Notes under the pieces: generated by a model
Databases searched by the model: none
Seen by the model: the letters and a program-made list of their open reading frames with translations, nothing else
Told to the model about the DNA's origin: nothing
Position numbers and translations under genes: made by a program
Shown: in pieces, positions 1 to 59,548 of the stretch
Layout: every line of letters starts with the position of its first letter
Position numbering within the stretch: the first letter of the stretch is position 1
Assembly: GCA_903951425.1 (NCBI GenBank)
Contig: CAJBBX010000082.1
Span: 1 to 59,548, forward strand
Direction: 5' to 3'
Source: an uncultured Chthonomonas sp.
GTDB taxonomy: Bacteria; Armatimonadota; Chthonomonadetes; Chthonomonadales; CAJBBX01
Length of the DNA: 59,548 nt

Positions 1-2
1 CG

Positions 3-560
3 GCGTGTCTACACTACATCGCATTCCAGATGCCGGCCACGCACGGCAGCGGGCTACGGCAAGGGCACTCTGAGATCACTGCAGAATCCGGCGGCGCTCA
101 AACTGCGGAAGCGAGGCTAATGCTCTTCAGCGCCTCGATGAAGCGCACGCTCGGGATCGCCCGCACGAAGGACCTGAACGGGCCGTGGGCCATCGACCCG
201 CAGCCCATCGTTTCGCCGGAGGAGCAGATCGAGAACTCCTCGCTCTACTTCGAACCAGCCAACAAGACGTGGTTCCTGTTCACCAATCACATCGGCCTGG
301 ACGGCGGCGAGTACACCGACGCGGTCTGGGTGTACTGGTCCAAGGACCTGAACCGATGGGACGCACGCAACAAGGCGGTGGTTCTGGACGGGAGGAACTG
401 CACCTGGTCGAAGAGATGCATCGGCATGCCCTCGGTGATCCGGGTCGGCAGGCGTCTCGCGATCTTGTACGACGCGCCCGGCGGCGACAGCGCCAGCCAC
501 ATGGGGCGCGACATCGGCCTGGCCTGGCTGGACCTGCCGTTGTCGCCGCCCAAGCAGTGA
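3..560 (+). CDS. Glycosidase-like five-bladed propeller protein, 3' part
   Basis: The frame is open to the left window edge and ends in TGA at 558-560, so this is at least the 3' end of a gene. From about base 120 the product reads like the last blades of a GH43/GH32-type beta-propeller: 'LGIARTKDLNGPW', then 'ENSSLYFEPANKTWFLFTNHIG' in shorter segments, then 'WVYWSKDLNRWD' and 'RLAILYDAPGGDS'. The repeating pattern of Trp/Asp and 'SKDL..W' is what such propellers show. The first 40 codons do not resemble the family, so the N-terminal part is either a linker, rearranged, or not coding, and an ATG at 120 is an alternative start. No substrate can be inferred. The catalytic residues of the earlier blades are not visible here. 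Confidence 0.6.
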   Translation, partial: ACLHYIAFQMPATHGSGLRQGHSEITAESGGAQTAEARLMLFSASMKRTLGIARTKDLNGPWAIDPQPIVSPEEQIENSSLYFEPANKTWFLFTNHIGLDGGEYTDAVWVYWSKDLNRWDARNKAVVLDGRNCTWSKRCIGMPSVIRVGRRLAILYDAPGGDSASHMGRDIGLAWLDLPLSPPKQ

Positions 561-736
561 TCCCAGCAGAGCAGTCAGATAGACGGCGTGCAGCCCCTTA
601 CCTTCCGCGGCCCGGCGCTCGCGTGCCCGTTGGCTGCGGCATTGCGGATAGCCTGCGCGGCGCAAGATGCCAAGCCCAGCATGAAGCATGGCCGAGCGGG
701 CCTGGACGGTCGGCCGCACCATTACCGGAGGACTCA

Positions 737-3238
737 ATGCCACGATCTACCAGCTCCTGGCTGCCACAAGCCGGCCCCACGCATGCAGCGCTGAGCGACC
801 GAGCGCAGCAGCCCCGCCGCGGCAAGCTGGCGTGGTTGGCATGGGCGCTCATGTGCTCGGCGTCGGCATGCGTCGGCAGCGCGGCCCCTGCTGCGCCGAC
901 TCGTCTCGTCTTCCTGGCGCCCGTATCGGAGCGCGTCTCTCCGGAGGACGACGTGTTCCTGTCAGCCGTTGCGGCGGCGGCAAGCAACGGCAAACCGGTC
1001 GTCTGTGCCGTTGACGCCAACTCGCCGTGGCGACCCGAGCTGCTCGACTACCTGCGGCGCTACAAGCCCGACCGCGTCGTCTGGCTGGGGCCGGGACCTA
1101 AGGGTGAGACCCCGCCCGGCGTGGCTCTCGCGGTGATGGCCGTGGACACCGCCCTCGAAGGAGCGTGCAAGCTCGCGACGACCTCCTGGCGCCGGAGTTC
1201 AAAGGCAGTCGCCTACAACACGGAAGACCGGGCCTGTGCGCTATCTGCAGCGGTGCTCGCTGCACGGATGCGCGTGCCGCTGTTCCCATGCTCGCCAGAC
1301 GGCCTCCCCGACAAGGTGCAGCAGTGCATCGCGCAACTCGGGGTGACGAGGCTGCTGGTGGTCTGCGCGCCAGCGGTGCAGCGGCCGCCCAAGGTCAGGC
1401 TCAGCGTAGAGCACCTTGCGGATGCCCTCGCCGTCGCACGCCGTCTCGCCAGGGAGCGTCTGGCGGTCGACTACCTGGCGGTCGCCCATCCGCTGGAAGG
1501 CGGGAACGGCGGCGTGCCACGGATCTCCCTGTCAGCGGTGCTGCTGGCCGCGGGGCGCGGGGGCGCGGTCGTACCCCTACCCTTCGACACGACTTGGAAG
1601 CGGAGGTTCGCGACCGGCAAGCCCGTCGCCCGTGCGCCGGAAGGCGCGGGCCCGAGCAAGGCGGGGCATCGGGTCGGGATGATCGAGGTCCATGGGACCG
1701 CGCGTGCGTTCGCGGTTGGCCAGGACACCGCGAACGATCGATGGTGGGCGCAGTTCGACCTCAATGGCGACGGACGCTTCGACGGCCCAGGTGAGGGGCC
1801 CATTCGCACCGGCGGCGTGGTCGCGATCGGCGACACCCGGTACGTAGTCGACCTGGATGTCCTCGAGAACGAGCGCGGAAGCGCCGTATGGCTCACTGCG
1901 CCGACCCCTGGAGATATCGTCGAGCTGATCGGCCAGTACCGCAACGCCATCGGCCGCGATCCGCGCTACCTCTGCCTAGCGGGCTGGCCCGAGGCGGTAC
2001 CCCTGGCGATCGCGGGCAACGCCCAGGGCACGGATGCGGACCTCGTGACCGACCACCCGTACGCGCAGACCGACGCCGACCCGTTCGTGGACCTGGCCTT
2101 CGCGCGATTCGTCGCCGAGGATGTCGCCTCCGGCACGCTGTTGGCATGCAGGAGCTTAACGTTCGACGAGATCAGCGATCGCGCGCTGGCCGCGACCTAC
2201 GCCATGGCCTAGTGGATCGGGCGCGAGGGCAACCTGCTCGAACTCGCCGGCCTGCGCCATGCGGGCCATCACGAGGGTCCCGCGACGATCGGCGAGGGCT
2301 CTCCCCTCACCCGTGTCGGCGCCATCCTCCATTCGTCCCACTCCTGGTGGCAGGGCATCGGTAGCACGTACGCCTGGGACACCAAGACGCTGCTAGCGCC
2401 GTGCGTGGTCATCACGACCGGATGCTCGCCCGCGGCGCTCGATCAGGACCAGGAGCGCCGTTCGGTTGCGGCGCAGCTCCTGCGCAACGGAGCGGCTGCG
2501 TTCGTGGGCAATGGCCGACGCGGTATCGCACAGGGTGCGCTCTACTACACCGAGTTCGAGAACGCCCTGCTGCGAGGGGACACGCTCGGCGAGGCCAACC
2601 GCGCCGCACTCAACCGCTACACGGTCGCGATCCTCGAGAAGGGCGAACCTGTGGGAGGGTCATACCGCTACCAGTACGACCACTTCGCGTGCTACGGAGA
2701 TCCCGCGCTGGACCTCGGACTCAGAAATGCCAGGGCGGGCGGCGCGGCGCACGTCGAGGTGCGTGGCCCGCGCGCCGACGTCGTGGCTCCGCGCGACCTG
2801 ACGCGGACGGAGTACGCCCCCCTGCCGGAGTGGAAGTGCCGCTTCCCCAGGCTCTGGACGTGGAGTGCACTCGGCCTGGGAACGGAGACGAGCTGGCGCG
2901 GCGGCGACAACTACGACGTCGAGGACTTGCTGTTCACCGCCGAAGTTCGGTCCAAGAGCAGGATCGTGGGCGTCGAGCCAACGGAGCAGGCGCCGACGCC
3001 GCTCGGGTGGACCGGGTCGTGCTACATCGACGAGCACTCCGACGGCACACGGTCGCTCTACTGGAGGTGTCGGGTGGCGGACTTCGACATGACGACCGGC
3101 AGGATGCGCCAGCAGGTCGGCAGGCTCGGATTCCGCATCGTCACGAGGCCGGCGGCGGCTCCGGCGCGTCGACGCGATGGTCCTGACCCGGCGGCCGGTC
3201 GGCTCAGCGGGTATCAGCCATCGGGGCCGACGCGGTGA
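737..3238 (+). pseudogene. Gingipain-like (peptidase C25-type) secreted protein, interrupted by in-frame TAG
   Basis: ATG 737 has a GGAGG Shine-Dalgarno six bases upstream (727-731). The N-terminus is basic, followed by a hydrophobic stretch typical of a signal peptide. The frame stays open to TGA 3238 except for one TAG at 2210-2212 (codon 492 of 833). Protein-like sequence continues immediately after the TAG in the same frame. The middle and C-terminal halves resemble the caspase-like fold of C25 peptidases: 'FARFVAEDVASGTLL' before the stop, then His532/His535 in 'ILHSSHSWWQG' and Cys563 in 'VITTGCSPAAL', which fit the His/Cys dyad, both after the stop. Terminating at the TAG would give a 491-residue product lacking the predicted dyad. 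The cause may be a real nonsense mutation, a base-call error (CAG or TGG to TAG), or readthrough. Family assignment is by motif only. Confidence 0.65.
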
Positions 3239-3390
3239 CCAGCCTGCGGCTGCAGGCGCCTGCACAACCGGAGCCGACCAGCTACGCGGGTTCGCGTTCA
3301 CGATCGAGTTGGGTCGCCGAGTCGGCTGACAGCGGGCCGCCGCCCCACACAGATCCGGGCCTCGCGCCGTGAATGAGAGGCGCCCCGCGG

Positions 3391-5373
3391 CTACCTGCAT
3401 GGCCGACCGCTCGGGTAGTAGCGGTCGATCATCGCTTGCAGCGCAGCCTGCGCGCGGGCGCCGTCGGTTTCGTCGTACCTCGGGAGCCAGGCGGCGTACC
3501 AGCCTTCGCCGTAGAGCGGATTCTGGCCCTGCCGGATCCCCCGGGGGAAGATGACGCTCGCGTGCTTCGCGAAGTCGGCGCTGCTCATGGGTATGAGCGA
3601 CTTGTAGTGGACAAGACGATCGTAGATCCGAGCCGACGGCTTAAGCCCCGCCTGGTCCATCGCCGCCTTCAGGGCAGCGGGGTCCGTCGGGTGGACGCCC
3701 CAGAAGTGGATCAGCGGCGTCAGATCGGCGCCCGCCGCCTTCGACATGCGCAGGATGCGGCCGTCGGTCGGGTCGTCGTTTCGCGGCGGATCGATCCCCT
3801 TGATGTAGTCGACCTGCACGGCGCGCCAGAAGTCCCCGAGGGCCTTCCAACCGAACAGCCCGACGATCTCGACGTACTTGCCGTAGCCGCGGTGCTGATA
3901 CCGGACCTCGTCCCTCTCCGTGTTGGAAATGTCCATCGGTTTGCCTTGGCGGAAGTTCTCCGTGACCATCCACATGATGGCGGCCTGGTCCAGCGAGATG
4001 CTCTCGTTGTCGAACGACCTGCCGAACGCCTTGTCCAGGTCAACGCCGAAGCCCTTGTTGAGCACGGCCACATAGGGGAGGTTTACTACCGCCTCGACCT
4101 CGCCCGAGTACTTGGTAAACAGCTGGGCGTGTCCCAGTTCATGGAAGATTGTCGCTCCATCGAACTGGGGGCCTTTGAGCAGCCATTGGCTGCTGTGACC
4201 GGTCTCCCTGGTGTGGGGCGAGTAGGCGAAGTTGGACTGCGGGTATCCCGGGTAGTAGGCGTCGCCGCGGATCACCACATCGACCTGCACGTACAACACG
4301 CTCTTGGGCCGAACGAGCGGCCGCCCGAAGAGCTCCGACACGCAGTCCATGGCGGTGTCCCAATCCCGCATCAGCTTCGCCGGGTCGTCGTAGGCGGTGA
4401 TCCAGCTCGTGGGCACCTGCACCATGAACTTGTCGCTCTCGAAGTCGGCCCATGGGCCGGGGCGCTCCCGCTCCACCTCTCGCCACTGCTTCAGCGTCGT
4501 CTTGTCGAAGCTGCGCTCGGAGAAGAACGGGGATCGGACCGCCCGGCGGATCCGCACAGTAACCACTCCCAGATCCGCTTTGGGGGGCACCTCGATGTAG
4601 ATGCTGCCGCCGAGCGGATTTGCGACCCGCGTGTCGACCGCTGTGATGGGGTACGTGAGCGAGACCCGGTCGAGGCGCAACATCCTGGGCTTCTCCGCCA
4701 GGTTCCAGGAGTGGGCGCCGACACGGACGCTGAAGCCACGGTTCGCCATGGCAGGCGGAACCGACACGGTCGCTATGTCTCCTGGCGCGAGGTAGCAGCC
4801 GGTCGGTCGGCGGGCGGGGTCCTCGTCGTACATGACCGGCGATCCCCACGGGCGTGGCTGCGAGGCGTTGACGCGGACCTTGTGCACCGTACCGGGATCG
4901 GCCGGCCGAGCCACGGGCCCCGGGAAGTAGGCGGACGTCTTGAAGAGCGCGCCGTCCAGCACGTCGGCAAACCGTCTGAGGTTCGCGGGCGTGTAGGCAT
5001 GATCGATCAGGCCCTGCTGAACCGCGAACAGCGCGCGGTGCAGTTCCAACCCGGGCCCGGGCTTCCGGGGCATGCCATTGCGCGTCGCGTCATTGATGAA
5101 GAGCGGGCCAACTCGATCATCGTAGGCCGCGACGAGGGCGAAGGCCTCCCTGATGGCGTCACGCGTCTCGCCGAGCGCCTTGGCGTTGTCGGCGATGATC
5201 GCGGCCTGCCGGTCGATCTGGTCCGCGGTGAGGATCGATACCTGACTGACGTGGGCGGTGAGCTTCCGGATCGCGTCCGTCAGGCGCGTGGCGGCATCTT
5301 CGTCCGCCCACGCGAACGGACACGCTGCCGCCAACAGAGCGGCGGCGAACACGGCGTGACAACACCGCGGCAT
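3391..5373 (-). CDS. Secreted M60 (enhancin-like) zinc metallopeptidase
   Basis: A 660-residue protein. The start at 5373 is set by a perfect AGGAGG seven bases upstream, which rules out the longer frame beginning at 5448. Residues 1-24 form a signal peptide, so the product is exported. The segment 'GCYLAPGDIATVSVPPAM' matches the N-terminal beta-structure of peptidase M60, and His411-Glu412-x-x-His415 ('HELGHAQLF') is the gluzincin zinc motif. M60 enzymes cut mucin-type glycoproteins, so a role in extracellular glycoprotein breakdown is likely. It lies tail-to-tail with the interrupted C25-like gene, 152 bases away, with nothing recognisable between them. The fold call is secure; the substrate is inferred from the family. 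Confidence 0.88.
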   Translation of the reverse strand: MPRCCHAVFAAALLAAACPFAWADEDAATRLTDAIRKLTAHVSQVSILTADQIDRQAAIIADNAKALGETRDAIREAFALVAAYDDRVGPLFINDATRNGMPRKPGPGLELHRALFAVQQGLIDHAYTPANLRRFADVLDGALFKTSAYFPGPVARPADPGTVHKVRVNASQPRPWGSPVMYDEDPARRPTGCYLAPGDIATVSVPPAMANRGFSVRVGAHSWNLAEKPRMLRLDRVSLTYPITAVDTRVANPLGGSIYIEVPPKADLGVVTVRIRRAVRSPFFSERSFDKTTLKQWREVERERPGPWADFESDKFMVQVPTSWITAYDDPAKLMRDWDTAMDCVSELFGRPLVRPKSVLYVQVDVVIRGDAYYPGYPQSNFAYSPHTRETGHSSQWLLKGPQFDGATIFHELGHAQLFTKYSGEVEAVVNLPYVAVLNKGFGVDLDKAFGRSFDNESISLDQAAIMWMVTENFRQGKPMDISNTERDEVRYQHRGYGKYVEIVGLFGWKALGDFWRAVQVDYIKGIDPPRNDDPTDGRILRMSKAAGADLTPLIHFWGVHPTDPAALKAAMDQAGLKPSARIYDRLVHYKSLIPMSSADFAKHASVIFPRGIRQGQNPLYGEGWYAAWLPRYDETDGARAQAALQAMIDRYYPSGRPCR

Positions 5374-5605
5374 GGCATGACCTCCTGACTGGCCGGGCGG
5401 CGCCGTCCCCAACGACGGCCTCCCCGGTATCATGTCCCCATTGACCACCGGAATGCCCGGCAGAACGCCGGGGCCAGACCGGAGGTGCGGGCGCCAATCG
5501 ATGCTCGGCCTTCCCGGCTCTCAGGCTCGTCGCCGAGGCGTCTTGACCTGACCCCCGTGGTCCAGGCCACCGTGAGTGATAGACTCCCCATACACGGGGA
5601 GCCAG

Positions 5606-5786
5606 ACGAAGCAGAGCCGGTTCGCCGCGGGAGCACCTGGTCGCGATGCTGCAGGAAGGCGAGCGCGGCGAGAAGACGATCGCCCAGATCGCGCGGGCAC
5701 ATGGTATCACGGAAACGGCTTCTCATGCCTGGCGCAGGGAGTACGGCGGCGCTGTGACCAGGTTCGCCGGCCCGCGCGCCAGGTAG
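5606..5786 (+). pseudogene. IS3-family OrfA (helix-turn-helix transposase) relic
   Basis: Two reading frames together rebuild the N-terminal HTH of an IS3/IS911-type OrfA. Frame 2 gives 'TKQSRF' (about 5606-5623). After a one-base shift near 5624-5631, frame 3 gives 'REHLVAMLQEGERGEKT', then 'IAQIARAHGITETASHAWRREYGG'-type HTH sequence in short segments, before the homology dies out and a TAG follows at 5784. The normal 'YGG' end of the HTH is present, but the leucine-rich second half of OrfA and all of OrfB are missing. No terminal inverted repeats or target duplications are visible. It is a decayed insertion trace in the gap between the M60 gene and the serine dehydratase gene; the remaining bases of that gap hold nothing recognisable. 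Confidence 0.6.
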
Positions 5787-5882
5787 TCGCCGGGCTCCCT
5801 CTCCCATGCCCGGATCGAGGCGGGAGCGTGCTCCGGGCGAGTTCCTGCTCTACTCGAGCCGCACAGAAGGAGTGAACGCGCG

Positions 5883-7442
5883 ATGCTGGTGAGTATCTTC
5901 AACGACGTGATCGGACCTGTGATGCGCGGCCCGTCGAGCTCGCACTGCGCTGCGGCGCTGCGTATCGGACGGCTGGCGCGCGACCTGATGGACGGCCAAC
6001 TCAGCGAAGTGCTCGTGGAGTACGATCGTCAGGGATCGCTACCAACCACGCACGAGTCGCAGGGCTCGGACATGGGCCTGTTCGGCGGCCTGCTGGGTTG
6101 GGAGGCGGCCGACGAGCGGCTACCCTCCTCCGGGACGGCGCTCCTCGCGTCCGGCGTGCGGGTCTCCATGGCCGTCATCGATGCGGGCGATCCCCACCCA
6201 AACACCTACCGCCTCACCCTGGCCAATGGGCGCGAACGCCACACGCTGCACGTCATCTCGAGCGGGGGCGGCATGATCGAGGTGATCTCGCTCGACGACA
6301 TCCCGGTCTCGATGTTCGGAGACTGCTTCGAGACGCTGCTATGGCCGGACGGGGACGCCGCGGCGGCCGCAGATCGCGTCGCCGCGCTGATGGACGCCGA
6401 CGCGGTGCTGGTGCATGGGTCTGGGTCCGCGGCCTTTGTCGAAGTGAAGGCCGGCGCGTTCGTCCCTGACGACGTGGTTGCGACTCTTCGCGGCTCCGGG
6501 CCGGTGCGAGAGGTGAAGCGGCTGGCCCCTGTGCTTCCGGTGCTGACATCGCGCACATCCACTATTCCCTTCACCACGTGCGAGGAGATGCTGCGGGCCG
6601 ATGCGGGGCGCGATACGCCGCTCTGGAAGCTCGCCGTCGCCTACGAGGCGGCGCGAGGCGACCTGGGCGAGGGCGAGGTCATCGCGAAGATGGTCGAGAT
6701 CGTTCGCATCGTGCGCCGCTCCATCGCGCTGGGCATCGCGGGCACCGAGTATGCAGACCGCATCCTCGGGAGCCAGTCCGGCGCGTTCGCGCGTTGCCTC
6801 GAGGAGGGCCGCCTGCTCGATGCCGGCGCCCTGAACCGGGCCGTGCTCTACGTGACCGCGCTGATGGAGGTGAAGAGCTCCATGGGGGTGATCGTCGCTG
6901 CGCCGACCGCCGGCGCCTGCGCCGCGCTCCCCGGCACGGTGGTCGCCATGGCCGAAGCCATGGGCCTGGGCGAGGAGGGGATGGCGAAATCGCTGCTCGC
7001 GGCCGGCCTGATCGGCGCCTTCATCGCGACACGCTGGACCTTTGCCGCTGAGGTCGGGGGCTGTCAGGCAGAGGCGGGGGCGGCCTCATGCATGACTGCC
7101 GCAGCGCTCGTCACGCTGGCTCAGGGCACGTCGGCGCAGGCGGCAGCGGCGGCATCGATGGCCTTGCAGAGCGTGATCGGTCTCGTGTGCGATCCGGTGG
7201 CGAAGCGGGTGGAGGCGCCCTGTCTGGGCAAGAACGTGATGGCCGCGAGCAACGCCCTGTCGTGTGCCAACATGGCTCTGGCCGGGTTCGACCAGGTGAT
7301 CCCGCTCGACGAGGCGATCGAGGCGGCCAGACGCGTCGGCGCACAGATGCCCCGCGAGCTGCGCTGCACCGGCCTCGGTGGCCTCTCGATCACGCCGACG
7401 TCGATTGCCCTGGAACAACGGCTCGCAGCCCGCAACGCGTAG
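5883..7442 (+). CDS. sdaA: L-serine dehydratase (L-serine ammonia-lyase), iron-sulfur type, single chain
   Basis: Converts L-serine to pyruvate and ammonia in the cytosol. The 519-residue chain has the fused beta (about 1-230) then alpha (about 250-519) arrangement. The beta domain opens with 'IGPVMRGPSSSHCAAA'. The alpha domain has 'SSMGVIVAAPTAGACAALPG' and three cysteines expected to bind the oxygen-sensitive [4Fe-4S] cluster: Cys394 in 'GGCQAEAG', and Cys436 and Cys447 in 'CDPVAKRVEAPC', whose 11-residue spacing is that of the family. AAGGAG at 5867-5872 supports the ATG. The gene stands alone, ending only six bases from the convergent VOC gene. Its role is probably amino-acid catabolism, which fits the many secreted peptidases in this window. 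Confidence 0.95.
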   Translation: MLVSIFNDVIGPVMRGPSSSHCAAALRIGRLARDLMDGQLSEVLVEYDRQGSLPTTHESQGSDMGLFGGLLGWEAADERLPSSGTALLASGVRVSMAVIDAGDPHPNTYRLTLANGRERHTLHVISSGGGMIEVISLDDIPVSMFGDCFETLLWPDGDAAAAADRVAALMDADAVLVHGSGSAAFVEVKAGAFVPDDVVATLRGSGPVREVKRLAPVLPVLTSRTSTIPFTTCEEMLRADAGRDTPLWKLAVAYEAARGDLGEGEVIAKMVEIVRIVRRSIALGIAGTEYADRILGSQSGAFARCLEEGRLLDAGALNRAVLYVTALMEVKSSMGVIVAAPTAGACAALPGTVVAMAEAMGLGEEGMAKSLLAAGLIGAFIATRWTFAAEVGGCQAEAGAASCMTAAALVTLAQGTSAQAAAAASMALQSVIGLVCDPVAKRVEAPCLGKNVMAASNALSCANMALAGFDQVIPLDEAIEAARRVGAQMPRELRCTGLGGLSITPTSIALEQRLAARNA

Positions 7443-7448
7443 CGACGG

Positions 7449-7934
7449 TCAGCCGCGGCGCGCAGCCTCGATCGTGGCAATGTCGATCTTCACCATCTCC
7501 ATCATCGCGTTGAAGACACGCTTGGCGGCGGCGGGATCGGGATCGGCCATGGCCTGCGTCAGTGCGACGGGAGTGATCTGCCAGCACAACCCCCACTTAT
7601 CCTTGCACCAGCCGCACGCGCTCTCCTCGCCGCCGTTGCCGACGATGGCGTTCCAGTAGCGGTCGGTTTCGGCCTGGTCGGCCGTCGCGACCTGGAACGA
7701 GAACGCCTCCGAGTGCTTGAACGCAGGCCCACCGTTGAGCCCGAGGCACGGAATGCCCAGCACGGTGAACTCGACGGTCAGCACGTCGCCCTCCTTCCCG
7801 CCGGGGAAGTCGCCGGGAGCCCGGTACACCGTACCGACCGCCGAGTCGGGGAAGGTCGCGGCATAGAACCGCGCGGCGTCCTCGGCATCGCCGTTAAACC
7901 AGAGGCAGATCGTGTTTTTCGCATGCTCAGGCAT
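7449..7934 (-). CDS. VOC/PhnB-like protein (3-demethylubiquinone-9 methyltransferase-like fold)
   Basis: A 161-residue member of the vicinal-oxygen-chelate family of the PhnB type. It begins 'MPEHAKNTICLWFNGDAED', continues 'AARFYAATFPDS' and 'GDVLTVEFTVLGIPCLGLNGG', and has the typical 'CGWCKDKWGLCWQITP' block. Proteins of this group are small cytosolic dimers, often annotated 'PhnB' or '3-dmu-9_3-mt', and mostly lack an assigned reaction. GGAGG five bases before the ATG supports the start. It is transcribed towards sdaA and has no operon partner, so the context does not suggest a function. Family confident, function unknown. Confidence 0.88.
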   Translation of the reverse strand: MPEHAKNTICLWFNGDAEDAARFYAATFPDSAVGTVYRAPGDFPGGKEGDVLTVEFTVLGIPCLGLNGGPAFKHSEAFSFQVATADQAETDRYWNAIVGNGGEESACGWCKDKWGLCWQITPVALTQAMADPDPAAAKRVFNAMMEMVKIDIATIEAARRG

Positions 7935-8475
7935 CGCGTTCCTCCAGTGTGAGGTCTGTAGTCGTGGGCCCGCTCTGGGCCGGAAGCGGTCCAGCAGGCC
8001 ACGCGGACATCATCTGGCAGGTCATACGTCGCGAAGAGCCGCTTAAACGTCAACGGGCACGACAACCATGGGCCGGAGCCTGTGGCGGAACGGCGAGCAT
8101 CGCCTTCAGCCTGTGCGGCTTGCTGGCTCTTGCCGATGGTCCGACGTGTGGACGCTACCGGGGCACTTGCGGACTGACGTGGCCCTGGGAGCGCGCCTGT
8201 CGATCGGCTCGAAGGTGTACCCGCGGGCGGACCCGTCAGAGTCTGGCCACACGGGTGGAGGCGCGTTCGGCGGGGCCATCGGGTCACGAAGCGGTGGAGC
8301 GGCGTATCCAGTCGGAATCCCGCATGTAGCCTCGCCCCGGCTCGCCGCAAATGCGAGCTTGGCGCCGTGGATGAGGAACTCCGCAAGCGACCGGCGCACG
8401 ACGCGCTTGCGGGCCGAAGAGCACAGGCGAGCCTGCTCCACTCGTCTGAGGGCGGCACAGGCGCCGCCACAACGT
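7935..8475. other. 541-base gap without a recognisable gene
   Basis: Lies between the VOC gene start and the end of the large secreted-protein gene, both on the minus strand. All six frames were read. The longer open frames are low-complexity Arg/Pro/Ala strings without family resemblance, and no start with a convincing Shine-Dalgarno was seen. It should hold the promoter of the VOC gene close to 7940-7990, but no clear -35/-10 pair was identified. Confidence 0.5.
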
Positions 8476-11142
8476 CTACGGCTTGTTGTCGCCTGGGGAC
8501 CGCCGCTGGACCCCGCCTCCTTGGATCAACGCATCCGCACGACGGCGAGCCCGCTCAGTGCGTCCGGCGGCGAGATCGGCCAAGGCGCCCTGGAATTCCT
8601 GCACCTGGTCGGGCCGCGCACTGCCCTTTTGCTGGAGCGCCGCATAGGCGCGGACGAGGGCGTTCCGGCCCTGGCGCTGTCTGTCGAGTCGGAGCATCGC
8701 CTGCCGGCAATCACTGCGCCGGAGGGCGACTCGAACATCCGCGCCGGCCCCAAGCGTCACCGATAGTCCTCTACGAAGCCGCTCCGCCGGCATCGACTGG
8801 GTCTTCGCCCCGACGGTCAAATGGTATCTCGCGTCGCTGAGATGGGAGAGACGAAGGGTGCAGGTGCGCTTGGACGACGTCGGGTTATACACGAGGAGGT
8901 TGCGCTGTATGCCCTGCAGCGAAGGCTCGAAGTCGTCCATGGCGTCGAGGTTCAGCACCATGACCTGCCGGTCGCTGGTGTCTGCAAGCGCCTCGAACAT
9001 CCAGTTGTTCCAGAGCCCGAGGCTCGCCATATAGGCGGCGGTCGGTCCGCGGTGGCCGCCCTCCCCTTCGAGCGAGTAGAACGGCTCGATCGGGAAATAC
9101 ATGCCAGGGCCTGACCGGGAGGTCCCGTCATGAGCGCGGACCGGATCGGTCCAGAACGCGGGGTAGAAGTAGAAGGAGTTCGTCCGGTTCAGGTTAGCCA
9201 GCTTCAGCAGCAGCTTCCTCAGCTGATTGCCGGGGTCGTGCTTCAGCACCCAGACAAGCGCGAGGTGCGCTTCCACGGTCTCCCACGGCGTCAGTACGTG
9301 CGCCCCGCAGTGCGGGAAGAAGAGCCCGGCGCTGTGAAGCTCGCGGCTCACGACGTCCGTCTCGTCGTCGTACCAGGGCGTCAGCCTCAGAAGCGTGTTC
9401 ACGAAGTCGCGCGAATAGCGGAGGTACTTACCGTCGCCCGTGGCCTTGTAGATCCTGTGTGCCGCGACTGTGCCGTATGCCTGGCCAAATAGCTCGGTGA
9501 TCGGGAACTCGCCCGGTTCGGCATACACGCGATCGTAGACCTCGTTGGTCACACGATAGTGCATGCGTTCCATGAGGACGTCCACGGATCGCCGCGCCTC
9601 ACTCAGGTAGCCCGCGTCGCCGGTCGTGTCGAACGCCGCCATCATGAGATAGGCGTAGGTGCCGATCTGCCAGGGCTCTCGCACGGCTCCCAACTGCGGC
9701 AGGTCGTTCTGTTTCAGTGGCTGCTTCCGATAGGGGTCAAACCACTGCGGCAACACGTAGTCGACGTTGTTCGCCAGCTCGCGGAGCCCCGCGGCGGACA
9801 TCAGGAACCGGCCCGCGACCGCGGGGTTGAAGCCGGCTGGGCCGGCGGCGCTGGATGCCCGCAGGACCTCCTGATGGAAGGTGAGGTTCTGCCAGCTCAT
9901 CTCCAGGTCACCCACGTGCTCCGGTTGGCGCGTGCCGTGGCGGATCAGGCCGGCCCTCGGATCGTAGAAGCGGGGCAGCGCGTCCTTCTTCTGCATCGCG
10001 AGCTTCAGGGCAGTGCGGTCGCCCCTGAGCCGAGCGAGAAGCAGCCAGGGCGACAGATGGTTGTTGACCGTGGAGAAGTCCCATCCGGCGGCAACCTGCT
10101 CGGGACCGGGCTGTGCGGCCCCCGGATGCACAACCATCGTCTCCTGCGAACGGACTAGCTCGACGGGCCGGTCTCGCCAGGGCGCAGTGATCTCGGCGAG
10201 TGTGCCGGGCTTCATGAGATCCGCCAGGGTCTGCGTCGCCACGTAATCCCAGCTCGACGGACGCCCGGTGGTCTGGTCTGTGGGCCAGGGCGCGGACGCA
10301 GGATGGAGCGGCGCGAACAGCCGCATCATCGTGTCCAGCGCCGCAAGCGACGTGGGCCTGCGGTTGCGGATGCCCTGGTAGAGGGCGAACTTAATCACCA
10401 TGTCGCCAGCCGGTATGGTACGCCCTGTCAGCCCCTTGAAGTGCATCCCGAGGCCGATGCGGTCGCCGTCGCGACGGGTCATGATCCGGACGTCATGGAA
10501 ACGGGCGACGCCATCGCGACGCATCCAGCGCATGGCGGTCATGTCGAAGAACACGGCGGCCTCGAACCGATCGTCCCAGAGGTACGCCGCCGGAAAGCCA
10601 TATCCGTGTGGGATGCCCGCGGCCCCGTAGATGCTGTCGGGCCCCTGATCCACCCGCACGGTTGGTTCGGCGCGCCGGGCCCACAGGGCCACCGTGGGTT
10701 GCGGCAAGTCGAGCGTAAGCGGCTCAGGCAGCCGGCATGTAATGCTGAAGTGGAAGAGCGGGCTGTCGGTCGATGCCGACACGCGGATCGACCAGTCGTA
10801 TGCCGGCGCGGCGTGGCGTCCGACGAACTCGACGGATATGCGAGAGCGCGTCTTTGCGAGAACCTTGAACGCGGCGGGCCGACCGCCAAAGAGTGAACCC
10901 GTCAGAAGCGGCTGTGCGGCATCGAACCCTTCGCGCCAGGCGCCCCGGTCCCTCACGTAGGTCATCAGGGAATAGCTCTGGCTGCCCTCAACGAACACGA
11001 GCTTCTGGCTGCCGACCTCCATGCTGACGCGGCCCGCGGCAACCGTGAGCGCGGGACCGGCGCGCAGTTCCGCCGCATGAACCCCAGGCTGTGCGATGCC
11101 GGCCAGCAGAGCGCCTGCCAATACAAGGCGCCCAGTGGTCAT
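8476..11142 (-). CDS. Large secreted protein of unknown function, probably alpha-toroid carbohydrate-active
   Basis: An 888-residue protein whose first 23 residues form a signal peptide ending 'GVHAAE'. GGAGGAG upstream of the ATG supports the start. Residues about 25-270 look like a beta-sandwich rich in Trp/Tyr/Arg. Residues about 290-690 look like an (alpha/alpha) toroid of the kind found in glycan-processing enzymes ('WQIGTYAYLMMAAFDTTGD', 'FGQAYGTVAAHRIYKATGD', 'HCGAHVLTPWETVEAHLA'). The C-terminal 200 residues include a small beta domain and an Arg/Gln-rich helical tail. No named GH or PL family can be assigned from motifs. Its place next to other secreted hydrolases makes extracellular polysaccharide or glycoprotein breakdown plausible, but this is inference. 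Confidence 0.75.
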   Translation of the reverse strand: MTTGRLVLAGALLAGIAQPGVHAAELRAGPALTVAAGRVSMEVGSQKLVFVEGSQSYSLMTYVRDRGAWREGFDAAQPLLTGSLFGGRPAAFKVLAKTRSRISVEFVGRHAAPAYDWSIRVSASTDSPLFHFSITCRLPEPLTLDLPQPTVALWARRAEPTVRVDQGPDSIYGAAGIPHGYGFPAAYLWDDRFEAAVFFDMTAMRWMRRDGVARFHDVRIMTRRDGDRIGLGMHFKGLTGRTIPAGDMVIKFALYQGIRNRRPTSLAALDTMMRLFAPLHPASAPWPTDQTTGRPSSWDYVATQTLADLMKPGTLAEITAPWRDRPVELVRSQETMVVHPGAAQPGPEQVAAGWDFSTVNNHLSPWLLLARLRGDRTALKLAMQKKDALPRFYDPRAGLIRHGTRQPEHVGDLEMSWQNLTFHQEVLRASSAAGPAGFNPAVAGRFLMSAAGLRELANNVDYVLPQWFDPYRKQPLKQNDLPQLGAVREPWQIGTYAYLMMAAFDTTGDAGYLSEARRSVDVLMERMHYRVTNEVYDRVYAEPGEFPITELFGQAYGTVAAHRIYKATGDGKYLRYSRDFVNTLLRLTPWYDDETDVVSRELHSAGLFFPHCGAHVLTPWETVEAHLALVWVLKHDPGNQLRKLLLKLANLNRTNSFYFYPAFWTDPVRAHDGTSRSGPGMYFPIEPFYSLEGEGGHRGPTAAYMASLGLWNNWMFEALADTSDRQVMVLNLDAMDDFEPSLQGIQRNLLVYNPTSSKRTCTLRLSHLSDARYHLTVGAKTQSMPAERLRRGLSVTLGAGADVRVALRRSDCRQAMLRLDRQRQGRNALVRAYAALQQKGSARPDQVQEFQGALADLAAGRTERARRRADALIQGGGVQRRSPGDNKP

Positions 11143-11495
11143 GTCGGTCTCCTCCGCTCACGCGCCAGCATCACCCGCGCGATCAGGCGGGCCCACTTAC
11201 CCCGGGCAAGCCTCGGGCGCACCTTTGGATCGTAGCGATGGACGGTCCGGGTGGCTCGAACGGCGCGGTGCCGCCCCCACCCCCCGCACCATCGAGTGTA
11301 CCCATCGGGGCAGAGACGACCGGCCGGACCGCCATCTCGAGGCGCCACCGAGAGGCACGTCCGGTCGTGCCGGATCCCGGTTCCCGTTGCCGTCCGCCCG
11401 AGGGCATCGGCAGGGCGTCCGCGCTGTCACCGACACTGAGTGGCTCGGCTCCTGCACGGGCGATGAGAACGGATCGGGCGGGCACAAACAGCAAT
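11143..11495. other. 353-base gap without a recognisable gene
   Basis: Sits between the start of the secreted-protein gene and the tRNA terminator. The short open frames are Arg/Pro-rich and show no family likeness. The GGAGGAG ribosome-binding site of the downstream minus-strand gene lies at its left edge. A promoter for that gene is expected here, but no convincing hexamer pair was found. Confidence 0.5.
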
Positions 11496-11527
11496 AAGCC
11501 GCTCGGCCAATGATGACCGAGCGGCTT
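11496..11527 (-). terminator. Intrinsic terminator of the initiator tRNA gene
   Basis: A perfect 11-bp inverted repeat (11496-11506 with 11517-11527; arm AAGCCGCTCGG) encloses a ten-base loop. Read on the minus strand it follows the tRNA 3' end by only four bases and is itself followed by the T-rich run TTATTGCTGTTTG. The position, stem and T-rich tail fit a rho-independent terminator. Confidence 0.8.
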
Positions 11528-11531
11528 CATA

Positions 11532-11608
<77 letters not shown>

Positions 11609-11611
11609 GCG

Positions 11612-11625
11612 ATGTCACTAGTATA
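11612..11625 (-). promoter_or_regulatory. Extended -10 promoter of tRNA-fMet
   Basis: On the minus strand, TATACT (plus-strand 11620-11625) is preceded by TGT, giving an extended -10 TGnTATACT about 12 bases before the tRNA 5' end. The -35 region is weak (GCGCAA-like), which an extended -10 can compensate for. Confidence 0.6.
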
Positions 11626-12015
11626 ACACAGAACCGGCGAAGTTGCGCTGTCGGGCGGGCGAATCGCCAGACGGCGAACCAGACGAAGTGGAGGCTAGAC
11701 GCTGGCGTACGAGCGCAGGTGGACGTATGATCCGGATGTCCTGATGGCCTCAGAGCCACAGCGGGCGCGTGTCACCGGCCACGACGACCGGTACATGGCA
11801 GCTCTACCATGCGGCCGCCGGGGGTATGGATGGGGACCTGGAGCCTGTCCGCGTACGCCGACTTAACATCCCATTCATCTGGCGTTCACATTCCGTTCAC
11901 ACTGGTGCACCACACTACCTTCACCGTGGGCATGGTACCGCTGTGTCAGCCTGGCCCCATCGTGTGTTCGGGTTCCTGCCGATCGACGGACAAGGAGCCC
12001 GGGAGGATATCGACT
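11626..12015. other. 390-base region upstream of the prepilin-like gene
   Basis: No gene was recognised. It contains the closely spaced repeats GTTCACATTCC and GTTCACACTG (about 11883-11905) and, at its end, the GGGAGGAT Shine-Dalgarno of the next gene (12000-12007). An open frame extends back from the prepilin gene to 11809, but that extension has no family resemblance and a class III signal sequence should lie close to the N-terminus. Confidence 0.45.
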
Positions 12016-12810
12016 GTGCACCGTCGCAGACAGAAACGTGCATTCACGCTCATCGAACTACTGGTCGTCATCGCGATCATAGCGATTTTGGCCGCCATTC
12101 TGTTCCCGGTCTTCGCACAAGCACGCGCGAAGGCCCGGCAGGCCAGTTGCCTATCTAATATGAACCAGATGGGCAAGGCCACCATGATGTACAGCCAGGA
12201 CTATGACGAGATGCTGTTCCCGTACCGGACCCGCGACGTCAACCCGTTCGCCGCGCAGCAGATCGCACTGGGGCACACTCAGGCCGCCACTCGCACATTC
12301 TATAACCAGCTTCTGAATTCTTATGTCAAGAACTGGGATATCTGGCGTTGCCCATCCAAGCCGAACGCATGGGTCAACGTGGCCACCGCTTGCAAGGACA
12401 CCGAGCTTCGGTACTGCAGCTACGGCGGCCAGAACTCCTACTCGGCCAACTACTACTGCTTCCCGGCAGACCTGGGTCTGGCCCTAGCCGCCCTGTCGGG
12501 CCCTGCCGGCACTGTGATCCTGATGGACGGTAGCTACTACGGAGCCCTGCCGATGAACCCGCCGGCCCTGGGTACCTTCACACCATCCGGCTCCTACTTG
12601 AGCTACTGGAAGAACATCGGCAACTCGTACTTGTTCCGCTGGGGCTCTCCGGCCGGTCCCGCGGCGGAGCCCAGCAACGCCGAGGCAGTCGAGCTTGGCA
12701 AGGCACGGCACAGCGGCATGATCAACGTGCAGTTCGCCGACGGGCACACCAAGGCAGTCGGGTATGACCGGCTGACTACCGACGTTACCCTCTGGAACCC
12801 CTACCTATAG
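12016..12810 (+). CDS. Prepilin-type N-terminal cleavage/methylation protein, DUF1559 / H-X9-DG type
   Basis: A type II secretion/type IV pilin-like pseudopilin of 264 residues. GTG 12016 with GGAGG ten bases upstream places the class III signal sequence at residues 9-35: a short basic leader, '[20 protein letters not shown]', then '[15 protein letters not shown]'. Glu at +5 after the cleavage site is present; residue -1 is Ala rather than the more usual Gly. The C-terminal domain is rich in Tyr/Ser/Gly and ends with the H-X9-DG motif ([18 protein letters not shown]). Such proteins occur in large paralogous families in Armatimonadota and Planctomycetes and are thought to sit at the cell surface after processing by a prepilin peptidase. 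This one is monocistronic, followed by a hairpin. Confidence 0.93.
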
Positions 12811-12853
12811 ACCAAGACTCCCGCCGGGTTGTGCTGACCGGTTGCTGAGAGCG

Positions 12854-12889
12854 CGAGCCCCCGCCAGGCCGACGGGCCGCGGGGGCTCG
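12854..12889 (+). terminator. Strong hairpin after the prepilin-like gene
   Basis: A perfect 11-bp inverted repeat (CGAGCCCCCGC at 12854-12864 and its complement at 12879-12889) with a 14-base loop, 44 bases past the stop codon. No T-tract follows, so it is terminator-like or an mRNA 3'-end stabiliser rather than a textbook intrinsic terminator. Confidence 0.6.
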
Positions 12890-13135
12890 ACGCTTGACCA
12901 ATGCCCAGCGGCTGTGCGGCGTTGACAGCCTCTCCCACGATCTCGGAACCAGATACACAGACACGATCCACGACTGCCGGATCGCCGGTGTTTCCCCTGG
13001 AACGCCATCCGGGAACACGTTGCAGCCGAGCGCATGGCGGGGGCGTCGCGCACGGTTCGCCGGAACGGCCGCGCATGAAGAGCTCTCTGGTGCCGCCGCG
13101 CAGACAACCACAGTGGGAGCGGCCATAATGGCCCA
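12890..13135. other. Rest of the 325-base gap before the FMN-binding protein gene
   Basis: No gene was recognised. Open frames on both strands are Arg/Ala/Ser-rich without family likeness. A GGGAG at 13114-13118 lies too far from ATG 13136 to be a clear ribosome-binding site, so the start of the next gene is somewhat uncertain. Confidence 0.45.
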
Positions 13136-13600
13136 ATGAGGTCACAAGACGACATGCAGGCGCGAGAAGCCGTTGCTGACCTTCTGTGCCGCGTCTCCAC
13201 CATGGCGCTTGCCACCGTGGGGCCGGATGGCGAGCCCCAGGTGGCCGCCGTCTTCTTCGCGGCGGACGTGGCCATGAACCTATACTGGGTCTCCATGCCG
13301 GGCACGCGGCACGGCGCCGCTGCAGTTGCCACCGGTCGAGCATCGGCCGCCATCTACCCTGCCGTGTGGGGATGGGCCGAGATCCGGGGGCTGCAGGTGA
13401 CGGGCCGGGCCGAGGTGGTAACCGATGGCTCCGAGCGCGCCGAGGCGTTGGCGCTCTACCGGGGCCGCTTCGCCCTGCCTGCCGCGCTCTCTGCCCTGCT
13501 GGCGACCGCCGCGCTCTACGTCCTGCGGCCGGAGACGCTGCGATGGCTGGACAACTCGCGCGGTTTCGGCCACAAGGTGATGCTGGAACCCGCGCCATGA
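13136..13600 (+). CDS. Pyridoxamine 5'-phosphate oxidase-family FMN-binding protein
   Basis: A 154-residue split-barrel flavoprotein of the PNPOx-like group. 'STMALATVGPDGEPQVAAVFF' (in two parts), 'LYWVSMPGTRHGAAAVATG' and 'EIRGLQVTGRAEVV' follow the strand order of the family. These small dimers bind FMN or F420 or heme and have varied roles; true PNPOx proteins are longer and carry a C-terminal extension that is absent here, so vitamin B6 synthesis is unlikely. Its TGA overlaps the next ATG (ATGA at 13597-13600), which argues for translational coupling with the radical SAM protein. ATG 13154 is an alternative start. Confidence 0.82.
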   Translation: MRSQDDMQAREAVADLLCRVSTMALATVGPDGEPQVAAVFFAADVAMNLYWVSMPGTRHGAAAVATGRASAAIYPAVWGWAEIRGLQVTGRAEVVTDGSERAEALALYRGRFALPAALSALLATAALYVLRPETLRWLDNSRGFGHKVMLEPAP

Positions 13601-14691
13601 GCCCGGCGCGCCGCGCGTGGGAGGGGCAGTCCGACCTGCCCGCGCTACTCCGCCGATGCCACGACCCGGCGCTCTTCGCTGATGTGCCGCCGGACGAGGC
13701 GTTGCGCCGCATGGCCTACCTCTACGCTCCGCCCGCCGAGGGTGAACGGCCGCTCTCGCTCCGATCCCGGGCGCTGGCGCTCTACGACCCCTTCGCCCAG
13801 CGCGGCCGCTTCCCGGCGGGGTTCCGCCTCTGCGCGAACGTCTACACGGCCTGCGCCCACGCCTGCGCCTACTGCTACATCAGCGGCTACGTGCCGGATC
13901 CGGCCCGCCCGCGCGAGAAGCCAGGCTTCCTCCGGAGCTTGGAGCGCGACCTAGCGGACCTCCGCGCCCTGGGCCTGCCGCCCGTGCCGCTCCACGTGAG
14001 CAACTCCACGGACGGCCTGCAGGAGGCCATGGAGCGTCCCCTGGGCCAGGCGCTGGCGCTCCTGCGGCGCATCGCGGAGGAGCGGGACCTCTTCAGCAGC
14101 GTGCCGATCCTGACGAAGAACCCGGCGCGGCTGACGATGCCCGAGTACCTTGAGCCGCTGAAGGCGCTGCCGCAGGCCGTGGTGGAGGTCTCGCTCACCT
14201 TCTGGAACGACGCGCTCCGACGCCATGTGGAACCCGGCGCCCCCTCGGTGGCATCGCGCGTCGAGGCGGTGCGGCGACTCCGAGCCGAGGGCGTCCGGGT
14301 GACGCTGCGCGTGGATCCGCTCTTCCCGCGTGACCCGCTGCCGGCCGCCTTCTTCGGCAGTCCCACGGTGGCCGACTATGGCGCGCAGGCGGCGCACACA
14401 TGGTCGGACCTTGAGCATTTGGTCAGCCTGGCCGCCGACACGGGCTGCGAGCGCGTGGTGATATCGGCCATGAAGGTGATGTGCGGCCGCTACCACGACC
14501 GGCGCTTCCGGGCCGAGTGGGAGCTGCTCTATGCAGCCGCGCAGGGAGGCCGCGCCAGGGCGCGAGGCTTCGCGTTCAGGCTCCCGGAGGCGTACATCCG
14601 CGAACACCTCTTCGCGCCGGTCGTGGAGTTGGGCCGTGAGCGAGGCATCGAGGTGGTCCACTGCACGCGGAACCTCTTCACCACGCAGTAG
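13597..14691 (+). CDS. Radical SAM protein of the spore-photoproduct-lyase-like (SPL) family
   Basis: A 364-residue radical SAM protein. The cluster motif is Cys-x3-Cys-x2-Cys in 'CAHACAYCYISGY', with the aromatic residue after the last Cys typical of SPL-family proteins. Further family features are 'LHVSNSTDGLQEAMERPLG', 'SVPILTKNPARL', 'EVSLTFWNDALRRHVEPGAPS' and 'VISAMKVMCGRYHDRRF'. Genuine spore photoproduct lyase repairs a UV lesion in spores. Homologues in non-sporulating bacteria, such as this host is likely to be, are mostly uncharacterised. The start overlaps the stop of the FMN protein by four bases, so the longer open frame back to 13186 is not used. It converges on and overlaps the toxin relic by 14 bases. 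Confidence 0.85.
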   Translation: MSPARRAWEGQSDLPALLRRCHDPALFADVPPDEALRRMAYLYAPPAEGERPLSLRSRALALYDPFAQRGRFPAGFRLCANVYTACAHACAYCYISGYVPDPARPREKPGFLRSLERDLADLRALGLPPVPLHVSNSTDGLQEAMERPLGQALALLRRIAEERDLFSSVPILTKNPARLTMPEYLEPLKALPQAVVEVSLTFWNDALRRHVEPGAPSVASRVEAVRRLRAEGVRVTLRVDPLFPRDPLPAAFFGSPTVADYGAQAAHTWSDLEHLVSLAADTGCERVVISAMKVMCGRYHDRRFRAEWELLYAAAQGGRARARGFAFRLPEAYIREHLFAPVVELGRERGIEVVHCTRNLFTTQ

Positions 14692-14981
14692 ACGGGTCCG
14701 TGGGTGAGGGCCGCCCATCCTCGTCGAGTAACCGGCGGATGGTTGCCACGGGCAGGATCAGGTGGCTGGGATCGTCAAGTAGCGGCTCGAAGCCAGACCC
14801 GAGGTTTTGGGTACCAGCAACGGGCCGCGTCGTCGATCGCGCGGACCGCCAGTGTGTAGATACCGATCTCGCGGCCGGCATTCTGGCGCGCTTGGCGCTG
14901 GATGAACGCATTCCGGGCGGGCTTGCCACAGTCAAAGGCATTTCGATCGTGGCGGGGCTGCAGAAGCTCGACGATGGCCAC
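14678..14981 (-). pseudogene. GNAT toxin (TacT/AtaT-like) relic with internal deletion and frameshift
   Basis: Starts at GTG 14981, four bases after the antitoxin stop. The N-terminal signature 'HDRNAFDCGKPARNAFI' and 'QRQARQNAGR' is that of DUF1778-linked GNAT toxins. It runs straight into 'EIGIYTLAVRAIDDAARCWY', which matches the C-terminal alpha-beta segment, so roughly the central half (including the acetyl-CoA-binding loop) is missing. The true C-terminus 'GFEPLLDDPSHLILPVATI' lies in another frame, reached by one frameshift near 14815. Intact toxins of this family acetylate aminoacyl-tRNA and are about 160-180 residues long. This remnant of about 100 codons cannot be an active enzyme. 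Confidence 0.8.
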
Positions 14982-14985
14982 GAGA

Positions 14986-15300
14986 CTACCAGCCGCAGTC
15001 GGGCTCGCAGGCGGCCTGGCGATCGTACTCGTGCATCGCTTCGGCAAGCGCCGGCGTGGGCGACGAGGCCGCGCCGATCACCTCCAGGAAGCGTCGGAAG
15101 TCACGCTCGGAGACCTGCAGAGCCGCCATCCGCGCCAGCACCGCATCGGCCCTCTCGGCCAGCGCGGCCTCAGTGAACGCCGTAATCGACTGCCCCAGAA
15201 GCGCAGCGGCTTCCTCCGCCCTGCTCTTTGCCCGGGCGTTCAGGCGGCAACTCAGACGCACGGATTCCGTCGGACTGGCCGGCGTGATGGTCGCAGGCAT
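14986..15300 (-). CDS. DUF1778 (TacA/AtaR-like) antitoxin, apparently intact
   Basis: A 104-residue ribbon-helix-helix antitoxin. 'ESVRLSCRLNARAKSRAEEA' is the DNA-binding RHH segment, 'AALLGQSITAFTEAALAERAD' the dimerisation helices, and 'VSERDFRRFLEVI' with 'PTPALAEAM' the toxin-neutralising tail. Such proteins bind the operon promoter and block the partner GNAT toxin. ATG 15300 gives a typical family N-terminus; ATG 15330 in the same frame is an alternative. The neighbouring toxin is decayed, so this is now an orphan antitoxin that may persist as a regulator or as protection against homologous toxins. Confidence 0.85.
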   Translation of the reverse strand: MPATITPASPTESVRLSCRLNARAKSRAEEAAALLGQSITAFTEAALAERADAVLARMAALQVSERDFRRFLEVIGAASSPTPALAEAMHEYDRQAACEPDCGW

Positions 15301-15361
15301 ATGGGCCCTCGGGCGGTGACGATGTGGCATCGTGACACATGCTGAACCCAGGAGCGAATGC

Positions 15362-16588
15362 TCAGTCCGGCGTATCCTCGGCCGATGACCGCTTCATGGG
15401 CGGGAGCCGGAACCTGAGCGGGCCGAAGGGCATCACGTCGCCATCCGCCACCTCGACCTGGCCCTCCACTGTGAGCGTGTCCCCCGCCACGGGCAGCGAC
15501 CATATGGCCGGATCGCTGTCGGGCGCGGCCTGCTTGGGCTCGGGGTCGGGCTGGCTGTCGCCGTCCACGCTGTAGCGGAGCGTGATGGTGCGCCGCCCCC
15601 GCCTGTCGGTGCGCGGCTGCACGTGGACCTCAATCATCACCGGCTCGCCGGCGCCATCAGACTGCGTGGCCGCCTTGCCCCGGACGAGCGGCGCCCCGTC
15701 CGGGCCGAACGCCTTGATGGTCGGCGACAGGATCGGCGGGTCCAGGTCAGGAACGGCGCGTGCGTCGCCGCTGCCTCCGGGTTTCCTCGCAGTCCGGCCG
15801 GCGGAGCCCCTGGACTGCTTGCCGGCAGTCCTGGCAGGAGGCGCGACCGGTGCGGATGGCTGACGCCATGCCAACCACTGCTCGCGTCCCCACCGGTACC
15901 CATCCGGCCCGTAGTAGACCGCGGCCGCCCCGATTGCGATGACGACCAGCCAGACTGCCGCCGCCCGGGCAGCCAGGGCCACGCGATGCCTTGTCGGCGA
16001 CTGGACCACGACGTAGGCGCCCTGGTCGAGGCGCTGGCGAACGACCGCCTGAGGCGGATCCTCGTTGCCGAAATCCTCGCCGTATAGATTGTACAAGTGC
16101 ATCCGCACGCCGTGCTTGGCCCGCACCTTACCCAGGTCGTGCGGTTGCGGGAACTCGTCACGGTGCTGGGCGAGCCACTCGGCCACGGCCACAGTGACGA
16201 GGATGTGCCCGTGGTCGCCGGGCTCCATGGCGCGGTAGGCAAAGTTGATACCGTCCCCCGCCACGTCGGTGAGGCCGTTCATGTCCTGCTCGGGCAGGAT
16301 TTCGCCGCAGTGGATGCCCATGCGGAGGCGCAGGTCCGGCGCCCCGGCCAGCGCCTTGCCGATCTCAATGGCGCACCGGACGGCATCGCCGCCGACACCC
16401 AGGAAGACCAGCGCCATGCCGTCGCCGCGGGGGAGCTTGATGAGTTGGCCGGCCGCGTCGGCTGACTGGTACGACGGGCAGGTTCGGACGAGAGCCTGCA
16501 GGCGGCGGACGCGCTTGGACTGGGTGTCGGTGGGAAGCAGTGTGTAGCCGACGATATCCATGAAGAGCACGAAAGCCTGCTCGCTCAT
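15362..16588 (-). CDS. Membrane-anchored class III adenylate/guanylate cyclase-domain protein
   Basis: 408 residues. The cyclase homology domain (about 3-175) starts at ATG 16588, right at 'EQAFVLFMDIVGYT'. The two metal-binding Asp residues appear in 'FMDIVGYT' and 'PRGDGMALVF', and the Asn/Arg transition-state pair in 'GDGINFAYRAMEPG', so catalysis is possible. A single membrane helix follows at about 205-225 ('AAAVWLVVIAIGAAAVYY'), then a Pro/Arg-rich linker and a roughly 130-residue C-terminal beta-rich domain without a known match. With one membrane helix and a short N-terminal side, the cyclase would be cytosolic and the C-terminal domain extracytoplasmic, perhaps a sensor. A leuB-end hairpin separates it from leuB, so it is probably transcribed on its own. 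Confidence 0.85.
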   Translation of the reverse strand: MSEQAFVLFMDIVGYTLLPTDTQSKRVRRLQALVRTCPSYQSADAAGQLIKLPRGDGMALVFLGVGGDAVRCAIEIGKALAGAPDLRLRMGIHCGEILPEQDMNGLTDVAGDGINFAYRAMEPGDHGHILVTVAVAEWLAQHRDEFPQPHDLGKVRAKHGVRMHLYNLYGEDFGNEDPPQAVVRQRLDQGAYVVVQSPTRHRVALAARAAAVWLVVIAIGAAAVYYGPDGYRWGREQWLAWRQPSAPVAPPARTAGKQSRGSAGRTARKPGGSGDARAVPDLDPPILSPTIKAFGPDGAPLVRGKAATQSDGAGEPVMIEVHVQPRTDRRGRRTITLRYSVDGDSQPDPEPKQAAPDSDPAIWSLPVAGDTLTVEGQVEVADGDVMPFGPLRFRLPPMKRSSAEDTPD

Positions 16589-16635
16589 TTGGCTCCCATC
16601 CGTTAGATAAGGCGGCGGCGGCCGGCCCGGGCGCA

Positions 16636-16671
16636 GGGCGGCGGGAGGGCCAACCAGCACCCTCCCCGCCC
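16636..16671 (-). terminator. Hairpin between leuB and the cyclase gene
   Basis: GGGCGGCGGGAGGG (16636-16649) pairs with CCCTCCCCGCCC (16660-16671) with a two-base bulge and a ten-base loop, starting six bases after the leuB stop on the minus strand. There is no clear T-tract. A probable terminator of leuB. Confidence 0.55.
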
Positions 16672-16676
16672 GGCGC

Positions 16677-17738
16677 CTACAGCAGCCCGGCTACCAGGTC
16701 GCCCACCTCGGTGGTGCTGAGGCCCATGCGGCCGGCCGACATGGACTTGATGCTGCCGGAAGCCAGCGCGGCGTAGACCGCCTGGTCCACCGCCTGCGCG
16801 GCCCCCTCTTCGCCCAGCACGCTGAGCATCATGCCGCCGGCGCAGATGGCCGCCAGCGGGTTGATGATGTCCATACCCGTGTACTTGGGTGCGCTACCGC
16901 CGATAGGCTCGAACATGGAGACGCCCTCGGGGTTGATGTTGCCCCCCGCTGCGATGCCCATGCCGCCCTGGATCATGGCGCCGAGGTCCGTGATGATGTC
17001 GCCGAAGAGGTTCTCGGTGACGATGACATCGTAGAACTCGGGGCTCTTGACCATCCACATCGTGCAGGCGTCCACATGGTTGTAGTCCTGCTTGATGTCC
17101 GGGTAGTCGGCGTCGCCGACCTCCTTGTGGGTGCGCACCCAGAGGTCGCCCACGTCGGTCAGCACGTTGCACTTGTGCACCAGCGTCAGGGTGTTCTTGC
17201 GCGCCCGCTTGCGGGTGAGGTCGTAGGCGTAGCGCACGCAGCGCTCCACCACGGGCCGCGAGTAGACCATGACCTGTGTGGCGATCTCGTTGGGAGTGCC
17301 CACCAGCGTGGCGCCGCCGATGCCCGTGTAGATGCCGCCCGTGTTCTCGCGCACGATGATGAAATCGATCTGCTCGGGGCCCTTGTCCTTCAGCGGCGTC
17401 TCCACGTTGGGGTAGAGCCGTACAGGCCGGAGGTTGATGTACTGGTCCAGCGCGAAGCGGGCCTTGAGGAGGATGCCCTTCTCCAGGATGCCCGGCTTCA
17501 CGTCGGGGTGGCCGATGGCGCCGAGATAGATGGCGTCAAAGCCGCGAAGCTCGTCGATGGCGCTGTCGGGCAGCGTCTCGCCGGTGCGCAAATACCGCTC
17601 GCCGCCGAAATCGAAGGGCGTGTAGCTCAGCGCCAGTCCGAACTTGGCAGCCGCCGCGTCGAGCACCTTGATGCCCTCGCGCACAACCTCCGGGCCGGTT
17701 CCGTCGCCCGGTATCACAGCGATGTTGTAGGTCTTCAT
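16677..17738 (-). CDS. leuB: 3-isopropylmalate dehydrogenase (beta-decarboxylating dehydrogenase family)
   Basis: Third step of leucine synthesis: NAD-dependent oxidative decarboxylation of 3-isopropylmalate in the cytosol. 353 residues, of normal length. The start at 17738 follows AGGAG and gives the canonical 'MKTYNIAVIPGDGTGPEVV'. Signature segments include 'RPVRLYPNVETPL', 'VRENTGGIYTGIGG' and 'NLFGDIITDLGAMIQGGMG', then 'EPIGGSAPKYTGMDIINPLA' in the NAD-binding region. The family also contains tartrate and homoisocitrate dehydrogenases, and the loop 'ALDQYINLRPVRLYP' does not by itself exclude these. No other leu genes are adjacent, which is common in this kind of genome. Confidence 0.85.
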   Translation of the reverse strand: MKTYNIAVIPGDGTGPEVVREGIKVLDAAAAKFGLALSYTPFDFGGERYLRTGETLPDSAIDELRGFDAIYLGAIGHPDVKPGILEKGILLKARFALDQYINLRPVRLYPNVETPLKDKGPEQIDFIIVRENTGGIYTGIGGATLVGTPNEIATQVMVYSRPVVERCVRYAYDLTRKRARKNTLTLVHKCNVLTDVGDLWVRTHKEVGDADYPDIKQDYNHVDACTMWMVKSPEFYDVIVTENLFGDIITDLGAMIQGGMGIAAGGNINPEGVSMFEPIGGSAPKYTGMDIINPLAAICAGGMMLSVLGEEGAAQAVDQAVYAALASGSIKSMSAGRMGLSTTEVGDLVAGLL

Positions 17739-17920
17739 GTCTGCTCCTGCATGGCCGATGGGGCCCACATAGTCTACCGGAGACTGAATGCGCTACGCTC
17801 CCAGCCGTCGGGCGGCGTACCTGAGGTATAAAGACGACAAATATCGGCAGGTTTGGCCGGCGCCATCCTGCGAGCGGCAGCGGGGGTACCGCGCAGTACC
17901 CGGTCGAGAGGGAGCACCTG

Positions 17921-20701
17921 ATGCGGCCACCCGAGGGGCGCAACGCAGGCAAGATGGAGGTCAGCGGTGGTTCGACGAGGCAGGACCATAGCGCCGTCGC
18001 CAGGGCAACCGACACCCTCGGTGCAGCCTGCCTCCAGTCGCCGGATCCCTCGTGCCTGGTCTCCGGCGGCCGTATCGTCACCGCCAACCTCGCCCTTGCC
18101 CGGCTCGTGGGTGTACACAGCCCGGAGGCGCTCCTCGGCAGGCCGCTCGCCAGCCTGATCGTTCCGGAAGAGCGGGATGCCGTAGTACGGCACCTCGCCG
18201 CGGTAGTCGGCCTGCTGCACCCGGTAGCTCCCGTGACCCATACCCTCCTGCGCGGGAGCGGCGCCGAGACGCCCGTGGACCTGTCAGCCGCTCCGTTTGC
18301 CGTTGAGGGTGGCCCCGGCGCCATCATCGCCATCCGCGATGTGGGCCACCGCGTCGGGTCCGAGCGCGCCGCGCTACGAGCCAACCGGTACCTGACCACC
18401 ATCAGTGAGTGCAGGCGGGCCGTGGTTCGCGCGACGGACGAGGAGGTCCTGCTGACCGACGTCTGCCGCCTTCTCGCCGAACACGGCGAATACAAGGGCG
18501 TTCGCGCCGGGCTCGTCGACGGCAGCCCTGAGCGCCCCTGGCTACCCGTGGCCCATTTCGGCTGTGCTTTCTGCTGCCTGGATGACCCGAGCTTCACGGT
18601 GGATCGGTGCGGCCCGGCGGTGGCGGCGCTGAACACAGGCGAGCCCGTGTTCTCCTGGCAGATGCCACGAGCCTCTGACGGTGAGCCGTCAGCTGAACGC
18701 CGGCGCCAGTGCGATTCCGCCGTCGCCCTGCCGCTTGAGGTCGATGGCGACGTGATCGGCACGATCATGATCAATGCCGATGGGAGCGTGCCACTGGAGC
18801 CCGGGGAGGCCGAGATGCTGGCCGGGCTGGCCGAGGACATCGCGTACGGCATGAAGGCCCTGCGGTCGCGGGTCCAGCAAGACAAGGACCGCGAGGCCCT
18901 GCACCGAAGCCAGAGCCGCCTCATGGCATTGAGCCAGGCGAGCCAGCAGTTGAGCCGAGCCCTGGACGTCGGTCAGGTGCTTCGATGCCTGCGCAACTGG
19001 GTCCATGACCTGATGCCGTGCGACGGCTTCACCGTGTCGTCCTACTCTCAGGAAGAGCAGCGGATTCGGTGCGTCCTCGCCATCGTCGGCGACCATGAGC
19101 ATGATCCGGCATCGCTGCCGTCGTTGGCCCTGGGCGCCGAGGGGAGCAGCATACAGGGCGACGTGATCCGAAGCGGCGCGCCCATTCTGAGCAACGACTA
19201 CCGCTCCCGCCTGAAGCGGAACCCGCCGCTCTGCTACATGGGCGACAGTGGACAGGTCGCCCAACCGGAAGACCAGCAGATCGACGAGGATGCGGTGCCG
19301 CGATCGGCCATGTTGGTCCCGATGATCCTTGACGGCGTCGTGCGCGGCGTCATTCAGGTGATCACCATGGAGGAGAGCGCCTACACGGACGAGCATCTGG
19401 AGTTGCTCCAGGCCCTTGCGGCTCCTGCGGCCGTGGCGTTCAGCAACGCCGAGCTCTTCCGGCAGGCGCAGGAGGAGATCGTCGAGCGCAAGCGGGCAGA
19501 GGAGCAACGGGCGCAGATGGAGACGCAACTGCTCCATGCGCAGAAGATGGACGCCATGGGGCGTTTGGCCGGCGGCGTAGCCCACGACTTCAACAACCTG
19601 CTCACCGGCATAGTGCATGCCATCGACCTGGCCCGCGACCATGTGGCCGCCGACCACAGCGTCCGGGAGCACCTTGACGCCCTGGCTCAGGATGCCGGAC
19701 GGGCGACGGCCCTGACACGCCAACTCCTGGCCTTCTCCCGGAAGCAGGTTACCGCGCCTCGGCCCACCGACCTGAATGACATCGTCGGCAAGATGCTGAC
19801 GATGCTCCAGCGCGTGATCGGCCCGCGAATTAACGTGACATGGGCGCCGTGCTCCGAGCGAACCATCGTGATGGTAGACCCGGCGCAGTTTGACCAGGTC
19901 GTCATGAACCTCGTCGTCAACGCCAGAGACGCTGTCTCGGGTTCCGGCCGCATTATGCTGTCTACCTATGCCATCGAGGTATCGGCGGCTGAGGCTACCC
20001 AGGATGGGCGCATGGTCGCGGGCGCCTACGCGGTTCTCGCCTGCAGTGATGACGGGTGCGGTATGGACGAGCCGACGATCCAACGCCTTTTCGAGCCATT
20101 CTTCACGACGAAGGGCGTGGGCCACGGCACCGGCCTGGGCCTTGCCACGGTCTACGGCATCGTCAAGCAGGCTCACGGGTTCATCAATATAGAATCGGAG
20201 CCCGGCGTGGGCTCCGTGTTCCGCGTGCTGCTCCCACGTGTGGCCGAGGTCGAGGCGGCGGCGAAGGCCCAGATCTCCATTGAGGAGCCCGTCGGCGGAA
20301 CGCAGCCGCAGAGCGGCACCATCCTGGTCTGCGAGGACGAGCGGTCGATCCTGACGACCGTGCGGCGCTTCCTGGTTGCCGCCGGGTACACGGTGTTGCC
20401 GGCGCCGACACCCGAAGAGGCGGTCAGGCTGGCATCGGAGTTCGCCGGCACGATCGACCTGCTGATCACGGACATCATGATGCCCGGCCAGACCGGCGAC
20501 GAACTGGCTCAGAGCCTCTCCGAGCAGCGCCCGGGCCTGAGGCGCATCTTTATGTCGGGCTACACAGACGATGTCGTGATGGAGCGAGGCATCCTGGCGG
20601 CAGGGGCGGAGTTTCTGGGCAAGCCGTTCACGCGCGACGACCTGCTCAAAGCGGTCTGCCGGTCGCTCAGTCGCCCGACGAGCGATGCTCGCGCCGGCTA
20701 A
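17921..20701 (+). CDS. Hybrid sensor histidine kinase (PAS-GAF-GAF-HisKA-HATPase-receiver)
   Basis: 926 residues with no membrane segment, so a cytosolic sensor. A PAS domain (about 35-140) is followed by a cysteine-containing GAF-like domain (about 152-310, with 'FGCAFCCLDDPSF') and a second GAF-like domain (about 338-515). A short coiled coil leads to HisKA with His555 in 'GGVAHDFNNLLTGI'. The ATPase domain has 'MNLVVNARDAV', 'SDDGCGMDE' and 'GHGTGLGLATVYGIVKQ'. The C-terminal receiver (about 800-920) has Asp851 in 'LLITDIMMPGQTGDE'. The kinase core is of the HDFNN type. GGGAG upstream of ATG 17921 supports the start. It converges on the B12-protein/kinase operon with a four-base overlap of stop codons. 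No DNA-binding output is nearby, so the receiver may act as a phosphate sink or relay. Confidence 0.9.
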   Translation: MRPPEGRNAGKMEVSGGSTRQDHSAVARATDTLGAACLQSPDPSCLVSGGRIVTANLALARLVGVHSPEALLGRPLASLIVPEERDAVVRHLAAVVGLLHPVAPVTHTLLRGSGAETPVDLSAAPFAVEGGPGAIIAIRDVGHRVGSERAALRANRYLTTISECRRAVVRATDEEVLLTDVCRLLAEHGEYKGVRAGLVDGSPERPWLPVAHFGCAFCCLDDPSFTVDRCGPAVAALNTGEPVFSWQMPRASDGEPSAERRRQCDSAVALPLEVDGDVIGTIMINADGSVPLEPGEAEMLAGLAEDIAYGMKALRSRVQQDKDREALHRSQSRLMALSQASQQLSRALDVGQVLRCLRNWVHDLMPCDGFTVSSYSQEEQRIRCVLAIVGDHEHDPASLPSLALGAEGSSIQGDVIRSGAPILSNDYRSRLKRNPPLCYMGDSGQVAQPEDQQIDEDAVPRSAMLVPMILDGVVRGVIQVITMEESAYTDEHLELLQALAAPAAVAFSNAELFRQAQEEIVERKRAEEQRAQMETQLLHAQKMDAMGRLAGGVAHDFNNLLTGIVHAIDLARDHVAADHSVREHLDALAQDAGRATALTRQLLAFSRKQVTAPRPTDLNDIVGKMLTMLQRVIGPRINVTWAPCSERTIVMVDPAQFDQVVMNLVVNARDAVSGSGRIMLSTYAIEVSAAEATQDGRMVAGAYAVLACSDDGCGMDEPTIQRLFEPFFTTKGVGHGTGLGLATVYGIVKQAHGFINIESEPGVGSVFRVLLPRVAEVEAAAKAQISIEEPVGGTQPQSGTILVCEDERSILTTVRRFLVAAGYTVLPAPTPEEAVRLASEFAGTIDLLITDIMMPGQTGDELAQSLSEQRPGLRRIFMSGYTDDVVMERGILAAGAEFLGKPFTRDDLLKAVCRSLSRPTSDARAG

Positions 20702-21780
20702 GCAGGCGCCGTGCGAAGGGGCAGCGTCACGACGAACCTTGCGCCGCCGCCCGGTGTCTCCTCAAGCTGCACGTTGCCGCCATGCCCCTCGACGATCCTG
20801 CGCACGATGCTCAGGCCCAGACCCACGCCCGTCTTGTCCTTGGACGCGCCGGTAACCTGGTAGGGTTGGAACAAGCACGCTCGCTCCTCCGGCGCCATTC
20901 CCTGGCCGTGATCGGTCACCGTCAGGCGCGCCGCTACCTCGCCGAAGGCCAGATCGATCTCAACGCGGGCTCCGGCCGGAGAGTGCTTGTCTGCGTTGTC
21001 AAGCAGATTGTGGAGCGCTTCCTCGATCTTGCCTCTATCCAGCATCAGCGGCGGGCCGGCGCCCTCGATCGTCAGCACCGCGCTATCATGCAGCCGCGCC
21101 GAGACGGTGCGATGCAACTTGACGCTCCGGCTCACCAGGTCGGCGAGATCGGTCGGCGCGAAGGTGAAGCGCATGGCGCCGGTACCGATTGTCGCGGCGT
21201 CCAGATAGATCCCTGCTAGGACGCGCACATACTCGGCCGACGATTGGATGGTCTCCAGATACTCTCGGTGTACGTCGGACAGGGTCGGTCCCAACTCCTC
21301 CAGGAGCGCCTCGGCGAGCACGGAAATGGCTCCGTTGGGCGTCTGTAGAGCATGTGCGGCCATGCCCACGAACTGATCCTTCAGCGCGTTCAGGCGATCC
21401 ATCGCCACGTTCTGTTTCGCCATCTTCCGCTGCAGGTTGGCCAGCATGTTGTTCAGCCGCGTCACCTCGTCGTAGAGGCCCAGCGGCACGGCGGAACCCA
21501 TCAGCAGGATGCCGTCCGGCGTTACGGCGCCGTTGAGGCCGAGGCATACGGTGGCGCCGTCGATGGCGACGCTGATCTCCCAACCCAGCACGGCGCCCTG
21601 ATCAGCCAGGGCTTGCTGGAACGCTGCCACTTTGGCCAGGCTCTCCGGTTCGGCGATCTGAGCGAAGGGCAGGCCGACCAACGGCGCGAGCCCGACAGTG
21701 TCACAGACGACTTGCCTGACCAGACCTTCGGTGGAGCACAGGACGACAAAGCCCGCGGCTCCAACGGTATCGGCGCTCAT
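20698..21780 (-). CDS. PAS-type sensor histidine kinase, partner of the B12-binding protein
   Basis: A 360-residue cytosolic kinase. An N-terminal PAS-like domain (about 8-95) is followed by a coiled coil (about 100-135), HisKA with His143 in 'GMAAHALQTPNGAIS', and an ATPase domain with the N box 'LHNLLDNADKHSP', G1 'TDHGQGMAPEE' and G2 'GVGLGLSIVRRIVEGHGG'. AGGAGAG precedes the ATG. The start overlaps the stop of the B12-binding protein gene (ATGA at 21777-21780), so both are translated from one mRNA and probably act as a complex. The HisKA motif 'HALQTP' departs from the usual 'HELRTP'. No receiver is fused. The only receiver in the neighbourhood belongs to the convergent hybrid kinase. Confidence 0.9.
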   Translation of the reverse strand: MSADTVGAAGFVVLCSTEGLVRQVVCDTVGLAPLVGLPFAQIAEPESLAKVAAFQQALADQGAVLGWEISVAIDGATVCLGLNGAVTPDGILLMGSAVPLGLYDEVTRLNNMLANLQRKMAKQNVAMDRLNALKDQFVGMAAHALQTPNGAISVLAEALLEELGPTLSDVHREYLETIQSSAEYVRVLAGIYLDAATIGTGAMRFTFAPTDLADLVSRSVKLHRTVSARLHDSAVLTIEGAGPPLMLDRGKIEEALHNLLDNADKHSPAGARVEIDLAFGEVAARLTVTDHGQGMAPEERACLFQPYQVTGASKDKTGVGLGLSIVRRIVEGHGGNVQLEETPGGGARFVVTLPLRTAPA

Positions 21781-22826
21781 GGTTTCTCTCCTGGGACGAG
21801 CCGGTCCGCGACGGCGATCGCGGTATCCGGGTCCGGCGCGAAGCCGTCGGCCCCCACGGTTCGCCAGAGATCGGGTGAGACGAGGAATGGAAACCCGCCC
21901 ACCATCACACTGACCCCGCTGGTCCGCTCCGAAGCGCGCACCGCCGCGATGGTCTCCTCCACCAGATGCACGTGGTACACCATCGTGGCCGAGAGGGCCA
22001 GCAGGTGTGCGTCGTACTCCTCGATGGCCGCCAGGATGCCGCCCGTGGTCATGTTGGCGCCTAGGTAGTAGGTGTCCCAGCCTGCCATCTCCATGAGGTC
22101 GGTCACCATCCGGATGCCCAGTTCGTGGAGCTCGCCTCCAACGCAGGTTGCCACCATGCGCCGGTCCGAAGTGACGCCCGAGAAGACGTACGGGCAGAGC
22201 TGCGCCATGACAAGCTGGGTGGCAGCAGTGCAGTAGTGCTCCTGCGCCACGGAGATCCTGTTCATTTGCCATAGGCGGCCCACTTCGCGGAGGCAGGGCT
22301 GGAAGACATGGACGTAGATGTCACGGATCGGCGCCCCGTCGCCGGCAGACTGCAGCACCAGTTCGGACGCCTTCCGGCGGTCGGCGGCAAGGAGCCTGTC
22401 CAGATACTGGCGGGCCGTTGCGGCGTATGGCGCATCGCGGTCGAGGTAGCTCGGCGCCGTGTCAGGCGAGCCCGGGAGCGCCGCCAGGGCCGTGTCGAGG
22501 ATAGGAACGACGGCGCTGGTCGTCGCTCCGGGCGCGCACTCCGTGATGGCGTAGCGCAACGCCTCCAGGACCGACTCCACGGACTGGCCGGTTTGCGGCT
22601 TGGTGGCATAGCGCACCTTGAGCCACTGCGCGTAGTTGACAAATAGAGCGTTGTCGCCTGTGCGTATGGCCTCAGCCAGATACGCAAGGTGATCGGAATT
22701 GTCGTCGTCGACTGCCCTGCGCGAGGTTGCGGAGCCCCCGGGGTACAGACGGCGCGATATGGCGCGAGAGAGTTGCGGGCTTAACTCCAGGACCGCATGG
22801 GCGGTTGAGAGTTGATTCGTACTCAT
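21777..22826 (-). CDS. CarH-like cobalamin-binding protein, candidate B12 photoreceptor
   Basis: 349 residues. The N-terminal part (about 40-110) is a helical domain ('AIRTGDNALFVNYAQWLKVR'). The middle (about 115-215) is a helical cap containing 'LWQMNRISVAQEH', that is Trp186-x9-Glu196-His197, the W-x9-EH signature of the CarH/LitR cap that surrounds the adenosyl group. The C-terminal Rossmann-like domain (about 222-345) has 'GGELHELGIRMV' with His234 as candidate lower axial ligand, then 'SATMVYH' and 'VMVGGFPF'. The Trp186-to-His234 distance is close to that of CarH. Unlike CarH there is no MerR DNA-binding domain. Instead the gene is fused translationally to a histidine kinase, so the likely role is light- or AdoCbl-dependent control of that kinase. 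Confidence 0.88.
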   Translation of the reverse strand: MSTNQLSTAHAVLELSPQLSRAISRRLYPGGSATSRRAVDDDNSDHLAYLAEAIRTGDNALFVNYAQWLKVRYATKPQTGQSVESVLEALRYAITECAPGATTSAVVPILDTALAALPGSPDTAPSYLDRDAPYAATARQYLDRLLAADRRKASELVLQSAGDGAPIRDIYVHVFQPCLREVGRLWQMNRISVAQEHYCTAATQLVMAQLCPYVFSGVTSDRRMVATCVGGELHELGIRMVTDLMEMAGWDTYYLGANMTTGGILAAIEEYDAHLLALSATMVYHVHLVEETIAAVRASERTSGVSVMVGGFPFLVSPDLWRTVGADGFAPDPDTAIAVADRLVPGEKP

Positions 22827-23087
22827 AGGGCAGATCCCGGGCAAGGGCGTCAGTCTACCGACTGCGGTGTAACAGAGATGATCGGCGTGTTGTGTTCCGT
22901 CGTTGGATCGGGCCACACTGGTCGCTGTTGCCATCATTATGGACCCAACGGCGGTCTTCGGCAACCATGCCGCGCCGCTTCGGACTGGTTCGGGGCCGCC
23001 GTAGCAGCGTCGCGGGCCTCGTTTGTGCGCCAACCACGCAAGCAGGGGTATCCTCCATCGGTGATGCAACACCAGGGGAGTTACAGC

Positions 23088-24071
23088 ATGGAGACAAGGC
23101 AGTTGGGGTCGAGCCCGGTTCGGGCTTCCGTGATCACCTTCGGAGCGTGGGCCATCGGCGGGGCCATGTGGGGCGGCACTGATGAGCGCAAGGCCATCGA
23201 GGCCATCCGCGCCTCCATCGACATGGGCATCACGTCCATTGATACCGCGCCTGTATACGGCTTCGGCAAGTCCGAGGAGTTGGTCGGGCGAGCTGTGGCC
23301 GGCAGGCGCGACGAAGTGCAGATCTTCACCAAGTTCGGCCTCCGCGGCGACATCGCCGAGGGCGAGTTCTTCTTCCACCTGAACGAGGACGGCGGAACCG
23401 ACGTCTACCGCAACGCCCGCAAGGAGCGGATTATCGAGGAGTGCGAGCGGAGCCTGAAGTGCCTGAACACAGACCGCATCGACCTCTACCAGTGCCATTG
23501 GCGCGACCATACCACGCCCGTCGAGGAGACCATGGAGGCGCTGATCGAGCTACACAAGGCGGGGAAGATCCTGGCCGGCGGCGTCAGCAACTTCACAGCG
23601 GAAGAGATCGACGCCTGCCGCAAGGTCTTCCCCGTCGCCTCGCTGCAGCCGCCCTACAGCATGGTGTTCCGGGGAATTGAAGCCGATGTCCTTCCGTATT
23701 GCCGTACGAACAACGTGGGCGTCATCGTCTATAGCCCCATGCAGCGCGGCCTCCTGACGGGCAAGTTCAGCCCCGAGCACAAGTTCGCCGAGGGCGACAG
23801 TCGCGCCGGAGACCGGTTCTTCCAGCCGGAGAACATCCGCCGTGTCAACCGGATGCTGGACGAGATGCGCCCGCTGGCCGCGGAGCACAAAGCCACGCTC
23901 GCGCAACTCGTCATCAACTGGACGATCCGGCAGCCCGGCATCACGGCGGCCCTGGTGGGCGCGCGCGACGCCGCGCAGGCGCGCGAGAACGCGGGAGCCC
24001 TGGCCTTCACGCTCAGCGATGCGGACCTGAGCGCCATCGATAGCCTGATCAACAATCTCGTGCTGGAGTAA
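23088..24071 (+). CDS. Aldo/keto reductase
   Basis: A cytosolic NAD(P)H-dependent carbonyl or alcohol oxidoreductase of 327 residues. ATG 23088 follows GGGGAG, so the open frame extending to 22812 is not used. The catalytic tetrad is complete: Asp52 and Tyr57 in 'SIDTAPVYGFGKSEE', Lys82 in 'IFTKFGL' and His137 in 'LYQCHWRDH'. The cofactor-binding C-terminal part reads 'VALVGARDAAQARENAGAL' with small differences. The family (YajO/IolS-like) covers many sugar and aldehyde substrates. It is followed 46 bases later by the TIM-barrel-like gene in the same direction, and the two probably form one unit with a sugar-related role. Confidence 0.92.
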   Translation: METRQLGSSPVRASVITFGAWAIGGAMWGGTDERKAIEAIRASIDMGITSIDTAPVYGFGKSEELVGRAVAGRRDEVQIFTKFGLRGDIAEGEFFFHLNEDGGTDVYRNARKERIIEECERSLKCLNTDRIDLYQCHWRDHTTPVEETMEALIELHKAGKILAGGVSNFTAEEIDACRKVFPVASLQPPYSMVFRGIEADVLPYCRTNNVGVIVYSPMQRGLLTGKFSPEHKFAEGDSRAGDRFFQPENIRRVNRMLDEMRPLAAEHKATLAQLVINWTIRQPGITAALVGARDAAQARENAGALAFTLSDADLSAIDSLINNLVLE

Positions 24072-24117
24072 CGGCGGCGCCGAGGGACGACCGACCCGGG
24101 CGCCAAGGAGAGTGACC

Positions 24118-25059
24118 ATGCCGAACGGGTGTCTGCACTGGGCATACCTGGCGCATCTCAGCTTCAACATGTGGTGCGACCGCCCCACCGACCGGTGGGG
24201 CAAGGCGGCCCAGTACATCTGCTACAAGCCCTACTTGCGCTTCGATGAACGGCTCTGGCGCGACATGACGGCCGCTATGGTGGACGCCGGCATCAACATG
24301 GTGGTCCTGGACCTGGGCGACGCGGTGGAGTACCAGAGCCACCCGGAGATCGGCGTGGAGGGCGCCTGGTCGGTCACCAAGCTCCGCGATGAGCTGGCCC
24401 GGCTCCGCTCCATCGGCCTCGAGCCAGTGCCGAAGCTGAACTTCTCTACGGCGCACGACGCCTGGCTGGGTCCCTACGGACGTATGGTCTCGACGGACAT
24501 CTACTACACCGTGGTGCGCGATCTGATCGCCGAGGTCTCGTTGCTCTTCGCCTGCCCGATGGCCTTCCACCTGGGCATGGACGAGGAGACATTCGCGCAC
24601 CAGGCCGAGTACCAGTACGCCGTGGTGAGGCAGCACGAGCTCTGGTGGCGCGATCTGGAGGCCATGGTCCACGCCGTCAGCGCCACGGGCACGCGGCCCT
24701 GGGTCTGGTCGGACTACGCTTGGACGAAGCCCGACCTCTTCTTCGCCAAGATGCCACGCACGGCCGTGCAGAGCAACTGGTACTACGGCGACCGGTTCGA
24801 CGCCGAGGTGCCGGAGCTCAAGCTCTACGACGACCTGCAAACGAAGGGCTACGACCAGATGCCCACGGGCAGCAACTGGGGCAACGACGTGAACTTCGGC
24901 CGCACGGTGGAGTACTGCAAGGGCCGGATAGCGCCGGAGTACCTGCAGGGGTTCCTCCATGCCCCATGGATGCCCACGCTGGAGGCCGAGCGCCAGACGC
25001 ACATGGCGGCCATCGCCCAGGTGGCCGAGGCCCGCAGGAAGTGGGAGGCCGCCGGATAG
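24118..25059 (+). CDS. TIM-barrel-like protein of unknown function (glycoside-hydrolase-20-like)
   Basis: 313 residues with no signal peptide. ATG 24118 is preceded by AAGGAG at seven bases; the in-frame GTG 24112 is less well placed. Segments such as 'MVDAGINMVVLDLGDAVEY', 'LRSIGLEPVPKLNFSTAHDAW', 'FHLGMDEET' and 'RPWVWSDYAW' follow the strand-end pattern of a (beta/alpha)8 barrel like those of family 20 hexosaminidases. The Asp-Glu pair in 'GMDEET' sits where the catalytic pair of GH20 is found. Assignment to GH20 is not secure. Its position after an aldo/keto reductase and opposite an amino-sugar-like cassette suggests sugar metabolism. Confidence 0.7.
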   Translation: MPNGCLHWAYLAHLSFNMWCDRPTDRWGKAAQYICYKPYLRFDERLWRDMTAAMVDAGINMVVLDLGDAVEYQSHPEIGVEGAWSVTKLRDELARLRSIGLEPVPKLNFSTAHDAWLGPYGRMVSTDIYYTVVRDLIAEVSLLFACPMAFHLGMDEETFAHQAEYQYAVVRQHELWWRDLEAMVHAVSATGTRPWVWSDYAWTKPDLFFAKMPRTAVQSNWYYGDRFDAEVPELKLYDDLQTKGYDQMPTGSNWGNDVNFGRTVEYCKGRIAPEYLQGFLHAPWMPTLEAERQTHMAAIAQVAEARRKWEAAG

Positions 25060-25087
25060 CCTGTCCGCTCCCGCCGGCAGACCGCCG

Positions 25088-25125
25088 GGGCCGCCTCCTT
25101 GCCTTCGCTGGCAGGGAGGCGGCCC
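25088..25125. terminator. Bidirectional hairpin between convergent genes
   Basis: GGGCCGCCTCC (25088-25098) pairs perfectly with GGAGGCGGCCC (25115-25125), and an inner TGCC/GGCA stem encloses a TTCG-containing loop. It sits between the stops of two converging genes. There is no T-tract on either side, so it is a strong hairpin rather than a classical intrinsic terminator. Confidence 0.65.
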
Positions 25126-25130
25126 TCGGC

Positions 25131-26564
25131 CTATGGGGTCGCCAGGTCAGCGACGGCCTGGTCGAGGAAGCGGCGGGCGAACTGCACGAAGCGGTGTACG
25201 TCAGCGAAGTTGCTGGCAAGGCCCACGGAGACGCGCACCGCGCCGGTGCTCTTGTCGTCGATGCAGCGGCGGAAGTCGTCGTGCGTCATGCGCTGGCGGT
25301 TCTTGATGAAGCAGGAGGTCAACTCGCCCGACGATATGCCCAGGGCCAGTTCGCCGCCGCCCGGGTTGCAGAAGCAGCCCGCCCGGAGCGAAATGCCCTC
25401 CTCCGTGGCCAGGTGCTCGACGACGCGATGGTCCACGAAGCGCCCATCGCGGTCGAACAGGTTCAGTGTGATGCACCCGCCCCTGTGGCGCATGTCCCAT
25501 GGACCGTAGAGGCGCACCAGCGGCAGCCCGCCGGCGTGGTGCATCCCCTCCAACTCGGTGAGAAGCCAGGCCGTCAGGCACCGCACGCGAGCGTGGACGG
25601 TGTCGATCCCCACGGCGGAGAGGTGGCGCAGGCCGATGGTGACCGCCGGCAGGGAGAGGTAGTTCAGCGTGCCGTCCTCGAACGCCTCGGCGCCCTCCTG
25701 CAGGTAGTGCCGGTCGGGCTGCACCGAGGCGACGGTAATGGTCCCACCGGCGAACCACGGCCGGTGCAGCCTCGCCAGCGCCCGCTTCCGCGCGATGAGG
25801 GCGCCCACGCCGGTGGGGTAGCCCAGCATCTTGTAGAACGAGAGCGTGACGAAGTCCGGTCCCAGCGTCCCGATGTCCAGCCGGTTTGTCGGCACGAAGG
25901 CCGCGGCGTCCAGCAGCACGTCCCAGCCCTGCTCCTGTGCGCGGCCCACCCACTCCAGGGAGTGCTGCACGCCGGAAAAGTTGGACTGGGCCGGGTAGGC
26001 GAAGAGGCCCCTGTGGCCCGGTTGCAGTGCCCGCAGGCGCTCTTCCAGCCGAGCTTCATCGAGGCGTAGCTCCGGCGGCAGCACCGGCGCGTAGGCCACC
26101 GCAGCGCCCTTGGACCGGGCAAACTCCCGGATGCCGTTCACCGAGTTGTGGTTGTCGAACGTCAGCAGGTACCGGGCGCCCGGCCCAAACGGGTAGGACT
26201 CCCCCACCAGCTTCAGGGCTCCGCTGGCGTTCTGCGTGAAGATGACAACGTACTCGTCGCCGGGCGCGAAAAAGTGCTCCAGCACCGCCTGCCTCGCCTC
26301 CTCGACCAGACGCGTCATGGCCAGGGAGCTGGGGTTGATTGAGTGCGGGTTCCCGAAGACGCTGCCAAGCAGCAGTTCGGCGTGCGTGCGGACCTGCGAC
26401 TCGGCGTAGAGGCCACCGCCGGTGTAGTCGAGATAGACGTGGCCCAGACGGTCCAGGCGCGAGTAGTCGGCGGCTCGGAGGTCGTCCAACGAGCGCGTGG
26501 CGGCGTACTCGGGGCACTCGGCGGCCCTGGCGCAACACGAAGTCCCCGGCAGGTCGAGGGTCAT
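25131..26564 (-). CDS. Class V aminotransferase / cysteine desulfurase-like PLP enzyme
   Basis: 477 residues, PLP-dependent, cytosolic. 'YLDYTGGGLYAESQVRTHAE' is the N-terminal substrate region. Lys245 in 'VTLSFYKMLGYPTGVGALI' is the Schiff-base lysine. 'SLRAGCFCNPGGGE' holds the Cys found at the active-site loop of desulfurases and MoCo-sulfurase-like proteins. The N-terminus is unusually Cys-rich ('GTSCCARAAECPEY'). The overall layout is closest to MoCo sulfurase N-terminal domains and to CsdA/NifS-like relatives. It is the last gene of a leftward four-gene unit, starting 17 bases after the UroD-like gene. The reaction in that pathway cannot be told: desulfuration, or cleavage or amination of a catabolic intermediate. 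Confidence 0.82.
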   Translation of the reverse strand: MTLDLPGTSCCARAAECPEYAATRSLDDLRAADYSRLDRLGHVYLDYTGGGLYAESQVRTHAELLLGSVFGNPHSINPSSLAMTRLVEEARQAVLEHFFAPGDEYVVIFTQNASGALKLVGESYPFGPGARYLLTFDNHNSVNGIREFARSKGAAVAYAPVLPPELRLDEARLEERLRALQPGHRGLFAYPAQSNFSGVQHSLEWVGRAQEQGWDVLLDAAAFVPTNRLDIGTLGPDFVTLSFYKMLGYPTGVGALIARKRALARLHRPWFAGGTITVASVQPDRHYLQEGAEAFEDGTLNYLSLPAVTIGLRHLSAVGIDTVHARVRCLTAWLLTELEGMHHAGGLPLVRLYGPWDMRHRGGCITLNLFDRDGRFVDHRVVEHLATEEGISLRAGCFCNPGGGELALGISSGELTSCFIKNRQRMTHDDFRRCIDDKSTGAVRVSVGLASNFADVHRFVQFARRFLDQAVADLATP

Positions 26565-26581
26565 TGTGCGATGGTCCGCGT

Positions 26582-27715
26582 TCAGCCGGCCAGCTTGCCG
26601 AAGTCGCCGGCCAGCAGGTCACGCTTGGCGTCCATGTAGTAGCGGAAGTTGTCCCACGAGATGTCCGGCGGCACGGTGTGGTCGATGGTGGGTATGAAGC
26701 CGCCCTCCTCGATGAGCGGGGCCATCTCCAGCAGGTGCGCGCGGGTCTCCGCCTGGCCGCGGGCCACCACGCGCTTGTCCACGCCGCCCCAGAGCAGGAG
26801 GTCCTTGCCGAACCGCTTGCGCCAGACCATGGGGCTCACTTCGGAGGCGCGCTCAATGGGCCAGAGGATATCGACGCCGGCTTCCATGAAGAGCGGGATC
26901 AGGGGCGTCGGGTCGCCGTCGGTGTCCAGCGCGAACCAGCGCACGCCGTTGGACTTCATGAACGCCACGAGCCGCTTCAGGTGCGGAAGGATGAACTTGC
27001 GGAAGGTTGCCGGGCTGAGCAGCGGGCCGGACTTCATGGAGAGGTCCTCGTTCAGGCAGAAGTACTCCACGTTGGTGGCGGCCAGCGCGGGCTTGCTGGT
27101 CTCGATGATCAGGTCTGCGAAGAACTCCATCATCTCGTGGCAAAGCGCCGGGTAGTCGTACCACGCCGTGGAGAGCTCCTCGGTGCCCATCCACTCGCGG
27201 GCGCGCCAGTAGAAGCCCGTGGCCTGGCAGTTGTGTCCGAGGATGAGCGGGTAGTCGCGGCTGCGCCACCGCTCGGCCTGGGCGGCGAGGTCCGCGGGTA
27301 TGCGCTGCGTCGAGGGCTGCAGGCGCCGCTTGATGTCTGGCCAGTCCTCGGGCGTGCGGAGCGGGTGGGCCAGGTACTGGTCCATCGACATTCGGCCGCC
27401 GCCTACGGTGCCCTCCTTCAGGGCCTTGTGGGTGATGCCCAGGCCGTCGCGGAATATCTCGTAATCCTCGGTCTCCTCCAGCATGGTGTGCTCGAAGGGC
27501 GGGATGAAGGAGTAGTTGAGGCTCACATACTCACGGCGGTCGAGGCCGAGGCCTGGCTCGGCCACGAACCAGTTCCAACAGAAGTCCTTGATCGCCTCGG
27601 GCGCCTCGTCACGCCATCGCATGACGGTCTGCGGCCAGACCCCCAGTTCGTGGTTCGGCCGGCGGTCGGCAGGCTGGTACGTCATGCAGGCGACGAAACG
27701 CTCGAGGTCGGTCAT
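26582..27715 (-). CDS. Uroporphyrinogen decarboxylase-family protein (not HemE)
   Basis: 377 residues with the UroD/MtaA-type TIM barrel. 'ERFVACMTYQPADRRPNHE' is the usual opening. Later segments are 'FCLNEDLSMKSGPLLSPATF', 'ALDTDGDPTPLIPLFMEAG' and 'LLWGGVDKRVVARGQAET', the last being the family's 'GGIDK' region. The N-terminal Arg-rich substrate loop of true HemE is absent, so tetrapyrrole decarboxylation is unlikely. Members of this branch are cobalamin- or corrinoid-linked methyltransferase-like or uncharacterised catabolic proteins. It is third in a leftward unit, 90 bases after the NagB-like gene. Confidence 0.85.
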   Translation of the reverse strand: MTDLERFVACMTYQPADRRPNHELGVWPQTVMRWRDEAPEAIKDFCWNWFVAEPGLGLDRREYVSLNYSFIPPFEHTMLEETEDYEIFRDGLGITHKALKEGTVGGGRMSMDQYLAHPLRTPEDWPDIKRRLQPSTQRIPADLAAQAERWRSRDYPLILGHNCQATGFYWRAREWMGTEELSTAWYDYPALCHEMMEFFADLIIETSKPALAATNVEYFCLNEDLSMKSGPLLSPATFRKFILPHLKRLVAFMKSNGVRWFALDTDGDPTPLIPLFMEAGVDILWPIERASEVSPMVWRKRFGKDLLLWGGVDKRVVARGQAETRAHLLEMAPLIEEGGFIPTIDHTVPPDISWDNFRYYMDAKRDLLAGDFGKLAG

Positions 27716-27805
27716 GGCGGCGATCCCCCAATCGGCGATATGTGGCCCCTATGATGCACCAGACGGGCGGCCCGGGCCAAGGGCGCAGACGCTGTAATCG
27801 TGGCG

Positions 27806-28753
27806 TCAGTACCCCTTGTCCCAATCCACGGTGATCGGCGAGGCGATGGGCTCGGCCACGAGGGCCTCCGACGGCTTCAACTGGATGATCGAGTCCGGCA
27901 CGCGCGGCGTTACCGGGCCGAAGAGCGCCAGGCGGGCGATGAGCTTCTGCCACGAGGTCGTGGTGCCATGGACGCCGATGCTGTAGGTACCCATGCGGTG
28001 CTTGGCTTCCAGCACCTGGGCCGGGCCGATGGTGGCGGCCCTGGGCGGCACGGCTGCCAGGTCGCCGGCGGCGCCGAACGAGCCGTGGAGCGAGTTCTGG
28101 GCCAGCGTGAAGGGGCTCAGCGTCACGATGCGCGGGCCCATCTGCAGGAACTCGTCCAGGTCCTGCGGCGTCTCCGGTGCGTCGGGCTCCACGAAGGCGA
28201 CGTGGCCCGTCCAACCCGGACCCATGTAGACGATATCGGCGCCGCCCAGGTCGGTGATGCGCTTGCCGTAATCGGCCAGGTTCTCGTTGGTTAGGCCCAC
28301 CATCTGGCCCTCCGGCGGTCGGAGCGCGGGGTCGATCTTCGAGGTGAGGTACTTCCTCAGCGCATGGGTGAAGCCCCACGGCCAGCTCTCAGGGGCGATG
28401 TTGCCATGCTCATCGGCATACTCGTCCATGTTAAAGGTGTAGAGCCTGCTGCAGTCGATGCGGCTCCGGTTGATCATCTCAGCCACCCTCTCGTAGAGCG
28501 GCCAGGGCTGCGGGAGGATCATCACGGTCCGCCGCCCGGCCTCGGAGGCCTCCTTGATGCGGAAGTAGATGTCCATCATGAAGGTGAACCAGACGTCGAA
28601 CTCCTTCACCACGCGGACGGTGAGGTTCGGGTTCGGGTGGTTGCGGAACTGCTCCGGGCCGATGTCGCGCATGCGGGCCAGCACATCGGCATCACGGAAC
28701 GGGACGTGCGGCGAGGGGCTATAGGCGAAATCGGGCGTGTTGTAAGTGGCCAT
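27806..28753 (-). CDS. Glucosamine-6-phosphate deaminase-like (NagB/6-phosphogluconolactonase fold) protein
   Basis: 315 residues. 'RLYTFNMDEYADEHG' matches the 'FnlDEY' catalytic loop of NagB, and 'DIVYMGPGWTGHVAFVEP' the 'lGiG.dGHiaF.eP' block, with 'GSFGAAGDLAAVPPRAATIG' then 'QVLEAKHRMGTYSIG' as the later loops. NagB converts glucosamine-6-phosphate to fructose-6-phosphate and ammonia. This protein is longer (about 315 against 260 residues) and divergent, so the substrate may differ. It is second in a leftward unit, between an amidohydrolase (49 bases) and a UroD-like protein (90 bases), an association not typical of ordinary GlcNAc operons. Confidence 0.75.
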   Translation of the reverse strand: MATYNTPDFAYSPSPHVPFRDADVLARMRDIGPEQFRNHPNPNLTVRVVKEFDVWFTFMMDIYFRIKEASEAGRRTVMILPQPWPLYERVAEMINRSRIDCSRLYTFNMDEYADEHGNIAPESWPWGFTHALRKYLTSKIDPALRPPEGQMVGLTNENLADYGKRITDLGGADIVYMGPGWTGHVAFVEPDAPETPQDLDEFLQMGPRIVTLSPFTLAQNSLHGSFGAAGDLAAVPPRAATIGPAQVLEAKHRMGTYSIGVHGTTTSWQKLIARLALFGPVTPRVPDSIIQLKPSEALVAEPIASPITVDWDKGY

Positions 28754-28802
28754 TGGGTCCTCCTAGCGCGGGGGCGCCCTGTAGACTTCGCCGTCCGGAC
28801 GC

Positions 28803-29759
28803 TCACTCCTCCACGGGCAGGCGGAAGCAGCCCAACGCGTTGCGGCAGCCCACCGCCGTCCGAATCGGCTCGGGCAGCGCGTGGAGGCAGGCGGCCTCGG
28901 CGGCGTAGTCCGACCAGAGCGCGAGGTCGGCATCGACGTATGTGTAGTAGGGTGAATCGGAACCCCAGACCAGCTTGCCGGGGTAGGCCTCAGCCAGACC
29001 GCGCAGGACCTGCTCGGGCCTCGTGTAGTCGGCCTCGAACCGGCGGCCCTGCGGCGCCACATGCGGCGAGCCCTGGACCGCCAGCCGGCACTGGATCACG
29101 TGGGCCGAGCAGTCAAACCAGAGGTTGGGACTCTGGGCGATGCGGTCCAACGACGGCCTGTCAAATCGGCACGCGTGGCCCAGGCAGAAGCGCACACGGG
29201 GAGCGGCGTCCGCAACGCGAAGCAGGTCGTCAGGTTGCGACCAGGGATCGCCGGGATAGACGGCGGTGTGCACCACGAGGGGCAGGTCCCACTCCTCGGC
29301 CAGTTCCAGCAGCACGCGCCCGGGTCCGAGCAGCGACAGGGCCGGCGCCTGCAGCATGGAGGCCTGCACCTTCAGACCGTAGATCGGGTATCGCTCGCGC
29401 AGGCGGCGCAGCTCGGCGGCCTGTTCCCGCGTGGCGCGGAGTGGGTCCACCATGGCGAAGGGGAAGACGCGGCCCAACAGGTGCGGGCAGAGCAGGTGGA
29501 GCTCCTCCTGCAGGCGGCGGTTCTCGAAGGCGTAGGGCGCGGTCTGCAGCCGCGCGTCGGGCTCCACGGAGCCCCGCTGGAGTGCCGCCAGGTCCATGCC
29601 GAAGTGGCTGACCATAGGGAAGGCGACCCAGTGCGTCACGCCAAGCGCCGTGCCCTGCCCGACCATGTCGGGGAGCGTCTGGGCATAGGGGTAGTGGCCG
29701 CGGAGGTAGGCCTGCAGCTCCACGCCGACGTGGTTGTGACCGTCGATGAGTACCGGCAA
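28803..29759 (-). CDS. Amidohydrolase 2 family metal-dependent hydrolase
   Basis: 318 residues from TTG 29759, chosen because GGGAGG lies six bases upstream and the product then opens with the metal-binding strand 'MPVLIDGHNHVG' (HxH), as the family normally does. Further ligand segments are 'LPLVVHTAVYPGD', 'VRFCLGHACRFD' and 'KLVWGSDSPYY', giving His, His and Asp at the ends of the barrel strands. Family members hydrolyse or decarboxylate ring and sugar-lactone substrates. It is the first gene of the leftward four-gene unit and lies divergent from the HEAT-repeat gene, with an inverted repeat in the shared upstream region. Confidence 0.85.
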   Translation of the reverse strand: MPVLIDGHNHVGVELQAYLRGHYPYAQTLPDMVGQGTALGVTHWVAFPMVSHFGMDLAALQRGSVEPDARLQTAPYAFENRRLQEELHLLCPHLLGRVFPFAMVDPLRATREQAAELRRLRERYPIYGLKVQASMLQAPALSLLGPGRVLLELAEEWDLPLVVHTAVYPGDPWSQPDDLLRVADAAPRVRFCLGHACRFDRPSLDRIAQSPNLWFDCSAHVIQCRLAVQGSPHVAPQGRRFEADYTRPEQVLRGLAEAYPGKLVWGSDSPYYTYVDADLALWSDYAAEAACLHALPEPIRTAVGCRNALGCFRLPVEE

Positions 29760-29782
29760 GTTACGCCTCCCGTGGGGCTCCG

Positions 29783-29805
29783 CCCGGTTGGGTGCGCCCA
29801 ACGGG
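29783..29805. promoter_or_regulatory. Inverted repeat between divergent genes, possible operator
   Basis: GTTGGG-TGCG-CCCAAC (29787-29802) is a perfect dyad with outer CCC/GGG pairing. It lies 28-46 bases upstream of the amidohydrolase start and 80 bases upstream of the HEAT-repeat gene. Its place fits an operator for the four-gene cassette. It could also be a plain hairpin. Confidence 0.35.
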
Positions 29806-29885
29806 TAGTCTACCTACGACGTGCGCGCCCTGACCCGCGACAGGTCAGGAGAGACGGGCCGTACGCCCGCTGGACGAGGTGCGCC

Positions 29886-30821
29886 GTGGACGAGGTGACT
29901 TCGCGACTGCTCGGTTCCACCAAGACGGATGATCGCATACGGGCAGTGCATCGCCTCGCCGCGTCGGGCTCGACCGATGACCTGAAGCTATTGCTGGCTG
30001 CCCTGCGAGACCGCTCCAACTATGTGGCCGGTCTGGCCGCCGCCGCGCTGGAGGACCAGGCGCCGTGGGAGCTCTGCCACGACTTGCTGGCGGCATTCGA
30101 TTACGCCATGGCCGCCGGCCCCAAGCGCGATCCGGGCTGCACGGTCCGCACCCATCTGGCCATCGCGCTGGGCCGCCACGCCTACGCGTTCGCGGCCGAC
30201 GCCATGCGGGCCGGGGTCGACTGCGTTCAGGTCGAGTACATCGGCGGCATGCCCGTGGACACCGCGCCGCCGCTCCGAGCCGCCTGCGCCCAGGTCCTCG
30301 CCGAGATCCGGCACCCCGACGCGTTGCGCGACATCGGGCTGCTCCTGTTCGACCTGACGGAGCGCCCCGTGGAGACCGCCTCCGCCCGCGCGGGAGCCGC
30401 CCGTGCGTTGGCGCGCCTGGCCGATGCCGCGGGCGCGACGTTGCTGGCCATCAAGCTGCGGAACCCGACCGGCGAGGTCCCGGAGGTGATCACCGAGTGC
30501 ATGCAGGCCCTGATCCAACTGGAGGATGATCGGGCCCACGAGGTCCTGATCCCCTACCTGGATGCCGAGGAACTGCCCATGGCAGCATTCGCAGCGATGA
30601 CGCTGGCGCGGACGAGACGCGTGGAGGCGGCTGAGGCAATCGCCGGCCGGGTCGATCGCTTCCGAGGGGAGCTGCAGGAGACCGTGGTACTGGCCCTTGC
30701 GCGGTGCGGGGTACCCGAGGCGCGCGACGCCGTGGAGCGGCTGGCGGCCATCGGCCGGCCCGGCGCCAAGCGCGCGGCCAAGCTGACCATGGAGGCCATG
30801 GGCTGGATTGCACCCGATTAG
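29886..30821 (+). CDS. HEAT-repeat protein
   Basis: 311 residues made almost entirely of helical pairs of the HEAT/PBS-lyase type: 'RIRAVHRLAASGSTDDLKLL', 'RSNYVAGLAAAALED', 'VETASARAGAARALARLAD', 'ELPMAAFAAMTLARTRRVEA' and 'QETVVLALARCGVPEARDAV'. There is no signal peptide or enzyme domain, so it is a cytosolic scaffold-like protein of unknown partner. GTG 29886 is preceded by GAGG at six bases; the frame continues upstream without family likeness. It is followed by the Rrf2 promoter, so it is probably transcribed separately from the cyd operon. Confidence 0.8.
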   Translation: MDEVTSRLLGSTKTDDRIRAVHRLAASGSTDDLKLLLAALRDRSNYVAGLAAAALEDQAPWELCHDLLAAFDYAMAAGPKRDPGCTVRTHLAIALGRHAYAFAADAMRAGVDCVQVEYIGGMPVDTAPPLRAACAQVLAEIRHPDALRDIGLLLFDLTERPVETASARAGAARALARLADAAGATLLAIKLRNPTGEVPEVITECMQALIQLEDDRAHEVLIPYLDAEELPMAAFAAMTLARTRRVEAAEAIAGRVDRFRGELQETVVLALARCGVPEARDAVERLAAIGRPGAKRAAKLTMEAMGWIAPD

Positions 30822-30843
30822 CGCACAATAGCACCGTGGGGGC

Positions 30844-30883
30844 TTGACTCGAGGCCGCGTCAAAGCTACCATAGGGTACCCTC
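30844..30883 (+). promoter_or_regulatory. Promoter of the Rrf2-cyd operon with overlapping dyad
   Basis: TTGACT (30844-30849) and TACCAT (30867-30872) are 17 bases apart, a good sigma-70-type pair. The -10 overlaps the dyad TACC-ATAG-GGTA, and GGGTACCC follows directly. A repressor bound there would cover the start site, so autoregulation by the downstream Rrf2 protein is plausible but inferred. Confidence 0.6.
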
Positions 30884-30899
30884 TTCGGAAGGAATGGCT

Positions 30900-31382
30900 G
30901 TGAAGATCACCCGAATGGCGGACTACGCAGTGCGCGTCGTACTTGAGCTCACGACCACCGGAACCGAAGGCAGGGTTCGCGGGGAGGACGTGGGCGATCG
31001 CCACTCCGTGCCTCGCGGAGTGATGACGCGCATCCTGGCGCGCCTTGCCGCCTGCGGCATCGCCGACACAAGGCGCGGCGCCGGGGGAGGCGTGAAGCTG
31101 GCCAAGCCTGCCTCGGAGATCAGCCTGCTGGATGTCGTCGAAGCCATCGACGGGCCCGTCGAGCTGAACCGGTGTACGCGTCGTCCCGGCGAATGCCCGA
31201 ACGACTCATACTGCGCGGTCCACCCGGTCTGGCTCGGCTTGCAGCACGACTTCCGCGGCCGCCTGAGCTCCATACGTTTCGACGCGCTGGCCGCCGGCGC
31301 ATCCGGGCCGATCGTCTGCCCGGCCAAGGAACCCACGGCCGAGCTCACCCAACTGGGGAGACCAACCACATGGACGCCGTAG
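30900..31382 (+). CDS. Rrf2-family transcriptional regulator with three-cysteine cluster motif
   Basis: 160 residues. GTG 30900 lies six bases after GGAAGGA and gives 'MKITRMADYAVRVVLEL', the standard Rrf2 start; ATG 30894 abuts the ribosome-binding site. The winged HTH ('HSVPRGVMTRILARLAACG', 'RRGAGGGVKLAKP') is followed by 'LLDVVEAIDGPV' and Cys-x6-Cys-x5-Cys in 'RCTRRPGECPNDSYCAVH', the ligands for an Fe-S cluster as in IscR, NsrR and RsrR. The C-terminus is somewhat long. Its stop lies 13 bases inside cydA, so regulator and oxidase are co-translated. It is likely a sensor of NO, O2 or Fe-S status that controls cytochrome bd. Confidence 0.92.
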   Translation: MKITRMADYAVRVVLELTTTGTEGRVRGEDVGDRHSVPRGVMTRILARLAACGIADTRRGAGGGVKLAKPASEISLLDVVEAIDGPVELNRCTRRPGECPNDSYCAVHPVWLGLQHDFRGRLSSIRFDALAAGASGPIVCPAKEPTAELTQLGRPTTWTP

Positions 31383-32734
31383 CCCTCGCAAGGTGGCAGT
31401 TCGCCGCCACGTCGGTCTACCACTACTTCTTCGTGCCGCTCACGCTGGGCCTGTCCGTGCTGGTCGCAATCATGCAGACCATGTACGTCCGGACAGGCGA
31501 CGAGCAGTACAAGCGCATGACGAAGTTCTGGGGCAAGCTCTTCCTCATCAACTTCGCCATGGGCGTGGTGACGGGGATCGTGATGGAGTTCCAGTTCGGC
31601 ATGAACTGGTCCCAGTACTCACGCTTCGTGGGCGACATCTTTGGCGCGCCGCTGGCCATCGAAGCGCTTCTGGCGTTCTTCCTGGAGGCCACGTTCCTGG
31701 GCGTCTGGATCTTTGGGTGGGACACGCTGCCGAAGAAGGCCCATCTGGCCTCGATCTGGCTGGCCGCTATCGGCACCAACCTGTCGGCCCTCTGGATCCT
31801 CATCGCCAACTCGTTCATGCAGCAACCCATGGGCTATACCCTCCGCAACGGTCGCGCCGAGATGGTGGACTTCGGAGCGCTACTGGCGAATCCTAACGTC
31901 TGGGTGCAGTTCCCCCACGTCATGATGGCGGGCGTCGCTACGGCGGGCTTCTTCGTGCTCGGCATCTGCGCCTGGCACCTCCTGCGCGGCACGTACGCCG
32001 ACTTCTTCCGCAAGTCGGCCTCCATCGCGGCCATCTATGCGGCGGTGGGCAGCCTTGGCGTCGGTGCGGTGGGCCACATCCAGGCCCAGCACATGATCCA
32101 GAGCCAGCCCATGAAGATCGCGGCCGCCGAGGCGCTATGGAACACCGAGAACCCGGCCTCGTTCTCCCTCTTCACCGTTGCCGACGAGGCCAATCGGCGC
32201 GATGTCTTTTCCATCCGCATCCCGCGCGGCCTCAGCCTGCTGGCCTACAACCGGCTCGACGGCGAGGTAAAGGGCGTCAAACAGCTCCAGACAGAAGCCG
32301 AGGCCAAGTACGGTCCCGGCAACTACGTGCCTCCGGTGGCAGTAACCTACTGGTCGTTCCGAATCATGGTCGGCGCCGGCGGGCTGATGCTCCTGCTGGC
32401 CCTCCTCAGCGTGCTGCTGGTCCAGATGGGCCGGCTCCATACCACACCGCTGCTGCTGCGTGTCCTGGCCCCGGCCATCGCGCTGCCCTACATCGCCAAC
32501 TCCGCCGGATGGATCATGACGGAGATCGGTCGCCAGCCGTGGATCGTGAACGGGCTCATGAAGACCAGCGATGCGGTGTCCCCCAACGTCACTGCGGGCA
32601 TGCTGGCCATCACGCTGGTGCTCTTCGTTGTCGTCTACGGCGTGCTGATGGGCGCCGACATCTACCTGCTACGGAAGTACGCCAAGGCCGGCCCGGCGCC
32701 CGATGCGCCCACCCAGCCTATGAGCGTCTACTAG
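31370..32734 (+). CDS. cydA: Cytochrome bd ubiquinol oxidase subunit I
   Basis: A 454-residue integral membrane subunit binding hemes b558, b595 and d; it oxidises quinol and reduces O2 to water. ATG 31370 follows GGGGAG and gives the typical 'LARWQFAATSVYHYFFVPLTLGL' region, with the His of heme b595/d. 'GWIMTEIGRQPW' is the signature before the last helices. 'NSFMQQPMGYTLRNGRAEM' and the following loop form the quinol-binding Q-loop. The short length (E. coli CydA has 522 residues) places it in the short-Q-loop class. It is first of the oxidase genes in a cydABDC run, with 18 bases to cydB. Confidence 0.96.
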   Translation: MDAVALARWQFAATSVYHYFFVPLTLGLSVLVAIMQTMYVRTGDEQYKRMTKFWGKLFLINFAMGVVTGIVMEFQFGMNWSQYSRFVGDIFGAPLAIEALLAFFLEATFLGVWIFGWDTLPKKAHLASIWLAAIGTNLSALWILIANSFMQQPMGYTLRNGRAEMVDFGALLANPNVWVQFPHVMMAGVATAGFFVLGICAWHLLRGTYADFFRKSASIAAIYAAVGSLGVGAVGHIQAQHMIQSQPMKIAAAEALWNTENPASFSLFTVADEANRRDVFSIRIPRGLSLLAYNRLDGEVKGVKQLQTEAEAKYGPGNYVPPVAVTYWSFRIMVGAGGLMLLLALLSVLLVQMGRLHTTPLLLRVLAPAIALPYIANSAGWIMTEIGRQPWIVNGLMKTSDAVSPNVTAGMLAITLVLFVVVYGVLMGADIYLLRKYAKAGPAPDAPTQPMSVY

Positions 32735-32752
32735 GAAGGATAGGAGAGAACC

Positions 32753-33769
32753 ATGGACCTCAACACGCTCTGGTTCGTGCTGATCGCGGTGCTCTTCATC
32801 GGCTTCTTCTTCCTGGAGGGGTTCGACTATGGCGTCGGGATCCTGTTGCCCGTGCTGGGCAAGAACGATGGCGAGCGCCGGGGCATCATCAACACCATCG
32901 GGCCCTTCTGGGATGCTAATGAGACCTGGATGGTCACCGCCGGCGGGGCCATGTTCGCCGCGTTCCCCGGCTGGTACGCCACGCTCTTCAGCGGCTTCTA
33001 CCTGGCCCTCGCGCTGATGCTGGTGGGCCTGATCCTTCGCGGCGTCGGCTTCGAGTTCCGGAGCAAGGACCCGCGGCCGGGCTGGCGGAACCTGTGGGAC
33101 GTCTGCATCTTCATCGGGAGCTTCGTGCCCGCGCTGCTCTGGGGCGTCGCGTTCGGCAACATCGTGAAGGGCGTGCCGATCGACGGGAGCATGAACTACA
33201 CGGGCGGCTTCTTCAACCTGCTGAACCCCTACGCGCTGGTCTGCGGCGTGGCCGGCCTGGCGCTCTTCACGCTCCACGGCGCGCTCTTTCTCATCATCAA
33301 GGGCGACCACGAGATCGCCGACCGGGCGCGGGGTCTCACCAGGAAGCTCGGACCGGTCGCCATGCTCCTGCTGGCCGGGACGTTCGCCATGAGCTTCAAG
33401 GCCACCGACCTCTTCGCACGAAACGCCTCGATCTCGATGATCGTGGCGGTAGTCGGCGGCGTGACCTTGCTGGCGGCGGGCCTCCTGAGTGGGCAGAAGC
33501 GCGACGGCGTGGCTTTCGCCATGACGGGCGTCACCATCGCCTGCTCCGTGGTGTCCATCTTTGCCGGCCTCTTCCCGCGGGTGATGATCTCCAGCTCCAA
33601 TCCGGAGTGGAACCTCACCATCACCAATGCCTCGTCGTCGCAGTACACGCTGACCATCATGTCGGTGGTAGCGCTCATGTTCGTGCCCGTGGTGCTGGCG
33701 TACCAGATTTGGACCTACTGGGTCTTCCGCCAAAGGGTCACCACGCCCACATCCGAGAAGCCGGCCTAG
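32753..33769 (+). CDS. cydB: Cytochrome bd ubiquinol oxidase subunit II
   Basis: A 338-residue membrane protein with about eight or nine helices, homologous to CydB, which stabilises the heme-bearing subunit. 'FFFLEGFDYGVGILLPVLG', 'IGPFWDANETWMVTAGGAMF' and 'AAFPGWYATLFSGFYLAL' are the conserved N-terminal helices, and 'LRGVGFEFRSKDPRPGWRN' the first cytosolic loop. The start ATG 32753 is preceded by GGAGAG. No CydX-like small subunit gene was seen between cydB and cydD: the 19-base gap is too short. Confidence 0.96.
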   Translation: MDLNTLWFVLIAVLFIGFFFLEGFDYGVGILLPVLGKNDGERRGIINTIGPFWDANETWMVTAGGAMFAAFPGWYATLFSGFYLALALMLVGLILRGVGFEFRSKDPRPGWRNLWDVCIFIGSFVPALLWGVAFGNIVKGVPIDGSMNYTGGFFNLLNPYALVCGVAGLALFTLHGALFLIIKGDHEIADRARGLTRKLGPVAMLLLAGTFAMSFKATDLFARNASISMIVAVVGGVTLLAAGLLSGQKRDGVAFAMTGVTIACSVVSIFAGLFPRVMISSSNPEWNLTITNASSSQYTLTIMSVVALMFVPVVLAYQIWTYWVFRQRVTTPTSEKPA

Positions 33770-33788
33770 CCCAGCGCCAGTCCCGGCA

Positions 33789-35498
33789 TTGATCGACAGG
33801 CGGCTACTGCACGACGCCCTGCCCGAGCGGGGGCGGCTTGCAGCAGCCGTTCTGCTTGGGGGCCTCGGAGCCGCCGCCGCTTGCGTGCAGTGGGCCGGCG
33901 CGGCAGGCTTCGTGGACGCGATCCTCCTGCGCGGCAAGACCGCCGGCCAGGCGCTCCCCTGGCTCGCCGCCTTCGGCCTGGCCGCCGCCCTGCGAGCCGT
34001 GGCGGGCTTCGCTGCGGATGCCCTGTCTGCCGGCGCAGGCCTGCGATTGCGCGAGCTACTGCGACTGCGGCTGGCCAGGCGCATCGCGGCCATGGGACCC
34101 GCAGCGGTAGGGCGCGAGCGCTCCGCCGAACTCACCACCACGCTCACCGAAGGCGTCGACTCGCTGGAGCCTGCCTTCTCGCAGTTCGTGCCGCAGGCCG
34201 GCGTGGCCCTGCTCGCGCCGCTCATCATTCTGGTTGCCGTCACGTGGCGCGACCCGATCTCGGGCGCGATCCTCTTCATCACCGGCCCGCTGGCCCCGCT
34301 CTTCATGGCCCTCATCGGCAAGCTGGCCCAGGAGCGCTCGCAGCGGCAGTGGGGCGCACTGGCGAGGCTGGGGGCGCACCTGCTCGACTCGCTGGAGGGG
34401 CTGGCCACGCTGCGAGCCTACGGCCAGGTGGGCCGACGGCTGGGTGAAACAAGGGCGGCCACGGAGCGCTTCCGCGACGCCACCATGGACGTGGTGCGCA
34501 TCGCCTTCCTCTCCGCCTTCGCGCTGGAGATGATCGGCACCCTGAGCACGGCGCTGGTGGCCGTGCAGGTGGGCATCAGGCTCCTCTACGGCCGCATGGA
34601 GTTTGCCCCGGCCCTGACGGTCCTCATGCTCGCGCCGGAGTTCCACGCGCCGCTCAGGGCATTGGGCGCCCGGTTCCACACCATGGTCTCGGCCAACGCG
34701 GCCGCTTCGCGGGTATATGGCCTGCTAGATGGCCCCGAGCCTGGAGCACAACCGGCCGGCGAGGCTGATGCTGGTCCGGGGCGCATCACGCTGGACTGCG
34801 TCAGCTATCGCTATCCGGGCGCAGAAGCCCACGCCCTGCGAGGCGCCAGCGCGGAGCTACCCGAGCGCGGGCTCGTCGCCGTTGTGGGCCGGTCCGGAGC
34901 CGGTAAGAGCACCCTGGCTCGCCTGCTGCTGGGCTGGATCGAGCCTGCGGCAGGCTCCCTCAGACGAGGCGGCACGGTCTGGCGTCCGAGGCCCGGCGAG
35001 GCGGCCTGGCTCTCGCAGCAACCCTACCTGTTCCACGCCACTGTGGCCCAGAACCTCCGATCCGCCGATCCCCAGGCGTCCGAGGAGCGCCTTTGGGATG
35101 CCCTCCGAGAGGCGTCGGCAGAGGGCTTCGTGCGCGACCTGCCCCGTGGGCTCGACACGGTGCTGGGCGACCGCGGCGGACGCCTCAGCGCGGGACAGGC
35201 GCAACGCATCGCACTCGCCCGGACGCTCCTGCAGCCGGCGCCGCTAGTGCTCCTGGATGAGCCCACCTCCAACCTCGACGCCCTCACCGAGGAGGCGGTC
35301 TCGGCCGCCGTGCAGCGCATGGCCGGCTCACGGCTCGTTGTGGTGATCGCTCACCGCGTGCAGACCTGTCGCGCCGCCGACCTGGTGGTGCTGCTGGAGG
35401 AGGGCGTCGTGGCCCAGCACGGTCGGTACGACGAACTGGCGTCGGTGGCCGGCCCCTTCGCCGACCTGGTCCGCGCTGCCCATGGGACTGAGACATGA
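33789..35498 (+). CDS. cydD: ABC transporter subunit CydD (cytochrome bd assembly)
   Basis: 569 residues, half of the CydDC exporter that moves heme and/or thiols across the inner membrane for cytochrome bd assembly. A six-helix membrane domain (about 1-310) precedes the ATPase domain with Walker A 'GRSGAGKST', a variant signature 'LSAGQAQR', Walker B 'LVLLDEPTSNLD' and H-loop 'VVVIAHRVQ'. Order and length match CydD. The first start in frame is TTG 33789, without a clear ribosome-binding site; coupling to cydB translation (19 bases) may help. The gene overlaps cydC by four bases (ATGA). Confidence 0.93.
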   Translation: MIDRRLLHDALPERGRLAAAVLLGGLGAAAACVQWAGAAGFVDAILLRGKTAGQALPWLAAFGLAAALRAVAGFAADALSAGAGLRLRELLRLRLARRIAAMGPAAVGRERSAELTTTLTEGVDSLEPAFSQFVPQAGVALLAPLIILVAVTWRDPISGAILFITGPLAPLFMALIGKLAQERSQRQWGALARLGAHLLDSLEGLATLRAYGQVGRRLGETRAATERFRDATMDVVRIAFLSAFALEMIGTLSTALVAVQVGIRLLYGRMEFAPALTVLMLAPEFHAPLRALGARFHTMVSANAAASRVYGLLDGPEPGAQPAGEADAGPGRITLDCVSYRYPGAEAHALRGASAELPERGLVAVVGRSGAGKSTLARLLLGWIEPAAGSLRRGGTVWRPRPGEAAWLSQQPYLFHATVAQNLRSADPQASEERLWDALREASAEGFVRDLPRGLDTVLGDRGGRLSAGQAQRIALARTLLQPAPLVLLDEPTSNLDALTEEAVSAAVQRMAGSRLVVVIAHRVQTCRAADLVVLLEEGVVAQHGRYDELASVAGPFADLVRAAHGTET

Positions 35499-37210
35499 GC
35501 CGCCTCCTGCGTATGCTCATCCCGATCCGGCGCTCTCTGGCCTTCGGTGCGCTACTGGGAGCCGCCACGGTGGGCTCGTCGGTGGCGTTGCTGGCCTGCT
35601 CGGCGTTCATCATCTCCCGCGCGGGACAGCAGCCCACCATGGAGGCCATCGCCATTCCGGTGGTGGGCGTGCGCCTTTTCGGCATCCTGCGCGGGGTGCT
35701 GCGATACCTGGAGCGGCTCGTGGTACACGACGCCACATTTCAAGTGCTGGCCGATGTGCGCGTGGGCCTGCTGCGGGCGGCCGCGCCGCATGTGCCCGGC
35801 CTGTGGGTCACCGAGAAGCGCGCCGACTGGCTGGCCCGCGCGGTCTCCGACGTGGAGGCGCTGCAGGGCTTCGTGGCACGGGCCGCGGCGCCCACGCTCG
35901 CGGCTGTGGCCATGGCGGTCGCAGTGCCGCTCTGGGTCGGTTCGCTGGCTCCCGCAGGCGGATGGGTCTGCCTCGGGGGCATGCTCTGCGCGGGCTGGCT
36001 GATCCCGGCGGTGACGCGCGGACTGACGCGCCGCCCCAGCCGCGACGCGCTCTCGGCTCGCGCCGACCTCGTCGAAGCCGCCCTGGACTGCGTGCAGGGG
36101 CTCCCCGAACTCACCGCCATGGGCCGCCGCCAGGAGGCGCTCGGCCGCGTCGATGCCGCAGCTGACGCCATGGCTGCTGCCCAAATGCGCACATCGCTGG
36201 CGCAGGCCGCCGGCGCGTGGGCGGCACAGGCGCTGGCCTGGGGCGCGACCGGACTAATCCTCTGGCTCTGCGCCGTCGAAGCGTCGGCCGGGCGTCTGCC
36301 ACATGTGATGGTCGCCGTGGGCGCCCTGGGGGCGCTGGCGGGCTTCGAGACCGCCTTGGGACTGCCGGCGGCGTGGCAACAGACCGAAGTGAGCCGCGCC
36401 GCTGCCGACCGCGTGGAGGAGCTAGCGGACCGCCCATCGCCTCCCGTACCCCACGGAGGCGAGGTCGCGCCGGAGCCCTTCCTGCCCATCGCAGTGGCTG
36501 ATCTCACGCTCCGCTACGCGGCTGATGCCCCGCCTGCGCTGGACGGAGTGAGCCTGGCGCTCCGGCCCGGCTCCATGGTCGCGCTGGTGGGATCTAGCGG
36601 ATCGGGCAAGTCCACGCTGGCCTGGGCGCTTTGCGGCCTGCTGCCGGTGGAAGGCGGGCGCATCACGGCGCACGGGAAGCCGCAGTCGGCGATCGACAGC
36701 GATGCGTGGCGCGCACGGATCGCCCTCGTCTCGCAGGACGCGCACCTCTTCGATGCCACGGTGGCCGCCAACGTCGGACTGGGTTCCGGCGCCGGACCCG
36801 CCGAGGTGCATGACGCCGCCCGAGCCGCGCAGGCCGACGGCTTCGTGCGGTCGCTGCCGCAGGGCTACGAGACCCTCGTGGGCGAGCGCGGGTCCAGCCT
36901 CAGCGGAGGGCAGCGGCGGCGCATCACGGTCGCCCGGGCGCTGGCCCGCAGGGCCGACCTGACCATCCTCGACGAGGCGGGTGCCGACCTGGACCCCATC
37001 ACCGAGGCCGAGATGCTCCGCTCCGTGCGCGCGCATTGCGCCAACGGGGCGCTACTGGTGATCTCCCACAGGCCTGCGGCCGTAGCCGACGCCGACGAGA
37101 TCCTCGTGCTGGCCGATGGCCGCGTTGCACAGCGAGGCCGCCACACCGACCTGCTTGCCGCGCCCGGCCCCTACCGTCGGCTGTGGGAGGCCCAGGCGTT
37201 GGCGGGTTGA
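35495..37210 (+). CDS. cydC: ABC transporter subunit CydC (cytochrome bd assembly)
   Basis: 571 residues, partner of CydD. The membrane domain has 'ALLACSAFIISRAGQQP' and 'PVVGVRLFGILRGVLRYLER', both typical of CydC. The ATPase domain has Walker A 'GSSGSGKST', signature 'LSGGQRRR', Walker B 'LTILDEAGADLD' and H-loop 'LLVISHRP'. The Walker B follow-on 'EAGADLD' departs from the usual 'EPTAHLD', but the catalytic Glu is kept. It ends the cyd operon at TGA 37210, followed at once by a heptad repeat array. Confidence 0.93.
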   Translation: MSRLLRMLIPIRRSLAFGALLGAATVGSSVALLACSAFIISRAGQQPTMEAIAIPVVGVRLFGILRGVLRYLERLVVHDATFQVLADVRVGLLRAAAPHVPGLWVTEKRADWLARAVSDVEALQGFVARAAAPTLAAVAMAVAVPLWVGSLAPAGGWVCLGGMLCAGWLIPAVTRGLTRRPSRDALSARADLVEAALDCVQGLPELTAMGRRQEALGRVDAAADAMAAAQMRTSLAQAAGAWAAQALAWGATGLILWLCAVEASAGRLPHVMVAVGALGALAGFETALGLPAAWQQTEVSRAAADRVEELADRPSPPVPHGGEVAPEPFLPIAVADLTLRYAADAPPALDGVSLALRPGSMVALVGSSGSGKSTLAWALCGLLPVEGGRITAHGKPQSAIDSDAWRARIALVSQDAHLFDATVAANVGLGSGAGPAEVHDAARAAQADGFVRSLPQGYETLVGERGSSLSGGQRRRITVARALARRADLTILDEAGADLDPITEAEMLRSVRAHCANGALLVISHRPAAVADADEILVLADGRVAQRGRHTDLLAAPGPYRRLWEAQALAG

Positions 37211-37230
37211 AAGTCTAAAGTCTAAAGTGA
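37210..37230. repeat. Heptad repeat (AAAGTCT)n directly after the cydC stop
   Basis: Three tandem copies of a 7-base unit, AAAGTCT-AAAGTCT-AAAGTGA, beginning inside the cydC TGA. A second array in the opposite orientation follows the stop of the DegT-like gene (39892-39907). Each is read in the same sense relative to the gene it follows. Every unit carries TAA in a new frame, so the array stops translation in all three frames. Confidence 0.8.
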
Positions 37231-37235
37231 CAAGG

Positions 37236-39848
37236 CTAATGGGGCTTGGGTGCGTCTGGAGCCACCAGGAAGAGGGATCGGACCGGCTGTAAGTTGACAT
37301 GCACGCGGGTCACGGGGCCTTGCTTGCCGGTCGCGTGCCGCACCTCGGCCGCGCTGACCTTCCCGGTGTGCGGGTCCCAGGCCTCGGGTTCGGCCTTCCC
37401 GCGCAGAGTCACCCAGGTATCGATGGGGTCGTCGGACGAGTTAGCGAGGAAGTAGAGCGATCGGCCGTCCTTCCACTTGTGGATGTACGAGAGGTTGCCG
37501 TTGCGCGTCGGCAGGTCGTGATCGATCTCCACATCGCCGTCGGGCAGGGCCTCGGCGAGGACGGCCTTGAGCGCCGCCACGCTGGGCGCGGGAAGGAACC
37601 AGGCCCTACCGCCCCTGGCGTTGCGGTGGCAGGCCGAAGCCTCACGCTCGAAGAGGTCGCGCCCGTCGGCTCCCAGGATCGTCCATTCGGCGATGGAGGC
37701 GCTGTCGCTTTCGACCGCCTCCATGAGCAGCCGAACCCGGTTGGTTGAGACCGGCGTGAAGGTGACCTCCGCTCGCTCGCCCAGCCTGTCACCCTTGGCC
37801 TGATCGACCCACTCCTTGCCGTTCCATACCTGGATGCGGTAGCCGCGCACGCGACCAAAGGCCTCGCGCACCACGACCCCGCCGACGGTCCGATCAGGCC
37901 CCAGGTCCGCTTCGAGCCACTGGGCTCCCTTGCTTCCGTCAGCGGCGTTCCACCGCGTCAGCGGGTTGCCATCCGTGGCCTTGGCCGGGTCGAAGCCGCC
38001 GCCCGCCCAGGACGACGATGCGGTGACGCGCGGCGCATCGGGCCGGAGCGCCGCTTGGGCGCCGAAGATCGACCGGACCAACCGGCGGACCTCGGCATCG
38101 CCACCAGGCTCGGAAGCGTGGTTCGGCAGGCACGTGGTCGCGATGACCGCGCCGCCCTGGTCATAGAACTGCTTGATGCGGCGGAGGGTGGCAACGCTGA
38201 TGCACCGCGAGCCGGGGATGATGAACGCGCGCCAGCGCTCGTGGTTCACCTTGTTGTTCATGACGATCGTGGCGCCCTCAACCGCGCACCGATCCTGGAG
38301 GACCTCCGGGTGGACGAAGGTGAAGTCACGCCGCACACCGAGGGCGAGGGCCTCGCCCACCTCCATGTAGTCGGCCTCGGGGATGTCGACGCAGCCCTCA
38401 TACGGATTACCCGGGCCGAACCAGGAGCCCGCCTGCAGCGTTGCGATGGGATAGAGCACGCCGATGTCAGCCACATGGCGGCCGCCCTGGAGCATCCGCT
38501 GGAGACGCCCGATGTACTGGTTGTACGCGGGGAGCTCGGGCCCGTACATCGGTGCGCCGGGCGACAGGTCCGGCATGAAGACGATGGCGGCCGGGTCGTA
38601 CCAGACCGCGTGAGGCACCATGGTGTTGATGCCCTTGGCGAACTGGTCCATGGCCTCCTTGTAGAGGTTGGATAGCGGCAGGTCCATGGCGCCGTAGCAC
38701 TCGGTCATCACCTGAGGCCGGTCGTAGTTGCTCGCCGCCGAGCTGACCACCTTGTAGGCCCTGGAGGCGCGGCCGTAGGCGAAGACCTGGTCGATGCCGG
38801 GCATGCTCTGGTGCTTGAAGGACTTCATCAGATCGCCAACGGAGCCGATCACCGGGTTGACCAGCTCCTCCTGGTCCGCGTGCCCGGTCAGCCCAATGCG
38901 ATGGGCCGCGCACCAGTCATTGAGGGTCTTCACGAACCCGTTGGCATACAGCTCGGAGCGCATGCCGAAGAGGGCGTTGCGCGCCGCGGAGGTGTCGGGA
39001 CCGATATCGAACCAGAGCGCCGGGTAGAGCGTAATGGGATGGGTCCCGTGCCGGGCGCGGAAGGCGTCGTTGAAGCGATCGGTCCACGCCCGCCCGCCGG
39101 CGACATGGTAGAAGGCCGGCTCGTCGTAGAACGCTCCGTCGATGGTCGAGCCGAAGCGCTCCGGCATGGCGTCGTGATAGGCCTGATAGGTCAGCTTGAT
39201 GAACGCGTCCACCGCCTTCGGCTCGAGGTAGTCCACCAGTCCGTCGCGGCCGTCACGCACGCAGGTGAAGACCATGACCTTCCATTCGCCGCCGGAAACG
39301 TTCCAGCGTAGCCTGCCCCCGCTGACCGCAGAAGTGATGTCGAGGCGCCGCTTGGTCGCCGCCTCCATGGCCACCGCGCCCATGAGGGTCCCTTCCGGCA
39401 CGGCCTGGGTGAACTCGCGAGGCCCGGTGACATCGGTTGCGAGCATGTCGAGGCGCTTGCTCAGGGCCTCGGGGTGCCGCTTGGCCAGCAGGCCGCCCGC
39501 CGATCCGCTGGGGAACCAGAACTCGTCGTAGAGGCACATCTTCATGCCCAGCCGTGCGGCCTCGTCAACGGCGACCTTGTATTGCTGCAGGAAGGCCGGG
39601 CTCATGAAGTCGACCCCCATGCCGTTACAGGGAAGGATGCCCATACCGTAGTAGCCGGCCGCCTTGCATGCCGACACCATCGTGCGCGTCTTGTCCGCGT
39701 CGAGCTTCCCGTTCCAGAACCACAAGGGGCGGGATTGCCATTGCGGCGGCGGGTCGGCGAAGTCCCGCCGAAGGTCGCCGGCCCCTGCCGCGGTCGCGGC
39801 TAACAACAACGCAACCGCAAGGCAGTTGGCTTGACGTCGTCGGTCCAT
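37236..39848 (-). CDS. Secreted GH106-like glycoside hydrolase (alpha-L-rhamnosidase-like) with F5/8-type domain
   Basis: 870 residues with a signal peptide (about 1-24, ending 'AAGAGDL'). The catalytic part (about 30-560) resembles GH106: 'RPLWFWNGKLDADKTRTMV', 'GMKMCLYDEFWFPSGSAGG', 'IDGAFYDEPAFYH' and 'LTGHADQEE', with Asp/Glu residues at strand ends as candidates for catalysis. Residues about 610-720 form a discoidin/F5-8C (CBM32-like) domain ('DGNPLTRWNAADGSKGAQWL', 'VREAFGRVRGYRIQVWNGKE'), followed by a C-terminal beta domain. Its likely role is release of rhamnose or a related sugar from plant or bacterial polysaccharide. It is a lone gene between two heptad arrays. The family call rests on motifs; the substrate is inferred. 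Confidence 0.8.
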   Translation of the reverse strand: MDRRRQANCLAVALLLAATAAGAGDLRRDFADPPPQWQSRPLWFWNGKLDADKTRTMVSACKAAGYYGMGILPCNGMGVDFMSPAFLQQYKVAVDEAARLGMKMCLYDEFWFPSGSAGGLLAKRHPEALSKRLDMLATDVTGPREFTQAVPEGTLMGAVAMEAATKRRLDITSAVSGGRLRWNVSGGEWKVMVFTCVRDGRDGLVDYLEPKAVDAFIKLTYQAYHDAMPERFGSTIDGAFYDEPAFYHVAGGRAWTDRFNDAFRARHGTHPITLYPALWFDIGPDTSAARNALFGMRSELYANGFVKTLNDWCAAHRIGLTGHADQEELVNPVIGSVGDLMKSFKHQSMPGIDQVFAYGRASRAYKVVSSAASNYDRPQVMTECYGAMDLPLSNLYKEAMDQFAKGINTMVPHAVWYDPAAIVFMPDLSPGAPMYGPELPAYNQYIGRLQRMLQGGRHVADIGVLYPIATLQAGSWFGPGNPYEGCVDIPEADYMEVGEALALGVRRDFTFVHPEVLQDRCAVEGATIVMNNKVNHERWRAFIIPGSRCISVATLRRIKQFYDQGGAVIATTCLPNHASEPGGDAEVRRLVRSIFGAQAALRPDAPRVTASSSWAGGGFDPAKATDGNPLTRWNAADGSKGAQWLEADLGPDRTVGGVVVREAFGRVRGYRIQVWNGKEWVDQAKGDRLGERAEVTFTPVSTNRVRLLMEAVESDSASIAEWTILGADGRDLFEREASACHRNARGGRAWFLPAPSVAALKAVLAEALPDGDVEIDHDLPTRNGNLSYIHKWKDGRSLYFLANSSDDPIDTWVTLRGKAEPEAWDPHTGKVSAAEVRHATGKQGPVTRVHVNLQPVRSLFLVAPDAPKPH

Positions 39849-39891
39849 GGCTTCACCCCCACCCCACCGCCCCTCCGACCCCGATGCCTGC

Positions 39892-39907
39892 AGACTTTAG
39901 ACTTTAG
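39892..39907. repeat. Heptad repeat (inverted copy) after the DegT-like gene stop
   Basis: Two units AGACTTT-AGACTTT plus AG on the plus strand; on the minus strand this reads CTAAAGTCTAAAGTCT starting one base after the TAG stop (39909-39911) of the aminotransferase frame. It is the partner of the array at 37210-37230. The two flank the GH106-like gene as inverted repeats 2.7 kb apart. Confidence 0.75.
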
Positions 39908-39908
39908 C

Positions 39909-41008
39909 CTAACCCACCGCCGCACGCAGCGCCTCCACGACGCGGTCCTGCTGCTCTTCCGTGAGTTCGGGGAACATAGGCAGGCTCAGGGCCTCGTCGG
40001 CGGCTGCCTCGGCGTGGGGGAAATCGCCGCGGCTGTGGCCCAACGCCGCGTGGACCTCCTGCAGGTGGAGCGGCACGGGGTAGTAGACGAAGGAGCTGAT
40101 CCCCGCCTCGGCCAAGCGCGCCTGGACGGTCTTGCGATCCTTCACGCGCACGGTGTACTGGTGGTAGACCGCGCGCACGTCCGCAATCTCCGTGGGAAGC
40201 ACGATGCCGGGCGCTCCCTGCAACTGCTCCGTGTAGCGGGCGGCATGGCGCCGTCGGGCGTCGTGCCACTCCTCAAGGTAGCGGGATTTTCGCGGAGGAT
40301 GGCTGCCTGCAGATCGTCCAGCCGGCTGTTCAGGCCAATCTCCGAATGGTGGTACTTCACTTTGCCGCCGTGGCGCCGCAGCATCTCCACATGGGCGGCC
40401 GCGTCGGAGTCGTTGCTCACCACCATGCCGCCGTCACCGAAGCAGCCGAGGTTCTTGCTGGGGAAGAAGCTGAGGCAGCCCAGGTCGCCCATCGAACCCA
40501 CCGTACGACCCCGATACGTGGCGCCGATGGCCTGAGCGCAGTCTTCCACTACCCTGAGCCCGTGCCGTTGAGCGATGTCGAGGACCGGCTCCATGTCGCA
40601 GGGCTGGCCGTAGAGGTGGACGGGCAGGATGACCCGCGTCCGCGGCGTCACGGCGGCCTCGAGGCGGGCCGGGTCCAGGTTGAAGGTCTCCGGAACGATG
40701 TCGATGAAGACCGGCGTGGCGCCCAGGATGCCGATCGCCTCGGTGGTGGCCACGAAGGTGAAGGGTGTGGTGATCACCTCGTCGCCGGGTCCGATGCCCA
40801 GCGCCCGGAGCGACAGGTGGAGCGCGTCGGTGCAGTTGGCCACTCCCACGCCGTGCGAACACTGGCAGTAGGCCGCCAGGTCCGCCTCCAGGGCCTTCAC
40901 ATTGGGGCCGAGGATGTAGGCTGCCGCGGCGGCGCTCTCCTGCATGGCGGCGTCGATCTCATCCTTGTGCAACTGGTACTGCAGCTTGAGGTCTACCAGA
41001 GGGATCAT
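39909..41008 (-). pseudogene. DegT/DnrJ/EryC1 (WbpE-like) sugar aminotransferase with one-base frameshift
   Basis: A PLP-dependent nucleotide-sugar 3-aminotransferase. From ATG 41008 the first 240 codons are intact: '[19 protein letters not shown]', 'GVGVANCTDALHLSLRALG', 'EVITTPFTFVATTEAI', and Lys185 in 'LSFFPSKNLGCFGDGGM'. At the run of four A (plus-strand TTTT 40287-40290) the frame breaks after 'LDDLQAAILREN'. One base later the proper sequence resumes in the next frame ('RYLEEWHDARRRHAARYTEQ', 'FVYYPVPLHLQEVHAALGH') to the stop at 39909. Adding one A restores a full-length protein of about 366 residues. A homopolymer miscall is as likely as a true mutation. It overlaps the acetyltransferase gene by four bases. 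Confidence 0.85.
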
Positions 41009-41643
41009 GGCTCTCGCTCCACGGTGTTCTGATCTATGGTGTATCGCCTGCCGCACTCGGTGCAGCCGGCACGCCCGGCCTCGAAGTAGAGGCGAACGCC
41101 GCACTCACAGGCCCATCCGCGCGCCCGAGCCGGATTGCCCACAAGGATGGCGTACGCCGGCACGTCGCGGGTGACCACGGACCCGGCGCCGATGAGCGCG
41201 TGCTCGCCGATGGTGATCCCGCAGACGATGGTGGCGTTGGCCCCAATGGAGGCTCCGCGCTTCACCAGCGTGGGATGATAGTCGGCGTCGGTGTTCCGAG
41301 GGAAGGCCGCCCGCGGCGTCAACACGTTGGTGAAGACCATGCTGGGCCCGCAGAAGACGTCGTCCTCCAGCGTGACGCCTGTGTAGACCGAGACGTTGTT
41401 CTGGATCTTCACATTCCGGCCGATGCGCACACCGGGGGAGATCACCACGTTCTGGCCGATGCGGCAGTCCGGGCCGATGGCGCAGCCCTTCATCACGTGC
41501 GAGAAGTGCCAAATCTGGGCGCCCGCCCCGATCTCGCAGGGCTCGTCCACATAGGCGGAGGGGTGGATCTTCACGTTATGCCGGTCACTCAAGGCTACGG
41601 AGGCTCCTATCGCTGCGAGGCTACGGCCAGCATGGCGGCGCAC
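41005..41643 (-). CDS. WbpD-like UDP-2-acetamido-3-amino-glucuronate N-acetyltransferase (left-handed beta helix)
   Basis: 212 residues from GTG 41643; TTG 41592 or GTG 41577 closer to the first hexapeptide repeat are possible true starts, since the first 15-20 residues do not look conserved. '[20 protein letters not shown]', '[14 protein letters not shown]', '[20 protein letters not shown]' and '[20 protein letters not shown]' are hexapeptide repeats of a trimeric acyltransferase. The C-terminus carries a zinc-ribbon-like '[20 protein letters not shown]'. WbpD acts after WbpE in making UDP-2,3-diacetamido-2,3-dideoxy-glucuronate for surface polysaccharide, and the next gene is a WbpE-like aminotransferase (ATGA overlap). 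The upstream dehydrogenase (WbpB-like) is not in this window near them. Confidence 0.87.
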
Positions 41644-41785
41644 ACTCGTTGTACCCGCTCCACGCCGTACTGGTCGGGTCCCTGGGCGCTCTGCAGGGCA
41701 TCAGACCATGCAGTGCGAATATACGCGCGCCAGTACAGGGCGCGCGCCGGGCCGGGCCGAACGGCCGCCTCCGGAGGGAACTCCT

Positions 41786-42763
41786 ATGCTACGCAACGTC
41801 ATCATGGGCCTGCGCCCGGTCACCTGGGACAACGCGAACCGCCAGAACGAGTTCGTGCAGTCCGTCATGTCGGCGCTGGGCGCCCTCGGCGAGGAGATTG
41901 AATACCCGTTGCTCTGCGCCGTGTCGGGCTGCGCGTTCCGCACCTCCTTCTCCATGCCCTCATCGCAGCCCTGGAACCACGGCAACTACCACGTCGTCCA
42001 CACGCCGCCCATCGTGGAACACACGTTCCGCATGTTCGGCTACCGCGTCACGCATCACATCCGCGGCGACTTCGAGCTGGATCGCCGGCGCATCGTCGAC
42101 AGCATCGATACGGGCGTCCCGGTGATCACGCTGGAGGGTGTCATCAACTGCGCCGACGCCTGCGTCATCGCGGGGTACGACGACGGCGGTAACGTGCTGC
42201 TAGGCTTCAGCCCCTTCTCCTATGTCGGTGACGACCACTCCGAAGCCAACGATATCACCGGCGCCTTCCGCAAGAGCGGCTGGCACGGCGGCTTCTTCGC
42301 AGGCGGAAGCCAGGGCCGCATCCTGATCATCGAGGGTAAGGCGGAGCGGCCGGACGACGCCACGGTCCTCGCCGAGACCCTCCGGCTCGCCGCACGGCTG
42401 ATCGGCGAGCCCTGCCTCGTCCCCGGCCAGCACAACGGCCTCGCAGCCCACCGGGCCTTCGCCCACGCCTTGCGGACCTACGCATGGGACGACAACTTCG
42501 AGCCCTACCTCAACGTCATGTGCAACTTCAAGCAGTACCTCGACCGCCGCTACGCCGCCGGATACCTCCGCATGGCCGGTCGCAGGGACCTCGCAGACCT
42601 CTACACCCGCATCGCCGCCATCGCCGACGAGATGGGGCACATGATCCCGCAGGACTTCTCGACCGCCGACCTCTTCAGCAGCAAGCGCAAACTCGAGCCG
42701 TACTGCCGGGCCATTGAGCAAGTCGCCGAACTGGAGGAGCGGGCCCTGGCGCTGATGGCGTGA
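41786..42763 (+). CDS. BtrH/C39-like papain-fold protein of unknown function
   Basis: 325 residues from ATG 41786, which follows GGAGG at eight bases; the frame back to 41708 is not conserved-looking. The order of motifs resembles BtrH_N/DUF4872 and C39-like domains: an early Cys-rich helix ('YPLLCAVSGCAFRTSF'), 'PPIVEHTFRMFGYRVTHH', 'IVDSIDTGVPVITLEGV' and 'ACVIAGYDDGGNVLLGFSPF', where a papain-like enzyme would have its His ('hh.vvvvGyd'). The His position here reads 'DACVIAGYD', so peptidase activity is doubtful. The C-terminal 120 residues are helical. No partner is evident. It is divergent from the wbpD-like gene. Confidence 0.6.
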   Translation: MLRNVIMGLRPVTWDNANRQNEFVQSVMSALGALGEEIEYPLLCAVSGCAFRTSFSMPSSQPWNHGNYHVVHTPPIVEHTFRMFGYRVTHHIRGDFELDRRRIVDSIDTGVPVITLEGVINCADACVIAGYDDGGNVLLGFSPFSYVGDDHSEANDITGAFRKSGWHGGFFAGGSQGRILIIEGKAERPDDATVLAETLRLAARLIGEPCLVPGQHNGLAAHRAFAHALRTYAWDDNFEPYLNVMCNFKQYLDRRYAAGYLRMAGRRDLADLYTRIAAIADEMGHMIPQDFSTADLFSSKRKLEPYCRAIEQVAELEERALALMA

Positions 42764-42837
42764 CAGCTTGGGTGACCGGCGGGTTTGGCGACCTATGGGA
42801 CTGACGGGACGATTGGCCGAGCCCCGCCGCCACTCCC

Positions 42838-43341
42838 CTACTGCTGCAGGATGGCGACGATCTCGCCCATGTACATCCGGTGGTAGTCCTGGTGCGGGTA
42901 GAAGGTCTGGAGCGTGGGGTCGAGGAAGCGGGCCGGGTCAAGGTCCTGCGTGTATATCTTGCGGCAGACGATGGACATGCGCGCTTCTCGGAAGATAGTG
43001 CTGCCGGGCTCCGGGCCTTCCATGGCCGTGAGGCCGGCGGCAGCCGACTTGGCAGGCGTGTCGCGGCCGGAGCGTGTGCCGCAGAAGTTGAGCGCGCCCC
43101 GGTGGTCCTCGTCGAGGAAGCAGAGCGTGTGGAACCGGCTCCGTTCCATGTACTCGAATGTGCACCGTGTGGGGCGCACTACGCACCAGCAGACATCCTT
43201 GCCCCACATGTGGCCCACGCCTCCCCAACTGGCCGTCATGGTGTTGTGGTCGGCGGGGGAGCCCGCCGTCACCAGCATCCAGTCGTCGGCCAGCAGGCTG
43301 AAGGGGTTCTCGTCAAGCTGGCGTGGCTGCAGGTGGGTCAT
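42838..43341 (-). CDS. Flavin reductase-like FMN-binding protein
   Basis: 167 residues of the flavin reductase-like domain family: 'NPFSLLADDWMLVTAGSPAD', 'HNTMTASWGGVGHMWGKDVC', 'VVRPTRCTFEYMERS' and 'FHTLCFLDEDHRGALNFCG' are the typical FMN-binding segments. Such proteins bind FMN and use NAD(P)H to reduce flavin or other small acceptors. It is a single gene converging on the BtrH-like gene; nearby genes give no hint of a partner oxygenase. Confidence 0.88.
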   Translation of the reverse strand: MTHLQPRQLDENPFSLLADDWMLVTAGSPADHNTMTASWGGVGHMWGKDVCWCVVRPTRCTFEYMERSRFHTLCFLDEDHRGALNFCGTRSGRDTPAKSAAAGLTAMEGPEPGSTIFREARMSIVCRKIYTQDLDPARFLDPTLQTFYPHQDYHRMYMGEIVAILQQ

Positions 43342-43478
43342 GCGTGGGTCTCCTTGCTGGGATTACATATTACTGAGGGGTTCGCCGAGCCGGATGATAG
43401 GGCGCGTTGGGGCCTGTTGGGGCCATACTTAGGGTGCGTTCGCGCCTCGCCCGCAACGGATTGGCGCCGTCCCCATAT

Positions 43479-45230
43479 ATGAGAGCATTCCGAAGACTTA
43501 ACACCTTCCTGCGACCCTACCGCACGTGGGCCATCCTGGCGCCGCTCTGCATGGTGCTGGAAGTCGCCATGGACGTGCTGCAGCCGCGGCTCATCCAGAG
43601 CATCATCGACCAGGGCATCGGCAGGCACGACCAGGCGCATGTGGTCCACACGGGCCTCGCCATGCTGGGCGTGGCGCTGGTGGGAATCCTGGGCGGCGTG
43701 CTCTGCACCGTCTTCGCCGTCTGGGTCTCCGAGGGGTACGCCGCCGACCTGCGCCGGGCGCTCTTCGCCAAGGTGCAGACGCTCTCATTCGCCAACCTGG
43801 ACACGCTGGAGACCGGCGCGCTCATCACGCGGCTCACCAACGACGTGACCCAGGTTCAGAACCTGGTGATGGCCATGCTCCGCTTCATGGTGCGCGTTCC
43901 GCTGCTGCTGGTAGGGAGCCTCACCATGGCCGTCGTCACCAGCCCAAAGCTCGCGACGCTTTTCCTGCCGTTGACCCCGCTGGTGGCCGTGACGCTGGCG
44001 CTCATCATCCGCAAGAGCTACCCGCTCTACGGCCTGGTGCAGGCGCGGCTGGATGCGCTGAATACCGTGCTGCAGGAGAACCTGGCCGGCGTTCGAGTGG
44101 TGAAGGCCTTCGCCCGGGCGGACCACGAGGGCCGGCGGTTCGGCCGCGCCAACGAGGACCTCGTGATGACTAACATCACCGTGGCCAGGATCGGCGCCGC
44201 CACCATGCCGCTGATGATGCTCTTCCTCAATCTGGGCGTCGTCTCCGTACTATGGCTGGGCGGTTACTGGTCGGTACACCACGGGCTGGAGGTGGGCCGC
44301 ATCGTCGCCTTCGTGAACTACATGGTCCAGACGCTAATGTCGCTCATGATCGTAAGTATGCTGATCATGATGCTCAGCCGGTCCGAGGCCAGCGCCAAAC
44401 GGCTGAACGAGGTACCCGACAGCGTGCCGCGCGTGACCCCGCCGGAGGCCCCCGAGGCGCCCGAGGCCCTGCGCGGACGGCTTGCCTTCGAGAACGTGAG
44501 CTTCGCCTACGACGGCGAGGAGAACCGGCCCGCCCTCTCCGACCTGAGCTTCGTTGTGGAGCCCGGCGAGACCGTGGCCGTGCTGGGCGCCACGGGCTCC
44601 GGCAAGTCCTCCCTGGTGGGCCTGGCGCCGCGGTTCTACGACGTGACGGCCGGGCGCGTGACGCTGGATGGCGTGGACGTGAGACGGATCGACCCCGATC
44701 TCCTGCGCCGCGCGGTGGTGGTGGCGCTGCAGGAGACCGTCCTCTTCAGCGGCTCGGTGCGCGACAACATCCGCTACGGCCGTCCAGATGCCACCGACGA
44801 GGAAGTGGAGGTGGCCGCCCGCGCGGCCGAGGCCGACGGCTTCATCCGAGGCATGGCCGAAGGCTACGACACGGTGGTGGGCCAGCGCGGTGTGAACCTC
44901 TCCGGCGGCCAAAAGCAGCGTATCGCCATTGCCCGGGCGCTACTGGTGCGGCCGGCACTGCTCATCATGGACGACAGCACCAGCGCGGTGGACGTGCGCA
45001 CCGAGGCGCGCATCCGCCAGAACCTGGTCGCAACCGCCGGGGGGCAGTCGCGCCTCATCGTGGCGCAACGGGTCAGCTCTGCCATGGGCGCCGACCGTGT
45101 GATCGTGCTCGATGAGGGGCGGCTCGTGGCGCAGGGCTCCCACACCGAACTGCTGCGCACGAGCCCGATCTACCGCGAGATATACGAGTCCCAGATGGAA
45201 CCGGGGGTACACGCCGATGCCTCCGCCTAG
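43479..45230 (+). CDS. Heterodimeric ABC exporter, subunit with degenerate ATP site
   Basis: 583 residues: six-helix membrane domain (about 1-315) plus ATPase domain (about 340-575). Walker A is 'GATGSGKSS' and the signature 'LSGGQKQR', but Walker B reads 'LLIMDDSTSAVD' with Asp in place of the catalytic Glu, and the H-loop 'LIVAQRVSS' has Gln in place of His. This is the inactive-site subunit of TM287/TM288-type heterodimers. ATG 43479 starts at 'MRAFRRLNTFLRPYRTW', the usual family N-terminus, but has no Shine-Dalgarno, so leaderless translation or the upstream TTG 43407 is possible. It overlaps the second subunit gene by 14 bases. Confidence 0.9.
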   Translation: MRAFRRLNTFLRPYRTWAILAPLCMVLEVAMDVLQPRLIQSIIDQGIGRHDQAHVVHTGLAMLGVALVGILGGVLCTVFAVWVSEGYAADLRRALFAKVQTLSFANLDTLETGALITRLTNDVTQVQNLVMAMLRFMVRVPLLLVGSLTMAVVTSPKLATLFLPLTPLVAVTLALIIRKSYPLYGLVQARLDALNTVLQENLAGVRVVKAFARADHEGRRFGRANEDLVMTNITVARIGAATMPLMMLFLNLGVVSVLWLGGYWSVHHGLEVGRIVAFVNYMVQTLMSLMIVSMLIMMLSRSEASAKRLNEVPDSVPRVTPPEAPEAPEALRGRLAFENVSFAYDGEENRPALSDLSFVVEPGETVAVLGATGSGKSSLVGLAPRFYDVTAGRVTLDGVDVRRIDPDLLRRAVVVALQETVLFSGSVRDNIRYGRPDATDEEVEVAARAAEADGFIRGMAEGYDTVVGQRGVNLSGGQKQRIAIARALLVRPALLIMDDSTSAVDVRTEARIRQNLVATAGGQSRLIVAQRVSSAMGADRVIVLDEGRLVAQGSHTELLRTSPIYREIYESQMEPGVHADASA

Positions 45231-47103
45231 CAGACCCGCCGCGCAGAGGCCCGACGTGGCGCCGCCCATCTTCGGCCGGCATGGTCCCGGCCACGGCATG
45301 GGTCCCGGAGGCCGCGCCAAGGACGCCCGCGGAGCCGTGCGCCGCCTCTGGGGCTACATCCGCGGGCAGCAGGCGCCACTCGTCATCGCGTCGCTCCTGG
45401 CCATCGCAACCACTTTTCTGGGCCTGCTGGGCCCGTTCCTGATGACCCGGGCCATCGACCGGTGCATCATCCCGCGCGACCTGACCGCCCTGTCGCGGAC
45501 CATGCTGATGATGCTGGCGGCCTACGTGGCGGGCTCGGCGCTCACGTGGGTGCAGGGCCTCATCATGGCCGGCGTGGCACAGCGCACCATCCAAGCCGTG
45601 CGGAGCGACCTCTTCGCCGCCATGCAACGCCTTCCGCTGCGGTACTTCGACACGAAGTCGCACGGCGACCTGATGAGCCGCCTGACCAACGACGTGGAAG
45701 CTATCAGCCGCGTCATGTCTGACAGCGTCACCGGGCTCGTGGCCGGGCTGCTGGGCATGATCGGCGCCGCGGCCATGATGCTGAGCATCAACGCGGCGCT
45801 GGCGTTGGCCACCATGCTCACCGTCATCGGCAGCACGCTGGTGACCAGCCGCTGGCTCGGAAGCCGCATCGGCAAGGCCATGCGGGCGCAGCAGGGCAGC
45901 CTCGGCGCACTCAACGGGATCATCGAGGAGACCCTGGGCGGCCAGAAGGCGGTCATCGCCTACCGCCGGCAGTCGATCGCGCTGGAGGAGTTCGACGCCA
46001 AGAACGCCGAACTGCGGAAGGCCGCCATCGGCGCGCAGATGTACGCCGGATACATGGGCCCCTTCATGAACGGCTCCAACAACATCTGCATGGCCGTGGT
46101 GGCCGGGCTTGGAGGCCTGCTGGCTCTGCGCGGCGCGGCTACCGTGGGCGCCATCGCCGGGTTCATCTCTTACGCGCGCTACTTCGGCCGCCCGCTGGCC
46201 GAGATCGGCAACCTGTACGGCGGCATCCAGGGCGCCCTGGCCGCTGCTGAGCGCGTCTTCGAGGTGATGGACGAGCGTCCCGAAGTGGACGCCGCCCCCG
46301 GCGCCGAGCGATTGGCCTTGCGCGGCGAAGTGACACTGGAAGACGTCTGCTTCGGCTATGAGCCCGACGTGCCCGTACTCAAGGACGTGAGCCTCCATGC
46401 CGAGCCGGGCGAGACCGTGGCCCTGCTCGGCCCCACCGGCGCGGGCAAGACCACCGTCATCAACCTCCTCACCCGCTTCTACGACGTCGACACCGGCCGC
46501 ATCCTGATCGACGGCCGGGACATCCGCGAGCTGCCCAAGGCCGAGCTACGACGGCAGGTGGCGCTGGTGCTGCAGGACCCCTACCTCTTTGCCGGCGACG
46601 TGCGGGAGAACATCCGCTACGGCCGCCTGGACGCCACCGACGATGAGGTGGTCCGCGCCGCCGAGGCCGCCAATGCTCACGGGTTCATCGAGCGCCTGCC
46701 CCACGGCTACGAGACGCACCTCTCCGAGCGCGGCTCCAACCTGAGCCAGGGGCAGCGGCAGCTGATCAGCATCGCCCGGGCGATCCTGGCAGACCCGCGG
46801 CTACTGATCCTCGACGAGGCCACCAGCAGCGTGGACACACGCACCGAGCAGCACATCCAGCAGGCTATGGCCCGGCTGATGGAGGGGCGCACCAGCTTCG
46901 TCATAGCGCACCGGCTCAGCACCATCCGCAAGGCCGACCAGATCCTCACCATCCGCGCCGGCCGCATTCGCGAGCGGGGCAACCACGCCCAGCTCATGGC
47001 GCTACGCGGCGAGTACTGGGCGCTCACCACCGGCAACGCCGGCGAGGCCGTGGACGACGAGCTCGACGCCAGCCAAACCCAAGCGGCGACGGCTACGGCG
47101 TGA
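45217..47103 (+). CDS. Heterodimeric ABC exporter, subunit with consensus ATP site
   Basis: 628 residues. An unusual Gly/Pro/His-rich N-terminal stretch of about 35 residues precedes the membrane domain (about 38-340) and ATPase domain (about 365-600). Walker A is 'GPTGAGKTT', the signature 'LSQGQRQL' (Gln for Gly), Walker B 'LLILDEATSSVD' with catalytic Glu, and H-loop 'FVIAHRLST'. With the preceding gene it makes a complete exporter with one functional and one degenerate site. Substrates of such pumps include drugs, lipids and peptides; none is indicated here. It converges on the radical SAM gene, overlapping by 11 bases. Confidence 0.92.
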   Translation: MPPPSRPAAQRPDVAPPIFGRHGPGHGMGPGGRAKDARGAVRRLWGYIRGQQAPLVIASLLAIATTFLGLLGPFLMTRAIDRCIIPRDLTALSRTMLMMLAAYVAGSALTWVQGLIMAGVAQRTIQAVRSDLFAAMQRLPLRYFDTKSHGDLMSRLTNDVEAISRVMSDSVTGLVAGLLGMIGAAAMMLSINAALALATMLTVIGSTLVTSRWLGSRIGKAMRAQQGSLGALNGIIEETLGGQKAVIAYRRQSIALEEFDAKNAELRKAAIGAQMYAGYMGPFMNGSNNICMAVVAGLGGLLALRGAATVGAIAGFISYARYFGRPLAEIGNLYGGIQGALAAAERVFEVMDERPEVDAAPGAERLALRGEVTLEDVCFGYEPDVPVLKDVSLHAEPGETVALLGPTGAGKTTVINLLTRFYDVDTGRILIDGRDIRELPKAELRRQVALVLQDPYLFAGDVRENIRYGRLDATDDEVVRAAEAANAHGFIERLPHGYETHLSERGSNLSQGQRQLISIARAILADPRLLILDEATSSVDTRTEQHIQQAMARLMEGRTSFVIAHRLSTIRKADQILTIRAGRIRERGNHAQLMALRGEYWALTTGNAGEAVDDELDASQTQAATATA

Positions 47104-48145
47104 CCTTCGGCTCCTCGTAGATCTCGGCGGGTCCGATGGCGTCCGGGTAGAGGGGCCGCAGGAAGCGGCGCACCTGCCAGCAGAGCCCGCACTTCTGCGG
47201 GTAGCCGCTGCGCGGCGTGTAGCCATGGCGCTCCGCCAAGGCCAGCAGGCCGATGGGCCCTGTGTGATAGACCGCGTCCACGATGACACTGCGCCCCAAG
47301 AAGCCCTGCGCCATCAAGTCCGGCAGGCTGATCTCCCGCGTATGGCCCAGGATGATGCCGCAGCAGGTGAGGATGTTGCCGTGGAGGTCGATATGCACCT
47401 CCCAAATGGTCTCCGGGTGGAACTCCTGCGCGCAGTGCGCCACGCCCTCGCCACCGTGCCACATGGCGTCGACGAGACGGTCCAGCGGCTTCTCCTGGAA
47501 CATGCCGTAGAGGTCGTCGCCCGCCCGGCCCGAGAGGAGTGGCGGGTTGCGCCGCGTGAAGTCGGCCAGGCGAGCGGGGTCGCGCGCTATGGCGGCGTTC
47601 TCGACGGCCACGGCCTTCGACGGCGCGCCCGCGATGACGTTGCGCTCGCCGAACACCTCGCGCGCGGCCTCCAGGCAGTGGCTGAAGTGCGCGGGCGGGC
47701 ACATGGCCTGGTGGTAGGGGTCCGAGCTGATGAGCAGACCCTCCACGCCGCAGTCGCGCAGTTCAGCCAGCCGCTCCCTGGCCAGGCCCGGCGACGCGGC
47801 GAAGGAGGCGTTGGTTTCGATGAAGTGGGGCGCCACGCCCTTCCGGCCCGCCTCGCGGCAGAGGCGACGGAGCGCATCCCAGTACATCATGGCCTCGCCG
47901 CCGGCGATGTGGACCACGCGGTCAATGGCGTGCATCTGGCACAGGTGCTCCAGCGCGTCGCCATGCGGGGTGTAGCGGTCCGGGCGGTCCGGGCAGCAGT
48001 TGAAGCAGCAGTGGGCACAGGCCAGCGTGCACCGGTAGGTGTAGAGGACGCCCGCGACGTGCTTCAGGCCGATGGCGGCGGCGACGCCCTCCTCGTCGAT
48101 GACCTGTCGAACGGGGCGCGCGTCGCGTACGGGCATGGGGCTCAT
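47093..48145 (-). CDS. Radical SAM protein with extra cysteines (SPASM/twitch-like C-terminus)
   Basis: 350 residues. The radical SAM cluster is Cys39-x3-Cys43-x2-Cys46 in 'CTLACAHCCFNCCPD', with further Cys at 47, 50 and 51, an uncommonly dense set. 'VHIAGGEAMMYW' is the GGE motif that binds SAM. The C-terminal part carries 'ILTCCGIILGHT' and 'KCGLCWQVRRFL', cysteines that could hold an auxiliary cluster as in SPASM or twitch domains. This architecture is shared by peptide-modifying enzymes and sulfatase maturases, but no precursor peptide or sulfatase gene lies beside it. It is last in a leftward run, 20 bases after the metzincin gene, so its target may be one of the secreted proteins. Confidence 0.82.
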   Translation of the reverse strand: MSPMPVRDARPVRQVIDEEGVAAAIGLKHVAGVLYTYRCTLACAHCCFNCCPDRPDRYTPHGDALEHLCQMHAIDRVVHIAGGEAMMYWDALRRLCREAGRKGVAPHFIETNASFAASPGLARERLAELRDCGVEGLLISSDPYHQAMCPPAHFSHCLEAAREVFGERNVIAGAPSKAVAVENAAIARDPARLADFTRRNPPLLSGRAGDDLYGMFQEKPLDRLVDAMWHGGEGVAHCAQEFHPETIWEVHIDLHGNILTCCGIILGHTREISLPDLMAQGFLGRSVIVDAVYHTGPIGLLALAERHGYTPRSGYPQKCGLCWQVRRFLRPLYPDAIGPAEIYEEPKVTP

Positions 48146-48165
48146 GAGCGTCCTCTCTATCGCGT

Positions 48166-50814
48166 CTATCGGGAGGTGAAGGGTATGGAGCCCTGCAAGC
48201 CCCGTTGCCGGATGTGGGTCACGTCGTCGAAGTCGCCCATGGGCTCCAGCTCAATGCCCGATCCGCGAAATGCGACGAACAGGTTGTCGTTCTCATCGCC
48301 ATGCACATTCCCGAACCAACGGGCGGCGAAGGCGATATCGCCCCCGAAGAAACAGGCGCCCGGCGCAGATCGACTGCAGGTCCACTCGTCGTAGAAGCGT
48401 CGCGTGAGCCAGCCGCCGTTGATGCCCTTGTCGGCGATGCGCGTGCAGACGAAGTGGCAGGCCCAGGGCGCCCCCGGCTGGAAGAGCCCGGCGGCCACGA
48501 AGGTGAGCTGGCCGTCCGGCTCCAGACCCTTGGTGGGCTGATGGAGCAGGACCACGCGGCTGCTTCCGCGCTCGGCGCCATTGTCGCCGCTGACCCACTC
48601 ACGGTGGATTTCCGTCCAGCGGCCCGGCTCCCGAGACAGGCGCCGCACCTGGAAGCGAAGCGGGTGGCCGCCCGGCACGTTCTGCATGAGGCCTACCCAG
48701 AGCGTGGGGCGCCCATTCCCGGCGCCACCCTGTGTCGCTCCCGGCGGCACCTCGGATGCGAAGCCCAAATCCTCCTCAGGCCCGAAGGCCAGGCCGCCGT
48801 GATCGGGACCGGCCAGCCGCATCGCCAGGTTCTTGCCGGGGCCTCGCCAGAGCAGAACAGCAACCTGCTTGCCGAATGCCGCCAGCGTCACCTGGGCGCC
48901 GGCGCTGTCCGGCACGCGCTGGGCCGGGCCGACGACGGGCTTGCCGTCCTGCATCGCCGTGGGCCGCATCTCAATGCCCTGGGCCAGCGGGTAGGCGACC
49001 CATGCCGAGTTGCCCAGGGGTGCCGCGCTGGGGTCGCCCACCACGCCTGCCGGAACGACCTCGATCTCGTCACCCCACTTGGGGCCCTCCTTGACCGGGT
49101 CGGACCCCTGCCAGAGGCGCACGTAGAGCCTGCCTGGCTGGTCGGGCGCCAGAGTGTGGCGCACCGCTGCGGCCGACGACTCGGGCTTGGCCGCGCCGGG
49201 CGCGAGGCGACCGCCGAAGAGGAGTAGCCGTCCGGCGGCCGTCACAAGCGTCGGGGCGCAGTAGGTCTTGCCGATGGTGTGGCGCAGGCCCGCCGTGGTC
49301 GAGTAGCCGTAATCGATATCGGCCGCCACGCGACGCTCGCCGAAGATGCCGTTCCAGTTCCAGTCCACCAGCGTGGTCTTGCCGTCTTGACCGGGCTTGA
49401 TGCGGTAGTGATAGGGCGGGCCGCTGATGAAGGCGACCTTCTCCGGCGGGAAGTGCAGGCGCTCGTCCAGTTGTGTCTCGCGGAGCGCCAGCGAGGCCAG
49501 GTCACCGTCGGAGTACTTGATGGCGTTGGGATCGCCACCCAGTTGGTAGCTGTACGAGTAGCTCATCAGGCTCGGGTACATGGGGCACCAGCTCGCAGGC
49601 CAGTGGCCCGTATGGTCCAGGCCCAACTGGTGCCCGAACTCATGCACAAAGACCGCCACGAAGGCCGCGCTACCGGAGCTGCCCCGGTCCGACATCTCGC
49701 TGGACTGGCCGCCGCCTCCGGGATAGATGACCATGTAGTGCGTGACGCCGCGGTGCGACGCGGCGTGGTACCGGTCGCCCATCTCCCACCACGGGCGGCT
49801 ACGGTCGGCCTCCGGTGCCCCGGGCAGCCAGATTGCGTGGATCGATATCCCCTTGCTGCCGTCCGGGTTGGCGCACCTGAGCTTGGCGTAGACCTGCTGG
49901 ACCCGGGGCCACTCGGCTTGCAGCGGCGCAAGCGGCTGGCCGAACTGCGGCTGAACCTCCACCACCACATCGGCGCGGAGGAGTGTGCAGCCCAGCGCCT
50001 TCAGGTCCACGCCGCCGGGCTGGATGCGGCCGTCCTCCCAGCCGTTGAGCAAGCCGTCGCCGTCCTCGTCGCCGAAGGCAACCACCTCGGGCTTGCGGCC
50101 ATTGAGGTTGTAGTGGACGCGCACATCGGTGCCGGAGAACCGCTCCGTGGTGCGGTTCACGCGGATATCGTCTGGCTTACCGTCGCCGTCCATGTCGCCG
50201 GTGAGCAGAAGAGCGCCCTTGGTCACCTGGGCGCGCGGTGCCTTGCCGGAGACGACAGCGTAGCGGAGGGGATCGCCGGACGCCGAAGTGCGCCGAAGGA
50301 GCACCGTGCGCCGGGCGCCGCGGAGCAGCACATCCTGCAGGCCGTCGCCATCGTAGTCGGCGGCAGTGGCCGTGGCGTTCGCGCCCGGCAGCATCTCACG
50401 CGGGATGTCGCAGACCTCCACCGGAGCGCCCAGCGAGGCGGCGGACTGCCCGGACAGGGCCGTCACCACGCCGTTGGCGCCGACCACCAGCACCGCAAAG
50501 CGCGTCGGGGCGGGGAGAGCAACCACGCAGGCGGCGACAGCGTCGATCCCCACGCCGCTCCGAAGCCGCGCCTGCCAGGCGGGCTTGCCCACGGGCGTCT
50601 GCAGGCGGCCGTCGATGAAGCCTCCGTCGCCGGGGTAGTAAATCAGCAGGTCGTCCTTACCGTCTCCGTCCACGTCGGCCACCATGGGCGTGGCGTTCGC
50701 CGGGCAGTCGCCCCAGAAGGCGCCCTGCACACAGAAGTCATCGGCAAGGAGCCCGGCCGGCGCGAAGGCGCAGAGGGCGGCGGCGCCCAGGAGCAGCGAA
50801 CGGAAGGGGGTCAT
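48166..50814 (-). CDS. Secreted metzincin-type metallopeptidase with FG-GAP/VCBS repeats
   Basis: 882 residues with a signal peptide (about 1-25). The N-terminal third contains FG-GAP/dockerin-like calcium loops: 'VADVDGDGKDDLLIYY', 'DYDGDGLQDVLLRG', 'DMDGDGKPDDIRVN' and 'DEDGDGLLNGWEDG'. The zinc site is His391-Glu392-x-x-His395-x5-His401 ('HEFGHQLGLDH'), the metzincin consensus, followed by a candidate Met-turn 'SLMSYSYSY'. The C-terminal half is a beta-rich region of unknown role with many Trp/Gly. The product is exported and likely cuts proteins outside the cell. It starts four bases after the stop of the DUF6785-like membrane gene, in an operon with a tricorn-like peptidase. Confidence 0.87.
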   Translation of the reverse strand: MTPFRSLLLGAAALCAFAPAGLLADDFCVQGAFWGDCPANATPMVADVDGDGKDDLLIYYPGDGGFIDGRLQTPVGKPAWQARLRSGVGIDAVAACVVALPAPTRFAVLVVGANGVVTALSGQSAASLGAPVEVCDIPREMLPGANATATAADYDGDGLQDVLLRGARRTVLLRRTSASGDPLRYAVVSGKAPRAQVTKGALLLTGDMDGDGKPDDIRVNRTTERFSGTDVRVHYNLNGRKPEVVAFGDEDGDGLLNGWEDGRIQPGGVDLKALGCTLLRADVVVEVQPQFGQPLAPLQAEWPRVQQVYAKLRCANPDGSKGISIHAIWLPGAPEADRSRPWWEMGDRYHAASHRGVTHYMVIYPGGGGQSSEMSDRGSSGSAAFVAVFVHEFGHQLGLDHTGHWPASWCPMYPSLMSYSYSYQLGGDPNAIKYSDGDLASLALRETQLDERLHFPPEKVAFISGPPYHYRIKPGQDGKTTLVDWNWNGIFGERRVAADIDYGYSTTAGLRHTIGKTYCAPTLVTAAGRLLLFGGRLAPGAAKPESSAAAVRHTLAPDQPGRLYVRLWQGSDPVKEGPKWGDEIEVVPAGVVGDPSAAPLGNSAWVAYPLAQGIEMRPTAMQDGKPVVGPAQRVPDSAGAQVTLAAFGKQVAVLLWRGPGKNLAMRLAGPDHGGLAFGPEEDLGFASEVPPGATQGGAGNGRPTLWVGLMQNVPGGHPLRFQVRRLSREPGRWTEIHREWVSGDNGAERGSSRVVLLHQPTKGLEPDGQLTFVAAGLFQPGAPWACHFVCTRIADKGINGGWLTRRFYDEWTCSRSAPGACFFGGDIAFAARWFGNVHGDENDNLFVAFRGSGIELEPMGDFDDVTHIRQRGLQGSIPFTSR

Positions 50815-50818
50815 TGTT

Positions 50819-52792
50819 TCACCAGATGTAAAATGTGTAGGTCTTCACGCCCAGGATGCCCCGCAGGAAGCTCCACATGCCCCCCACGGCGAACTCTCCC
50901 AGCACAAGCCCCACGAAGAAGGGGATCGCTGCGCGGTACCCGGCCAGCCCCCGCCACCGAAGCAGCAGCGACTTGACGGCCCAGCTGATCATGATGGGCA
51001 TCCAGATATAGTCCAGGCCGAACGACATGCCCAGCGCGTAGCCCGCCGGATGGAAGGGGAAACCGTGGAACGCCACGCTCATGCGGCCCAGCGCGACGGC
51101 GAAGAGCGCACCGATCGCCATGGCGAAGACCGAGACCTGGTTGGGCAACACGGGCGTCGTGATCCACTGCTGCAGCCGCCCGTAGGCGTCGCCGGCGAAG
51201 GCAGAGCCCGGCGCGGCGGGGTGGACCGCCGTGGCGTAGACGCGCCCATAGGAGAGGTGCAGCATGGCCCAGAACGCCGAGATGACACCCACCACGCCGG
51301 CGATAGCCAGGGCGATGAACATAGCCCGCGTGCGCAAGCCGCTCTGTGCCCCGGCCTTCAGGCACTCGACCTGCTGGGGCATCAGCAGGCCGCGATGCAT
51401 CCGGTTCTGGAAATAGAGTAGCGAGAAGACTGCCAGCCCCTTCGGACCGATGGCCGTGGTGCCCAGCGCCGCCACCAGCATTCCGCTGGCGCCCACCCAG
51501 CCGATCTCGTGCGCCGGCGGGCCTGCCTCGGCGCGCACGCGAGCGGCAGCAGTGCAGAAGGCAAGGTAGAGCAGCACATAGGTCACCGAAAGCGCCGGCG
51601 AGAGCCCTGCCTGCATCAGGAAGATCGCCATGCCCGCCATGCAGCCCAGCAGGGCGAAGAACGCAAAGGAGTAGGAGACACCGCCGTCGCCCTTGCCGCG
51701 GAAGCTGACGGCCTCCTTCAACACGCCGGCCACGTAGCCCCTCCCGAACCAGAGCGAGGTGATCGCCAGCGCGATCCAGCCGCCGAAGGACTGCTCCCGG
51801 AGGTAGGGGTACCAGGGGTCCGGGTCCATGACGCCGATGGAAGCGCAGTAGATCTGCTGAGCCTTGCGGGCGAAGTAGAAGAACCAGCACGAAAAGGCCA
51901 GACTGGTGGGCATGAAGAAGCTGAGGCCAATTGCGAAGGGATAGAACGACATGGGCGTCCAGCCGACCGCGTTCCACGGCGGGTAGGGCGCCAGCATGGG
52001 GCTAAGATCCTGAACCTTCACGTTGATGGAGGGTAGAGACGGGAAGAACTGCTGCAGACCGTTCAGCAGGTCGATGCCTGCCGATAGCGCGAACCCGCCC
52101 CACATCAGCTTGCTGCGGAAGATCGGATTGGAGCCACCGCCCTCGGTGATCATCAGCGGGATCTGCACCACCGGGTAGGTGAGCCGCTCGTTATCGGTCC
52201 ACTGCCTGCGCAACAGCAACCCGATGAGCAGCGTGGCGCCCAGCGTGGAGAGCAGGAAGATGCTCCAGTAGCCCATGGGAGCCAGCCAGGGCTGGATATG
52301 GTCCCACTGGTAGAGGCTGGAGTAGCCCTGCTCGTAGGCCTTGATGTTGTCGTTCAGTTCCGTCATTGTAAGCCACGACGGCAGGAGCGGGGCGATCTGG
52401 CTGCTCCAGTTGTTGCCCGCATTGGCGAAGTAGGCCACATGCGGGATCGAGGGCACCACCATCTGCAGCGAGTCGTGGCCCGCGAGGCTGCTGCCGGTGG
52501 CTACCATAGCGTAGACCACCAGCATCTCCTGGCGGCGCAGGGCGAAGCGGGGTAGCCAGTGGCGCAGGGCAGCGTTAATGGCCAGCAACGCCATCAGCGA
52601 GAAGATGACGTTGTAAAAGAGCGACATGCACGTGGGGAAGCCGGAGTAGTCCAGCGCCTCAGCCCGCGCGATCCAGAGGCTGTTGGGCGGGATGAGCAGG
52701 GCGCCGAGCAGCAAGGTCCAGGGCCGGTACCGCTCCGAAGCGGAGGGCGTCCCCCTCGCCTCGGAGCGTCCGGCCTCGGGAGCGGCGCTCAT
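50819..52792 (-). CDS. Polytopic membrane protein, DUF6785/DUF6784-like, OPT-transporter-like
   Basis: 657 residues with about fourteen hydrophobic helices. The layout, with 'LLIPPNSLWIARAEALDY' before the first helices, 'GHDSLQMVVPSIPHVAYF', 'RRQWTDNERLTYPVVQIPL', and a second half with 'YFQNRMHRGLLMPQQVECLK' and 'RLQQWITTPVLPNQ', fits the DUF6785/DUF6784 proteins found in Planctomycetes, Armatimonadota and related phyla. These look like distant members of the oligopeptide-transporter fold. No transport data exist in the sequence itself. Between a tricorn-like peptidase (29 bases) and a metzincin (4 bases), uptake of peptides or glycopeptides is a reasonable guess. Confidence 0.72.
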   Translation of the reverse strand: MSAAPEAGRSEARGTPSASERYRPWTLLLGALLIPPNSLWIARAEALDYSGFPTCMSLFYNVIFSLMALLAINAALRHWLPRFALRRQEMLVVYAMVATGSSLAGHDSLQMVVPSIPHVAYFANAGNNWSSQIAPLLPSWLTMTELNDNIKAYEQGYSSLYQWDHIQPWLAPMGYWSIFLLSTLGATLLIGLLLRRQWTDNERLTYPVVQIPLMITEGGGSNPIFRSKLMWGGFALSAGIDLLNGLQQFFPSLPSINVKVQDLSPMLAPYPPWNAVGWTPMSFYPFAIGLSFFMPTSLAFSCWFFYFARKAQQIYCASIGVMDPDPWYPYLREQSFGGWIALAITSLWFGRGYVAGVLKEAVSFRGKGDGGVSYSFAFFALLGCMAGMAIFLMQAGLSPALSVTYVLLYLAFCTAAARVRAEAGPPAHEIGWVGASGMLVAALGTTAIGPKGLAVFSLLYFQNRMHRGLLMPQQVECLKAGAQSGLRTRAMFIALAIAGVVGVISAFWAMLHLSYGRVYATAVHPAAPGSAFAGDAYGRLQQWITTPVLPNQVSVFAMAIGALFAVALGRMSVAFHGFPFHPAGYALGMSFGLDYIWMPIMISWAVKSLLLRWRGLAGYRAAIPFFVGLVLGEFAVGGMWSFLRGILGVKTYTFYIW

Positions 52793-52821
52793 ACGGCCCT
52801 GCCTGTTCCCGTGTCGGTCAC

Positions 52822-55800
52822 CTACTTCTTCAGGAGCTCGATGGCCTTGTCGAGTTGCGGATCGCGCTCAGCGAGCCAGTCCTCGGCGGTCATCTCAACC
52901 TGATAGTCGGGCTTCTCGCCCATGTTCTCGAGCGGCGTGCCGTCGAGGCGGTAGACACCGGAACCCGGCATACGGGCGCGGCTGCCGTCCACCAGGCCCA
53001 GTTCCCAGGTCCAGATCACATACCCCGGCGTGGGCATGCCGACCAGCTTCGCCAGGCCGGCGGTGCGCATGGCACAGGGGAACATCTCAGCATTGGAGAA
53101 GCTGTGCTCGTTCATCATGACGATGACGGGCTTGGTCCAACCGCGGCCAGGCGCCGGCTCGGACAGCCCGTCGCGGGGCTTGTACCAAGCGTGCGGCTTC
53201 TGCGTGAGCCAACTCAGCAGCGTATCGGAGATGTTGCCGCCGCCATTGAACCGGACGTCAATGACCATCGCCTCTTTGCCGATGCTGAACTCGTAGAACT
53301 CGCGCTCGAAGGTGACCTGGTTCCCGCCGCCCATGCCTGCGATATGGACGTAGCCCACCTTGCCGCCGGTCTGCTTCTCGGTGTACTCGCGCAGGCGCTC
53401 GATGCGATTGCGGTAGTGGATGTCGCCCCACTCACCGCCGCCCAGCGCCACGTACTTCACCGTGCGTGAGCCCTCCCGGCCGGGCTTGGTGTTCACGGTG
53501 AACTCAAGCTCCCGGCCCACCTTGTCGTTAATGACTTTGTAGAGGTTCTCATCGCAAGTGACGTCCTGGCCGTTGATAGCCACAATGAACTCGCCGGGCT
53601 TGATCTGCGTGCGGGCGAAGGAGCCCGGGGCGCCGACAGGCACCTTGTCTACCCGGATGCCAGGCCCGTCATAGGTGTAGTCGAAGGTGAAGCCCAGCGA
53701 CGGTGTGGCGGCGCTCGGGTTGCCACCCGGAGCCGGCCCCACCTCCGAATGCGACGCCTCAAGCTCGCCCACCATCATCTGGAGCAGGTTGGAGAACTCG
53801 TTGCGGGTCTCCACGCCGTCCAGCATGGGCTCGTATCGCTTCCGCACGGTCTCCCAGTCGCGGCCGTGGAAGTTGCCGTCGTAGAAGCGCTGGTTATAGG
53901 TAGACCAGAACTGCGTGAACGCTGCCTGCCGCTCGGATCGGACATCGCGATCGAAGTCCACCGAGAAGCCGATCCTCTCCTGCGGGTTCGGCCCCTCCAG
54001 CTTGATCGACCAGAGCTCGCCGTTCTTGATGAAGAAGCCCCTCTTCCCGTCTTTCAGCAACCGGAAGGCGCTGATCCCGCCGCCTGCGGTGATCTTCTTG
54101 GCATCCTTGCCATCGTAGGGGCACTGGCAGATATCGCCCTCGGCCACGTAGATGATCAAGCCTTCAGGCGTCACGGTCAGGTCGCCGGAGGGGGTCAGGC
54201 TCGTGAGCTTGCGGATGCGACGCGTGATGCCGTCGAAGTCAATCTCGACCTTGACCGGGTCCTTGGGCTTCTCGAACTTGAAGTCGATCTCACCCGGCTT
54301 GAAGTCCTCCTTGGTCAGCGGCAGCATGTAAAGCGCGGCGCCGTCCCGGTTGCTGGTGAAGAGGAGGTACTTGCCGTCCGGCGTCCAGGCCACGTTACCG
54401 TGGCCCGCGTTCAGGCGGGTGACGTTGATCGGCTCGCCGCCGGCGCTGGGCACGACCCAGACGTTGGTGCCACCCTGCAGCTCGGAGACGGTAAAGGCGT
54501 ACCACTTGCCGTCGGGCGACCAGGTGAAGTCGCCGCCCTCCTGCCATGCCCGCTTGGCATCAGGCACGGCCAGCGCGCGCCGGGCCACACCTGTGGCGAT
54601 GTCGTGGATGTAGAGCCCGCCCTGGGCTCCGCGAATCCAGAAGGCGATCTCCTTGCCGTCGGGCGAGAGCCGGAGCTGGCCCACGTCCTCGGAGCGCGTC
54701 CAGAGCGACTTGGCGGTCTGCGTGGCCAGGTCGACCTCGTAGAGTCGGGTGACGTAGTCGCGGTCGGAGCGGTAGAGGAGCTTCTTTGAGTCGGGGCTGA
54801 AGATGAAGTCGAAGTCGGAGCCGACCCAGTTGGTGATGCGCTTGGCCTGGTCCTGCGAACGCCCTGCCACGCCCTTGGCGCGCTCAACGGGCACGGTCCA
54901 GATTTCGCCGCGCAAGCCGAAGGCGAACGTCTTGCCGTCCGGCGAGGGCTCGGCCTCGGTGGCGCCGCCGGTGAGGACCTCGTGGCGGAAGGTGCTCTGG
55001 GCCTCGTCCTCCGCGGCGATGAGGGCCAGCTTTGCGGGCTCCTTCTGGCCGGCCTTGAGGAGGTAAAGGTCAGAGCCATACTCGAACGCGACATCGCCGG
55101 ATTTGGCCGCCACAGCGGGCCAGCGCACGGCCCCGCCGGTGAAGCGGGTGACCTGGCGGCCCTTGCCCGAGGTGTCGAAGAACCAGATGTTCGGTGTGCG
55201 CTCGGGCGAATCGATGTACTTCTCGGGCTTCTGGTCCAGCTTCCAGGCATTGGGCGTAACGTCGCCGTAGGTTACGGTGGCGATGGTCTTGCCGTCCGGA
55301 AGGAACTTGGGCCAGAGGTGCTGCTTACCGTCGTTGGTTAGTTCGGTCCGCTTGCCCGTGGCCGGGTCCAGCAGGGCAAGCTGATGTGCACCGGAGCCGT
55401 TGTAGCGCGGGCGCGACCAGTGGAAGAGACCCCGGTAGCCCATGACCACGGTCTTACCATCGGGCGAGTAGCTGGGGTAGGCCATGGCTCGGTAGTCCTG
55501 GGCCAGCTTGCGAAGGCGCAGCGTGTTGACGTCCAGCGTGAACACCATGCCGTCATTGGTGTCGCGGCGGCCGGAAAAGATCAGGTTCTTGCCGTCGGGG
55601 CTCCATCCGTAGGCGATGTCGTCGCCGGAGTTCCATGTCAGGCGCTTGACCTCGCCGCCGGCAGCGGGCACCGCGTACATATCCCAGTTGCCGCCGCGAA
55701 GGCTGGCGAAGGCCACCCAGCTCCCGTCCGGCGAGAACATGGGGTAGCCCTCCATCTCCACGTTGCGCGTCAGGGGCGCGGCGCGGCCGCCGGAGGACTC

Positions 55801-55986
55801 GGCGATCCAGATGTCGCCGCGATAGACGAAGGCCAGCCGCTTACCGTCGGGGCTCAGGGCGGGCATACGCGCGCCCACGGCCGCCTTGGAGGTCGGCGCC
55901 GACAACTGGGCGACGACCGTCGATGGCCCGGCGAGAGCCAGGGCCGCCGCAGCGGCGAGGACGATGGGACGAAGGGGCAGTGACAA
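52822..55986 (-). CDS. Tricorn-like S41 protease with WD40-like propellers and PDZ domain
   Basis: 1054 residues. TTG 55986 is chosen because GGAGGT lies six bases upstream and a signal peptide (about 1-27) follows. Residues about 35-330 and 335-660 are two PD40-type beta-propellers with many 'SPDGK' turns ('ALSPDGKRLAFVYRGDIWI', 'MFSPDGSWVAFASLRGG'). A helical C1 region (about 680-760), a PDZ domain (about 765-850, 'GVRVDKVP'-like) and the S41 catalytic domain (about 860-1054) follow. Ser964 in 'NEHSFSNAEM' is the candidate nucleophile, at nearly the same number as in archaeal tricorn. The signal peptide makes it periplasmic or secreted, unlike cytosolic tricorn. It heads the operon with the OPT-like transporter, metzincin and radical SAM genes. 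Confidence 0.92.
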   Translation of the reverse strand: MSLPLRPIVLAAAAALALAGPSTVVAQLSAPTSKAAVGARMPALSPDGKRLAFVYRGDIWIAESSGGRAAPLTRNVEMEGYPMFSPDGSWVAFASLRGGNWDMYAVPAAGGEVKRLTWNSGDDIAYGWSPDGKNLIFSGRRDTNDGMVFTLDVNTLRLRKLAQDYRAMAYPSYSPDGKTVVMGYRGLFHWSRPRYNGSGAHQLALLDPATGKRTELTNDGKQHLWPKFLPDGKTIATVTYGDVTPNAWKLDQKPEKYIDSPERTPNIWFFDTSGKGRQVTRFTGGAVRWPAVAAKSGDVAFEYGSDLYLLKAGQKEPAKLALIAAEDEAQSTFRHEVLTGGATEAEPSPDGKTFAFGLRGEIWTVPVERAKGVAGRSQDQAKRITNWVGSDFDFIFSPDSKKLLYRSDRDYVTRLYEVDLATQTAKSLWTRSEDVGQLRLSPDGKEIAFWIRGAQGGLYIHDIATGVARRALAVPDAKRAWQEGGDFTWSPDGKWYAFTVSELQGGTNVWVVPSAGGEPINVTRLNAGHGNVAWTPDGKYLLFTSNRDGAALYMLPLTKEDFKPGEIDFKFEKPKDPVKVEIDFDGITRRIRKLTSLTPSGDLTVTPEGLIIYVAEGDICQCPYDGKDAKKITAGGGISAFRLLKDGKRGFFIKNGELWSIKLEGPNPQERIGFSVDFDRDVRSERQAAFTQFWSTYNQRFYDGNFHGRDWETVRKRYEPMLDGVETRNEFSNLLQMMVGELEASHSEVGPAPGGNPSAATPSLGFTFDYTYDGPGIRVDKVPVGAPGSFARTQIKPGEFIVAINGQDVTCDENLYKVINDKVGRELEFTVNTKPGREGSRTVKYVALGGGEWGDIHYRNRIERLREYTEKQTGGKVGYVHIAGMGGGNQVTFEREFYEFSIGKEAMVIDVRFNGGGNISDTLLSWLTQKPHAWYKPRDGLSEPAPGRGWTKPVIVMMNEHSFSNAEMFPCAMRTAGLAKLVGMPTPGYVIWTWELGLVDGSRARMPGSGVYRLDGTPLENMGEKPDYQVEMTAEDWLAERDPQLDKAIELLKK

Positions 55987-56118
55987 GATCGGACCTCCAG
56001 GGGGCTCGTGCGCCCGCAAGCAGTCAGACGGCGCGAGGCAGTAGCCGGTAGCGCGCCGCCACGGCGCCTAGGTTCGCCACGCGGGACCCACTTCCCTGTA
56101 CGGCCTTCCCGGTATTGC

Positions 56119-57957
56119 TTACTTCACCTCAATGGTGACCACGCTTCGGCCGGGCAGGGGCACCGTGAGCGCGCCATGCGGGCTCGTGCGCCGCACTCCG
56201 GGTTGCGGACGGCGCTGGGAGCGGCTGTCGCTGACCGTCACGCGCACCGCCGCGCCGGCGGGCAGGCCGGTGAGCAGGCCGCGCCCAGGTCCGATGGGGT
56301 TCACTACGAGCAGCGCCACGTCACCGCCCTTGCCCACCGAGGCGGTGACGCGCAGGTCGTCGGCCTCTGCCTCGGCGCCGACGATGGTGCGGCCCGCGCC
56401 CAGCACTTCCTCCATCTGGCGGATCACATGGAAGACCGGGTAGGCCTGCTTGCCGTCGCTCGACGCCAGCGGGTAGTTGTCCTGATAGGTCCAGTAGTCC
56501 ATCACCGAAGCGCGGGTCAGGGCCACGGTCTTGGCGTATGCCAGGGCGGTGAGGAGGCCATTGTCCCAGGAGACCCAGGGGCTCGGCTTCTCCCAGAGGG
56601 CCGCGTCGTGGCCGGCCTCCAGGCACCAGACCGGCTTGCCCGATCGTCGGCCCACTTCGCCGATGGCAGCGTATGTCTCATCTGGCGCGCTCAGGACATC
56701 CCAGCAGTGGAACGCCAGCGGCCCGAGGTAGGGCGCAATGCCCTTGTCGGCCAGGAGCGCTCCCGCGTAGGCGGGGAAGGCCGTGCCATTGGCGGTGTCG
56801 GCCACCACAAAGCGCGTCTTCAGCTCCAACAGCGAGAAGAGCTTGCCCGCCAAGCGGATGAACTCAGCCATCTCGGCGGGCTTGAACTTGAAGTTCACGC
56901 CGTAGTCCGGCTCGTTGAAGGATAGGTAGTCCACCGTGACGCCGTATTGGTCCCGCGCCGCGACGAGGAACGAGGCGATGGCCTCGATGCAATCGGTGTA
57001 CTTATCGCGCGGCAGGACACGGCCGCTCTGCTCCCGCGAGCCGCCAAGCAACCATTGCGGGCCCTCCCAGACCGAGGCGACGATGGGAACCTTGAGTTTG
57101 CTCAGCCGCTGCAGCTGCTCCAGCGCGGCCAGCGCCGGGCCACCGTGCAGTTCGCGGCCCCGCTCGGGCATCCAGTGGTTCAGCGGAAGGCCCACCCGCG
57201 CGTGCGCCACCTGTAGGCCCCGCAGGTTGTGCTCGCCCACGGCGTCCATGGGCTCCACTCGACCATAGCGCGGCTGGCAGAAGTTGCCGCCCAGGCCCAC
57301 CATCACCTGCCGCCGATCAGAGCGCCGGACTCGGATGGGCGCATCACCCAGCGGGTTCGCCGCCATGGCCAGCGCGGTGACCTCCTCCAGCGTGCGCGTC
57401 TTGCCGTAGTTCGTCACCTGGAGGTCGGCCAACTCCACAGTCTGTGCGCCGAGCGCCAAACGGATGGAGACCATGGCGTCCCCGGCGTCGGTGTCCTCGG
57501 CGACCTGGAACGGCGCCGCGATACGCCGCCAGCTACCTGCCTGCCGCGCCGCAGATGCCCCCCGCGTGAGGCTCTTGGTCCAGGGCGACCGGCTCCGCTC
57601 GAACAGCGCCTCCACCTTAGCTGGCTTGCCCGCCGCCGTGCGGCCTCGCAGATAGAGCGATAGGATCGCCACGTCGCCCCGCCTGACGGGCGCCGCGACA
57701 GGTACGCAGAGCTGGGTGGCGTTGCTCTCGGCCGCGCTGCGAGCCAGCGTGACCCGGAGCGCCTTGCGGAAGGGCATGCCCGCCACATCGGCGGTTGACG
57801 CCGTGGAACCGGTTTGACCCAGGCCGCCCACAGGCTGGCCGAAGAGGGCGTCAGGCGCTAGCAGGCGCCATCCCCCGGAGGGCAGGGCCGACTGGCCGGC
57901 GGCCGCGGCTATGGGCAGCAACACCGCCAGAAGCGGCAGACAATGGCGCACAGGCAT
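56119..57957 (-). CDS. Secreted GH30-like glycoside hydrolase
   Basis: 612 residues from ATG 57957 (AAGGGGGT upstream), with a signal peptide (about 1-21). An N-terminal carbohydrate-binding-like beta-sandwich (about 25-185) precedes a (beta/alpha)8 catalytic domain (about 205-530) and a short C-terminal beta domain. Glu349 in 'VDYLSFNEPDYG' is the acid/base at the end of strand 4, and Glu447 in 'PVWCLEAGHD' is the nucleophile at strand 7, the clan GH-A arrangement. 'RRQVMVGLGGNFCQPRYG' and 'ARVGLPLNHW' fit GH30-type openings. GH39 or GH5 relatives cannot be ruled out. It is 132 bases ahead of the tricorn-like gene and may be transcribed with it. Confidence 0.8.
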   Translation of the reverse strand: MPVRHCLPLLAVLLPIAAAAGQSALPSGGWRLLAPDALFGQPVGGLGQTGSTASTADVAGMPFRKALRVTLARSAAESNATQLCVPVAAPVRRGDVAILSLYLRGRTAAGKPAKVEALFERSRSPWTKSLTRGASAARQAGSWRRIAAPFQVAEDTDAGDAMVSIRLALGAQTVELADLQVTNYGKTRTLEEVTALAMAANPLGDAPIRVRRSDRRQVMVGLGGNFCQPRYGRVEPMDAVGEHNLRGLQVAHARVGLPLNHWMPERGRELHGGPALAALEQLQRLSKLKVPIVASVWEGPQWLLGGSREQSGRVLPRDKYTDCIEAIASFLVAARDQYGVTVDYLSFNEPDYGVNFKFKPAEMAEFIRLAGKLFSLLELKTRFVVADTANGTAFPAYAGALLADKGIAPYLGPLAFHCWDVLSAPDETYAAIGEVGRRSGKPVWCLEAGHDAALWEKPSPWVSWDNGLLTALAYAKTVALTRASVMDYWTYQDNYPLASSDGKQAYPVFHVIRQMEEVLGAGRTIVGAEAEADDLRVTASVGKGGDVALLVVNPIGPGRGLLTGLPAGAAVRVTVSDSRSQRRPQPGVRRTSPHGALTVPLPGRSVVTIEVK

Positions 57958-58145
57958 GGGACACCCCCTTGGGCTGATCATTGCCCATGAGTGTACAACG
58001 CAGGCCGGCCACAGAATCGCCAATTCAGCAAGCGTCACGGCAGGCCATCGGGCCCGCCGTGCGGAATACTATGTGTCAGCAACCAACGCGCCCGGCGCTT
58101 GGCCGTCTGGCCTGGGCCGTGCGGCGCGCACAAAGGAGCCATACC

Positions 58146-59498
58146 GTGGCTGACAGCCTATCACGTCGCGAGTTCGTGCAGTCTTCGGCCCTGGTCGCGG
58201 GAGCCACCCTGGCCGCGCCGGCCGTCCTGGCATCGCCGGATCCCAATGCCAAGCTGGGTGTCGCCGTCATCGGTGTGGGCGGCATGGGCGGCTACAGCGT
58301 CGACGCCGCGTGCGGCGAGCGCGTGGTGGCCCTCTGCGACATCGACGAGGGGACCCTGGCCGGCGCCCTGAAGAAGGTCACCGAGCGCAATCCCAATGAC
58401 CCGGCGCCCAAGACCTTCTACGACTTCCGAAAGATGCTGGACCAGTGCAAGAAGGACATCGACGTCGTCCTGGTCGCCACGCCGGACCATATCCACGGGC
58501 CCGCGTCGATCCGCGCCATCAAGATGGGCAAGCATGTCTTCTGCCAGAAGCCGCTGGCCCACAACATCTACGAGGTTCGCGCCCTGGCCAAGGCCGCCGC
58601 GGCGAAGAAGGTGATGACCCAGATGGGCAACCAGGGTCACTGCGGCGAAGGCCTGCGCCGCGCCTGCGAGTATGTCTGGGACGGCGCAGTGGGCGGCGTC
58701 ACCGAGACACACACCATCCTGGGCCGCAACTTCGGCGGCACCGGCGTGCGCCCTGCCAGCAAGCCCGTACCCGCCGGCGTCCACTGGGATGAGTGGATCG
58801 GCCCGGCCCCCATGCGCGAGTACCACGACGGCCTCCATCCGTTTAGCTGGCGGTCATGGCGCGACTTTGGGACCGGCACCATCGGCGACATGGCGTGCCA
58901 TAACCTCGACTGCCTCTTCTTCGCCCTGAAGATCGCCGAAGCCAAGCAGTTCACCGTGACCTGCCTTGGCACCAACGGCGGCAGCGAGGAGATGTTCCCG
59001 CAGGACAACATCGTCGTCTACGAAGTTCCCGCCCGAGCCGGTATGCCGGCCGTGAAGATTCACGTCTACGACCACTCCGGCCTGAAGCCAGATATCATGA
59101 AGCAGACCGAGAAGGAGTGCGAGGTCAACTTCGGCGAGTGCACCCTGTTCAAGGGTGACAAGGGCCTGCTCTGGACCACCGGCACCGCCGGCCAGGCTCG
59201 CCTGCTCCCGCTGGAGCGCCACGCCGACTACCCGGCTCCCGCGAAGACGCTCCCCCGAGCCCACGGCAGCGGCCCCATCGACGACCTCTTCTACTGCATC
59301 AAGAACGGCGGGACCCCGGCCTCCAACTTCCCCGGCGCCTCGGGTCCGCTCACCGAGTTCGCCCTGCTGGGCTACCTGGCCCAGTGCGCGGGCGTCGGCA
59401 AGACCCTGACCTGGGACGTGGCCAAGATGAAGTGCACCAACGAGCCCTCGGTCAACAAGTACATCCGCCGCACGTATCGCCCGGGCTGGCAGGTCTAG
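58146..59498 (+). CDS. Tat-exported Gfo/Idh/MocA family oxidoreductase
   Basis: 450 residues from GTG 58146, with AAGGAG seven bases upstream. A twin-arginine signal ('SRREFVQSSALVAGATLAA') leads to the NAD(P)-binding fold 'LGVAVIGVGGMGGYSVDAA'. 'VLVATPDHIHGPASIRAI' and 'KHVFCQKPLAHNIYE' are the conserved nucleotide-binding and catalytic-lysine segments, the Lys being in 'QKPL' where most members have 'EKPL'. The C-terminal substrate domain has 'HWDEWIGPAPMREYHDGLHP' and 'GTIGDMACHNLDCLFFAL', typical of the Planctomycetes/Armatimonadota branch. It is probably a periplasmic glycosidase-like or sugar-oxidising enzyme carrying its own cofactor. It lies divergent from the GH30-like gene with 188 bases between. 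Confidence 0.92.
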   Translation: MADSLSRREFVQSSALVAGATLAAPAVLASPDPNAKLGVAVIGVGGMGGYSVDAACGERVVALCDIDEGTLAGALKKVTERNPNDPAPKTFYDFRKMLDQCKKDIDVVLVATPDHIHGPASIRAIKMGKHVFCQKPLAHNIYEVRALAKAAAAKKVMTQMGNQGHCGEGLRRACEYVWDGAVGGVTETHTILGRNFGGTGVRPASKPVPAGVHWDEWIGPAPMREYHDGLHPFSWRSWRDFGTGTIGDMACHNLDCLFFALKIAEAKQFTVTCLGTNGGSEEMFPQDNIVVYEVPARAGMPAVKIHVYDHSGLKPDIMKQTEKECEVNFGECTLFKGDKGLLWTTGTAGQARLLPLERHADYPAPAKTLPRAHGSGPIDDLFYCIKNGGTPASNFPGASGPLTEFALLGYLAQCAGVGKTLTWDVAKMKCTNEPSVNKYIRRTYRPGWQV

Positions 59499-59548
59499 CC
59501 GCCGGCCCTTCGCAGCGTTTCCGCCCGGCCTTCGGTCCCGCATGGGAC

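Follow-up and report, generated by a model that had tools for sequence, protein, structure and literature searches.

A metagenome assembly of an uncultured lake armatimonad (G000) carries the gene of a predicted photocobilin that probably acts in trans, by way of a coil, on the product of an overlapping partner gene; in this organism the likeliest outcome would be light-gated dephosphorylation. The window, which is the whole stretch of 59,548 nucleotides that was analysed, was compared with the corresponding regions of two sister species (L001 and L002), whose B12 proteins are 87-89% identical to the window copy, and with more distant relatives.

Gene layout and coupling

The photocobilin gene is whole (349 amino acids plus stop codon; 22826..21777, minus strand) and is followed on the same strand by the partner kinase gene (360 amino acids; 21780..20698), which encodes a HisKA domain with the H-box HALQTP and a HATPase domain. 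The two genes overlap by four bases, ATGA, as a sequence-only reading of this DNA had stated. The same ATGA overlap was found in L001, L002, G009, G255, G405, G604, G811, and G818; in other relatives the partner gene was close to or overlapping the B12 gene, with its start inside or just past the B12 stop codon. Across several phyla, the B12 gene was either fused to, or directly upstream of, an output gene (HisKA, HisKA_2, GGDEF, or zinc-finger-like). One such fusion, in L003, joins the B12 protein to HisKA, HATPase, and two receivers. The L003 record is titled as a Klebsiella pneumoniae MAG; its contig is not Klebsiella-like, its genome has a heme oxygenase, and the title is probably wrong. 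A search of genomes for B12 proteins of this type beside kinases had been proposed earlier, and the search revealed kinase adjacency conserved among relatives, the one fusion, and the partner-specific coil described below.

Within the genus, dN/dS was 0.12-0.17 for the photocobilin gene and 0.15-0.22 for the kinase gene. Both genes are therefore under purifying selection, and decay of the sensor-partner pair was ruled out by these values (0.12-0.22). Viral contigs yielded no relative, and no cobalamin riboswitch or other RNA except one tRNA was found in the window. Near the pair, genes for a URO-D-family protein (26582-27715, minus strand) and a class-V aminotransferase (25131-26564, minus strand) lie in a row that is conserved in L001. 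Elsewhere in the window, two overlapping ABC exporter gene pairs (33789-37210 and 43407-47103, plus strand) probably encode heterodimeric exporters.

A hybrid kinase gene (17921..20701, plus strand; PAS-GAF-GAF-HisKA-HATPase-receiver by Pfam) converges on the pair, with domains and position as previously described. This gene was kept beside the pair in three genus members and was absent there in all other regions fetched. The sequence-only reading had made the hybrid kinase part of the pathway; given its convergent orientation, and since among the regions fetched it adjoins the pair in this genus alone, it is at most a candidate component. In G001 (L065, 11301-16556), the hybrid kinase occurs as two tandem paralogues adjoining the pair.

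The B12 protein is a predicted photocobilin

A four-helix cap and a Rossmann B12-binding domain were assigned to residues 126-349 (21780..22451, minus strand) by Pfam, an AF2 model, and a fold search. The motif W186-x9-E196-H197 occurs once in the 349-residue protein, and the axial H234 lies 48 residues beyond W186, so that the four residues named earlier were exactly placed. Pfam matched B12-binding_2 at 138-210 (E 7e-15) and B12-binding at 223-332 (E 1e-18). In a PDB sequence search, the best relatives were the photocobilins 8j2w and 8j2x (E 4e-23), then CtMerR (8jbs), with CarH at about 1e-6. The AF2 model, built from five sequences, had a pLDDT of 86; it starts with five helices, which are followed by a helix bundle and a Rossmann fold. 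A fold search (VIA) with this model returned photocobilins at Z 26.2 and 25.6, AerR at 20.7, and CarH at 19.9, all over residues 131-347 only, which is the B12 part without the globin. Structure prediction against CarH had been proposed as a check on the claim of a CarH/LitR-type cap and B12 domain, and the modelled fold, the Pfam and PDB matches, and the fold search all support that claim.

Neither Pfam nor the family profile detected an N-terminal MerR-type DNA-binding domain in the B12 protein, which agrees with the earlier statement that there is none; the N-terminal residues, approximately 125 in number, are a bilin-type globin. The description of the protein as a CarH without its DNA-binding domain was therefore correct for the B12 part, which is of CarH type, but incomplete for the whole, since the additional globin makes it a photocobilin. 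As in photocobilins, the CarH-type cap and Rossmann B12 domain carry the W...EH and E/DxH motifs, and the profile, Pfam, and held-out analyses place the globin within the same protein. Because of the globin profile matches, residues D42 and W68, and a B12 part that is closest to photocobilins, the sequence and the model identify the protein as a predicted photocobilin with the globin first, followed by the CarH-type cap and B12 fold.

The globin (residues 1-125; 22452..22826, minus strand) was assigned from the profile, Pfam, the held-out test, and the AF2 model, and was visible to the family profile only: the N-terminal 129 residues alone gave no useful match in the PDB, and single-sequence Pfam coverage of the window protein was confined to residues 138-332. 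In addition to photocobilins and CarH, a profile of eleven full-length relatives matched allophycocyanin, phycocyanin, and smURFP chains in the PDB at profile positions 3-129 (E 1e-6 to 1e-3), as well as the C-terminal globins of SasPcob (2.5e-5) and AbPcob (8e-4). The Pfam family Phycobilisome was matched singly by 4 of the 11 members (best 5.8e-10). A profile built without the genus found window residues 1-125 at E 3e-18, compared to 0.69 for the best of 2000 shuffles. D42 (kept in 10/11 aligned relatives) and W68 (11/11) match Asp270 and Trp296 of SasPcob, the key biliverdin contacts of that protein (PMC10979010). The globin start is shorter in the window protein than in relatives. On a plasmid of Ilyobacter polytropus (L041, 4821-6864), a photocobilin-family gene overlaps a GGDEF gene and has Asn at the position of Asp42; this species is a fermentative anaerobe in which neither light nor biliverdin is expected.

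A coil common to photocobilin partners

A 32-residue coil (YDEVTRLNNMLANLQRKMAKQNVAMDRLNALK; 21379..21474, minus strand), detected with a coil model, is common to all listed partners and has a consensus around LNNELxNxQRELAKKNxEL. For held-out scoring, the model was trained without the window and G009 and applied to ORFs in 30 histidine-kinase loci of these two genomes. The partner kinases of the window and G009 scored 27 and 34 bits, respectively, and all other ORFs scored 3.7 or less. Among 291 Armatimonadota genomes there were six coil matches, 6/6 adjoining a B12 gene, and the coil was present in 6 of the 7 genomes with a strong B12-family match (Fisher 9e-12); the six matches are partly training sequences, and the weight rests on the held-out scoring and on a test of 398 further genomes from the phylum of G291. 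In that test the only new strong match was in G1062 (1.4e-7), directly behind a B12 protein that matched the family profile at E 4e-90. Weak coil matches in these 398 genomes (E 3e-4 to 6e-4) were taken as noise, and the ones inspected were not near B12 genes.

We also compared the window kinase with plasmids, among which kinases number in the thousands. Azospirillum kinases made up the top five matches, and in all five plasmid records the kinase coordinates directly follow a photocobilin gene. Since the coil-model matches adjoin B12 genes and the best plasmid matches stand behind photocobilins, the pairing of sensor and partner is, judged from these comparisons, specific and old. In four relatives of the set (G057, G945, and two Skermanella), no coil partner was found beside the B12 gene. 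In G881, the coil model gave no score to a PAS-plus-coil gene in the vicinity. In G140 (L064, 5165-7605), the B12 domain has no recognisable globin and the coil partner is still present; for that reason the coil may read the B12 part (CBD) alone and not the globin.

The outputs attached to the coil were diverse. HisKA partners were found in the window, G009, Azospirillum, G140, and G818; other HATPase-type kinases in G666, G811, and G255; a HisKA_2 partner in G405; GGDEF partners in Dehalococcoidia (L004), Ilyobacter, G604, and G567; and short zinc-finger-like partners in G416 and G521. This distribution would fit a light switch of plug-in type, to which different outputs can be attached. That the coil is a shared plug across phyla for such outputs, and here drives a kinase-minus, phosphatase-only enzyme, is a tentative proposal to which we give somewhat less than an even chance. 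In L072 (from 2532) and L073 (downstream ORF), the partners are about 95-125 amino acids long and consist of the coil and a conserved Cys-rich stretch, LPICxxCKxxRDDxGYW...CPxC; the one that was scanned matched no Pfam family, and these short proteins could be a new output type.

Partner kinase and H-box

Pfam placed HisKA (32.5 bits, cut-off 26.9) and HATPase (95 bits, cut-off 26.4) in the partner kinase and no other domain. The label of a PAS-type kinase was not confirmed; a PAS match is at most marginal. The N-terminal domain of approximately 100 residues (21481..21780, minus strand; alignment A4) is conserved among partners and possibly PAS-like; it had no match in the PDB, and Pfam gave a marginal PAS_9 match in 1 of 11 members. 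A structure of the partner kinase predicted from a single sequence had a pLDDT of 38 and was left out of the evidence.

In 3/3 genus members the H-box is HALQTP, in which Ala replaces the acidic residue after the phospho-His. An E or D follows the His in the canonical H-boxes found at the other kinase loci of the two genomes, as it does in the remaining photocobilin HisKA partners. Thus the partner has both domains of an active HisKA kinase above the Pfam cut-offs, yet its phospho-His lacks the following E/D. Replacement of the acidic residue by Ala in four HisKA kinases, CrdS and HK853 among them, abolished kinase activity and left phosphatase activity, for which the Thr/Asn at +4 is needed (PMC3510030). 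The window partner keeps the phospho-His, the ATP-binding domain, and the phosphatase Thr at +4, and its N, G1, and G2 boxes are present by inspection. The sequence-only reading had proposed that the sensor alters kinase activity. The pairing with a HisKA/HATPase protein stands, but the catalytic acid is lost. Because this kinase-specific acid is gone while the phosphatase Thr is kept, the sensor more likely alters a predicted phosphatase activity, by analogy with the studied kinases.

Light signature and cofactor supply

The signature of light-responsive CBDs (SignatureFinder, PMC11796333) comprises GxxW, EH, GxxH, and GxxxP. The first three are present in the window protein as GRLW (183-186), EH (196-197), and GELH (231-234). 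The fourth, which we assigned to the 256-260 loop by our own reading of the alignment, is GANMT in the window and GANMT and GANMN in the sister species; the nine other aligned members have Pro. A genome search found neither a PF01126 heme oxygenase nor a phytochrome, and the bilin may therefore be absent in this organism. A PduO-type cobalamin adenosyltransferase is present and gives the organism a route from cobalamin to AdoCbl. With the H-box and GxxxP changed and no standard heme oxygenase found, light control by the window copy stays a prediction, if a likely one, and the output may be dephosphorylation.

Proposed mechanism and alternatives

The analysis establishes the domains, the residues, the coupling of the genes, the partner-specific coil, and the altered H-box; binding of AdoCbl and bilin, the response to light, physical contact of sensor and partner, and the direction of the output are predictions. 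In the dark, AdoCbl held between W186/E196/H197 and the axial H234 would keep the sensor as a head-to-tail dimer. Illumination with green light, or with red light by way of the bilin where one is bound, would break the Co-C bond and open the dimer. The change would reach the partner through the conserved coil, which runs directly into the catalytic part, and perhaps also through the N-terminal domain. Most relatives have a histidine kinase or diguanylate cyclase as this catalytic part; in this genus, the likeliest result would be light-gated removal of phosphate from a response regulator whose gene lies elsewhere. It has been published that a photocobilin can activate an enzyme domain in response to light and that, in SasPcob and AbDPcob, AdoCbl photolysis alters the sensor dimer (PMC10979010).

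The main rival is a light-independent sensor of AdoCbl level, in which binding rather than photolysis sets partner activity and the genus no longer has the light and bilin functions. The altered GxxxP, the shortened globin, the changed H-box, the missing standard heme oxygenase, and photocobilin relatives for which light is doubtful, such as that of the fermenter Ilyobacter, are all consistent with such a sensor. Nevertheless, the residues that make the adenosyl and cobalt contacts in CarH (W186, E196, H197, H234, and the ExH motif) are kept, as are D42 and W68, and both genes are under purifying selection; we estimate perhaps one chance in four for this explanation. More doubtful still is a reading in which the partner retains histidine kinase activity in spite of HALQTP and serves a light-to-kinase pathway as first read, possibly running through the receiver of the hybrid kinase. 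The acid-to-Ala change kills autokinase activity in four HisKA kinases (PMC3510030), E or D is kept in the H-boxes used for comparison, and the hybrid gene is convergent, without co-transcription, and next to the pair in this genus alone among the regions fetched. This is set against the phospho-His, the N, G1, and G2 boxes, the HisKA and HATPase scores above cut-off, and conservation of the hybrid kinase in 3/3 genus members.

The B12 fold gives matches to NCBIfam MtgC models at 1e-14, and the URO-D-family gene is 4 kb away, as might be seen if the protein were a corrinoid methyl-transfer protein (MtgC/MttC-like) with no sensing role and a kinase neighbour by chance. The MtgC match is far under cut-off, and the W-x9-EH cap, the globin, the photocobilins as nearest structures, and the dedicated partner coil make this a very remote prospect. 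We favor, with moderate confidence, the light-gated photocobilin acting through the coil.

Comparison with known systems

Photoglobin-B12 proteins coupled to prokaryotic signalling proteins reportedly serve as photosensors, according to the title of Schneider et al. 2022 (PMC8717448), and PMC10979010 likewise has the globin and B12 module joined to such proteins. Light-responsive B12 domains fused to many outputs are also known (PMC11796333). The photocobilins SasPcob (8J2W/8J2X) and AbDPcob (8J2Y) share with the window protein the CarH-type AdoCbl fold and bilin-type globin (PMC10979010), the W, EH, ExH, and axial His, D42/W68 as Asp270/Trp296, and a sensor-controlled output. Their globin is C-terminal, whereas that of the window protein is N-terminal, an order already noted for some photocobilin members (PMC10979010). 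The output of AbDPcob is a fused GGDEF and that of SasPcob is STAS/PP2C partners; in the window the output has a gene of its own, which overlaps the sensor gene and encodes the coil. In the GxxxP loop, the window protein has T where these photocobilins have P. Neither the photocobilin paper nor the SignatureFinder paper (PMC10979010, PMC11796333) uses the word "kinase" in its main text, and the partner-specific coil and the kinase-minus partner may be new. Should the coil prove to be where sensor and output meet, it would provide a two-part green/red-light switch with naturally swapped output enzymes. Such a switch would be of use in optogenetics and would allow a direct test of how the effect of B12 photochemistry reaches a second protein, a question left open in the photocobilin papers.

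CarH/LitR (5C8A, 5C8D) has the same cap, Rossmann fold, W-x9-EH, and axial His; however, the window protein has no MerR DNA-binding domain and has an extra globin, and CarH is farther from it than photocobilins in sequence and fold. The SCHIC proteins AerR and AppA (7TE2, 4HEH) likewise act on a partner protein with a B12-type fold, but the partner is the transcription factor CrtJ/PpsR, there is no globin, and similarity to the window protein is lower. The HisKA kinases CrdS and HK853 (PMC3510030) share the HisKA-HATPase core, phospho-His, and phosphatase Thr/Asn with the window partner, in which the acid after the His is changed to Ala and the basic residue at +3 to Gln. As a HisKA enzyme that naturally lacks the catalytic acid, this partner would test whether light signalling makes use of phosphatase-only kinases.
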